Source: a virus
Reading direction: 5' to 3' (one strand)
DNA length: 37,788 nucleotides
IMG/VR virus record: IMGVR_UViG_3300045253_000027
Location: 1-37,788 of that record
In this document: one piece after another, positions 1-37,788 of the stretch
How the letters are laid out: every line of letters begins with the position of its first letter
Position numbering within the stretch: position 1 is the stretch's first letter
Made by a program: the position numbers and the translations under genes
The notes under the pieces: model-generated
Database searches by the model: none
The model's input: only the letters and a program-made list of their open reading frames with translations
What the model was told of the DNA's origin: nothing

Positions 1-1
1 G

Positions 2-175
2 CAGATCGTCCAGAAGTGTCTCAACGACCTGAGCACGCTGGAGAAGCACACAGCTGCCAACGCCCGAGCGATCAAGGCCGTCATCGACGCACTGATCGAC
101 GCGGGCATCGTGGAGGACTTTCGGCCCGAGGCTGAGACCGAGTCCGACATCCCCGAGTCCGACCGGCCCGAGTAG
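2..175 (+). CDS. C-terminal end of an unrecognised phage protein (partial)
   Basis: The frame is open from the window edge and stops at TAG 173-175, giving the last 57 residues of a protein whose start lies outside the window. The visible part looks helical (DLSTLEKHTAANARAIKAV), then has an acidic Glu/Asp/Pro-rich tail ending in SDRPE. Its stop shares a base with the GTG start of the next gene, so the two are probably translationally coupled and belong to the same rightward operon. I do not recognise a family. Confidence 0.6.
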   Translation, partial: QIVQKCLNDLSTLEKHTAANARAIKAVIDALIDAGIVEDFRPEAETESDIPESDRPE

Positions 176-411
176 TGCTGGCCGCTGCGTTCGGCGTCAT
201 CGGCGTGCTCGTAACGCTGGCCTGGCTGGAGTTCCTGGCCTGGCGTGAGCGCCGAGCGCAGCGCCGCCGTGACTGCGAGAACCGGGGCCATCAGTTCGAG
301 ACCCCGCAGCTGCACAACTTCGCCATCAACCCCGACTACACGGGGTACACCCGCCGCTGCCGCCACTGTGGTGTGCAGCAGCACGAGAAACGAGAGGGAG
401 GCTGGAAGTGA
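175..411 (+). CDS. Small membrane-anchored protein with Cys/His-rich tail
   Basis: 78 residues from a GTG start that overlaps the preceding TAG by one base. Residues about 3-22 are a hydrophobic segment (GVIGVLVTLAWLEFLAW), followed at once by a basic stretch (RERRAQRRR), so an N-out/C-in single-pass membrane protein is likely. The soluble tail has one early Cys (DCENRGH) and a CRHC pair, a spacing that could bind zinc. Its stop overlaps the RNase H start by 4 nt (GTGA). Function unknown; the position at the head of replication genes does not say more. Confidence 0.55.
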   Translation: MLAAAFGVIGVLVTLAWLEFLAWRERRAQRRRDCENRGHQFETPQLHNFAINPDYTGYTRRCRHCGVQQHEKREGGWK

Positions 412-806
412 CCATACTCCGCTTTGACGGCGGCGCCCGGCCGACCAACCCCGGCCCGGCCGCCTGCGCCTGGACGCTCGACATGCCCGGCTTCCACCGA
501 GAGGGCTCGCGTCGCCTGGGTCGCATGACGAACAACGAGGCCGAGTACATGGGCCTCATCAACGGGCTCCAGGAGGCCATGCTCTCCGGCCTGCACGACA
601 TCGAGGTGCGCTCCGACTCCAAGCTGGTCATCAACCAGATGACTGACCTGTGGAAGGTGCGCTCCAACCGGCTCTCCGAGTTCAGGGCCCTCGCCCTCCA
701 GCACGTTCGGTGGATGCGACAGCACGGCGGTGACATCATCTTCGTGTGGGTGCCCCGCGAGGAAAACAGTGAATGTGACGCTGCCTGCACGGCGCTGCTC
801 ACATGA
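408..806 (+). CDS. RNase H type 1
   Basis: 132 residues with the RNase HI core: FDGGARPTNPGPAA (catalytic Asp7), NNEAEYMGLINGL (Glu46), VRSDSKLVINQM (Asp70) and ENSECDAACTAL (Asp124). The family cleaves RNA in RNA:DNA hybrids with two metal ions; in phages it would remove lagging-strand primers. It precedes DNA polymerase genes, which fits primer removal before gap filling. The length matches stand-alone RNase HI. The start is GTG 408 within a GTGA overlap with the upstream gene. All four acidic residues are present, so it should be active. Confidence 0.88.
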   Translation: MTILRFDGGARPTNPGPAACAWTLDMPGFHREGSRRLGRMTNNEAEYMGLINGLQEAMLSGLHDIEVRSDSKLVINQMTDLWKVRSNRLSEFRALALQHVRWMRQHGGDIIFVWVPREENSECDAACTALLT

Positions 807-1315
807 GCTACCGCACTGACGTCGAGGACATGGCCTCTCACCTGGCCGCACACGACGCCGCCCTCAAGCGCATGTATTGGAACTCGAAGGCCGAGCCTTC
901 CTGCCCATCGTGTCGCAAGTACGAGAGCTTCTGCACCTGCTCCACGATGGTGCTCGACTGGGGCGGGCGGCAGTTGAAGGACGCACCGTGGAACTTCGAC
1001 CTCTACCCCTGCGGGTGCGACCCGTACAACGGCGAGGACGAGGGACGCTACGAGTGCGTCGAATGCCACCCGCTGCGTGTCTACCTAGGGCTACGCGACC
1101 GCAAGGCCGCCAAGCTCAAGGGACGCCCGTCCACGCTGTTCCTGGAGCACCAGGAGTACATCGACTCCTCCCGGTTCTCCCTGCTCGGGCCGATGGGTAT
1201 GATGTCACGGATACTCAAGACGATCTACGCGCCCGCGATCAAGGAGCAGCTGAACCAGTCCCTCATCCTGAGCACCGACCTGGCCCACCCGACCACTTTC
1301 ACGGTGGCGCGGTGA
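803..1315 (+). CDS. Cys-rich protein with DNA polymerase pre-motif-A segment
   Basis: 170 residues, ATG start overlapping the RNase H stop by 4 nt. Residues 34-90 hold several Cys pairs (CPSC, CTC, CGC, CVEC) that could bind zinc. The last ~45 residues (ILKTIYAPAIKEQ...LAHPTTFTVAR) resemble what lies just before motif A in family A polymerases: a thumb/palm helix, then a His-x-(S/T)-F...T-x-R stretch. The next gene starts with NIQTIP, the expected next block, in the -1 frame, overlapping by 4 nt (GTGA). So this may be the N-terminal half of a two-part polymerase. I see no canonical slippery heptamer at the junction. The CPSC/CTC block is encoded by repeat R1 (906-949), so a zinc role is doubtful. 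Confidence 0.65.
   Translation: MSYRTDVEDMASHLAAHDAALKRMYWNSKAEPSCPSCRKYESFCTCSTMVLDWGGRQLKDAPWNFDLYPCGCDPYNGEDEGRYECVECHPLRVYLGLRDRKAAKLKGRPSTLFLEHQEYIDSSRFSLLGPMGMMSRILKTIYAPAIKEQLNQSLILSTDLAHPTTFTVAR
906..949. repeat. 44-bp inverted repeat R1
   Basis: Arms CATCGTGTCGCAAGT (906-920) and ACCTGCTCCACGATG (935-949), 14-base spacer. It is wholly inside the coding sequence at 803-1315 and encodes its CPSC...CTC block. It matches the other six copies in arm length, spacer length and conserved bases (CAT, G5, G7, CA at 11-12). Confidence 0.75.
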
Positions 1316-2142
1316 ACATCCAGACCATCCCGCGCAAGGACAAGGTGGTAAAGGCCGCCTTCATCCCGAAGCTGGATGGCTTCCTGTTGGCGGACTACCC
1401 TAACATCGAGTTGAAGCTCCTGGCCTTCTACCTCCAGATGATCGGCGACCCCACGATGGCGGAACTGTTCCGTCAGGGCGCCGACCTCCACACGGCCACC
1501 GCCTGCGGTGTGCTCGGGCTCACCTTGGACTGGGTCAAGTACCCGGACTACGGGATCAGCGACGAGTCGCGGCAGGTGGGCAAGGTGCTGAACTTCTCCA
1601 TCGTCTATGGCGGCGGGATGCCGACCATCATGGAGCAGCTGCACATTGGGCCGAAGGAAGCCCTGGAGATCCTCACCAACTACCACGCCACCTGGCCCAA
1701 GATGGGCTGGGCGACGAAGCGTAAGCCCGCAGCTGAGGGAACGCTCCTCTGGGCCATCGACTCCCAGATCAAGGAGCGGGCGCTCACCGCCCCTGACCAC
1801 CGGGGCTACATCACGACGCTGTATGGGCGGCACCTGCACCCGAAGGCCATGCACGCCGCGCTCAACAACCTCTGTCAGGGGTGCGCGGCCGACCTAATGA
1901 AATGGGCGATGATCCGCGTCCACCAGGGCCTCAAGGAGGGCGGGTTCGAGTCGCATATCGTGAACATGGTGCATGACGAGTTGAAGCTCGACGTGCGCCG
2001 GGACGAGGTTCCGGCTCTCAACATCCTGCTGCCCCAGTGGATGACCGACCCGCGCATCGAGGCGGTCGTCCCGATCCTGCCCGAGTGCGAGATCAGCTGG
2101 ACTACCTGGGCAGACAAAGTCAAGTACAAGGAGGCAGCATGA
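1312..2142 (+). CDS. DNA polymerase I family, palm and fingers part
   Basis: 276 residues from GTG 1312, carrying the catalytic core of family A DNA polymerases. It opens with NIQTIPR; motif A is ADYPNIELK (Asp28), motif B is RQVGKVLNFSIVYG (Arg87, Lys91, Tyr99), TLYGR is at 169-173, and motif C is MVHDELKL (His221, Asp222, Glu223). All nucleotidyl-transfer residues are present. There is no exonuclease domain and no thumb in this ORF; a separate exonuclease lies at 6475-7125. The start overlaps the previous stop by 4 nt. The same frame stays open upstream to about 877, but that part is Arg/Pro-rich shadow translation. Whether the active enzyme is assembled from two chains or made by frameshifting cannot be told from sequence. 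Confidence 0.9.
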   Translation: MNIQTIPRKDKVVKAAFIPKLDGFLLADYPNIELKLLAFYLQMIGDPTMAELFRQGADLHTATACGVLGLTLDWVKYPDYGISDESRQVGKVLNFSIVYGGGMPTIMEQLHIGPKEALEILTNYHATWPKMGWATKRKPAAEGTLLWAIDSQIKERALTAPDHRGYITTLYGRHLHPKAMHAALNNLCQGCAADLMKWAMIRVHQGLKEGGFESHIVNMVHDELKLDVRRDEVPALNILLPQWMTDPRIEAVVPILPECEISWTTWADKVKYKEAA

Positions 2143-2510
2143 CCTATGACGTCAACCTGGACGGACACCACGACCCCGGTACACAGGAGAACGTGGATGA
2201 GATGAACGCACCGCCTGATTGTCGGTGGCTTGACAGCGAGCGGGAGCAGCCTTCCATCCTCATGGAGGCCGAGGGCCTGGTCAACGGTGCCCGCCGTGCC
2301 GAGTACGGCCCGGCTGAGAAGGGGTTCGAGGAGTACGCCGTCGGCTGGGGTGTCATCATCGGTGCGCCGGTGTCGGCCGAGCAGGTCGCCCTGTGCATGG
2401 GCTGGCTGAAAATCTGCCGCGAGTGCCAGGGCCACAAACGTGACAGCCTGGTGGACGCGGCCGGGTACATGCACCTGGCGCACCTCTGCGCCGAGGCCGC
2501 TGCATCGTGA
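2139..2510 (+). CDS. DUF6378-like phage protein
   Basis: 123 residues; ATG 2139 overlaps the polymerase stop (ATGA), with AAGGAGG just upstream. Residues about 41-117 match the pattern of DUF6378, a small helical family common in phages: ILMEAEGLVNGARRAEYGPAEKGF, a central amphipathic helix, then HKRDSLVDAAGYMHL. The family's biochemical role is not established as far as I know; the all-helical HD-like/MazG-like look and the place beside an HD hydrolase suggest nucleotide metabolism, which is inference. The last codons lie within repeat R2. Confidence 0.7.
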   Translation: MTYDVNLDGHHDPGTQENVDEMNAPPDCRWLDSEREQPSILMEAEGLVNGARRAEYGPAEKGFEEYAVGWGVIIGAPVSAEQVALCMGWLKICRECQGHKRDSLVDAAGYMHLAHLCAEAAAS

Positions 2511-2546
2511 CTCAAGTGGATAATCCTCCTTACTTGAACCTCGATG
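2503..2546. repeat. 44-bp inverted repeat R2
   Basis: Arms CATCGTGACTCAAGT (2503-2517) and ACTTGAACCTCGATG (2532-2546), 14-base spacer. It spans the stop of the DUF6378-like gene and the GTG start of the HD hydrolase. Confidence 0.78.
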
Positions 2547-3151
2547 CCTGGATGCAGACCTATTCGGGGCGGCAGTTCTTTCCGTTCGCCCCGGTGCTCC
2601 AGGACATCCACATCGTGGACATCGCCCATCACCTGTCGTTGCAGACGAGGTACAACGGCGCTTGCACCGCGTTCTACTCCGTGGCGCAGCACTCCGTCTT
2701 GGTGTCCCAGGTGTGCAAGCCTGAGGACGCCCTGTGGGGCCTGCTACACGACGGCTCCGAGTTCATCTTCGGTGACATGCCCCGCCCGATCAAGCACTCC
2801 GGCCTGCTGGAGGAGTACCGATGCTACGAGAAGGCGCTACAGGCGCTCATCTGCAAGCGGTACAACCTCGACCCGCAGGAGCCTGAGTCCGTCAAGTGGG
2901 CGGACGGCGCGTTGCTGTCCACCGAGAAGCGTGACCTCATGCGAGGCGGCATGCTGGGACAGCCGGACAAGAACTGGCTGCACGGTGCTCTCCAGGTCTC
3001 GGCCCTGAGCCCCAAGATCATCCCGTGGGACTCGCGGGACGCCGAGTACGAGTTCATGGCTCGGTACAAGGAGTTGACGACCAAGGCGGCCCCGTTTACG
3101 GGCACGCCATACACCGAAGATCCCGAAGATGCGGAGGATGGAGGTTGGTAG
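2507..3151 (+). CDS. HD-domain phosphohydrolase (YfbR-like)
   Basis: 214 residues from GTG 2507 (GTGA overlap). The HD signature is clear: VDIAHHLSLQTRYNG, YSVAQHSVLVSQ (His62), LLHDGSEFIFGD (His81-Asp82) and WADGALL (Asp133), matching the metal ligands of YfbR-type 5'-deoxynucleotidases. These remove phosphate from dNMPs; in phages such enzymes adjust nucleotide pools. Only part of the pattern is seen, so other HD phosphatases are possible. The C-terminus is acidic (EDPEDAEDGGW). The start codon lies inside the left arm of repeat R2 (2503-2546), so binding there, or a hairpin in the mRNA, could affect its translation. Confidence 0.82.
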   Translation: MTQVDNPPYLNLDAWMQTYSGRQFFPFAPVLQDIHIVDIAHHLSLQTRYNGACTAFYSVAQHSVLVSQVCKPEDALWGLLHDGSEFIFGDMPRPIKHSGLLEEYRCYEKALQALICKRYNLDPQEPESVKWADGALLSTEKRDLMRGGMLGQPDKNWLHGALQVSALSPKIIPWDSRDAEYEFMARYKELTTKAAPFTGTPYTEDPEDAEDGGW

Positions 3152-3152
3152 C

Positions 3153-3497
3153 ATGTCTGTGATCGCGCTCGACCTCGACGGCACCATCGCTCGGCCCAAG
3201 TGGCCTGGCATCGGCGAGCCCTACCCGCACGCGGTCGCTGGCATCAAGGCCTTGCAGGCCGAGGGTCACTCCGTCTACATCTACACCACCCGCTGCTGGG
3301 GTGAGGGCACCGACGCCTTCCTCCAGCGCAACCGGATCCACTCCTGGCTGGACGAGGTTGGCCTGGGTGGGCTTCGGGTTGTGGCGAAATCGCCATACGA
3401 CATCATCGTGGACGACCGGGCCCTTCGGCACCCGCCGAGGGAGCACGCCTGGAACCACACCCCCGCCCGCATCCTCGCCCAGTTAGGCAAGCTGTGA
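3153..3497 (+). CDS. HAD-superfamily phosphatase/nucleotidase
   Basis: 114 residues. The chosen ATG 3153 has GGAGG 8 nt upstream and puts the HAD motif at the N-terminus (IALDLDGTIARP, Asp7 nucleophile and Asp9). Motif II is YIYTTR, and SPYDIIVDDRA supplies the Lys/Asp-Asp end of the fold. It is a minimal HAD core without a cap, as in small phage polynucleotide- or nucleotide-phosphatases. It sits between the HD hydrolase and the primase, so a role in nucleotide or end-phosphate processing is likely but inferred. The penultimate region uses a TTA leucine codon (3483-3485). Its stop overlaps the primase start by 4 nt. Confidence 0.82.
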   Translation: MSVIALDLDGTIARPKWPGIGEPYPHAVAGIKALQAEGHSVYIYTTRCWGEGTDAFLQRNRIHSWLDEVGLGGLRVVAKSPYDIIVDDRALRHPPREHAWNHTPARILAQLGKL

Positions 3498-4855
3498 GGC
3501 CGGACGCCGTCGCCGCATGGTTCCTCGACCAACGAGGGATCGAGCGGGAGACACTCAAGGCCTTCGGCGTCAAGCTCGACCTGGAGCGGGGTAACGTGCT
3601 GTTCCCCTACCCCAACGGTATGAAGGAGCGGCCCGACCCGACAGTGCCCCTGCGCGAGGGACAGCGCCGGTTCTACTTCACGAAGGGCGTGCGGCCCGAC
3701 TTGTTCGTCTGCCCGGCCGACGACTACGTTGACCAGGACGGCAACTTCGACGGCCCGTGCTTCTTAGTGGAGGGCGAGACCGACTGCATGAAGCTCTGGC
3801 AGGAGATGGGCGGTAACGTCGCTGTGTTCGGTATCGGCGGCACCGGCACCTGGCGGACTGAGTTGGCCAAGTGGCCGAACCAGTTCCCGAAGGTGTTCGT
3901 CATCCTCGACAACGACCAGACGGGCGACGACTACGCCCGCGGCGCCCCGGCCGAGCAGGCCGTCGAGAAGCTGTGGCGGTCGATCCGTCACGACATCCCG
4001 AAGGCCAAGCGCATCCGCCTGCCCCACCACGTCAAGGACGTGTGCGAGTTCTTCGAGCACTACGACGTGGACACGCTCCGGCAGCTGAGTGCCAAGACCG
4101 GCCTGAGCCGCTACAAGCCCCTCGACCTCAGCCTCCCGCCACCGCCGGTGGAGTGGGTGCTGGAGGACTGGGTGGCCCGCGGTGACGTCACGTTCCTGGC
4201 AGGCAAGGGAGCCCTGGGAAAGTCCTGGCTCACGATGGCGCTGGCTAAGGCGCTGCTCGCGGGAGACCAGGAGTGCCTCGACCTGACCGTACACAACCAC
4301 GGCCGGGTGCTGTACTTTGACGAGGAGAACCCCATCGACGTGGTGTACTCCCGCCTCTTGCGGCTCGGGCTCGACCCGGTCAACGTGGGTGGGAACCTGC
4401 GCTACATCTGGAGCCAGGGTGTAAAGCTCGACCGGGAGGTGGAACGGCTCATTGACGAGGCCGAGGACTACAAGCCTTCGCTCATCGTCTTCGACTCCTT
4501 CACCCGCCTACACAGCAAGGACGAGAACAGCAACTCAGAGATGGCGCACCTCATCAACGAGTCCCTCAAGCCGCTGGCACGAGAGACCAACGCGGCCGTC
4601 ATCTGCATCCACCACCACGACAAGCAGGGCAATGGTGCCCGCGGCGCGGCCGACATCTTCAACGCGGCCGACGCGGTGATCGACGTCTTCCATGGTGGCC
4701 CGGCCATGCCGGACTCATCGTTTGTGCTCCACGCCAGCAAGACCCGGCGCCGGGGCAAGAGCGGCGACATCCATGTGGCCATCGAGGATCAGTCCAACGG
4801 GAGCGTGAAGCTCGTGGTGGATCCGCCCCTCGACCTGTCCAAGCTCGACTTCTAG
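3494..4855 (+). CDS. Primase-helicase (TOPRIM plus RecA-like ATPase)
   Basis: 453 residues from GTG 3494. Residues about 88-180 form a TOPRIM fold: LVEGETD (Glu93) and VILDNDQTGDD (Asp139/Asp141). Residues about 220-440 form a RecA-like motor: Walker A AGKGALGKS (236-244), Walker B SLIVFD (329-334), and a CIHHHDKQGNGARGAADI block typical of RepA/RadA-type hexameric helicases. This is the T7 gp4 arrangement, primase then helicase, but with no N-terminal zinc-ribbon visible; a Cys4 protein follows at 4865 and might supply it in trans (inference). It would unwind the fork and prime the lagging strand with the nearby polymerase and SSB. One TTA codon is at 3764-3766. Confidence 0.9.
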   Translation: MRPDAVAAWFLDQRGIERETLKAFGVKLDLERGNVLFPYPNGMKERPDPTVPLREGQRRFYFTKGVRPDLFVCPADDYVDQDGNFDGPCFLVEGETDCMKLWQEMGGNVAVFGIGGTGTWRTELAKWPNQFPKVFVILDNDQTGDDYARGAPAEQAVEKLWRSIRHDIPKAKRIRLPHHVKDVCEFFEHYDVDTLRQLSAKTGLSRYKPLDLSLPPPPVEWVLEDWVARGDVTFLAGKGALGKSWLTMALAKALLAGDQECLDLTVHNHGRVLYFDEENPIDVVYSRLLRLGLDPVNVGGNLRYIWSQGVKLDREVERLIDEAEDYKPSLIVFDSFTRLHSKDENSNSEMAHLINESLKPLARETNAAVICIHHHDKQGNGARGAADIFNAADAVIDVFHGGPAMPDSSFVLHASKTRRRGKSGDIHVAIEDQSNGSVKLVVDPPLDLSKLDF

Positions 4856-4864
4856 GAGGGTTCC

Positions 4865-5305
4865 ATGCGCGTCAAGCGTTGCCTCGACTGCGACATCGAC
4901 TACCCTCTGTTCGTGGTCTACTGCACCGTCAACGGCTGCAACAAGGCCACCATCCTGATCGACAAGGAAACGGAGGATCCGATCACCATGCAGTCCGAAG
5001 TGCCCCTCGTTGCTGAGGAGCGGATCGTTGAGTACAACAAGCAGTTCTGGATCGCCGACTCCGCGCTCGACAGCGTTGGGTACACCGGGCTTCGCATGGT
5101 GGGTACCATCATCAGCGTGCGCGGCAAGGGCGACCTGATCTACTTCGAGCTTGGCGGCCGTGCTGTCATGCCTCAGATCAGCCTACGTGGCTGGTGGATC
5201 ACGCGTATGCCCACACCAACCGAGATGTTCGCCGACCTGCCCGTGACCAAAGACACGGACGAAGATGGCAGCCCGCTCGTGCGGATGGATGGCCAAGAAA
5301 CGTGA
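4865..5305 (+). CDS. Unknown protein with N-terminal Cys4 motif
   Basis: 146 residues; ATG 4865 follows AGGAGGG with good spacing. The first 30 residues contain CLDC and a later Cys pair (YC...GC), a layout like a small zinc ribbon. The rest is a beta-rich domain with no motif I recognise (GYTGLRMVGTIISVRGKGD). It follows the primase-helicase, which lacks its own zinc ribbon, and overlaps the endonuclease VII gene. A replication accessory or nucleic-acid-binding role is plausible but not shown. Confidence 0.65.
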   Translation: MRVKRCLDCDIDYPLFVVYCTVNGCNKATILIDKETEDPITMQSEVPLVAEERIVEYNKQFWIADSALDSVGYTGLRMVGTIISVRGKGDLIYFELGGRAVMPQISLRGWWITRMPTPTEMFADLPVTKDTDEDGSPLVRMDGQET

Positions 5306-5624
5306 GACCCGGACGGCGCAACACCGCCGTCTGCTCAACGAGTATCGACCGATCTACCCAGCCCTCCTCAAGTATCAGGGCGGCGGCTGTGCCACTTGCG
5401 GCAGGCCCCCCAGTGAGACTCGACGGCTGGATCTCGACCACGACCACAAGATGATGGTCGTCCGAGGGTTGCTCTGTGTCCGGTGCAACCGTGCGCTGCC
5501 CGACTGGCTGACGTCAGACCTGCTCCGCACGATGGCTGACTACCTGGACAATCCTCCGCTGCCTGCCATGGTGGCGCACAAGAGCAAGCCCACTTACTTG
5601 AACCACGATGGAGGTACAGCATGA
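5289..5624 (+). CDS. Recombination endonuclease VII
   Basis: 111 residues from ATG 5289; an in-frame ATG at 5265 would add eight residues (MAARSCGW) that look like read-through of the upstream gene. It contains the T4 endonuclease VII signature: zinc ligands CATC (34-37) and CVRC (63-66) around LDLDHDHKMMVVRGLLC, the His-Asp-His catalytic beta-beta-alpha metal core. The family resolves Holliday junctions and branched DNA, clearing replication products before packaging. It is about the size of the nuclease core, so the T4-type dimerisation tail is short or missing. Its last 19 codons overlap repeat R3 (5567-5610), which encodes the C-terminal YLNHDGG. The stop overlaps the next ATG. Confidence 0.88.
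   Translation: MAKKRETRTAQHRRLLNEYRPIYPALLKYQGGGCATCGRPPSETRRLDLDHDHKMMVVRGLLCVRCNRALPDWLTSDLLRTMADYLDNPPLPAMVAHKSKPTYLNHDGGTA
5567..5610. repeat. 44-bp inverted repeat R3
   Basis: Arms CATGGTGGCGCACAA (5567-5581) and ACTTGAACCACGATG (5596-5610), 14-base spacer. It lies in the 3' end of the endonuclease VII gene; its right edge abuts the GGAGGT binding site of the SSB-like gene. The inner end of the left arm is the most diverged of the family. Confidence 0.75.
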
Positions 5625-6130
5625 GCGATGACCAGAAGGTCTACGTTGTCTTCACCGGGATCGTGCAGGCGTTCGTCAAGGACGGCGTCAAGCAGCCCGC
5701 GGTGACGATGAACACCACCCAGAACAACCAGGTCGTCTACAACATGACGATCCAGACTCCCAAGCAGAGCTACCTCGACCTGAGCTTCTGGGGTGCCGAC
5801 TTCGGCGACGCACCGGCCGGGATCACCGAGGGCACCTTCCTGGCGGGCAAGGGCTCGTACTCCGAGCGCACCACCGACCAGGGCAAGGTGTTCAAGAAGG
5901 TCTCCGTCTTCATGTGCCACGGCGGCAAGCCGATGGTGAAGCTCGCTCGCGAGGGCGTCAACGAGCAGGCTCCGGCTTCGGCTTCGGCCGCCGCACCCGC
6001 GGGCACCGTTGCCCAGCCGACCGCGGAGCAGATCGCCGCATTCGTCGCCGCGCAGGCCGCAGCCACCGCTGCCGCCACTCCTGCCGCTGCCGCCTCCGCC
6101 GCAGCGCCCGCAGCCGAGTACGACTTCTAA
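5621..6130 (+). CDS. Single-stranded DNA-binding protein (SSB-like)
   Basis: 169 residues; ATG 5621 follows GGAGGT. Residues 1-110 read as one OB-fold-like beta domain (VYVVFTGIVQAF, YNMTIQTPKQSYLDLSFWG, GTFLAGKGSYSERTTDQGKVFKKVSVF). It is followed by a long Ala/Pro linker and a short acidic, aromatic tip (AAEYDF). OB fold, low-complexity linker and acidic tip is the layout of bacterial SSBs, whose tip recruits replication partners. The sequence match to known SSBs is not strong, so this rests on architecture and on the place between endonuclease VII and the exonuclease. Its ribosome binding site touches the right edge of repeat R3. Confidence 0.7.
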   Translation: MSDDQKVYVVFTGIVQAFVKDGVKQPAVTMNTTQNNQVVYNMTIQTPKQSYLDLSFWGADFGDAPAGITEGTFLAGKGSYSERTTDQGKVFKKVSVFMCHGGKPMVKLAREGVNEQAPASASAAAPAGTVAQPTAEQIAAFVAAQAAATAAATPAAAASAAAPAAEYDF

Positions 6131-6136
6131 GGCGGC

Positions 6137-6277
6137 TTGTCCACCTGGAAGTTCCTGCGCCTCCTCAAGCTCATCTACGCCGCCAGCCGGTTGGATGAGT
6201 GCGAGGAGGCCGTGCAGGAGGGCGCCCTTCGGGAGATCGCCAGCAGTCCCTCACCCCATCAAGGAGACGCAGCATGA
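6137..6277 (+). CDS. Possible 46-residue protein (TTG start)
   Basis: A short open frame fills the 140-base gap after the SSB gene. From TTG 6137 it reads as a helical, partly basic peptide (STWKFLRLLKLIYAASRLDECEEAV...) with good G/C third positions, and its TGA overlaps the next ATG (ATGA), as with most genes here. The ribosome binding site is poor (AAGGCGG almost touching the start), so it may be untranslated or start elsewhere. Confidence 0.35.
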   Translation: MSTWKFLRLLKLIYAASRLDECEEAVQEGALREIASSPSPHQGDAA

Positions 6278-6474
6278 AGCAGAAAGACCTTGTCGAAGTC
6301 CAGGTAGCGGCCACGGTCAAGACCGTCCGCAGCCTCATCCGGATGAAGTACAGCCTGCTCGCCGACCAGGAGATCAACGAGACTATCCCGGACATCGAGG
6401 AGGCCGCCATGGCCGCCGCCGTCGAAGGCAAGCCGTTCGCTCCGGACTACGCCGCCATCTTCAAGGGGCTCTAA
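6274..6474 (+). CDS. Unknown small protein
   Basis: 66 residues; ATG 6274 is preceded by AAGGAGA. The sequence is helical with alternating charge (EVQVAATVKTVRSLIRMKYSLLADQEINETIPDIEEAAMAAAVEG) and has no recognisable motif. It ends directly before the GTG of the exonuclease, so the two are co-translated; an accessory role to replication is only suggested by that. Confidence 0.6.
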   Translation: MKQKDLVEVQVAATVKTVRSLIRMKYSLLADQEINETIPDIEEAAMAAAVEGKPFAPDYAAIFKGL

Positions 6475-7125
6475 GTGGATGTCGCCTTCAAGGGCGAGCC
6501 GCTCAAGATCCTCGACTTCGACATCGAGTGCCGCCCGCTCTCGTGGTACGGCGGCGACTGGGTGACGAAGGAGGTCACGGCCATCGCCTGGGCCTGGGTC
6601 AACGACTCCAAGCCCAAGGTCACGTCGATCATCCTCGGCGACCCGTTCCTTGTAGAGGACATGGGCGAGGGTCTAGGCGTGTACCGTCACACGACAGTCC
6701 GCGACATCCTGGAGGCCTTCGTACCTGTGTACGACGAGGCCGACATGGTCACCGGCCACTTCATCCGTGGCTTCGACCTGCCCGTGCTCAACGGAGCGCT
6801 GTTCGAGTTGGAGATGCCCCTCCTGAGCAGCAAGCTCTCGCACGACACGAAGGGTGATCTCAAGAAGTTCTCCGGACTGAGCAAGTCGCAGGAGAACCTC
6901 GGAGCCACGCTGGGCCTCGACCACCCCAAGGTGTCGATGAACCAGGACAAGTGGCGCCGGGTCAACCGCGGCGAGGCGGACGCCATCCGCGAGGTGAAGG
7001 AGCGCGTCGAAGGTGACGTCCTCCAGCACATCGAGATGCGCCGTGCCCTGCTCGACCGAGGGATGCTCGGCTACCCCCGCGTGTGGAACTCAACTCCCAC
7101 TCGCTCGCCCAAGTACGTCCCCTGA
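6475..7125 (+). CDS. DEDD-family 3'-5' exonuclease (stand-alone proofreading part)
   Basis: 216 residues, GTG 6475 directly after the preceding TAA, with an AAGGGG-type binding site. The exonuclease fold is visible: LDFDIECRPLSWYGGD (Asp16, Glu18; ExoI), HFIRGFDLPVLNG (Asp101; ExoII) and VEGDVLQHIEMR (Asp181; ExoIII). The usual Tyr or His a few residues before the last Asp is not obvious (Arg177 is at the Tyr position), so its class and activity are less certain. It probably gives proofreading to the polymerase at 803-2142, which has none; that pairing is inferred. Residues about 134-165 (SGLSKSQENLGATLGL) match the linker seen in phage polymerase exonuclease domains. Confidence 0.8.
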   Translation: MDVAFKGEPLKILDFDIECRPLSWYGGDWVTKEVTAIAWAWVNDSKPKVTSIILGDPFLVEDMGEGLGVYRHTTVRDILEAFVPVYDEADMVTGHFIRGFDLPVLNGALFELEMPLLSSKLSHDTKGDLKKFSGLSKSQENLGATLGLDHPKVSMNQDKWRRVNRGEADAIREVKERVEGDVLQHIEMRRALLDRGMLGYPRVWNSTPTRSPKYVP

Positions 7126-7135
7126 GGAGGCCCGC

Positions 7136-7354
7136 ATGATCGAGAACAACAACGTCGCCGCGGCTGTGCTCATCGAGCCCGCCGTCGAGGCCAAGTCCAC
7201 CATCATCCTGCTGCTCACGCCCGAGGCCGCAGACGCCATCCGAAACTCGCTCCAGCTGGGCCACGTCAACAACGGCGGGTACACCTGGATCGAGAACCGG
7301 GATCTCGCCGACCTGGACGACACCCTGGCCGAGGCGCTGGCCGAGTGCGTCTGA
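7136..7354 (+). CDS. Unknown small protein
   Basis: 72 residues; ATG 7136 follows GAGGAGG. It is Ala/Leu-rich with a central hydrophobic strand (STIILLLTPEAADAIRNSLQLG) and an acidic C-terminal helix (LADLDDTLAEALAECV). I do not recognise a family. It overlaps the next start by 10 nt. Confidence 0.6.
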   Translation: MIENNNVAAAVLIEPAVEAKSTIILLLTPEAADAIRNSLQLGHVNNGGYTWIENRDLADLDDTLAEALAECV

Positions 7355-7533
7355 ACACCGACAACGCAGACACCATGCCCGTCACGGACGCCGTGTACGG
7401 GAAGCCGCCCAAGCGCAAGGAGTCGCCAGAACGCGAGCGTCCGGCCGAGCGGCCCCTGTACCGGATCCTGCCGCGGGATACCGTGGACACACTAAACGGT
7501 ATGGTGAAAACCAACCGGAGGAGGAAGCCATGA
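7345..7533 (+). CDS. Unknown small basic protein
   Basis: 62 residues from GTG 7345, overlapping the previous gene by 10 nt and the RNA ligase start by 4 nt. Strongly basic and probably disordered (KPPKRKESPERERPAERPLYR ... KTNRRRKP). No motif. It may bind nucleic acid by charge alone; no function is assigned. Confidence 0.5.
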   Translation: MRLNTDNADTMPVTDAVYGKPPKRKESPERERPAERPLYRILPRDTVDTLNGMVKTNRRRKP

Positions 7534-8159
7534 GGTACTACGACAACCGGCCGCCCTTCACCGGGTGGGGCAAGATCCAGCGGTTCGGCAACATGACGAT
7601 CACCGAGAAGATCGACGGCACGAACGCGGCCGTGGTCTGCACCGAGGAGGGCTACGTCTATGCCCAGTCGCGCAAGCGGTACGTGGAGCGCGGCGACGAC
7701 AACTTCGGCTTCGGTGCCTGGGTCGGCGACCACAAGGAGCAGCTGTTCGAGGAGCTTGGCCCCGGCGTCCACTTCGGTGAGTGGTGGGGTCACGGCATCC
7801 AGCGCGGGTACGGCATCGGGGAGCGTCGCTTCTCACTGTTCAACACCGGCCGGTGGACATCCGTCTACAACGACATCGTCACCAAGGAGCAGTACACCCC
7901 GTGGGATGCCATCGACTCGCTGGTCGGCGAGGACGGCTACACGTTCGAGGCCCTGCACCGATGCGTTGAAAGCGACATCTGCTACGTGGTGCCGGTGCTC
8001 CAGCAGTACGCCCTCGACACCTCGCTGATCCGCATAATGCACGCTCGCCTCAAGCGCATGGGCTCGGTGGCCGCCCCGGAGTTCCCCAACCCCGAGGGCA
8101 TCGTTGTGTACCACCAAGGCCAGCTGCTCAAGATGAACGACGCCAAGGAGGAGGGATGA
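7530..8159 (+). CDS. RNA ligase, minimal adenylyltransferase domain
   Basis: 209 residues; ATG 7530 follows GGAGGAAG. It shows the nucleotidyltransferase motifs of the T4 Rnl2-like family: motif I EKIDGTN with Lys27 as the AMP-accepting residue, a motif III region HFGEWWGHGIQRGYG...RFSLFNTGRW, motif IV EGIVVY (189-194) and motif V LLKMN (199-203). Such enzymes seal nicks in RNA, often as tRNA or RNA repair against host anticodon nucleases. It lacks the C-terminal domain of full-length Rnl2, so it is a core-only ligase. No 5'-kinase gene is visible beside it, though the HAD protein at 3153 could process ends (speculative). Confidence 0.82.
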   Translation: MRYYDNRPPFTGWGKIQRFGNMTITEKIDGTNAAVVCTEEGYVYAQSRKRYVERGDDNFGFGAWVGDHKEQLFEELGPGVHFGEWWGHGIQRGYGIGERRFSLFNTGRWTSVYNDIVTKEQYTPWDAIDSLVGEDGYTFEALHRCVESDICYVVPVLQQYALDTSLIRIMHARLKRMGSVAAPEFPNPEGIVVYHQGQLLKMNDAKEEG

Positions 8160-8392
8160 AGACCACCCATACGATCACTCGCGCAGGATGGAACCAGCTG
8201 TCGAAAGCGCTCAGGGCCGAGATCCTTGACGACCCTGACTGGCACCTCAACGTCGATGGCACTTGGAGATACGCCGAGGGCAGCGGAAAGATGGCGCGTG
8301 ATCTCTCGGCCGACCTATCCCCGCTCACCCGGCGTCGGCGATTCAAGTTCATCGCCTGGCTGCACGGCGACCGCAAGGCTCCGAGGCTGTAG
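8156..8392 (+). CDS. Unknown small protein
   Basis: 78 residues, ATG overlapping the RNA ligase stop by 4 nt with GGAGGG upstream. Basic, with aromatic residues (AGWNQLSKALRAEILDDPDWHLNVDGTWRYAEGSG...RRRRFKFIAWLHGDR). No family recognised. Its TAG shares a base with the following GTG. Confidence 0.6.
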   Translation: MKTTHTITRAGWNQLSKALRAEILDDPDWHLNVDGTWRYAEGSGKMARDLSADLSPLTRRRRFKFIAWLHGDRKAPRL

Positions 8393-8781
8393 TGCCCTGG
8401 GTCACGGATGAGCAGCAGGGTACCCACTACGTGCGCCGCAACAGGAAGGAGAGCGATGCCAACACCCGCACCATCATCATCGAGCCCAACCCGCCGAAGG
8501 CCGAGGAGGGGCAGCCGCCCGCTCTGGAGCTTCCGGGAGCGCTTCCAGGAGGCCAGGAAGATCATGCCAGCAGCGACGGCGGATCCCCTGCCAGCCCCGG
8601 AGGAGACCGGCTGGATCGAGGTCTGGGGGCCGGGCCACAGCCGGAAGCAAGTGAGGGACGCCGTGAGGAGCTTGCAGCTTCGGAACGACGGCAGCCCGAA
8701 GGAGACACACCCCGACGCCGGGTAGCCGGTGACGGACTAGGCCGCCTCCTCCCTGGAGAGCGGTACACCCGTGAGTCCTGA
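8392..8781 (+). CDS. Unknown gene with a likely frame change near 8520
   Basis: GTG 8392 is coupled to the previous stop (TAGTG). The first ~43 codons look like real coding sequence (WVTDEQQGTHYVRRNRKESD...TRTIIIEPNPPKAEEGQPP). After about 8520 this frame turns Gly/Arg/Ser-rich with poor codon use, while the +1 frame becomes clearly coding to 8725. At 8515-8521 the sequence CCG-CCC-G is a plausible +1 slip site. The true product may thus be residues 1-43 of this frame joined to the +1 frame, or the gene may be broken. See the overlapping entry at 8456-8725. Confidence 0.35.
   Translation: MPWVTDEQQGTHYVRRNRKESDANTRTIIIEPNPPKAEEGQPPALELPGALPGGQEDHASSDGGSPASPGGDRLDRGLGAGPQPEASEGRREELAASERRQPEGDTPRRRVAGDGLGRLLPGERYTRES
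8456..8725 (+). CDS. Unknown protein, +1 frame partner of 8392
   Basis: 89 residues from ATG 8456, which has AGGAAGGAG just upstream. The first 24 residues are Ser/Pro/Arg-rich and look like shadow translation of the 8392 frame, but from about 8525 the frame has good coding character: FRERFQEARKIM...ETGWIEVWGPGHSRKQVRDAVRSLQLRNDGSPKE. Either this is an independent gene overlapping 8392, or its 3' part is reached by a +1 shift from the 8392 frame. The VRDAVRSLQ region is probably a helix. No family recognised. Confidence 0.5.
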   Translation: MPTPAPSSSSPTRRRPRRGSRPLWSFRERFQEARKIMPAATADPLPAPEETGWIEVWGPGHSRKQVRDAVRSLQLRNDGSPKETHPDAG

Positions 8782-8790
8782 GTCAGCAGC

Positions 8791-8807
8791 CATGGTAGCC
8801 TACCATG
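8791..8807. repeat. 17-bp palindrome CATGGTAG-C-CTACCATG
   Basis: Perfect 8-bp inverted arms around one central base. It begins with CATGG like the 44-bp repeat family but lacks that geometry. It overlaps the ATG of a possible small gene at 8792 and lies in the 110-base gap before 8892, so it could be an operator or a start-masking hairpin. Confidence 0.5.
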
Positions 8808-8902
8808 AAGCCAAGTCGGTAGGGCACCACAACATCACCGCTGTTCAGATCGCCATTCGGAAGGCGATACAACTAACCAAGGAGACCCGCAATGAGCACT
8901 GA
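8792..8902 (+). CDS. Possible 36-residue protein
   Basis: A short frame from ATG 8792 to TGA 8900-8902 fills the gap between 8725 and 8892. The peptide reads naturally as an amphipathic basic helix (VAYHEAKSVGHHNITAVQIAIRKAIQLTKETRNEH). There is no good ribosome binding site, and the start lies in a palindrome. It overlaps the next gene by 11 nt. It might be translated at a low level; it could equally be leader sequence. Confidence 0.4.
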   Translation: MVAYHEAKSVGHHNITAVQIAIRKAIQLTKETRNEH

Positions 8903-9092
8903 CACCACCACCCAGGTCGGGGACATCGTCCGCGTCCGCATCGGCTTCGGCCGCCCGCCGCTCGCCGTCGTGAGCAAGCTGTACGCCAACGGCAAGCACG
9001 TCCAGGTCAAGTTCCGCTCGGCCCGCATGATCGAGGCCTACGGCAAGACCGTCAAGGTCGAGCTTGGCTCCGTCACCGTGGTCGATGGCTGA
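8892..9092 (+). CDS. Unknown small beta-rich protein
   Basis: 66 residues; ATG 8892 follows AAGGAGA. Short alternating strands (VGDIVRVRIGFGRPPLAVVSKLY, KHVQVKFRSARMIEAYGKTVKVELGSVTVV) suggest a small SH3/Tudor-like barrel, which would suit nucleic acid or protein binding; this is inferred from the strand pattern. The stop overlaps the next start. Confidence 0.6.
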   Translation: MSTDTTTQVGDIVRVRIGFGRPPLAVVSKLYANGKHVQVKFRSARMIEAYGKTVKVELGSVTVVDG

Positions 9093-9249
9093 CGAACCCG
9101 CCATCGAGACCGTGATCGCCACGCTCTCGGATCTCTGCGGCGTCGAGAAGCCGGACAAGCTCCGGCTCCAGGCGGCGGCAACGCTGGGCCAGATCATCGT
9201 TGATCTCCAGCCCGCAGCGCCGTCGGCCATCTTCACGCCGGAGTCCTGA
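9085..9249 (+). CDS. Unknown small helical protein
   Basis: 54 residues from ATG 9085, overlapping the previous stop by 8 nt; a TTG at 9064 would give an unlikely extension. Helical (AIETVIATLSDLCGVEKPDKLRLQAAATLGQIIVDLQ). Its TGA overlaps the next ATG (TGATG). No family recognised. Confidence 0.5.
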   Translation: MADEPAIETVIATLSDLCGVEKPDKLRLQAAATLGQIIVDLQPAAPSAIFTPES

Positions 9250-9614
9250 TGCCCGTCCGCCACGAGGAGAGCTTCTCGTTCGAGCTACCCCTGACCGCCA
9301 TCACTCCGGGCGATGACACCGTCTTGGTCACCATGGGGCGTTCTGAGCTAGCTGCTCTCTACCGTGACTGCCGGGACGCCCTGGGCATCAAAGCGGACAC
9401 ACGCGTGTTCGTGGAGCAGCCTTACCCCGACGCCGACGATCTCAACTTGGCTGTCGGGGAGGAGGTCGAGGCCAACGGCAAGCGCCTCCAGGTCACGGCC
9501 ATGTCCGCCGACGAGGCAGCTGCCAGAGCGCAGGTGCTCGCCAGGATGGCCGAGGCTGAGGCTAACCGGGAGCTTATACGGCGGCCTCACGCCCACATCG
9601 GCTCAGGACAGTAG
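9249..9614 (+). CDS. Unknown protein, last gene of the early operon
   Basis: 121 residues from ATG 9249. N-terminal strands (SFSFELPLTAITPGDDTVLVTM), then a helix (GRSELAALYRDCRDALGI), an acidic middle (YPDADDLNLAVGEEVEANGKRLQV) and a long Ala/Glu helix (SADEAAARAQVLARMAEAEANRELI). No family recognised. The stop is only 6 bases before the terminator stem, so this closes the rightward operon. Confidence 0.65.
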   Translation: MPVRHEESFSFELPLTAITPGDDTVLVTMGRSELAALYRDCRDALGIKADTRVFVEQPYPDADDLNLAVGEEVEANGKRLQVTAMSADEAAARAQVLARMAEAEANRELIRRPHAHIGSGQ

Positions 9615-9620
9615 ACAAAG

Positions 9621-9663
9621 AAAGGCCCGCACTCTCCAATCCACCGGAGGGTACGGGCCTTTT
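9621..9663. terminator. Bidirectional intrinsic terminator between convergent operons
   Basis: A 17-bp stem (arms 9621-9637 and 9647-9663, one G:U and one mismatch) with a 9-base loop. The arms begin AAAGGCCCG and end CGGGCCTTT, so each strand gives a GC-rich hairpin followed by T residues. It lies exactly between the end of the rightward genes (9614) and the end of the leftward genes (9694), as expected for convergent transcription. Confidence 0.92.
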
Positions 9664-9673
9664 CTTGTTTGTG

Positions 9674-9717
9674 CATGGTGGAGCAGGTAGAACTTATTCC
9701 TCACCTGCGCCACGATG
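9674..9717. repeat. 44-bp inverted repeat R4
   Basis: Arms CATGGTGGAGCAGGT (9674-9688) and ACCTGCGCCACGATG (9703-9717), 14-base spacer. It is 10 bases from the two-way terminator and contains the stop codon of the last leftward gene (9694-9696) in its spacer. Confidence 0.82.
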
Positions 9718-9834
9718 GATATACCAGTACCGATTGTACGTCCTGCCGTCACTCCCGGTGTAGGATTCCCACACCAGGCGGCACTCCGACAGGGGCCTGA
9801 CGGATCCGTTACGGCATTCGTAGCCCCACGCCAC
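9694..9834 (-). CDS. Small Cys-containing protein, last gene of the late operon
   Basis: 46 residues from GTG at 9834, sharing one base with the TAG of the gene before it (TAGTG). The peptide is aromatic-rich and reads naturally (AWGYECRNGSVRPLSECRLVWESYTGSDGRTYNRYWYIHRGAGEE). Its two Cys (positions 7 and 18) could pair, and the fold may be a small beta-hairpin. The C-terminus is encoded inside repeat R4. No family recognised; it trails the lysis genes. Confidence 0.6.
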   Translation of the reverse strand: MAWGYECRNGSVRPLSECRLVWESYTGSDGRTYNRYWYIHRGAGEE

Positions 9835-9944
9835 TACCGGCCGTCCGGGCCTTTCCATGGGTTCCCACCGAAGGCCCAGATGAGCAGGGCCAGGAACGCC
9901 AGGGATACGACGATGAGGGTGACAACTCCAGCGTCAATGCACAC
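9834..9944 (-). CDS. 36-residue single-pass membrane protein
   Basis: GTG at 9944 follows the endolysin stop directly. Residues about 6-26 form one clear membrane helix (GVVTLIVVSLAFLALLIWAF), with a short polar tail (GGNPWKGPDGR). Coming immediately after the endolysin-type gene and near a holin-like gene, it is a candidate lysis accessory or pinholin/antiholin-type protein; that is positional inference only. Confidence 0.6.
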   Translation of the reverse strand: MCIDAGVVTLIVVSLAFLALLIWAFGGNPWKGPDGR

Positions 9945-10457
9945 CTACTGGTTCCCCCGGTTCCGGAATGCCTCGCGCGTGTAACGCTCGGGCACGGTGC
10001 GGAGGACGACCACCCGATGGCCGGGGAATCCACGCACCATCTGGCTCAGGCTCATGACGTCCACTCCGGGGCGGCCGTGAGACCAGACCCGCGGATCAGC
10101 ATGGCGCCTGCCACCTTCCAGGAGCATGACGACGTGGTCACCCATCGGCCGGTCGGGATGCACGAAGACGACGAAGTCTCCGCGCCTGCTGGCCGACAGC
10201 GGGATGTGCGGGAGGTGCGCCAGCTGGGTGCCGGTGAACCCCTGCATGTTGACGACGTAGGGGGTGGGTGCTCCGGACGCCCGAGCGATCATGGACGTGG
10301 ACTCGGAGCAGTCGAGGGGAGCCCGAGGCATGCGGCACCACTTGGTGAAGAACGACCGCATGGGCCGAACCTCCTGGTAGCCCAGACGTGCCCGCCTGAG
10401 GAACAGGAAGTTGGCGAACAGGCACATCTTGTGCCGGACGAGAGCGCGTCGAATCAC
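9945..10457 (-). CDS. NlpC/P60- or CHAP-like cysteine hydrolase, probable endolysin
   Basis: 170 residues from GTG 10457 (overlap with upstream stop). It has the papain-like order of a peptidoglycan hydrolase: APLDCSESTSMIAR with Cys50 as probable nucleophile, RRGDFVVFVHPDRPMGDHVVMLLEGG with His108, and a polar third residue near VWSHG (His127). These enzymes cut stem-peptide or cross-bridge bonds. There is no signal peptide, so release through a holin would be needed; the holin-like gene lies immediately before it. The N-terminal ~45 basic residues have no recognised cell-wall-binding domain. Together with its place in a lysis cassette this makes it the likely endolysin. Confidence 0.7.
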   Translation of the reverse strand: MIRRALVRHKMCLFANFLFLRRARLGYQEVRPMRSFFTKWCRMPRAPLDCSESTSMIARASGAPTPYVVNMQGFTGTQLAHLPHIPLSASRRGDFVVFVHPDRPMGDHVVMLLEGGRRHADPRVWSHGRPGVDVMSLSQMVRGFPGHRVVVLRTVPERYTREAFRNRGNQ

Positions 10458-10786
10458 GGCATCACCTGCGGGTTCCCAGCGCCGCCCGCCGCGAGTGCGT
10501 CGGCAGCAGCCTGCACCGGGGCCTCGGCCGTCTGTACGCCCACGTCAGCCACGGCGGATCCGTTCACGACCTGGATGACCTCCGTGACCACGGCGGGCCT
10601 GAGAACGGCCCACACGGCGCGTAGGACGACGACTGCACCGACACCCGAGAGGAGCGCGGGCCAGCCGCCGACGGTGAACAGCGTGATGCCTGCGGCGATC
10701 CCGGCGGTGACAGCGTGCCGGATGGTGGACTGAACTGCCGGGCGGGAGAAGAACGCGACGACACGAGCCTGGATCTTGGTGAGCAT
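10454..10786 (-). CDS. Holin-like membrane protein
   Basis: 110 residues from ATG 10786 with GGAGG upstream. Residues about 23-43 (IRHAVTAGIAAGITLFTVGGW) and 45-66 (ALLSGVGAVVVLRAVWAVL) are two hydrophobic segments after a basic N-terminus, followed by an Ala-rich tail. Size, two membrane spans and the adjoining endolysin suit a holin that makes holes for endolysin export. The identification is by topology and neighbours, not by family match. Confidence 0.6.
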   Translation of the reverse strand: MLTKIQARVVAFFSRPAVQSTIRHAVTAGIAAGITLFTVGGWPALLSGVGAVVVLRAVWAVLRPAVVTEVIQVVNGSAVADVGVQTAEAPVQAAADALAAGGAGNPQVMP

Positions 10787-10795
10787 CTGGCCTCC

Positions 10796-11173
10796 TTACG
10801 AGGGCTTGGCGAGGGCCGCCGCAATGGCAGCCGCCGTCGTGGATGTGTCCGCCGCCTGAGTCTTGATGGCGGCGATGATGTTGGACTCCAGGGAGTGCAT
10901 GAGTGCAACCACCTGGCTCCAGTCGGGGCGGGCCTCCAACTCGTGGATGCGCTGCTCCATGAACTTGAGGGATGCCTCCAGCCGATCTGCCCTACCGTTG
11001 GCCAGGTCTATCTCGACCTGTGCGGAGGCGAGCGCCTCTCGCAGTTCGCTGACTACACCCCTTCTGAACTGTCCGGCGACCAGGCCTGCCAGGAGGATCA
11101 ACGCCAGGACGGCGCCGATGATCCCGAGGACGGTCACTCCGGTACCTGCACTGATGGCCCAGGCGAGGATCAT
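10796..11173 (-). CDS. Membrane protein with coiled coil
   Basis: 125 residues from ATG 11173 (ATGA overlap with the preceding stop). Residues about 4-34 are one or two tight hydrophobic segments (GTGVTVLGIIGAVLALILLAG). A long charged helix with heptad character follows (ELREALASAQVEIDLANGRADRLEASLKFMEQRIHELEA), then an Ala/Thr tail. It resembles the small membrane/coiled-coil proteins beside holins in actinophage lysis cassettes; a second holin component is a reasonable guess. Confidence 0.55.
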   Translation of the reverse strand: MILAWAISAGTGVTVLGIIGAVLALILLAGLVAGQFRRGVVSELREALASAQVEIDLANGRADRLEASLKFMEQRIHELEARPDWSQVVALMHSLESNIIAAIKTQAADTSTTAAAIAAALAKPS

Positions 11174-11805
11174 CCGAGTCCGCCCCTCGGAGTCGGCGCA
11201 CCCTTACCGAGCCTGTTGTGGGCGGCTGCCGCAGCCCTGCTGTGGAACTCGCCACCGTGCAGTCCGTACCCGTAGACCGTCTGGCCGGGGTGCAGATTGC
11301 CGTGGACGATCTGCGGCGGCTGGGCATCCTGGCCGGTGGCGTTGAAGCCCTTGACGAAGGCCGAGTGCCCGGTGTCCTGGGAGAACGTGTTGAGCAGCTG
11401 GGAGAGCATGTCCGTGGTGACGCCCTTGTCCATCGAGTAGGTGGACGGGGCTCCGGCACCCAGGCTGTTCTGCAACTGGGCCATGGTGAGGGCGATGCCG
11501 GTGAGGGGCTGGCCGTCCGGGCCGGTGAGGGCCTGCTGCGGGGCGGCGTTCTTGGTGAGGAGGTGCTGGGCCAGGTAGCTCATGGCCCACGGACTCAGGC
11601 CGGACGCGGCGCCGTGCGCCCCGCCGATGGCACCGAAGCCGTTACCCTGGTTGCCCGCCACCATGTTGGTCTGCTGCTGCTGGTTGACGCTGCCCTGGAG
11701 GAACGAGAGCAGGCCACCGAGGCCCTGCCACCCGGCCTGCGGGGCTCCAGCCGTACCGGGGCCGGGAGCCTGCGCTCCAGCCGCCGTGTATGGGTTGACT
11801 GCCAT
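11170..11805 (-). CDS. Low-complexity virion or lysis-region protein
   Basis: 211 residues; ATG 11805 follows AAAGGA. Rich in Gly, Ala and Gln, with predicted helices separated by flexible stretches (LLSFLQGSVNQQQQ, MSYLAQHLLTK, MLSQLLNTFSQDTG). The tail (GYGLHGGEFHSRAAAAAHNRLGKG) resembles the end of the protein at 17551-18324 (GYGKGGNAFYDKSSAQAAGRLGKKKG), suggesting a shared short terminal module. Probably a minor or internal virion protein. Confidence 0.5.
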   Translation of the reverse strand: MAVNPYTAAGAQAPGPGTAGAPQAGWQGLGGLLSFLQGSVNQQQQTNMVAGNQGNGFGAIGGAHGAASGLSPWAMSYLAQHLLTKNAAPQQALTGPDGQPLTGIALTMAQLQNSLGAGAPSTYSMDKGVTTDMLSQLLNTFSQDTGHSAFVKGFNATGQDAQPPQIVHGNLHPGQTVYGYGLHGGEFHSRAAAAAHNRLGKGAPTPRGGLG

Positions 11806-11815
11806 GGGTGTCCTT

Positions 11816-12814
11816 TCAGCCGACGATGCGGCGAGCGTTGTACTGGGAGGGAGGGAACCACGTCAGCGGCGACCATTGAACGTTGGTGCCGGTGTGCGGT
11901 GCCTGGATGACCGAGGGGACGCCATTGTGCATCCCGCCGAACATGACGACGTGATCCCCGTTGCCCTCGACCAGGAGGTCGCCGGGCTTGAGGTTCTTGT
12001 AGCTGACCGCCCGGCCAGCCTTGCCCTGGTCGGCTGCTACCCTGGGCAGCTTGATACCGAGCTTGGCGTAGGCGAACTGGACGAGACCGGAGCAGTCGAA
12101 TCCCGACTTGGACTCCCCGCCCCAGACGTAGGGGGTGCCGACCTGGCGTGCGGCGATGGCGGCCACCCGGCCACCGATGCCACCCTTCGCTCCGGCCACT
12201 GGCATCCCGGCGTTGGCGCCGCCGTTGCCACCGACCACACGGGCCGTCGCGGCCTTGCGTGCCGCTGAGAGCCCGGAGAGGAGGTTCTGCTGGGCCATCG
12301 GGTCACCCTGCTGCTGCTGAACCGCAGCGTGCAGGAGAAGCATCCCCGACTGGGCCTTGAACTGAGCCTGGTCGAACTGGAGGCCGCTGTGTACCTGGAC
12401 GGTCTGGCCGCCCGCTGCGGTGGCCCCTCGCCCCATGCCCACCTTGCCGTAGTGCGCCATGGCGTCGGCGATCTCGGCAGGGATGTTGGCGGGGCGCTCG
12501 TACCGGGAGGCGATGGCGGTGACCGCCGCCCTCCCATGGAGCCCGCGTGCGACCGCGGCTACTCCGTCGAGCCACTTGGCGATCCCGGCGTTGCTCCAGG
12601 CCCAAGCGTTGTTGTGCTGATTCCTGGGCGCGCCCGTGAGGACACCGCCCGCGTCGTTCATCTGTCCGGGGCCGAAGGCGTGTCCGCCATCCCCTACCCC
12701 GCCAGAGAGCCCCTCGTGAGAGGCGATGGCGAAGACGGCGTTGGCGTCTAAGTGCCTGGCCAAGGCCTGCTGCCTGATGTACGCCAGGCGAGCCGGGGTC
12801 GCGTAGTTGGTCAT
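11816..12814 (-). CDS. Virion peptidoglycan hydrolase: lysozyme-like plus NlpC/P60 domains
   Basis: 332 residues; ATG 12814 follows GAGAGG. Residues 1-125 look like a lysozyme/transglycosylase-type domain (YIRQQALARHLDANAVFAIASHEG with Glu34 as acid, then HAFGPGQM). Residues 210-332 are a complete NlpC/P60 domain: GTPYVWGGESKSGFDCSGLVQFAYAKLG (Cys241), LKPGDLL...GDHVVMF (His288) and a late His307. The two are joined by a Gln-rich helical linker. One would cut glycan strands and the other stem peptides. Its place among internal virion proteins, apart from the endolysin at 9945, suggests it acts at DNA entry by opening the wall locally, as in other podoviruses (inference). A longer frame upstream lacks coding character. 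Confidence 0.82.
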   Translation of the reverse strand: MTNYATPARLAYIRQQALARHLDANAVFAIASHEGLSGGVGDGGHAFGPGQMNDAGGVLTGAPRNQHNNAWAWSNAGIAKWLDGVAAVARGLHGRAAVTAIASRYERPANIPAEIADAMAHYGKVGMGRGATAAGGQTVQVHSGLQFDQAQFKAQSGMLLLHAAVQQQQGDPMAQQNLLSGLSAARKAATARVVGGNGGANAGMPVAGAKGGIGGRVAAIAARQVGTPYVWGGESKSGFDCSGLVQFAYAKLGIKLPRVAADQGKAGRAVSYKNLKPGDLLVEGNGDHVVMFGGMHNGVPSVIQAPHTGTNVQWSPLTWFPPSQYNARRIVG

Positions 12815-12821
12815 CTGCCTC

Positions 12822-13232
12822 TCAGCTACCGGAGAAGTCCACCACGGCAAACATGCGAGTGCCATCCCAATGACACCCCGCGCCGTCGTGCTGAAAGAAG
12901 GAGTCCGGTTCAAGGAGAACCCTTCGGTGTTTCGGCGACAACATCCAGGCACGGACGGTCGAACGAGCATCATGGAAGCCCCAGGCGATCACTTCGCCTA
13001 GGTCTGGCTCGGCCACTCCGGCCGCCCGAATCCGCCGGATCCAGTGGCCGTGCCTAGTTGGGTTGGTATCTGCCCAGCCCTGTGCCGCTACGTGCAGCCG
13101 CGGGGACTCGGCCAACGGCGACAGCCCGTAGTGCTGGCGGACGACGTTGATCCGAGCCCGCACGGAATGGCAGTAGGCGGGAGGAGGTGGAGGCGCCGCG
13201 ATCATCCACAGCGCCAGGAGGAGCGCGATCAC
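12822..13232 (-). CDS. Secreted CAP (SCP/PR1) domain protein
   Basis: 136 residues from GTG 13232 (overlap with the upstream stop). Residues 1-20 resemble a signal peptide or membrane anchor (IALLLALWMIAAPPPPPAYC). The rest follows the bacterial CAP pattern: INVVRQHYGLSPL, RLHVAAQGWADTN, H61/H63, LGEVIAWGF (Glu80), VRAWMLSPKHRRVLLEPDSFFQHDGAGC (His102). CAP domains bind lipids or sterols and have varied roles; in bacteria they are often cell-wall-linked. A CAP protein between virion wall-hydrolase and internal-protein genes is unusual. It might interact with the envelope during entry or lysis; no direct evidence here. Confidence 0.72.
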   Translation of the reverse strand: MIALLLALWMIAAPPPPPAYCHSVRARINVVRQHYGLSPLAESPRLHVAAQGWADTNPTRHGHWIRRIRAAGVAEPDLGEVIAWGFHDARSTVRAWMLSPKHRRVLLEPDSFFQHDGAGCHWDGTRMFAVVDFSGS

Positions 13233-16189
13233 AGCCCTGGGAAGGAGAAGCTCGGTGCGGGCTTCTTCTTCTTGGTAGACTGCTTGGCTGCCAGCGCCTT
13301 CGCGGCGGACTGGTCAACCTGGCGGATCGGCACGCCGAGGAACGACGAGAGATCCGACTGGAGCCCGTGGGCGTACAGCGTCGGATTCCCGGAGGTGGTG
13401 GTGTTACTGGTGTCCGTCGTTCCGAGCACGTCCCCGAGGAGCTTGACCTGGGGCAGGCCCGAGAAGATGGAGTTGACCAGACCGCCAGCGATGCCGCCCT
13501 TTGCGGGCTTGATCGGGGTGCCGGTCTGGATCGAGGCGCCAGTGATCTGCTCGATGGCGCCCTGGAGCACGGGGTTGAGGAGCGTGCCTACGGTGTCACC
13601 CATGCTCACCTTGGTGTCGCCCTCGTTCTGGCCGGTCGCCGCCATGACGATGTTCGTCAGGTCAGCCACCGTGCCGTAGGGTGACATGGTCGCCACGTTG
13701 ATGCCAGCCTTGCGGCCGGGCATGTTCGAGATGAACCCGCCCAGGAGGGCGCCGGGGATCATGGAGTTCATGAAGTCGGGCACCTGCCCGAGCATCTGCA
13801 CCTGCACCTTGTTGCCCTGGGCGCCGAGAGCGGCACCCATCGCCGCCTTGTAGGAGTCCTCCGACACGACGTGACGGACGTGCTCCGCAAGTGCGCGGTA
13901 CCAGGAGTAGAAGGGCACCACGTTCTTCTTGACGGTGTTCTCGAAGCGGTGGAACGTGTGGTACTGGCCGAGCATGTGCTTGACCTGCATGGCCACGGTG
14001 ACGCGGACGCCCTCCATCTTCATGGCGTCGCGTGCGGCCAGGAGCGCGGCCCGCTCCGGGGAGTGCCCGAGCCCGATGAGCCGAGCGACGTGCAGCTGGT
14101 ACTCGGGCGTGCGCATGAGGCTGTACTGCGCCGCCATCCAGCGGCCCGGTTCGTCCGCGTAGTTGTTCGTCCACCTGTAGCCCTTGGAGGTGTGGGCTAC
14201 GACCTGGTTGATGAGCCCCTTCTCGCCGGACTTGGCAGCCGCGGCCGAGGAGGTGGACATGGTCGAGCCGAACTCACCGCCGACATGCCGGGACATCGGG
14301 TTGAGCCCCTTGTGCTCGCGCCCGGACATCCCCATGTTCCCGCCCACGGCCTGGTTGGTCGCGTGCCGTTCGGCGATGCGTTCCTCTGCGGCCCCGTAGG
14401 TCTGGGCCTTCGACCGGCGGATCTGCGCGGCTCTGGAGTTCCAGGCGCCACCGCCCGTCGGGGTTGCGGTGATCTGGGCGACGTTGCGGGAGTGCTGCTG
14501 CGCCGCCATCGTCCTGTCGGCGACGTCCATCATGTCCGACTCGGCCGCCGCACCGTGCATCATGCGGACGTGGTTCCGGAAGGCGCGCACCAGGGAGACC
14601 GGGTCGGTCGCCGCGATGAGCATGAGGGAGTTGCCGATGAAGTTGTTGACGAAGTATCGAGGCGAGAGCCCCAGGAGCATGTGGCGCCAGACCTGGATCG
14701 GCTGACGGTACAGCTGCTTGAGGGTCTTGTCGGAGTTCAGCACCTCGTTCTTGAGCCTGTACGGCAGGGTGCGGGACACGACCTGCGGGTGGCCTGCCGC
14801 GTCGTGGAAGGCCTCCTCGATCTTGTTGGTCGTGTGCAGCCCGCCCATCTGGCCCATGTAGTGCCGGAGGGCGACGTCGTGGGCCTGGTCGGCGGTGAGG
14901 ATCTTGCCGTCCTTGCCGGGCTTGCCAACGATGCGGGTCTCCATCCGGTTCGCCTTGTCCACGATCTTGTTGAGCTTGGCGACGTAGGACGGGTGCTTGG
15001 GGTCAGCGAGGAACTGGAGGTCGTGCGCCGCCAGGTCTTTCGCCGACGGCACGACGCCGTTCCGGATCGACCGGCTGTTCTCTGACATGATCTGGAAGAT
15101 GTGCGGGTGGATGATCCCGACCTTGTCCCCGACGCTCATGGCATGGAGTAGCTCGCCCGTGCGCGCGAGGTGCGTGATCTGCCGCTCGACCAGGCCGCTG
15201 GCCGCGATGGCGCGCCGCCCCTTGTCGAGGAAGGCCCACCGCTTGTAGACCGCGGCGTCACCGACGACGGAGCCCAGCTTGGGAACGCCGGTGAGCTTGT
15301 TGCCCAGGGCGGCCTTGTTCTTCTCCATCATCCGGGTCACCGGATTGTGGCTCCACTGTTTCGCCATCGTGTCACCGGCAGGGCCCATGACCGTGTGGTT
15401 GATCCGGGAGTCCATCTGCTGGAGGTGGGTGAAGTGGGCGTGCGCCTCCGGGGTCATCATCGAGTCCTTGATCCCGGTGAGTCCGTCGTTCGCCCAAGTG
15501 GCCGTGCCGAACTTGGCCTCGGTGGCCGCGACGTTCTCAGCCGTGGCGACCTTCATGGGGTTGGAGAACTTGGCGAGCTTGCCAGCGATGGAGGCGGCGT
15601 CTGCGGCGTCCCCTAGCTTGCTCAGACCCCCGGCTACTCGCGCCGCGGTGCCAGCGCCTAGGGTGGCGAATCCGACGAGGTCGAGGATCGGAGCGAGCGG
15701 ATGGGCGTAGAAGTTGTGCGCGAACTGATCCACGTTGCCGTGGAACAAGGGCGACCAGTCGGCCCAGGTGGCCTTGACCATGCCCTCTGCCCCGGCGATG
15801 GGGTGCTCGGCCAGGTACACCAGGCCGATGGGCATTCCCATGGCCGTGTGGACAATGTCCGAGGAGAGGTGGCCGATGAAGCCTTCGACCCCGCCAGTGA
15901 TTTCGCCGAGGAGGCCGCCGGACTGTGGGGCGCTCTGTCCGGCCGGTAGCTGCCCTGGCTTGAGGGTGGGGCCGTGTATCAGCTGGGTGCCCGCAGACCC
16001 AGACGAGGCCTTGGGGGCGGTCATCTGGGCCTGCGTGAGGTGGAGGGCGGAGACATGGATCTTCGGGGCAGCCTTGAGAGCCACATGCGCGAACGACACG
16101 GGCTTCATGGGCTTGAGTTCCGGGAACGGCTGGAGCTTCTGGGCCGCCTTACCGCCGACGTTCGATCCGAACAGGCCAGTACCGGCCAT
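13229..16189 (-). CDS. Large internal virion protein
   Basis: 986 residues; ATG 16189 follows GAGGAGG. Mostly helical, with glycine/hydrophobic stretches (GEITGGVEGFIGHL, LAPILDLVGFATLGAGTAARVAGGL, MNSMIPGALLGGFISNMPG) that could insert into membranes, and long polar helices. No enzymatic motif. Size and place after the fibre and beside a wall hydrolase match the ejected internal proteins of podoviruses (the role of T7 gp15/gp16), which form a channel for DNA. Family membership cannot be proven by eye. The C-terminus (AAKQSTKKKKPAPSFSFPGL) is basic. Confidence 0.65.
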   Translation of the reverse strand: MAGTGLFGSNVGGKAAQKLQPFPELKPMKPVSFAHVALKAAPKIHVSALHLTQAQMTAPKASSGSAGTQLIHGPTLKPGQLPAGQSAPQSGGLLGEITGGVEGFIGHLSSDIVHTAMGMPIGLVYLAEHPIAGAEGMVKATWADWSPLFHGNVDQFAHNFYAHPLAPILDLVGFATLGAGTAARVAGGLSKLGDAADAASIAGKLAKFSNPMKVATAENVAATEAKFGTATWANDGLTGIKDSMMTPEAHAHFTHLQQMDSRINHTVMGPAGDTMAKQWSHNPVTRMMEKNKAALGNKLTGVPKLGSVVGDAAVYKRWAFLDKGRRAIAASGLVERQITHLARTGELLHAMSVGDKVGIIHPHIFQIMSENSRSIRNGVVPSAKDLAAHDLQFLADPKHPSYVAKLNKIVDKANRMETRIVGKPGKDGKILTADQAHDVALRHYMGQMGGLHTTNKIEEAFHDAAGHPQVVSRTLPYRLKNEVLNSDKTLKQLYRQPIQVWRHMLLGLSPRYFVNNFIGNSLMLIAATDPVSLVRAFRNHVRMMHGAAAESDMMDVADRTMAAQQHSRNVAQITATPTGGGAWNSRAAQIRRSKAQTYGAAEERIAERHATNQAVGGNMGMSGREHKGLNPMSRHVGGEFGSTMSTSSAAAAKSGEKGLINQVVAHTSKGYRWTNNYADEPGRWMAAQYSLMRTPEYQLHVARLIGLGHSPERAALLAARDAMKMEGVRVTVAMQVKHMLGQYHTFHRFENTVKKNVVPFYSWYRALAEHVRHVVSEDSYKAAMGAALGAQGNKVQVQMLGQVPDFMNSMIPGALLGGFISNMPGRKAGINVATMSPYGTVADLTNIVMAATGQNEGDTKVSMGDTVGTLLNPVLQGAIEQITGASIQTGTPIKPAKGGIAGGLVNSIFSGLPQVKLLGDVLGTTDTSNTTTSGNPTLYAHGLQSDLSSFLGVPIRQVDQSAAKALAAKQSTKKKKPAPSFSFPGL

Positions 16190-16201
16190 GCCTCCTCCTC
16201 T

Positions 16202-17551
16202 CTAGTTGGTGTAGTACGACTGGAGCAGCGGGCCGAACTGCTTGACCGAGAACCCCATGGCCTGGCCGCGCTTGACGGCGACTGCGTAGGGGGTCGAGGA
16301 CGGGTTACCGCCCATCATGGCGGACACCGCAGCAACTCGCTGGGCCGTGGTCATGTTGACGAACAGCGGGCCGCCGCCGGGGCCCTTGGCCTGAGCGGCC
16401 GTGGCCTTCGCGGTTTTGAGCGCCTGCTTGCCCTGCGCGATCTGGAGGCCCTGAACCTTCTGGTTTCCGACCGCCTGCCGGGCGCCGAGGATGGCGTCGA
16501 GCCTGCTGATCTGGTTGCCGAAGTTGGCCTGCCGTGCCGCGTTGTTCTGCGCGATCAACTGCTGCCGGTTCGTGATGACCGCAGCCGCCTTCTGGTTGAG
16601 CAAGTCCATCAACTGGGACGCGAGCCCCTGCTGCTTTTGGGAATCGAGCGCCTGCTGTGCAGACATCTGGCCAGCCTGAGCCGCCGTGTCGGCGACCCCG
16701 CGGTTGGTGATGAAGTTCTGCTGGGTGACGCCCTGCCCGAGCAGGTTCGCCAGGGCATCGACGCCGCCCTGCGCCAGAGAGCCCGAGCCGGAGTTGGCCT
16801 GGCCGCCGATGGAGGCGATGAGATCCTGGATCGTGTTGTGAACCTGACCGGCCGCCGCCTCGGTGGCCTGCTGGTCAGTGACCCCACCGGCCATGTTTTG
16901 CTTGGCCAGCTGGGAGTACCAGTCGGTGATGTCCCGGAGGTTCTGGTGAGCCTGCGCGACAGCGTCCGCCTGGGCCGTCCGGGTGTCGTTGATCTGGGTA
17001 CCGAACTCAGCGTTGGCCGCGGCGTTCGCGCCCTTGTTGGCGTTGACGGTCGTGTTCACACCCGCCTTGCCGAGGCCGAAGTTGCCGTTGCCCTGCTTGG
17101 GCGGGTTCTTCGGAGGCTTGTTGCCGGGGCCCTTGCCGGGGTTCGTACCGGCGGCGCTGGATCGACCGGGCTGCCCGTTGTGGGTCACGCCGGTCTTGCC
17201 AGGAGCCGTGGGCGCTGCGCCCCTACCCGAGCCGGAGCCGGGGTGAGCCGTGCCGGTGCCAGCCGCGGTGGCTGCCGCTGCCCGCTGGGCCGGGGTCTTC
17301 AACGGCTTCGATCCCGACATGACGTGCGCGGTGGCGTACACCGCCTGGTGGCCCTGGGGGCCGGTGAATCCGGTGACGTGCTTGAACTTGGGCGAACCAA
17401 CCTTGACCCACCCGCCCGCGCCCCACGTTATGACGCGGGTGGTTCCTCCTCCACGAGCATTCCTATGTCCGACGGTGTGCCAGCCCAGGGGGATGCGGGG
17501 GAAGTAGGCGTAGCGGGACTTGGAGCCGCCGGGCTGCTGCACTGGAGGCAT
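16202..17551 (-). CDS. Probable internal virion protein, Gln/Ala-rich
   Basis: 449 residues; the ATG overlaps the preceding stop (TAATG). An N-terminal ~80-residue aromatic part (RYAYFPRIPLGWHTVG...TWGAGGWVKVGSPKFKHVTGF) precedes a Gly/Pro/Lys linker and a long helical Gln/Ala/Asn-rich region (NLRDITDWYSQLAKQ, QKQQGLASQLMDLLNQKAAAVITNRQQLIAQNNAARQANFGNQISRL). It resembles head-to-tail or ejected core proteins by composition only. Co-transcribed with the 986-residue protein. Confidence 0.55.
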   Translation of the reverse strand: MPPVQQPGGSKSRYAYFPRIPLGWHTVGHRNARGGGTTRVITWGAGGWVKVGSPKFKHVTGFTGPQGHQAVYATAHVMSGSKPLKTPAQRAAAATAAGTGTAHPGSGSGRGAAPTAPGKTGVTHNGQPGRSSAAGTNPGKGPGNKPPKNPPKQGNGNFGLGKAGVNTTVNANKGANAAANAEFGTQINDTRTAQADAVAQAHQNLRDITDWYSQLAKQNMAGGVTDQQATEAAAGQVHNTIQDLIASIGGQANSGSGSLAQGGVDALANLLGQGVTQQNFITNRGVADTAAQAGQMSAQQALDSQKQQGLASQLMDLLNQKAAAVITNRQQLIAQNNAARQANFGNQISRLDAILGARQAVGNQKVQGLQIAQGKQALKTAKATAAQAKGPGGGPLFVNMTTAQRVAAVSAMMGGNPSSTPYAVAVKRGQAMGFSVKQFGPLLQSYYTN

Positions 17552-18324
17552 TACTGTCCCTTCTTCTTGCCGAGGCGTCCGGCCGCTTGTGCGGAGGACT
17601 TGTCATAGAACGCGTTGCCGCCCTTGCCGTAGCCCCAGACGGTCTTGCCGCCGACCTTCCAGCCAGCGAAGGCTGCCCCACCTGTGCCGCCGCCGTAGCC
17701 GGTCGGGGGAGGAGCGCCGCCGAGGGGTGGTGCCGGGGTCGTGCTCGGCGGAGTGAAGGTGGTACCACCGATGCTGATGCCCGAGTAGTCGGCCGGATTG
17801 TACGTGCCGTTGGCGATGGCGTCCTGGATGGACTGCTGGAGCCCGCCGAACAGCGAGTTGGTGAAGCCGGTCTCGTTGGCGACGCCCTGCTGGGAGAACT
17901 GGTCGAACTGCTGGCCAGCGCCCGAGGCCCAAGCTGCTGCGTGCTGAGAGAGACCCTGCTGGGACTGCTCCTGCATCTGGTGGCCGAGGCCCCCGCCGAG
18001 CCCGGTGCCAGCGATGGCTGCCTGGTCGGCCTCTCCCTGCGCCGCGTTGCCCTGCTGCATCTGCTGATAGGCGCCGCCGGGGTTGTTGGCGTCCACCGTG
18101 AAGTGCCCGGTAAAGGCGCCATTGGGGTCGTACTGACCGAGGAGTCCCTGCGAGTGGAGAAAGGACGTCCGCTGCGCGCCCAACTGCTGCTGGGCCGCGT
18201 CGAAGGCCTGCTGCGCAGTCGCCTGGAAGATGCCGTAGGCACCTGAGCCCGGCGTCGGGCCGGTGTACGTGTGGTCTGTGGTCTGACCACTGTCTGCTGG
18301 CGTGCCAGCCGTAGCTGTGGACAC
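17551..18324 (-). CDS. Probable internal or minor virion protein
   Basis: 257 residues from GTG 18324, preceded by AAGGAAGGAG. Gln/Ala/Gly-rich helices (IFQATAQQAFDAAQQQLGAQRTSFLHSQGLLGQYD, HQMQEQSQQGLSQHAAAWASGAGQQFDQFS), then a Pro/Gly linker and a tail (AAFAGWKVGGKTVWGYGKGGNAFYDKSSAQAAGRLGKKKG) that resembles the end of the 11170 protein. No enzymatic motif. Placed between fibre and internal proteins. Confidence 0.5.
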   Translation of the reverse strand: MSTATAGTPADSGQTTDHTYTGPTPGSGAYGIFQATAQQAFDAAQQQLGAQRTSFLHSQGLLGQYDPNGAFTGHFTVDANNPGGAYQQMQQGNAAQGEADQAAIAGTGLGGGLGHQMQEQSQQGLSQHAAAWASGAGQQFDQFSQQGVANETGFTNSLFGGLQQSIQDAIANGTYNPADYSGISIGGTTFTPPSTTPAPPLGGAPPPTGYGGGTGGAAFAGWKVGGKTVWGYGKGGNAFYDKSSAQAAGRLGKKKGQ

Positions 18325-18336
18325 TGGACTCCTTCC

Positions 18337-20940
18337 TTAGTAGATGCCGATGAGCGGGATGTTCGTGCGGGCCGTGAGGGAGCCGATTGCCACGTTGGCG
18401 TTCTGCCGCGTGGTCACGGCGTCCTGGGAGGAGCACCGCATGTAGACTGCCTGCCCCAGGTTCAGCGGCGAGGCGGTATTCAGGCCCGCGAGGATCGGAG
18501 ACGTACCCGTCCAGCTTCCCATGATCGTCGCGACGTAGAGCGTTCCCGGCACAAGGGCCTGTGTGGCCGATAGAGCTTGAGTGCGGTTGCCGGAGCCCGG
18601 AGAACCGCCGCCTCCAATGAGTGTGGAGTCGTTAGCCCCGGTGTCCTTCAAGAACGTCCAGCCGCCGGTTGCTGTGTTGAACTGGTAGAGGCCGCCGCCC
18701 GCGTAGCTGCCGCCGGTGATAGACGTTGCGGCCGTGTTCACGCGCGTCCATAGGCCAGTGGCCGTCCGGGGCTTCGTTACCATGAAGCAGGCACCCACCT
18801 GTCGCTGCGTGGTGAGCGTCACGTCAGCCGCCACGGGGCAGTTGCTCGGGTCGAGGGTGAACGCGAACGGGAACTTGTCCGCCACCGCCGTCGAGTCCGC
18901 CTCGTACAGAGCATCGTAGATCATCCGATCCAGTTCGCTCTGTCCCAGCCTCTGAACTGCCGTGCCGTCGTACATCTCAAGCTGGCCGGTGTCAGTATTG
19001 AGGCCTATGTCGCCAGCGGTCGTTGATCGGCCCGCTGTCGTGAAGCGGGGCACCCGGAAGATTCCGGCTGAATCCATGTACCAAGAGGAGCCGGTACGGC
19101 CAGAGTTGTCACCGTCGATCTTGGCGGGCGTGCCTCCGGCGGGGAATGTCGAGGCTCCGGGATTGCCGCCGGTGCCGTCGTATGACTTCCAGGTGATCGA
19201 CTGTCCGGTGTTCGTGGACACGAACGTGGTGGCCGCCTGCTTCTTGAGCGTCGTGGTGGCCGGGCTGGAGCCTTGGAGGGCGTAGATCCAGTTCTGGGTG
19301 GCCAGCGATGGGAGGGCCGGTAGGGTGAACACGATGGTCTCCCGCATGAGCGGGGCCGCCGTGATGCCCGAGTCGAAGCTGATGGGAGCCTGGGGCGACC
19401 CGCCCGTGTGGTACGGGTTGGCCACGTCCTCCCAGGTGTAGGCGAAGTTCCAGACGTTGCCGGCCGTGTAGTCCCACGTCACCGCGGTGCTGCCCTTGAT
19501 GCGGCGGTAGGTGGTTTGACCAGATCCGCCCTGCCCGTAGAAGTCCGTGCCGTCGTTGACGAGGCCGCCGCCGAAGAACCCAACGGTGGTGGGCAGATAT
19601 ATCTCCTGCTTGGACACGATGGCGCTAGACGACTGGACGTACATCTGGAGCACACGCCCAACGTTCACTCCGCCCGAGTTTCCCCAGGTGTAGCAGACGT
19701 ACCAGTTGGTGCCGTCCCAGGCCGCCCCAGTCAGGCTGATCGGGTAGCCGGTGTCCCCTAGGTTGTTGCCGTTGCCGGGGGAGTTGAACTTGACCGACCC
19801 GCTGTTCCAGTCGGTGAACGTGACCGCGCCGGTCGGGCTGCCTGCGGACATCGTGCAGATGCCGCGGTTACCGATGTTGGTGGCGCTGGAGTAGGAGAAG
19901 AAGAACGGATTGGTGCCGTCGCACCCCAGGGCATAGGTGCCGTTGCTCGTGGGATCGAAGTGCGAAGATCCCGGCTGCGGACTGATCGTGACCGTGGAGG
20001 ACAAGGTGAAGGTGGAGCGAGCGATGACGTCGAACACCAGGATCCCGGTGCCAGACGCCTTCCTCACCGCGATGACCTTCGAGCCGATGAGGCAGGCTCC
20101 TGACCCAGTGGGTAGGATGCTTGGAGCGACGCCGTTGTCCAGCTGGAGGCTGCGGTTGATGCTGCCGTTCGAGGCGAGCCACTCCACCGCGTAGACGCGC
20201 TGAGTGCCCCCGCCCGCGAGCGTGGTGATCGTGCCGTAGATGCAGGCCGTCGCACCGCCCGATCCTCCAGTAGCGGAGTAGTGGCTGATGCGCGAACCGA
20301 TGTAGGTGTTGGCGTCCACGGCGAAGCTAAGGGTCAGCACGTTCGGGTAGCTGTGCGTCACGACCGGCGCTGTGGTCGGGTCGGACTGGCCGCCGATCAT
20401 TCGGATCCGGGAGTTGGGCTGCACAAGCACACCCGAGGAGCCGTTCACCGTGAGGCTGGTCGCCACCCCGATGGCCGTGGCGTTGACCTGGCCGTTGAAG
20501 GTGGTGGCCGTGATGCCGTCGGTGGGGATCTGTACGGTCACGAGACCGTTCGTGTCGAAGCCGGTGAGCCCGTTGATGTCGATGGCCAGCCGGACGCCGG
20601 AGGAGGCCGTCTGGAGGGCGATGACGGAAGCGTCGATCACACCGGCCGTGAGCTTGGAGGCCGACATGGCCACCAACTTGGAGTCGCCGATGGAGCCGTC
20701 CGGCACCGTGAGTGCGGAGTTGACCGAGTCACTGGCGACCCAGGCCGCCACGTCGGCGTCCCAGACGATGGCCTGGCCCGCGGCGCTGGTGCCAGCGGGG
20801 ATGGTGACAGGGACAGCCTGATCCGAAAGGGAGAGCACGCCGGTCGGGATGGCGGGCACCTGGTTGGACACCTCTCGCTGGATCATGCGGACGAGATCGG
20901 CCTCGGAGAGGTCAGATAGCTTGCGGTCTAAGAAGCCCAC
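18337..20940 (-). CDS. Tail fibre / receptor-binding protein candidate
   Basis: 867 residues from GTG 20940, which has AAAGGAGG 5 nt upstream; an in-frame ATG at 20964 lies inside repeat R5 and lacks a binding site. A helical N-terminus (GFLDRKLSDLSEADLVRMIQREVSNQ) probably attaches to the tail. Most of the rest is beta-rich, Gly/Ser/Thr-heavy, with propeller-like repeats in the middle (TYALGCDGTNPFFFSYSSATNIGNRG, TGAAWDGTNWYVCYTWG, GGLVNDGTDFYGQGG). The C-terminal third (FTLDPSNCPVAADVTLTTQRQVGACFMVTKPRTATGLW) looks like a jelly-roll head. The layout suits a receptor-binding protein. A TTA codon follows the start. No catalytic motif for a depolymerase is evident. Confidence 0.7.
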   Translation of the reverse strand: MGFLDRKLSDLSEADLVRMIQREVSNQVPAIPTGVLSLSDQAVPVTIPAGTSAAGQAIVWDADVAAWVASDSVNSALTVPDGSIGDSKLVAMSASKLTAGVIDASVIALQTASSGVRLAIDINGLTGFDTNGLVTVQIPTDGITATTFNGQVNATAIGVATSLTVNGSSGVLVQPNSRIRMIGGQSDPTTAPVVTHSYPNVLTLSFAVDANTYIGSRISHYSATGGSGGATACIYGTITTLAGGGTQRVYAVEWLASNGSINRSLQLDNGVAPSILPTGSGACLIGSKVIAVRKASGTGILVFDVIARSTFTLSSTVTISPQPGSSHFDPTSNGTYALGCDGTNPFFFSYSSATNIGNRGICTMSAGSPTGAVTFTDWNSGSVKFNSPGNGNNLGDTGYPISLTGAAWDGTNWYVCYTWGNSGGVNVGRVLQMYVQSSSAIVSKQEIYLPTTVGFFGGGLVNDGTDFYGQGGSGQTTYRRIKGSTAVTWDYTAGNVWNFAYTWEDVANPYHTGGSPQAPISFDSGITAAPLMRETIVFTLPALPSLATQNWIYALQGSSPATTTLKKQAATTFVSTNTGQSITWKSYDGTGGNPGASTFPAGGTPAKIDGDNSGRTGSSWYMDSAGIFRVPRFTTAGRSTTAGDIGLNTDTGQLEMYDGTAVQRLGQSELDRMIYDALYEADSTAVADKFPFAFTLDPSNCPVAADVTLTTQRQVGACFMVTKPRTATGLWTRVNTAATSITGGSYAGGGLYQFNTATGGWTFLKDTGANDSTLIGGGGSPGSGNRTQALSATQALVPGTLYVATIMGSWTGTSPILAGLNTASPLNLGQAVYMRCSSQDAVTTRQNANVAIGSLTARTNIPLIGIY

Positions 20941-20961
20941 GGCCCCTCCTTTCAAGGTTTG

Positions 20962-21005
20962 CATGGTGGCGCAAGTAAGTACGCTCTCTCACCTGCGCCA
21001 CCATG
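20962..21005. repeat. 44-bp inverted repeat R5
   Basis: Arms CATGGTGGCGCAAGT (20962-20976) and ACCTGCGCCACCATG (20991-21005), 14 of 15 positions complementary, 14-base spacer. It lies in the gap between the nozzle-type gene (ends 21012) and the binding site of the fibre gene (start 20940). Best-preserved copy. Confidence 0.88.
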
Positions 21006-21011
21006 GGGATG

Positions 21012-23339
21012 TCAAACGCGACCAGGGCGTTTCCACTTGTATCCGGACGCCCACGGGCCCAGGGTGATGCGGGTGATGCTCGCCGCCTTCGCGTAGAAGG
21101 CCGAGTGCGTGCCGCTCTGGGTGCCGCTGGTGTTGATCGCTGCACCGCCCGAGGTCAGTGAGACCTGGAAGGTGTCGGTGCTCTTGTTCACAACGTAGTA
21201 GTATGTGCTGACGGCGAGGCCGGTCGGCAGGGCTCCCGAAGTTGTAAAGAACACCTGGTCGCCGTTGCTCAGGCCGTGCGCGATGGACGTCACGACTCCT
21301 GGGCTGGCGATAGTCACGGTGACGTTGACCGACGGGATGACTGTGCCCGCGGGATCCGTCTGCACGTCGCTTTCGTTGAGCCGGTAGGCCACGAACTGCG
21401 AGCGTGTGTTGAACTTGAGCCTCTTGTCCACGAACGACGTCGAGGCGAGGAACTGCGCCGCCTGCGTCGTGCCCGAGGTGTTGAGGCCGGGGATGGGGTC
21501 GATCTTGATGTTGCCACCCGCCGAGAAGTAGTTGAGGAGGAACATCCGGAACAGCTTGAGCCGCTGCGGGTCACCCATGTCGTACTTCTTGGTCTCCAGG
21601 AACAGCTTCGGCCCCTGCTGGGGCGCCCCCTCGCAGAGGTAGGCATCCTGGCCCGAGTCGATGAACAGCTGCTCCGCGTCGATGATGCGCACCGCGTGGA
21701 CAGGCCCGGCCTCGGTCGTGGTGATCGGGAACAGGCAGGTGCCGCGGTTGGCCGACTGAGCGGGCTCGATGTAGCCCCGCATTTCCACGTTCTCCCAGAG
21801 GCCGATGGCACCCGAGGTCAGGTGGACGGTGATCGTCGGCCGGGTGATGTCGGTGGCCACGTTGTTGAGCACGCGCTGAAACACACCGGACTTGATGCCC
21901 TCGATGAACAGGAGGTAGTGATCCTTGGCGATGCCGCAGTAGGCGCGCCCGGACGTGGCCGTGAAGGTGCTCACCGCCAGCCGGTAGTCGCCGTCCATGG
22001 CGTCCACGATGTTCTGAGGGCTGCCTCCATCGTTCCAGAACCACACACCGCGCTTGCCTGCCCAGATGACGCCGCCCGTGTAGGCGCAGCCAGTCATCCC
22101 GCAGATCGTCCCGTCATCGGAGATCCGCTGAGGCCGCCACCGATCCGGGGTCGTGCCGACGGCGCCTTCCAGCGCGTAGGCCTCGTTCTCGGTGATGATG
22201 ACCAGGGAGGAAGTCGTGGCCAGGAGCGCCCGCACCGGATCCGGGGACACGGTGAACGAACTCCCGTCCAGGGTCATGTCGAGCCCCTCGGGATCAGTGA
22301 AATCCGAGAAGTAGACGGTGTTGCCCTTGGCGTAGAACTGGTGCCCGGCGAAGTGGCAGTTGAGCCAGCCCATGACCGGGGAGGTCTGGGTGCTCGCGGC
22401 CAGCCGGTTGACAGCGATGTAGGCCGCCGACGCCAGGGACACCGCCGCATTCCCCGAGAGGGTCAGCTGGGAGTCCGAGGCCACGGCGCTCACCGTGCCG
22501 ACGAAGGTGTAGTCGGTCGTGAAGATGTCCCACGTCCCGGTGCCGAGGCCCTGGGACAGGAACTTAGTGAGGCCGCCGTTGACGACGGCAGAGCCGACGT
22601 CGGTGGTGATCCTCCCCGTCGTGATGCGCGGGACGAGACCGCGGAGCGCCTTCACGGAGATGGTGCCCGAGCCGCCGGTCAGGGCGGGGTGCTCCAGCGT
22701 GATGACGTTCGAGGAGATGGACTTGATGACCCCGATCAGCGAGGGCGTCGTGTTGTAGACGTGCTGGCCGGGGCAGCAGGAGGCGATGGCGCTGGTGACC
22801 GTGATGGTCGTGGCGCCGGTGCCGTATGCCGATACCGCCAGGCCGGAAGCGTCGTCCAGCTTGGCGCCCCGCCAGATGCTCAGAGCCGAGTTGGTCGGGT
22901 TGTCGTAGCTGGAGGCCGTGCCGATGAGCGAACCGCCCAGGAGCGCGTCCTTCGCGTCGAACAACTCGTAGGGGCTGACCGAGCAGTTATACGGGTAGGC
23001 CATGTTGGTGATGGTCGTGTTGCCGAATCCGTAGACCTCACTGGCGCTGGAGCCCGTCTTGGCCGAGAGCACCAACATCTGCTCCGTACCATCCGGGGCC
23101 TGGCACCGGGTGATGCCGATGGCTCGGGAGGTCGCACGGGTCGAAGACGCCGTCTGCGTGAGAGGCCCGCGCCTCCGCAAGAACCCAGGGTCGTTCAGGT
23201 TGATGTCCGCCAGGCACCAGGCTGTGGTGTCGGGGATCTCGTGCTGCGGCCCCGCTCGGTTCAGTCCCGCGGGCGCGCCCACGAAGGTGCTCAACGAGAG
23301 TGGGCTGGCTACACCCTTCGGGATCGGTATGTTCGCCAT
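21012..23339 (-). CDS. Tail nozzle / stabilisation protein
   Basis: 775 residues from ATG 23339. The central part has repeated beta-blade motifs (GHQFYAKGNTVYFSDFTDPEGLDM, RALLATTSSLVIITENEAYALEG, GCAYTGGVIWAGKRGVWFWNDGGSPQNI) as in podovirus nozzle proteins (T7 gp12, P22 gp10 class), which close the short tail. The C-terminal ~120 residues hold a small beta domain (HGLSNGDQVFFTTSGALPTGL...YYVVNKSTDTFQVSLT) common in phage tail proteins, perhaps for fibre attachment. The gene order adaptor, nozzle, fibre is the classical one. Family assignment is by architecture. Confidence 0.72.
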   Translation of the reverse strand: MANIPIPKGVASPLSLSTFVGAPAGLNRAGPQHEIPDTTAWCLADINLNDPGFLRRRGPLTQTASSTRATSRAIGITRCQAPDGTEQMLVLSAKTGSSASEVYGFGNTTITNMAYPYNCSVSPYELFDAKDALLGGSLIGTASSYDNPTNSALSIWRGAKLDDASGLAVSAYGTGATTITVTSAIASCCPGQHVYNTTPSLIGVIKSISSNVITLEHPALTGGSGTISVKALRGLVPRITTGRITTDVGSAVVNGGLTKFLSQGLGTGTWDIFTTDYTFVGTVSAVASDSQLTLSGNAAVSLASAAYIAVNRLAASTQTSPVMGWLNCHFAGHQFYAKGNTVYFSDFTDPEGLDMTLDGSSFTVSPDPVRALLATTSSLVIITENEAYALEGAVGTTPDRWRPQRISDDGTICGMTGCAYTGGVIWAGKRGVWFWNDGGSPQNIVDAMDGDYRLAVSTFTATSGRAYCGIAKDHYLLFIEGIKSGVFQRVLNNVATDITRPTITVHLTSGAIGLWENVEMRGYIEPAQSANRGTCLFPITTTEAGPVHAVRIIDAEQLFIDSGQDAYLCEGAPQQGPKLFLETKKYDMGDPQRLKLFRMFLLNYFSAGGNIKIDPIPGLNTSGTTQAAQFLASTSFVDKRLKFNTRSQFVAYRLNESDVQTDPAGTVIPSVNVTVTIASPGVVTSIAHGLSNGDQVFFTTSGALPTGLAVSTYYYVVNKSTDTFQVSLTSGGAAINTSGTQSGTHSAFYAKAASITRITLGPWASGYKWKRPGRV

Positions 23340-23342
23340 GGC

Positions 23343-24041
23343 CTAGCTCGCCTGGAAGAAGGGCGGGTAGAACGAGTCGATGCCCAGATCGTCCAAGTCC
23401 ACCGGGTGGATGTAGTCCGGCCGCTGGTACTGCTGCTTCCACATGAACTCCCGCATGTCGGCGATGGCCCGCTCGTAGTAGCTCTCGAACGTGGGGGCAA
23501 TGTCCGTGTCGTCCTCCATGGCGTACAGCTTGAACAGCGCGCCGTTGACAAGCACCGAACGGTGGTACTCGAAGGGGAGCACAATGGACGCGGACAGGGT
23601 GCCCGCCGTGAGGGCGGCCGGGCGAGAGATGTACCGGCACCGCACGACCTGGCTGGCCGACGGGGCGGGGTAGAAGTGCAGGGCGTTCTGGCCGTCGATG
23701 GTGAAGACCGACGGGGTGCCCGTGGCGATGATCGTGTTGTTGCCGATGGCCACGTCGTAGTCGTCCGAACGCATGTACCGCACCTCGTTGCCACCAGCAG
23801 CCTGGCCCACCGCGGGCTCCAGCTTCATGGACTGGACGGCCCGAAGGTCGGCGATGGGCGTGTCCGGCTCGTAGCTGGTGCCGGTGGTGAACAGCAGGCG
23901 CACGAACTTCTCTAGGAACGGCCAAGGCTCGCGCCCGCACACGTCCCACATAGTGGAGTTGATGACGGACAGCGCCCGCGATGAGGAGATCGAGTCGAAC
24001 CCGTGATCGTTGAGTTCGGAGATCATGTCGGCGACGTCCAT
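23343..24041 (-). CDS. Tail adaptor (tail tubular protein A-like)
   Basis: 232 residues; ATG 24041 overlaps the previous TAA (TAATG) with GGAAGG upstream; the TTG two codons earlier is less likely. The N-terminus (DVADMISELNDHGF...SRALSVINSTMWDVCGREPWPFLEK) and C-terminal helix (YYERAIADMREFMWKQQYQRPDYI) match the helical bundle of podovirus adaptor proteins, with a beta insertion between (TIIATGTPSVFTIDGQNALHFYPAP). It would sit under the portal and join head to nozzle. It directly precedes the nozzle gene in transcription order. Confidence 0.68.
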   Translation of the reverse strand: MDVADMISELNDHGFDSISSSRALSVINSTMWDVCGREPWPFLEKFVRLLFTTGTSYEPDTPIADLRAVQSMKLEPAVGQAAGGNEVRYMRSDDYDVAIGNNTIIATGTPSVFTIDGQNALHFYPAPSASQVVRCRYISRPAALTAGTLSASIVLPFEYHRSVLVNGALFKLYAMEDDTDIAPTFESYYERAIADMREFMWKQQYQRPDYIHPVDLDDLGIDSFYPPFFQAS

Positions 24042-24475
24042 TACCAAGTCCTTCCAGGGACGAAGATGCGCGGGTTGTGGTGCTTGCCCGCCTGACGGAA
24101 CAGGTGCTCGTACCGCTCGGCCATCTGGCCGTTGTGCTCGCTGATCTCGGACTCGGCTCGGGCCTGCTCGGACTCGGCCGCCGCCTTGGATGCCGCGAGG
24201 ATGCGTTTGCCGTTGCGCTTGACGTCGTGGGCGCCGAGCAACTGCTCGACATCCTCCGGCCTGGGAAGCTCCCGGCCGAACCCGAAGACGGGGAACCCGC
24301 CCTCGCCAATGCAGACCACCCAGTCGCCGGTGATCTCGTGCCGCGCAAAGCGGAATGACTCGTCGTACCGCTCGACAGCCCGCGCAACGGCGCGAACGCG
24401 AGCATCGACCGCATTCGTCCCTGGAAGCCAGAGCCGAGTGTCAGCCTCCTGGGTGAAAGCCCCAGAGTTCTGCAT
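24041..24475 (-). CDS. Unknown head/tail-region protein
   Basis: 144 residues from ATG 24475. An N-terminal half with strands (RHEITGDWVVCIGEGGFPVFGFG) and a long charged helix (GKRILAASKAAAESEQARAESEISEHNGQMAERYEHLFRQAG). Fixed between the repeat-bearing protein and the adaptor; probably a minor virion component or assembly factor. No family recognised. Confidence 0.55.
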   Translation of the reverse strand: MQNSGAFTQEADTRLWLPGTNAVDARVRAVARAVERYDESFRFARHEITGDWVVCIGEGGFPVFGFGRELPRPEDVEQLLGAHDVKRNGKRILAASKAAAESEQARAESEISEHNGQMAERYEHLFRQAGKHHNPRIFVPGRTW

Positions 24476-24484
24476 CGTGTTCTC

Positions 24485-25699
24485 CTATCGGAAGTTGGGA
24501 TCTAGGTCTGCCCACGGGTCGAACGGTGGGTAGATGATGGTGGGAGGCAGCTGCCCGTTCCCACGGGCGACGCCCACGAAGCTGACGGTGCCAGCAGCGG
24601 TGCCGTTGACGGCAGGCGAGATAATCGATCCGGTGCCGTGGCCTGTCCAGGTGACGGTGCCCGCCCCTGTGCCCACGTAAGCGTGCCTGGTCACCGTACC
24701 AGTCGCGGCCCCTGTGAAGGATACCGTGCCCGCAGCAGTCCCCTGGACGGCGTGTGCGGTCACTGTGCCGACCGCTGCCCCCGTGAAGGTGACCGTTCCG
24801 GCCGCCGTGCCGCTGTACTGGTGGTGCGTGACGGTTCCCGCGCCTGCTCCCGTGAAGGACACGGTGCCTGCCGCGGTACCGAGGTACTGGTGATGGGTGA
24901 CCGTTCCAGCCCCGGCGCCCGTGAAGGTGACGGTGCCAGCGGCGGTGCCGTTGACCTGGTGGTTCGTGACTGTGCCGGTGGCGGCTCCCGTGAAGGAGAC
25001 CGTGCCAGCGGCGGTGCCCGATACCGTGAGGAGCTTGAACGACACCATCGCACCGCACCAGTCGTCCGTAGCGGTGGGGACGGTGGGAGCAATGCTGGGG
25101 GCGGTCGTCGCTTCCACGACTCGGCTGGCGACGTAGTTCGCCTGGGTGGTCGTGCCCGAGTGGGTGAAGTTGGCGTTCGTTGTCCATCCCGCAGCGGCGG
25201 TGATTACCTCAGCCGCTACGACCGAGCACCCGATATGGGCCACCACCAACTCGTTCACCTGGGTCAGCGTGGAGCCCATCGTGAACGTGCCTGTGGTGTT
25301 GTTGAGCACCTGCGTGTCCGCCAGCGTCTTGTCCGCAGGGCTGGCTGCCAGGTTGGCCGCCAGTACCTTGAAGGCGTAGACCGACCGGCCGCCCGGTGTA
25401 CCCGTGTTCACGGTCGCCGTGACGGCCTTAGCAATCGGGATCGCTGTGGTCAGCACGCAGTATGCCATGCACCCAGAGGAGCCCGCTGAGGCGTTCGCGG
25501 AGTTGAGTTCCACGACCGTCCACACGTTCGTCGTGCCCACGGCGTTGTCCGCGACCGTGTAGGTGCGGGCGGCGACCTTGGCGCCGAAGTAGACAACGAC
25601 CAGATCGCCAATGGCGGCGGCCGTCGTCAGCGTAGCGACCAAGGTAGCTGATGTTCCGGAGAGGCTGGTGGCCGCGACTACGTCAGTGGTCAGGGCCAT
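24485..25699 (-). CDS. Virion surface/decoration protein with 23-residue tandem repeats
   Basis: 404 residues from ATG 25699. Residues 1-225 are a beta-rich domain (lectin-like or Ig-like strand pattern). Residues 228-365 are six tandem 23-residue repeats plus a partial seventh, each starting GTAAGTV(S/T)FTGA, with a conserved GTVT and a variable four-to-six-residue end (NHQV, HHQY, AHAV, RHAY). A short tail (FDPWADLDPNFR) follows. Each unit is likely a pair of strands, so the repeats may form a solenoid or fibre exposed on head or tail. The variable ends suggest a tunable binding surface. Placed between head decoration-type genes and the adaptor. No enzyme motif. Confidence 0.62.
   Translation of the reverse strand: MALTTDVVAATSLSGTSATLVATLTTAAAIGDLVVVYFGAKVAARTYTVADNAVGTTNVWTVVELNSANASAGSSGCMAYCVLTTAIPIAKAVTATVNTGTPGGRSVYAFKVLAANLAASPADKTLADTQVLNNTTGTFTMGSTLTQVNELVVAHIGCSVVAAEVITAAAGWTTNANFTHSGTTTQANYVASRVVEATTAPSIAPTVPTATDDWCGAMVSFKLLTVSGTAAGTVSFTGAATGTVTNHQVNGTAAGTVTFTGAGAGTVTHHQYLGTAAGTVSFTGAGAGTVTHHQYSGTAAGTVTFTGAAVGTVTAHAVQGTAAGTVSFTGAATGTVTRHAYVGTGAGTVTWTGHGTGSIISPAVNGTAAGTVSFVGVARGNGQLPPTIIYPPFDPWADLDPNFR
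24605..25018 (-). repeat. Six 69-bp coding tandem repeats
   Basis: In-frame direct repeats encoding the 23-residue units of the protein at 24485-25699; a partial seventh extends to about 24560. Units stay at exactly 69 bp, so unequal recombination could change copy number without breaking the frame. Confidence 0.85.
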
Positions 25700-25705
25700 G
25701 AGGGC

Positions 25706-26080
25706 CTACGCGGCTACAGTGGAAGTCATCGTCAGCGAGCCGCTGGCGATCTTGAAATCGTTACCCGCGGTGACGGAGCCTGAGGTGACGGCGCCCGACC
25801 CGTGGAACGTACCGGCCGTGACGGCCGACCAGATCGAGAAGTGGCTGTAGGTCTCGGTGGTGGACACCGCAGTCCAGGAGGCGTCGGCCGAGGAGGTCTT
25901 GACGCCTGAGGCAGCAGCCGACCAGGTGACCTGCACCCGCGTGTTGTTCGTGGCGACGTTCGACGTGCCCGCAGCACCAGGGAAACCCGTGTGCAGCTGG
26001 ATCCAGGTGTTGCCGCCCGTGGTGTACATGGTGTCCAGCGCCGCGTTCGCGTCCGCCGTGGTGATGCTGTCGAGGCTCAT
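25706..26080 (-). CDS. Small beta-rich head/decoration-type protein
   Basis: 124 residues; ATG 26080 follows AAAGGGAG; a longer frame upstream looks non-coding. Pattern: ALDTMYTTGGNTWIQLHTGFPGAAGTSN, VQVTWSAAASGVKTSSADASW, YSHFSIWSAVTAGTFHGSGAV, then strands. This layout of a small phage beta-sandwich (LHTG.PG..GT.N...) is common in actinophages next to capsid genes and is usually annotated as minor tail or head protein of unknown function. Confidence 0.62.
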   Translation of the reverse strand: MSLDSITTADANAALDTMYTTGGNTWIQLHTGFPGAAGTSNVATNNTRVQVTWSAAASGVKTSSADASWTAVSTTETYSHFSIWSAVTAGTFHGSGAVTSGSVTAGNDFKIASGSLTMTSTVAA

Positions 26081-26120
26081 GTTGCTCCCTTTAGGAGATG
26101 ACGGAGGAACTAAACTTTGG

Positions 26121-26149
26121 TCGGGCACTTTGTGGGAGGGCGTGCCCGA
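26121..26149 (-). terminator. Possible weak terminator or attenuator
   Basis: An 8-bp perfect stem (TCGGGCAC at 26121-26128 with GTGCCCGA at 26142-26149) with a 13-base loop, in the 98-base gap between two leftward genes. On the minus strand it is followed by a T-containing stretch (CCAAAGTTTAGTT). It may lower transcription beyond the head genes. Weak call. Confidence 0.35.
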
Positions 26150-26178
26150 GAGCCCATGAGCGCGTTGTCGCGCCCCGC

Positions 26179-26649
26179 TTATGCCTCGCGGAACTCCACC
26201 GTCACCGTGTAGGTGTAGGTCTCGTTCCCCGACGTGCGGTCGTTCAGCACGTTGAGGCCGATCAAGCGCGGGAGCACCGCGTTGACCTGGACTGTGGAGG
26301 CACCCGAGGCGCCGACGGCTGCCGTGGCGTCCGCGATGCCGGTGATGCCGGGGCCGACCTCGTACTGGACGATGCCGGTGGACTGGACACCGCCCGAGGT
26401 GGCGAACCCGCCCACGTTGGCGATGAGCGTGTCATCGAGCGTGATCGGGTCAGTGGTCACAACCTGAGGCAGGAAGATCGGAGTCGTCCCAGCGGATGCG
26501 GTCAGGGCGAAGGTCGCCCGCATGTAGCCCGCCCAGTGGGGGACAACGAACCAGTCCGTCTGGCCAGTGGTGGCCTGTGCCGCCACCGACCGAACCCGAA
26601 CGGGCCGTCCCTGGACAATGTCCATGCCCTTGAGGGTGATGGCAGCCAT
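26179..26649 (-). CDS. Beta-rich minor capsid/decoration-type protein
   Basis: 156 residues from ATG 26649. Thr/Val/Gly-rich with alternating strands (VRSVAAQATTGQTDWFVVPHWAGYMRATFALTASAGTTPIFLPQVV) and a strand end (NETYTYTVTVEFREA). This DWFVVP-HWAGYMRA-type pattern recurs in small phage head proteins of unknown role. It lies two genes after the major capsid gene, so decoration or head completion is likely. Confidence 0.55.
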   Translation of the reverse strand: MAAITLKGMDIVQGRPVRVRSVAAQATTGQTDWFVVPHWAGYMRATFALTASAGTTPIFLPQVVTTDPITLDDTLIANVGGFATSGGVQSTGIVQYEVGPGITGIADATAAVGASGASTVQVNAVLPRLIGLNVLNDRTSGNETYTYTVTVEFREA

Positions 26650-26652
26650 GGG

Positions 26653-27468
26653 TTAGTTACCGATCCAGAACTCGCACTTGATGGTCTCAGCCGAGTTGCC
26701 CTGCGCGATGTTGCAGTTGAACCCGTGCATGAACGGGAAGCCGAAGCCGCCCGGCGAGGTCACGGCACCGCCCGACTCGTCCAGCCCGCCGACGGCGAGG
26801 GGAGCGGCCAGGCCAGTCGCACCGGCAGAGCCGATGGGAGTGGTGCCGAAGTTGGTCGCCGTGAACAGCGTGGCACCGGCGTTGCTGCCCTTGTTGTCCG
26901 CGTCCACCTTGATGACGCAGTCCGCGGTGGCAGCAGCCGAGGCCGCGATCCGGAGGCCGACGAGGACGCCCACCTTGCCGGTGAAGACGTCGGTGTTGGC
27001 CGTGGCCGAACCGTTGGATCCCACGAGCGCGAGCGTGCGCACGACGTACCTGACCGAGTGATCGACCAGGAGCCGAACGACGCAGGTGTCCCCCGCGGTG
27101 GCCGAGGCGTAGCTGATGTAGACGCCGCCCTTGAACGGGATGCCCGCGATGTCGGACAGCGTCGAGTTGGACACGTTCAGCCCGTCCGTGCAGACGGTGA
27201 GCATCTGCCCGGTCGAGGCGCCGGTCGTGTCGGTGCCCGTCGTGATGGTGAACAGGACGGCCCCGGTCGAGGTGCCCTCACGGACAGTGATGACGCCCGA
27301 GGCGTTCGCGCCCGCCGAGAAGTCCAGCGAGATGGCCTTGAGCAGGCCCGCCCCGCCGATGCCGCCACCCATGTTGATGCGGGTGTTCTGGCCGGTGGCC
27401 AGGAGGCGGCGATGCACCAGGTAGTCGCCCTTAGGGCGATGCCGGGCGTTGGAAGATCCGTATGCCAT
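26653..27468 (-). CDS. Beta-rich head protein, candidate decoration protein
   Basis: 271 residues; ATG 27468 has GAAGGGG upstream; the frame extends to 27504 but those codons overlap repeat R6 and have no binding site. Gly/Ala/Thr-rich with strands in jelly-roll-like order (NTRINMGGGIGGAGLLKAISLDFSAGANASGVITVREGT, VRLLVDHSVRYVVRTLALVGSNG) and a C-terminal FPFMHGFNCNIAQG...IKCEFWIGN. It directly follows the major capsid gene. Role inferred from position; family unknown. Confidence 0.58.
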   Translation of the reverse strand: MAYGSSNARHRPKGDYLVHRRLLATGQNTRINMGGGIGGAGLLKAISLDFSAGANASGVITVREGTSTGAVLFTITTGTDTTGASTGQMLTVCTDGLNVSNSTLSDIAGIPFKGGVYISYASATAGDTCVVRLLVDHSVRYVVRTLALVGSNGSATANTDVFTGKVGVLVGLRIAASAAATADCVIKVDADNKGSNAGATLFTATNFGTTPIGSAGATGLAAPLAVGGLDESGGAVTSPGGFGFPFMHGFNCNIAQGNSAETIKCEFWIGN

Positions 27469-27501
27469 TTTACCCCTTCTTGGGAAGGAACAGGGGCGGC
27501 A

Positions 27502-27545
27502 CATGGTGGCTCAGGTAGACTGCCGCGCCTACTTGCACCACCATG
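27502..27545. repeat. 44-bp inverted repeat R6
   Basis: Arms CATGGTGGCTCAGGT (27502-27516) and ACTTGCACCACCATG (27531-27545), 14-base spacer. It sits in the gap just downstream of the major capsid gene (ends 27572) and upstream of the next leftward gene (start 27468). Confidence 0.87.
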
Positions 27546-27571
27546 CCCGCCCCTGCCTGAGGGACAGCGGC

Positions 27572-28810
27572 TTAGAAGCCGGTGTCGGTGTAGCCGGACA
27601 GGAGGCCCGACGTGTTGCGCCGCTTGGCGCCGATGTTGGCGTACTTGAACAGGATCGCCTGGAAGGCGTCCACGTCCGCGACCCAGCGGATCGTCAGACC
27701 GTCGCGGCTGAGGAAGTCCCAGTCGGCCGGGCTGTAGACCTGCACCTGCGCCTTGTCGATGAACAGGACGTCGCCCCACGGAGCCAGGCGGTCGGAGTTC
27801 ATCGTCATCGGGCCGTTGCCCGCAGCGAAGGAGAGGGACTCGAAGCCACCGGCGAGGGTGGTCGAGTTGACGAACCGCACGCTGTCCTTGAAGTCCTCGG
27901 ACTGGAACAGGCGCCGGACGAGGCCGGGGGTCGTCATCACGGTGATGTCGCTCGACTTCGCACCCGCGTTGTTCAGGGTGTTCATCTGCACCATCAGGTC
28001 GTCCAGGTTGATGTCAGGGCTCGACGTCTTGGAGACCGACAGACCCTTCCAGAACCCCTTGCCCGTCGTGGCGGGGTCGATTCCGCCGACCGGGTTCGAG
28101 CCGACGATGCGCAGGAGGCCAGCGTCGATCTCGGAGTTGGTCGTGATGTCCGTCGAGTTCGTCATGTTGCCCGCTCGGGCGATGACGAAGCCCGCCGAGG
28201 CACCCGCCACCGAGGAGGTGAAGGTGACCGACGGCACCGAGGGATCCACGTCAGTGATGACGTTGCCCGCGGTGACGGAGATGGTGGACGTGGTCGAGCC
28301 GACGTCGCAGGACATCCCGATGTACAGGAAGCCCTTGTAGATCGCCTCGGCCGAGTTGAGCGTGGCGACGACCGAGTTCACGGAGGCGATGGTGGCGATG
28401 ACGCCGGTGCCGTCCCCGTAATACTGCCGGGCCTGGTCGAGGCTCAGGTCGTTCCGGATGAAGTCCAGTTCCGACTTGAGCGCCTGGAGGAACGCGCCGC
28501 GGTCGCTGCGCGTGTTGGAGATCGCCGGGCCAGAGACCTGGACGCGGGCGTAGTGGTACTTGAGGTTGTACACGGCTCGCGTGTACGACTGCTTGCCCGC
28601 CGAGGGGATGGTTCCACCCTCGCCACGGGATCCGATGCCGCCGGAGCGCCCGTAGTGCAGCGGCACGACGGCCTTGAGGCCTTCGATGTCCTGCGAATTG
28701 ACGTTGAGCAGGGAGGTGACCATGACGTCCTGGTTCAGCTGATCCGCGAGCGGGCCAACGTACCATTCCTTGAGGATGGAGGTCATGGAGGTGAGATCGG
28801 CACCAGCCAT
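27572..28810 (-). CDS. Major capsid protein (HK97-type fold)
   Basis: 412 residues; ATG 28810 follows AGGAGC. The N-terminus (MTSILKEWYVGPLADQLNQDVMVTSLLNVNSQDIEGLKAVVPLHYGRSGGIGSRGEGGTIPSAGKQSYTRAVYNLKYHYARVQVSG) has the arm and E-loop/spine character seen in phage capsid proteins; SELDFIRNDLSLDQARQYYGDGTG is the spine-helix region. Residues ~170-220 look like an inserted beta domain. The C-terminal part ends WDFLSRDGLTIRWVADVDAFQAILFKYANIGAKRRNTSG. It follows the scaffold gene directly, as usual. Repeat R6 lies 27 bases past the stop. Confidence 0.85.
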   Translation of the reverse strand: MAGADLTSMTSILKEWYVGPLADQLNQDVMVTSLLNVNSQDIEGLKAVVPLHYGRSGGIGSRGEGGTIPSAGKQSYTRAVYNLKYHYARVQVSGPAISNTRSDRGAFLQALKSELDFIRNDLSLDQARQYYGDGTGVIATIASVNSVVATLNSAEAIYKGFLYIGMSCDVGSTTSTISVTAGNVITDVDPSVPSVTFTSSVAGASAGFVIARAGNMTNSTDITTNSEIDAGLLRIVGSNPVGGIDPATTGKGFWKGLSVSKTSSPDINLDDLMVQMNTLNNAGAKSSDITVMTTPGLVRRLFQSEDFKDSVRFVNSTTLAGGFESLSFAAGNGPMTMNSDRLAPWGDVLFIDKAQVQVYSPADWDFLSRDGLTIRWVADVDAFQAILFKYANIGAKRRNTSGLLSGYTDTGF

Positions 28811-28837
28811 GGTGTGTTGCTCCTGTTGCTGTGAGGG

Positions 28838-29857
28838 TTACTGCGCGTCGAGAGCGTCAAGCCCTGCGACATGCCTGAGGGCGGCAGCATGCGCCTGATC
28901 GGGGGTGAGCTTCTCCGCGGTCTGCACCGGGAGGACTCCACCGCCGGGCGCCGGGGTCGGAGTCGTCGCGTGCGCGGCTTCCTTCTTCCCGAGGTACCGT
29001 GCCAGCCGGGCCCCCACCATGGACTCGTATCGCCTCTGTGCGCCCAGGAGGTCGCCCTCCGGGCCCATCAGCGAGTAGATGTCCTCGATGTCTGCGTCGG
29101 CGTAGCCAGGGTTCGCCGCTCGGATGGTGTTCTCCTCCGAGGTGAGGCGGGTTGCTACCGCTGTCCACTCGGCCTGACGCTCCTGCTCCTGCTTGGAAGC
29201 CGTCACGGTGCCCGTCAGGGCCTCGATCTGCTTCTGCTGCTCTCGGAGCACAGCGGTCAACTGCGCGAGCGCGGGATCCTGGTCGTCGTACTCCGGAACG
29301 TCAAGCTCCTCGGCCGGTGCGATCTGCGACGTGAGTGCGGCCGACTGCCGGTTGGCATCGACCACGTCCATGCCGTGCTGCTGCATGTACGTCGAAAGCT
29401 CCTGCTGGAACTGCGGCAGGTTGCTGGGATCCTGGAGTCGCTGGTACAGCAGGGTGGCGTTCTGCAAGTCCTCCGCAGACATGCCCGCCTCGCTGGCCAG
29501 CTTCCTGAACGGTGCGGCCTCCATGGTCTTGGTGGTGTAGTCAGCCTGGAGAGACTTCTTCCACTGGAGCATCATCTCCGGGGTGACATCACCGGCCAGG
29601 ATGGCCGAGTCGTCAATGTGCGTGAACGAACCGACTTCCTCGGGTGCCGCAGGAGCGGGCTTGTCCGGGGCATCGGTGGGCTCCGGCGCATCAGCGACGG
29701 GAGCCGGGGCCTCAGGGGCGGCGGCAGGCGCGGCGAACTTGCCGTCCGGTGTCCGTGCGAACGGATCTACCGGGCCGGTGCCCTCCATGGGGTTGACCCC
29801 CGCAGCGGCCATGGCGGCCTCTGCTCCTGCGACGTCGATCTTGAGTTCCTCTGGCAT
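28838..29857 (-). CDS. Capsid scaffolding protein
   Basis: 339 residues; ATG 29857 follows AAGGGAGA. Acidic, Ala/Pro-rich and low-complexity at the N-terminus (APAAAPEAPAPVADAPEPTDAPDKPAPAAPEE), with a Gln/Glu-rich coiled coil in the middle (ALAQLTAVLREQQKQIEALTGTVTASKQEQERQAEW) and a basic C-terminal end. This composition and the place between portal and capsid genes are typical of scaffolds, which template procapsid assembly and leave before or during packaging. No protease motif is visible. Confidence 0.8.
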   Translation of the reverse strand: MPEELKIDVAGAEAAMAAAGVNPMEGTGPVDPFARTPDGKFAAPAAAPEAPAPVADAPEPTDAPDKPAPAAPEEVGSFTHIDDSAILAGDVTPEMMLQWKKSLQADYTTKTMEAAPFRKLASEAGMSAEDLQNATLLYQRLQDPSNLPQFQQELSTYMQQHGMDVVDANRQSAALTSQIAPAEELDVPEYDDQDPALAQLTAVLREQQKQIEALTGTVTASKQEQERQAEWTAVATRLTSEENTIRAANPGYADADIEDIYSLMGPEGDLLGAQRRYESMVGARLARYLGKKEAAHATTPTPAPGGGVLPVQTAEKLTPDQAHAAALRHVAGLDALDAQ

Positions 29858-29902
29858 TGCATTCTCCCTTGGTTGCGGGTGCCGTAGCTTGTCCGCCTTG
29901 AT

Positions 29903-30409
29903 TTAGTCGCCCGCGGGAAGTTCTCGGACGACCTCGGCCTCCACGATTTCCTCGTGGCGGCGTGCAGCGTTGGCGAGTCCTGCCTCCAGGAACGGCCCGA
30001 GCAGCCCGCGTACCTCGTCCGGGGACGGGAGTGCGAGGGTGTGCTCTACGTGGTGCTCCATGGGCTCGGCCCTGGTGATCTTGTCGTCCAGGACGCCAAC
30101 TGCGGTTATGAGTTCGCTGGTCTTGATGTCGCCTTCATCTATCCGTTCCTCAAGGAGGGTGAGAGCTTTGTCCCTTGTCCTCTTGAGGTCGGCGGTGAAG
30201 GACGTCGCCGCGACCGCGAGGGCTCCTGGGGAGGCAGCCGCCTGGCCGGTGGCCTGAGCCTGCCGGTCACGCCAGCGACGGATGGTGGCAGGAGCGAAGC
30301 CGGTGTCCTTGGACGTCCGCTTCACATTGCCGCCGTTCGCCACTAGCGTGACCAAGGCTTGTGCCTTGTCGGCCTCGGTGAACTGTCGTGCCCCCGAGGT
30401 GCCAGCCAT
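29903..30409 (-). CDS. HTH protein, candidate small terminase subunit
   Basis: 168 residues; ATG 30409 shares a base with the portal stop (TAATG). Residues 8-50 form a helix-turn-helix (ADKAQALVTLVANGGNVKRTSKDTGFAPATIRRWRDRQAQ), followed by helices (TADLKRTRDKALTLLEERIDEGDIKTSELITAVGVLDDKI) that could oligomerise. The pattern matches phage small terminase or resolvase-like HTH proteins. No other small terminase is evident, but it lies downstream of the large subunit and portal rather than beside the large subunit, so a regulator is also possible. Confidence 0.6.
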   Translation of the reverse strand: MAGTSGARQFTEADKAQALVTLVANGGNVKRTSKDTGFAPATIRRWRDRQAQATGQAAASPGALAVAATSFTADLKRTRDKALTLLEERIDEGDIKTSELITAVGVLDDKITRAEPMEHHVEHTLALPSPDEVRGLLGPFLEAGLANAARRHEEIVEAEVVRELPAGD

Positions 30410-32943
30410 TACCCCTTGCCCTGCTGCTTCATGGCTTGGAGCTTGGCCTGATGCTGTTCCTCAAGCTGCTGCTGCTGCAACACGAGGCCCTGCATCTCCA
30501 TGTCGTGGCGGGCCTGAGCCTGCGCTGCCCTCTCCTCGGCCAGCCCCATCTTCTGGGCGGCGTCGGCCTGGGCGGTGACATGGGCGTCTTGTGCCTGCTG
30601 CGTGGTGACCGCCTGATCCAGCTGGGTGAGCGGATCGTTGCCGGATCCGTCCGCCTTGGGCTGGTTGAGCGAGTCGATGACAGCAGTATCCAGGGGCGGC
30701 TGCGAGACCTCCTGCGCGGGCGAGTCGATGCCCGACTTGGAGAGGATCTTCGCCATGGTGGGTGCGCTGACGGTTGCCATCGCGCGAACGTTGACCGAGG
30801 TCTTGTGGTTCGCATCGGGCATCGCCATGCGGACTTCGATGAGCCGCTGGTACGTGAGGTTGTAGTGCTGAATGAAGATCGCCTGAGCCTGCGGCGGGAG
30901 CCGCTCGAACTCGGGGGACTTCATGTAGGTGCCGTGTGTCTCGACGTGCTGCTCCCAGTTCTCGAAGTCCAACGGCTGCCACGGTGCCTGCTGTAGCTGC
31001 TGCTGGAGTTCCTGCATCTGCTGTTGCAGCTGCGTGAGAACCTGCTGGGGATCGTCGGGCTGGCCGTCCTGGTCGAGATCGACCGGCTTGCCCTGGGTGA
31101 GCATCTCCACGATCTGCTGGGCCTGCTGCTGGAACTGTTGCAGCTGGTTCTGCGCGTCCTGGAGGGCGCCCTCGTTGATCGGCTGACCGCGGAGGATCTT
31201 GTCGTGCTCGCGGAAGGCCTGGTCTTCGTCGGCCATCAGCTGGTTCTGGACGGCCTTGACCGAGCCAAGCTCCAACTCTTTGAGCGCCTGCTGGGGCGTT
31301 AGGATCTGCTCCTGCACCAGCTGGATGATCGCGTCGAGCTTGCCCTGCCGCGTGCGCGGGAGGCCGGTACCGTACCGGGGCTTGAAGGTGAAGCCGCCTT
31401 CGATGTCGGCCGCCTCGAACTTCTTGACCTGGACGCTGCCGCCCGTCCCTCGGATGCGCATGAGCCGGGGCTCGGCGTAATACTGCTGGGCGAGGGAGGC
31501 CATGATGTTGCCTGCGCGTGCGAGCGCGTCCTCCAGGCCCATGATGATCGTGCTGATCTGGTCGGACGTGGCTTCCTGCATCGCTTCCAGTAGGCCACCG
31601 CCGTCTGCCCTGGCCGGGATCTGATCGCGGCTCGACGGGATGCGGTTGAACACCCGGTCGATCCGGCCCTGGAGCCCGTTGAGGTGCTCGAACAGCCACG
31701 GGGGCAGGTTCGGGATCTCGCGCCACTGGGGGATCATGTTCATCACCGGGTTGAACTCGATGACGGCGCCCGGCTCCGACGTGAGCTTCTGCCGGAGGCT
31801 GCCCTGCGGGGCGAGCATCTGCGGCCGGACGGTGATGTTCTTGTGCTCCACGAACTGCGAGAGGGTCTTGTTCAGATCCTTCTGCATCGGCCGCGCCTCC
31901 GAGACCACCGGGTCATCGTAGGGCGAGTCCGGGCGGTACAGGCCGGGGAACTTCACGAGCGGGAGGAAGCGGTGCTTCCATGGCCACTTCATGTCCTGGA
32001 GGATCATGTCCGGGCCCTCGACCCACACCACGTACCGGCCGTCCGGCAGCGCCGGGCACGGCTTGGTGTACATGATGAAGACCTCGCGCACGGTGGCGAC
32101 CGGCTTGCGCTCCTCCACGTTGGCGAAGGCGAGCGGGACGTCGGTGGACTTGGAGGCGTTCGGCGGAACGTACTTTCCCCACCGGGCCTGGATCTCGTCC
32201 GGATCCATGGAGTGGCGGCAGATGGCCCACTTGCAGTCGTCAAACGACGCCGCTCCGGGGTCGAGCAGGACGTTCTCGGCCATCATCACCTTGACGGAGA
32301 TGTCTCCCAAGTACACGGTCTTCTTGGCCACCGCCAGGACTTCCTGGGGATCGTGGCCAGCCTGCTCTGCCTGCTCCGTCAGCTGGTCGATGAAGACCTC
32401 GGCAAGCTCGTCGTCCATGATCGGCTGCCCGTCGGGCCCGAGCGTGAACGTCATCGGCTTCCCAGCCAGGGTGTCCCAGCTGACCAGCCAGTACCCGCCT
32501 GACAGCCCGGCCTCATAGAGCGCCTCAGCTGCCTTGGAGTTGAGCCCGAGATCCTCGAACAGCGACTCGAACAGAGAAGTGGCCATCTGGGCCGACTTCA
32601 CATCCGTGTCACCGGCCGAGTTGGGCTCGGCGTAGATCGTGGGGCGGGTCTTGATGAGTTGGGCGACGAAGGACGCCAGCCCAGGCTTGATCTGGTTGGA
32701 CTGGAGGCGAACCTTCCAGGCCGGGCCCGCATCTGCGGGCATCGACTCCACCCGGAGCATCTGCGAGTTCCAGAAGCTCCACTGGTTGCCGTTGTTGTAC
32801 TCGCGGTTCAGGGCCCATTCGCGCTTGAGGACGCCCCGAAGCTGCTCGGTCGTCTTGCGCTTCTCGGCAAGGATGCCGGGGGTCGTGAGGTCACGAAGGC
32901 CGATGTAGCCTCCGCGCTGCTCATCTTTGGCGGCTGCCGCCAT
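30409..32943 (-). CDS. Portal protein
   Basis: 844 residues, ATG 32943. N-terminal ~80 residues include VLKREWALNREYNNGNQWSFWNSQMLRVE, then the podovirus (P22-like) portal pattern: IKPGLASFVAQLIKTRPTIYAEPNS, AEALYEAGLSGGYWLVSWD, FLPLVKFPGLYRPDSPYDDPVVSEARPMQKDLNKTLSQFVEHKNI, SSRDQIPARADGGGLLEAMQE. The C-terminal ~250 residues are Gln-rich helices (QNQLQQFQQQAQQIVEMLTQ...QQQMQELQQQLQQ), like the barrel of long portals. It forms the dodecameric DNA entry ring and, in short-tailed phages, may sense the packed DNA. Length is greater than P22's ~725 residues, owing to this tail. Confidence 0.86.
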   Translation of the reverse strand: MAAAAKDEQRGGYIGLRDLTTPGILAEKRKTTEQLRGVLKREWALNREYNNGNQWSFWNSQMLRVESMPADAGPAWKVRLQSNQIKPGLASFVAQLIKTRPTIYAEPNSAGDTDVKSAQMATSLFESLFEDLGLNSKAAEALYEAGLSGGYWLVSWDTLAGKPMTFTLGPDGQPIMDDELAEVFIDQLTEQAEQAGHDPQEVLAVAKKTVYLGDISVKVMMAENVLLDPGAASFDDCKWAICRHSMDPDEIQARWGKYVPPNASKSTDVPLAFANVEERKPVATVREVFIMYTKPCPALPDGRYVVWVEGPDMILQDMKWPWKHRFLPLVKFPGLYRPDSPYDDPVVSEARPMQKDLNKTLSQFVEHKNITVRPQMLAPQGSLRQKLTSEPGAVIEFNPVMNMIPQWREIPNLPPWLFEHLNGLQGRIDRVFNRIPSSRDQIPARADGGGLLEAMQEATSDQISTIIMGLEDALARAGNIMASLAQQYYAEPRLMRIRGTGGSVQVKKFEAADIEGGFTFKPRYGTGLPRTRQGKLDAIIQLVQEQILTPQQALKELELGSVKAVQNQLMADEDQAFREHDKILRGQPINEGALQDAQNQLQQFQQQAQQIVEMLTQGKPVDLDQDGQPDDPQQVLTQLQQQMQELQQQLQQAPWQPLDFENWEQHVETHGTYMKSPEFERLPPQAQAIFIQHYNLTYQRLIEVRMAMPDANHKTSVNVRAMATVSAPTMAKILSKSGIDSPAQEVSQPPLDTAVIDSLNQPKADGSGNDPLTQLDQAVTTQQAQDAHVTAQADAAQKMGLAEERAAQAQARHDMEMQGLVLQQQQLEEQHQAKLQAMKQQGKG

Positions 32944-32956
32944 CGGTGCCTCCCTC

Positions 32957-33274
32957 CTACTTGACTAGCTGGATGGGCCCACGAGCGCCGACGATCTGGA
33001 GAGCGGCGTCTGCCTGCTCGTCCGAGAGCGTCCCGCTCGCACGCATGAACTCGATGTCCTCCTCCTCGTCGCTCATGTGCATCCGAGCGGCGTCGGCGAC
33101 CTCGAACATCGGGGTCGGGAGTGCTGCGATCTCCCCCGTTTCCGGGGCGGTTTGCAACATGGCGGCAGCGTGAAGCTGCGCACGGAGGTGGTCGATTACG
33201 TCCGACAGGACGATGATGGTCTCGGACTTGGCCGCCATGGCCGCGTCCACAAGCTCGCGCTCGGTCTTGGTCAT
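32957..33274 (-). CDS. Unknown small acidic protein
   Basis: 105 residues; ATG 33274 overlaps the terminase stop (ATGA). The longer upstream frame is Arg/Gly-rich and non-coding. Helical N-terminus (KTERELVDAAMAAKSETIIVLSDVIDHLRAQLHAAAML), then an acidic stretch (SDEEEDIEFMRASGTLSDEQADAAL). Located between terminase and portal; could be a packaging accessory. No family recognised. Confidence 0.6.
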   Translation of the reverse strand: MTKTERELVDAAMAAKSETIIVLSDVIDHLRAQLHAAAMLQTAPETGEIAALPTPMFEVADAARMHMSDEEEDIEFMRASGTLSDEQADAALQIVGARGPIQLVK

Positions 33275-34773
33275 CCTTCGCTCCCTAGCTCGGAATCGAA
33301 TCGGGTGGGCTTGCGCAGGTTGGCGATCTGGGCCATGGCCTCGGCCTGCTCCGAGTCGATGACGGACTTGTCGGGCACGCCGTAGGTCGGCAGCATGACG
33401 CCAGCCGTGCTCAACGCGATCTCTACCGCGTCCAGGATGTCGTCCCGGTTGAGCTTCTGGGCGGCGTCGAAGGAGATCCACTGGTCGATGAACTTGCTAT
33501 GCGACTTGTGGATCCGGAACTTGCCGATCTTGAACAGCGGTGCCATGGCGATGAAGCGGCCGACCTTCGACCGGCTCGCCTGGACGGCCGTGACCGCCGG
33601 GAAGCCCTGCATCCGGTTGACCATCTGCACGAGCACCTTCTGGTAGGCGTTAGCCTCGACGCCCGTCATCTCGGGGCGCCAGATGCCGACCCACTCGCGG
33701 ATCTTCTCGATCTGTTCCGGAAACTGGATCTTACCGCTCCAGTAGTCCAGCAAGAAGCCCTGGGTCAGGTCGTCTGAGATACCAACGACCGCGATGGCAA
33801 ACTCGTCCTGGGCCTCACCCGTTGAGGTGTCCACACCGATGTACTTCTTGAGCATCTGGCGGCCGTCGGCGCCCACCGGGATCTTGACCTCGTCCTGGTC
33901 GGGCTTGTCGCCGAAGGTGAAGTAGTGCAGCCAGTCGCCGTTCAGCGTGAGCCCGGCCATAGCGTCGAAGCTGGCCAGGTACTCCTGGGCGAACAGGGCC
34001 GGATGCATCCCCTTCTTGGCCTCGATCCACTCCTCCATGAAGAAGCTGGGGCGGTCGATGGAGGTGTACTCCACCCGGAAGTGGTGCGGGCTCTCCAACT
34101 CCTCGCCTGTCCAGAACTTCTCCCAGAACCAGTTCTTCCCGTGGGGAGTGGTGGTCGTGATGACCAGGCCGACCTTGTCGGACAGGGCCGGGCGCACCAC
34201 GTCCCAGGCGTCCTGGGTGGGGATGAAGGCGGCCTCGTCAATCCACAGGATGTCCAGGCCTGCGCCTCGGAGCGTCTGCGGGTTGTCGGCCGTCTTGAAC
34301 TGGATGAAGGTGCCTGAGTTGATGAAGGTGATCGTCTTCTCGGTCTTGTTCCAGTTGTAGTCGGTCTTCGGATCCAGGCCAGCAGCGTCGAGCGCCTCCT
34401 GGAACGCGATCCGGGCCGGGCGTCCAACCTCATGGTCGGCCGTCAGCACCCAGATCCAGAGCTTCTTGTCGGATATCACCGAGTGCGCGTCGCGCCAGAA
34501 CTCGGTCGGGAACAGTGCGTAGAACAGCACCTCCCAGGCAGCCGACATGGTCTTGCCGCCCCGGCGCCCGGCGACTAGGTGCCGGTAGCGCCGGAGGCGG
34601 CTGTTCGTGTCCGCACAGTGGAAGGCCAGCTGCCACTCATGCGGGTGGTACCCGTGCTGCAAGAACCATAGGAGCTTTACGGGGAACAGGCGAGCAAACT
34701 GCTCACTCGCCTCTGCCCAGACCTCCTCGGCCAAGTCCTGGCCACCGGCGGCCAGTGACTTGAGATCGCGCAT
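33271..34773 (-). CDS. Terminase large subunit
   Basis: 500 residues from ATG 34773. ATPase: Walker A AGRRGGKT (68-75), Walker B LDILWIDEAA with Asp179/Glu180, coupling region TTTTPHGKNWFWEK. Nuclease: GVDTSTGE (Asp315), GVEANAYQ (Glu373) and LNRDDILDAV (Asp444, 445, 448), the RNase H-like acidic triad. All catalytic residues are present. It drives DNA translocation into the head and cuts the concatemer. It is the first recognisable packaging gene of the late operon, after three small genes. Length is in the usual range for podovirus and related terminases. Confidence 0.92.
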   Translation of the reverse strand: MRDLKSLAAGGQDLAEEVWAEASEQFARLFPVKLLWFLQHGYHPHEWQLAFHCADTNSRLRRYRHLVAGRRGGKTMSAAWEVLFYALFPTEFWRDAHSVISDKKLWIWVLTADHEVGRPARIAFQEALDAAGLDPKTDYNWNKTEKTITFINSGTFIQFKTADNPQTLRGAGLDILWIDEAAFIPTQDAWDVVRPALSDKVGLVITTTTPHGKNWFWEKFWTGEELESPHHFRVEYTSIDRPSFFMEEWIEAKKGMHPALFAQEYLASFDAMAGLTLNGDWLHYFTFGDKPDQDEVKIPVGADGRQMLKKYIGVDTSTGEAQDEFAIAVVGISDDLTQGFLLDYWSGKIQFPEQIEKIREWVGIWRPEMTGVEANAYQKVLVQMVNRMQGFPAVTAVQASRSKVGRFIAMAPLFKIGKFRIHKSHSKFIDQWISFDAAQKLNRDDILDAVEIALSTAGVMLPTYGVPDKSVIDSEQAEAMAQIANLRKPTRFDSELGSEG

Positions 34774-34776
34774 GGG

Positions 34777-35019
34777 TCAGGTGGCGGCGGTGTAGACGAA
34801 CTTCGCCTGGGTGGCGTCGGCCGCCCGCAGCATCTTGTCGAACACCATGCGGCCGTTGGCGACCGCGTTGATCGAGGAGTTCGTGATGGTGACGACTCCG
34901 GACGAGTTGACCGCGGTGATGCCCTCCTTGGCGAGCTTGTCCACGAGGGAGTCGCCCTGCCCGGTCGCGCCGGAGCCGAAGAAGGAGAACACGAAGGTCT
35001 CGGGGTTGGTGACGGTCAT
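34777..35019 (-). CDS. Unknown small protein
   Basis: 80 residues; ATG 35019 follows AGGAGC. Strand-rich (ETFVFSFFGSGATGQGDSLVDKLAKEGITAVNSSGVVTITNSSINAVANGRMVFDK). No family recognised. It lies 7 bases after the 195-residue gene and 3 bases before the terminase start, so it belongs to the same transcript. Confidence 0.55.
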   Translation of the reverse strand: MTVTNPETFVFSFFGSGATGQGDSLVDKLAKEGITAVNSSGVVTITNSSINAVANGRMVFDKMLRAADATQAKFVYTAAT

Positions 35020-35026
35020 GCCGCTC

Positions 35027-35614
35027 CTAGGAGGTCGGGTTGACGGTGAACAGGCCGCTGGCGGGGCCAGAGGTCGAGGACTTGAGTCCCGTACCGGCCG
35101 TTCCGCCCGCTGCCGTGGCCGCGAGGGTGTTGGTGCCACCGTGAACCATCTGGGTCGAGGCGGTGCCGGTGATGAAGGCCGACAGGACGGCGCCGTTGGT
35201 CGAGGTGTTCAGCGCGTTCAGGGCCGCCAGGATCAGCGTGAGGGTGTTGTTCGAGTCGGTGGCGTTGGCGAGCTTGATGAAGACAGCACCCGCCGTCCAG
35301 GTGACGGCCAGGGCGTCGGAGGCGTTGTCGCCGATCTGCACGGTGGTCACGCCCGCGGCGTTGCTGTGGCCAGGGGCGGCCGACACGATGGTGATGGTGT
35401 TCGTCTGGGAGGCGATGGGCGCGATGACCCACTGATCCTGGACGCCCGCCGCGGTGAGGGCCGGGACGGCCAGCTGCACGCCGGACGCGGTGGCGATGCG
35501 GAGAAGCTCGTCCAGCTGCGTGGCGTTGAGCGCCTTGGTGATGAGGCCGTTGGCGTCGGTCAGCCCAGCGGCGCTGGCGGCCAGATTGAAGGCCGTTCGG
35601 TACGTGGTGGCCAT
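35027..35614 (-). CDS. Beta-rich virion-type protein
   Basis: 195 residues, ATG 35614 immediately after the preceding stop. A helical start (YRTAFNLAASAAGLTDANGLITKALNATQLDELLRIATA), then Thr/Ala/Ser-rich strands (DQWVIAPIASQTNTITIVSAAPGHSNAAGVTTVQIGDNAS). Composition is like small head or fibre proteins. Position upstream of the terminase is unusual for a structural gene; function unknown. Confidence 0.6.
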   Translation of the reverse strand: MATTYRTAFNLAASAAGLTDANGLITKALNATQLDELLRIATASGVQLAVPALTAAGVQDQWVIAPIASQTNTITIVSAAPGHSNAAGVTTVQIGDNASDALAVTWTAGAVFIKLANATDSNNTLTLILAALNALNTSTNGAVLSAFITGTASTQMVHGGTNTLAATAAGGTAGTGLKSSTSGPASGLFTVNPTS

Positions 35615-35764
35615 TTAGGCTCCTGTCTTGGGCGGGACGTAGATGATCGCGCCGTCGGGGTATGGCAAGCATCGAGAACAGACACAGTTCGGGCCGTGCC
35701 CCTGGGTGAAGGGCTTCCGGATCCCGGCGTTGGTGCCGCCTTGGACGGTTGTCGTCAGGCTCAA
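35615..35764 (-). CDS. 49-residue protein with CVCSRC motif, first gene of the late operon
   Basis: Start at TTG 35764, chosen because AAAGGAGGG lies 5 nt upstream; the longer ATG frame at 35806 would begin inside repeat R7. The peptide is Gly/Pro-rich with Cys-Val-Cys-Ser-Arg-Cys near the middle, possibly a zinc site. It is the first gene in the leftward transcription unit, 20 bases from repeat R7. Confidence 0.55.
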   Translation of the reverse strand: MSLTTTVQGGTNAGIRKPFTQGHGPNCVCSRCLPYPDGAIIYVPPKTGA

Positions 35765-35970
35765 CGGGCCCTCCTTTCGAGGACATGGTGGCTCAAGTAG
35801 AAACAAGACCGCAGGTGAGCCTCCATGCGGGCTTGGCCGGTCATCACGCGCTCGCTCTGCGGGTCAAACGGGTGTTCCCTACCCCGGAGTGGCGATCAGA
35901 CCGCTTTGGGCTCGACCAAGTCTCCCCTTCTCTACGTGTGAGAAGGACTTTATCGGACTTAGGAGCATGT
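35765..35970. promoter_or_regulatory. Divergent intergenic region between late and rightward units
   Basis: 206 bases without a convincing gene, between the leftward late operon and the rightward gene at 35971, so it probably holds the promoters for both. It contains repeat R7 (35784-35827) and a 7-bp perfect hairpin CCTTCTC (35926-35932) / GAGAAGG (35940-35946) in the leader of 35971. AGGAG at 35961-35965 is the binding site for 35971. I see no confident -35/-10 pair: on the minus strand TTGACC, 17 bases, ATGACC is only a weak fit. Confidence 0.5.
35784..35827. repeat. 44-bp inverted repeat R7
   Basis: Arms CATGGTGGCTCAAGT (35784-35798) and AGGTGAGCCTCCATG (35813-35827), 14-base spacer. It lies in the divergent gap, 20 bases upstream of the first gene of the leftward late operon. 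Confidence 0.82.
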
Positions 35971-36675
35971 ATGGCAAACTTGATTGAGCTTTCGATCCTC
36001 GCGCACACGCGGGCAGCCAAGTATGGGCTGACTGTCCCCGCCGCGAGGGAGGATCTGCGCTCCTACCCGATGGTTTGGGCGCGTGGAGTCCCGGTTTTCG
36101 ATGAACTGCGGCTCCGGGACGACCAGTACACCGACCTGCGCGCCGTTCTGAGCCGTCTGAGCGGCTCTGTGCGGGCCTCAAACGTCCAGGAGAGGGTGCA
36201 GGACTGGATGGAGGCCTACGGGGCTCAGGGGCTCCGTCAGGCGGACGTCCAGGAGGGCACCGGAGCGACCAAGCCAGCCGTTCTCAAGGCTCTGCGGAAG
36301 CTGGTGGCCGACGGCCGGGTCTCAGTGAAGGAGGAGAAGAACCCGCGGGGCGGAAATGCGTCCCCGCGCAAGCGGTACTTCTGGGTCGGGGCGCTTATCG
36401 GCACCGCCAACCTCTCCCAGATGGACACCCTGGACGGCGATCTCCACCCGGTCAGCGCGGATAGGCTCTCCAATGGCACCGTGGGCATCATCCACCACGG
36501 GTCGGCGACGGGGATGCTCCAGGGCTGCCGCTGCGGCCGGTGCCGCTGGGCGCTGGAGGAGGGCTACTTCGGCGAGATGGTGTCCAAGGCCCGCATGGCG
36601 GGCGGCTCCGGCTTTGCCGAGGGCTTGGCCCTGGCGACGCTGCGCCGCAAGGCCTGGGAGCGGGCCAATGACTAG
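35971..36675 (+). CDS. Winged-helix protein with Cys motif, candidate regulator
   Basis: 234 residues; ATG 35971 with AGGAG upstream; an ORF extending upstream has no binding site. Residues ~74-138 form a winged helix-turn-helix (VQDWMEAYGAQGLRQADVQEGTGATKPAVLKALRKLVADGRVSV then basic KEEKNPRGGNASPRKRYFW). Residues ~172-198 carry HHGSATGMLQGCRCGRCRWALEEGYF, a Cys3 motif common in actinophage DNA-binding proteins. It is the only clear sequence-specific DNA-binding candidate transcribed away from the late operon and lies beside repeat R7. Role as repressor or activator is inferred. Confidence 0.7.
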   Translation: MANLIELSILAHTRAAKYGLTVPAAREDLRSYPMVWARGVPVFDELRLRDDQYTDLRAVLSRLSGSVRASNVQERVQDWMEAYGAQGLRQADVQEGTGATKPAVLKALRKLVADGRVSVKEEKNPRGGNASPRKRYFWVGALIGTANLSQMDTLDGDLHPVSADRLSNGTVGIIHHGSATGMLQGCRCGRCRWALEEGYFGEMVSKARMAGGSGFAEGLALATLRRKAWERAND

Positions 36676-37393
36676 CTCGCTGTGGAGGCAGGTGAACACG
36701 GCGCAGAGCATCACTCCCGCCGACATAGTGAAGTTCAAGAACCAGCTGCTCGCCCAGCAGTACGTGAGCACACGGCAGGGATCGAGAGCAGGTTCTCTCC
36801 GGGAGGTCGAGTACACCATGCACGGGGACTGGCCACGCTGGATCAAGGAGGCGCTGCCGCGGTTGGTTGAAACAGCCAACAAGAGTGCGAGCCACCACCT
36901 GCAAGGAGCTGTCTACTACCGACACGACACCATGTGCTACGAGATGACCATTCGCTGCACGGACTGTAGCCATGTCAGCAGTATCGGGGTCACCGACTGG
37001 GCCGCCATGCGGTTCTGCAACGATGTGGAGGAGGCCGGATACTGGGTGCGGTACGACTTGGTGCCCTGGCTGTCCCACCTGATGCGAGAGGAGTGTGGCA
37101 CCAACTGGCTCCGAGAACTGATGGCCGAGTGGCTCACCCATCGCTTGGCGGAGGCGGGGCCCGCTGGAATGATGGAGGAGGAGATCGTCCGGGCCATGCT
37201 GCAAGACTTCGAAGCGCCGGGCGGCGAGGTGCTCGCCATGCTTCGGGCGCTGGAGTTCGAGGAGGTTCGGTTCGCCAAGATGGCCAAGACCACCATCGGG
37301 ATGCAGTCCGGCGAGATCCCAGACCAACCTATCACCATCGAGGAGGTACGAGGATGGCGGCTCCCACCGGGCCACATCATGAGGGAGTGGTAG
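36668..37393 (+). CDS. Unknown protein with CxxC
   Basis: 241 residues; ATG 36668 overlaps the previous gene by 8 nt. Helical, with many Trp and charged residues (VETANKSASHHLQGAVYYRHDTMC, RCTDCSHVSS with Cys97/Cys100, DWAAMRFCNDVEEAGYWVRYDLVPWLSHLMREECGTNWLRELMAEW). The Cys pair may hold zinc. No family recognised. Probably co-expressed with the winged-helix gene. Confidence 0.6.
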   Translation: MTSSLWRQVNTAQSITPADIVKFKNQLLAQQYVSTRQGSRAGSLREVEYTMHGDWPRWIKEALPRLVETANKSASHHLQGAVYYRHDTMCYEMTIRCTDCSHVSSIGVTDWAAMRFCNDVEEAGYWVRYDLVPWLSHLMREECGTNWLRELMAEWLTHRLAEAGPAGMMEEEIVRAMLQDFEAPGGEVLAMLRALEFEEVRFAKMAKTTIGMQSGEIPDQPITIEEVRGWRLPPGHIMREW

Positions 37394-37641
37394 GCTGCTG
37401 CTCCCTATGCGACACCGGGGTCGGCGACGGACTCGGCCATGACGATGGCCCAAAGGAGCCCCGCCGGATGGCCTGGCGGGTGGTGCTGCCCTACGCGGTC
37501 TTCTGCGTAGACACCGAGGGCGACATGGTCGTGCTGGCGGCGCCCATCGCCACCTGGATGGTGGGGAAGTCCCGCTCCTATGTACGAGCCTGGGTTGAAG
37601 GGAAGCATGGGACTATCGAGTACCTGGGATCCTGCTTCTAG
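37354..37641 (+). CDS. Unknown small protein
   Basis: 95 residues; ATG 37354 is chosen because of AGGAGG upstream; it overlaps the previous gene by 40 nt. An N-terminal CCSLCD motif and beta strands (MAWRVVLPYAVFCVDTEGDMVVLAAPIATWMVG, HGTIEYLGS). No family recognised. Last gene of this unit. Confidence 0.5.
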   Translation: MAAPTGPHHEGVVGCCSLCDTGVGDGLGHDDGPKEPRRMAWRVVLPYAVFCVDTEGDMVVLAAPIATWMVGKSRSYVRAWVEGKHGTIEYLGSCF

Positions 37642-37642
37642 C

Positions 37643-37658
37643 GGGGCCGACAGGCCCC
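37643..37658 (+). other. GC-rich hairpin after the last gene
   Basis: Stem GGGGCC-gaca-GGCCCC immediately after the stop at 37641, without a T tract. A 12-bp perfect palindrome GAACCTAGGTTC follows at 37673-37684. These may be RNA stabilisers or DNA sites; neither is a clear terminator alone. Confidence 0.4.
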
Positions 37659-37726
37659 TGAATACAGGGAACGAACCTAGGTTCTACAGGTTTTAGCCTT
37701 CCTTGTCCAAGAACCAGAGGGTAACA

Positions 37727-37763
37727 GGGGTCTGCCGGAGCATCGGTGGGCCCCTTTCCTTTT
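37727..37763 (+). terminator. Intrinsic terminator for the 35971-37641 unit
   Basis: An 11-bp stem (37727-37737 with 37744-37754, three G:U pairs) with a 6-base loop, then TTTCCTTTT. It lies 86 bases after the last rightward gene. A neighbouring AGGGG at 37764-37768 can pair with the CCCC of this stem, so alternative pairing is possible. The last 30 bases hold another short palindrome (TGCGA-tg-TCGCA); no gene is seen there. Confidence 0.7.
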
Positions 37764-37788
37764 AGGGGAATGCGATGTCGCACAGGCC

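Follow-up and report, generated by a model that had tools for sequence, protein, structure and literature searches.

The virus record analysed here, a 37,788-base IMG/VR sequence that we refer to in its whole length as the window, carries a gene for the palm and fingers of a family A DNA polymerase, which raises the question of where the rest of the enzyme is encoded. A first-pass annotation had read the locus as a polymerase in three pieces, made up of this gene (PolA-C), the 170-residue protein encoded directly upstream and a distant 3'-5' exonuclease gene. We found that the split is real and conserved, and that the earlier annotation had named the wrong partner gene. With a probability of roughly 86%, PolA-C supplies one of the two chains that make up a family A replicative polymerase occurring across one clade of tailed phages; its partner chain, PolA-N, is most likely encoded off the contig.

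PolA-C is a stand-alone palm-and-fingers gene

The PolA-C product matches DNA_pol_A (PF00476; E 1.5e-43, 149.6 bits against a cut-off of 34.3; Pfam) and phrog_17 (E 5.7e-48; PHROGs). The Pfam match covers profile positions 127-380/381, starting at the first residues of the protein, NIQTIP, and positions 1-126, the thumb and TGR strand, are missing from the chain. In the window, a PF00476 match (127-380) is confined to this gene. The first-pass view of a family A polymerase in pieces, broken right before NIQTIP, was right. That annotation also placed the break just before motif A; the polymerase is indeed broken in this region, but the actual break lies about 26 residues upstream of motif A. 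Residue 2 of PolA-C aligns to residue 352 in the 605-residue chain of the Klenow fragment, and the AlphaFold2 model (mean pLDDT 70) has Klenow, Bst and Taq as its top Foldseek matches, with E-values to 5e-14. Motif A, the O-helix and motif C are all intact (Table 1). Junctions of the same stop/start kind as that at the PolA-C start are found at five further sites of the window operon (803-806, 2139-2142, 2507-2510, 3494-3497 and 5621-5624), in agreement with the first-pass description of GTGA as a common junction here, and the relatives show the same type (ATGA/GTGA). Compared with GenBank phages at the DNA level, the window has a sole match, of 129 bases and elsewhere.

Table 1. Positions of the features discussed, in window coordinates
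Feature	Position	Strand	Remarks
Gene end cut by contig edge	2-175	+	possible counterpart of the L007 95-aa gene; very weak match (blastp E 0.063)
78-aa protein	175-411	+	possible counterpart of the L007 113-aa slot protein; weak match (blastp E 0.009), position conserved
RNase H gene	408-806	+	RVT_3 1.8e-15, RNase_H 4.9e-7 (Pfam); phrog_531 3.4e-13
170-aa cysteine-rich orphan	803-1315	+	matches neither thumb nor N-half
PolA-C	1312-2142	+	palm and fingers of family A DNA polymerase; stand-alone gene; GTG start; 276 aa; begins (M)NIQTIPRKDK
GTGA junction	1312-1315	+	PolA-C start codon overlaps TGA stop of preceding gene; translational coupling
Motif A, DYPNIELK	1393-1416	+	D28, Y29, E33 invariant across 16 PolA-C
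O-helix motif, RQVGKVLNFSIVYGG	1570-1614	+	R87, K91, N94, F95, Y99, G100 invariant across 16 PolA-C
Motif C, HDE	1972-1980	+	H221, D222, E223 invariant across 16 PolA-C
Separate 3'-5' exonuclease	6475-7125	+	DNA_pol_B_exo1 4.6e-5; phrog_403 3.6e-13

The same split occurs across one clade of viral relatives

Either window protein alone, used as a query against viral contigs, returned no close relatives. Relatives were instead collected by an alignment-based IMG/VR search, which returned a tight cluster sharing 39-63% identity with the window gene; the next matches were at about 31%. Further searches, with the N-half as query and with deeper C-half queries, added members, all of them split. The same split is found in 41 distinct IMG/VR relatives that are 35-63% identical to the window PolA-C (38 distinct N/C pairs plus L197, L199 and L203), and in all of these the halves meet at fixed residues, the end of the N-half and the start of the C-half being constant. 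Uninterrupted close relatives, which the first-pass annotation had named as a sign of sequence error, were looked for and none turned up: at about 35% identity or above, all relatives carry the split at this one position.

The upstream gene of the relatives ends in ...TGRMSSG.. (C-terminal end ..FRQHGTRTGRMSSG.., then stop), and the downstream gene starts with xNVQNIPR. In almost all group members a start codon stands directly before NVQNIPR, as it does before NIQTIPR in the window gene. The N-half upstream of each complete member is 300-390 aa long and consists of a 3'-5' exonuclease (DTETTG, NAKFD, KDAE) and a thumb. DNA_pol_A positions 2-124 and 113/127-380 fall in separate ORFs in 16 of 16 relatives, and the window has the second only (Pfam).

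More distant polymerases are unbroken, with a single ORF on every contig that spans both parts. A profile scan likewise places the split loci in one high-scoring group and single-ORF polymerases among the lower-scoring loci. In a tree of 96 C-halves, the 39 split rows included all group as a single clade (SH-aLRT 98), with one state change, and the window is sister to L007 (SH-aLRT 99). These sequences indicate that an ancestral single gene was cut once, giving the split a single origin, and no rejoined, single-ORF polymerase was seen among the clade members. GenBank phages contain no clade member, with best identities of about 30-33%; the exact pattern NIQTIPRK has six matches, the sole polymerase among them (L091) being distant and intact. 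Bacterial and archaeal genomes scanned with the PolA-C alignment gave one weak match, in a Bdellovibrio MAG, and no host or prophage was found.

Both halves are under purifying selection, with dN/dS of about 0.05-0.19 in the N-half and up to 0.14 in the C-half for well-measured pairs. Active-site residues are kept in both, namely the exonuclease residues and TGR in the N-half and motif A, the O-helix and motif C in the C-half. N-half and C-half distances correlate (r=0.92; 0 of 2000 permutations), a value to which near-copies and shared history contribute.

The N-half of the closest relative and the left end of the window

The closest relative, L007, is 63% identical and encodes a PolA-N of 387 aa (exonuclease and thumb) 733 bases upstream of its PolA-C, with the gene order N-half, 95-aa gene, 113-aa gene, C-half. 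Its genome (G001; 48,099 bases) runs collinear with the window in reverse orientation, starting at 1312 and continuing almost to the right end, and about 13 kb of it, including the N-half, has no counterpart, the window starting there. A gene for the thumb and TGR strand is present in 16 of 16 relatives searched and absent from the window, which is about 13 kb short relative to G001; no N-half was found within the 37,788 bases. Judging from the relatives, PolA-N of this virus most likely lies beyond the left end of the contig.

The genes between the halves vary

The gap between the halves ranges from an overlap to about 2 kb across the relatives. Five relatives have bare junctions, in which the halves overlap by 1-4 bases: four of them (L033, L038, L039 and L040) have a 4-base ATGA/GTGA overlap, and L199 has a 1-base overlap, TGATG, with a different junction phase. 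The commonest gene in the slot is a family 2 glycosyltransferase (Pfam 2.7e-20), present in many relatives (for example L014, 2237-3004) and often joined by 4-base stop/start overlaps on both ends. An aspartate/ornithine carbamoyltransferase-family gene lies exactly between the halves in L104 (5041-5970; Pfam 8.6e-44). The slots of L103 and L112 encode SLOG-family YspA-like proteins, slightly below the Pfam cut-off, with similar ORFs in L106 and L115, and other slots hold small acidic ORFs or several genes. An HNH-like ORF in the L024 slot and a LAGLIDADG-like ORF in the L115 slot were recognised by reading the sequence, and neither matches Pfam; in most members the slot holds other cargo, or none, rather than nuclease-like ORFs. 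The C-half DNA of L038, which has no insert, is 97% identical to that of L034, which has the glycosyltransferase, and GCATGA bounds the insert on both sides. Cargo genes can therefore enter or leave while both coding halves stay intact, and the gap is a permissive slot with changing contents.

Neither the 170-aa protein nor the separate exonuclease is taken as a polymerase piece

Upstream of PolA-C the window has, in order, the cut gene, the 78-aa gene, the RNase H gene and the 170-aa gene (Table 1). The 170-aa ORF, its ATG start and the next ORF in the -1 frame, overlapping by GTGA, are present as first described. Its position directly upstream of PolA-C, with a 4-base overlap, would fit the thumb or pre-motif-A part of a three-piece enzyme together with the distant exonuclease, and a forced alignment can place the end of the protein over the pre-NLQNIP region. 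The segment AHPTTFTVAR had been read as resembling the pre-motif-A region, but at E<=1 the protein matches neither DNA_pol_A nor any PHROG (Pfam, PHROGs); it lacks a TGR motif, and its hhalign probability against the true N-half profile is 0.3%. Of the two products that the first-pass annotation had proposed for profile searching, only the downstream one returned a polymerase, DNA_pol_A. No tblastn match at E<=1 was found in GenBank phages, nor a homologue in any fetched relative locus or in viral contigs, and the AlphaFold2 model is uninformative (pLDDT 37). The N-half of every relative is instead the exonuclease-thumb protein, which shares nothing with the 170-aa protein, and the slot of the relatives holds unrelated genes. 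Because it has no similarity to the N-halves and no homologue in the fetched loci, the 170-aa protein is not taken as a polymerase piece. A forced MAFFT alignment of it onto thumbs had looked plausible and was dropped after the true N-halves were found.

The separate 3'-5' exonuclease is present where the first-pass annotation placed it, but its role as a third polymerase piece is contradicted by the closest relative. G001 encodes a 57% identical homologue and also carries PolA-N with its own exonuclease, and the window exonuclease is for this reason an additional enzyme and does not supply the exonuclease domain that PolA-C lacks. We thus consider the three-piece enzyme very unlikely: judged by sequence, neither protein appears to be a piece of the polymerase, a reading to be taken with caution because the 37,788 bases contain no N-half. 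The 170-aa gene is most likely cargo in the slot between PolA-N and PolA-C, and the RNase H gene is probably cargo in the same slot.

Two separately translated chains are the preferred reading

A self-splicing intron or a split intein could rejoin the halves, a possibility that we rate as similarly slim. Introns favour the polA gene in phages (PMC11878797), and HNH-like and LAGLIDADG-like ORFs, recognised by reading and lacking Pfam matches, occur in the slots of L024 and L115. However, the window and 11 loci gave no Rfam intron at the gathering threshold, and three junctions gave none at E<=5; inserts have stop/start overlaps on both edges, five relatives are split without any insert, and no intein sequence is visible on the half ends.

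Programmed -1 frameshifting at GTGA, which would produce one fused polymerase, is less probable still. The -1 frames and 4-base overlap are seen in the window and in four of the bare-junction relatives, but no slippery heptamer occurs in the junction sequences of the window or the relatives, as the first-pass annotation had noted for the window. Most relatives have one to several genes between the halves, and L199 has the other phase. Together, the inserts, the two phases of the junction and the missing slippery sites exclude fusion by frameshifting for the clade, and the two-chain enzyme, which the first-pass annotation had rated as likely as frameshifting, is favoured. Least credible is that the sequence is wrong, through an error of sequencing or of assembly, or that a frameshift mutation arose recently in this one contig: a one-base change at CGGTGA would fuse both frames locally, but the break point is common to 41 distinct relatives from many samples. 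Since all split polymerases group in a single clade (SH-aLRT 98), error is excluded.

Two chains are thus favoured over frameshifting and splicing because of the changing cargo and the lack of a detectable intron. The cut of the ancestral gene would fall in the loop between TGRxSS and NxQNIP, a position on Klenow that we take to be about Arg668 to Asn675. Residues of the loop between the TGR strand and NLQNIP contact the primer-template. Because the break falls in this loop in the Klenow alignment, both chains would line the DNA. PolA-N carries the thumb and the TGRxSSG strand together with the 3'-5' exonuclease. The chains would be translated separately, with PolA-C coupled through stop/start overlaps (ATGA, GTGA, TGATG) in the adjacent forms, and would presumably join without a covalent bond; PolA-N would contribute the thumb and the TGR arginine, and PolA-C the catalytic palm and fingers. 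Post-translational assembly of two chains is the simplest account, and we infer both assembly and activity. A broader reading, which we offer as doubtful, is that the split is more than a harmless scar and has been retained as a design. The replicase would then be an obligate family A enzyme of two chains, with the thumb, proofreading and primer-grip arginine on one gene and the catalytic core on the other, and the junction of the two genes would serve as a permanent site for cargo, at which glycosyltransferase, carbamoyltransferase, SLOG-family, RNase H or nuclease genes are exchanged in step with translation of the polymerase.

Relation to known split replication enzymes

T4-like genes-in-pieces include gp43A/43B of Aeromonas phages 25 and 44RR, nrdA/mobE of Aeh1 and T4 gene 39/60 (PMC2988022). 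As in the present clade, a phage replication enzyme is encoded by two genes with other DNA between them, and the split gp43A/43B of Aeromonas phage 25 co-purify with polymerase activity, while the split NrdA of Aeh1 is functional (PMC2988022). Here too one ancestral gene has become two ORFs at a fixed site and is unbroken outside the clade. In contrast, the T4-like cases concern a family B polymerase or other enzymes in few phages, whereas the present one concerns family A, with another fold and a single clade-wide break point, and its cargo is mostly non-nuclease. The split gp43A/43B, together with split NrdA, is the best precedent for assembly and activity here.

A split family A polymerase has been published for MEP401/MEP402 and relatives (OM43 phages), for which the authors suspected an intron (PMC10580990). 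It resembles the present one in separating the exonuclease and N-part from the C-part with a small ORF between (PMC10580990). However, that break follows NLQNFDGEIKTLFLSRYGE, right before motif A and about 20 residues downstream of the present break, in another phage group; breaks of that type come after NLQN...LFLSRYGE, whereas the present one lies between TGRxSSG and NxQNIP. The polA genes of SPO1, Bastille, phiNIT1 and other Bacillus phages are split by group I introns and are likewise annotated in pieces, but those pieces are spliced into one mRNA (PMC11878797); the present clade has no intron signal and has stop/start overlaps at its junctions. In group 2.2 jumbo phages the DNA polymerase III alpha module is split into two predicted proteins, a similar division of the replicase core, but of family C, with another fold and distant genes (PMC7824862). 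Mycobacterium phage Discoknowium and Streptomyces phages BRock and Success encode single-chain PolA enzymes that rank with the nearest cultured relatives of PolA-C, at identities up to about 32%. These enzymes have the same domain order and motifs, in a single uninterrupted ORF of about 600-690 aa.

A literature search of open-licence papers found no description of the present split. Genes-in-pieces phage enzymes are already known, and we regard the present split as a novel form of them, in family A, with a clade-wide fixed break and a cargo slot; split phage replicases so far comprise a few family B cases and one differently placed family A case. The clade would offer a natural test of a Klenow-type enzyme working as two chains and a site of phage cargo exchange inside a formerly single essential gene. 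It is also a warning for polA-based viral community surveys, in which the C-half will look like a truncated gene.

Irregular copies in the clade and other window genes

Three PolA-C copies are broken or misassembled. L007 has a 5-base insertion with TAG inside motif A (3090-3105) and L115 a 4-base insertion with TGA at the same motif (about 6548-6565), each giving an immediate stop; these may be homing endonuclease scars, assembly errors or chance, and motif A is intact in all other members. L203 has one extra base right after the PolA-C start (about 4000), probably a homopolymer error. In three members the codon before NxQNIP is ATT or ATC rather than ATG, GTG or TTG (L024 at 3001, L104 at 5969 and L197 at about 4001), a possible non-canonical start; in L024 and L104 this ATT overlaps the stop of the preceding gene (ATTAA).

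In the window, an RNA ligase-like protein is encoded in the replication operon (7530-8159; phrog_548, 2.4e-27). The gene at 2139-2510 encodes a DUF6378 protein (2.9e-21), and the PHROGs label of its relatives, phosphofructokinase, looks doubtful.
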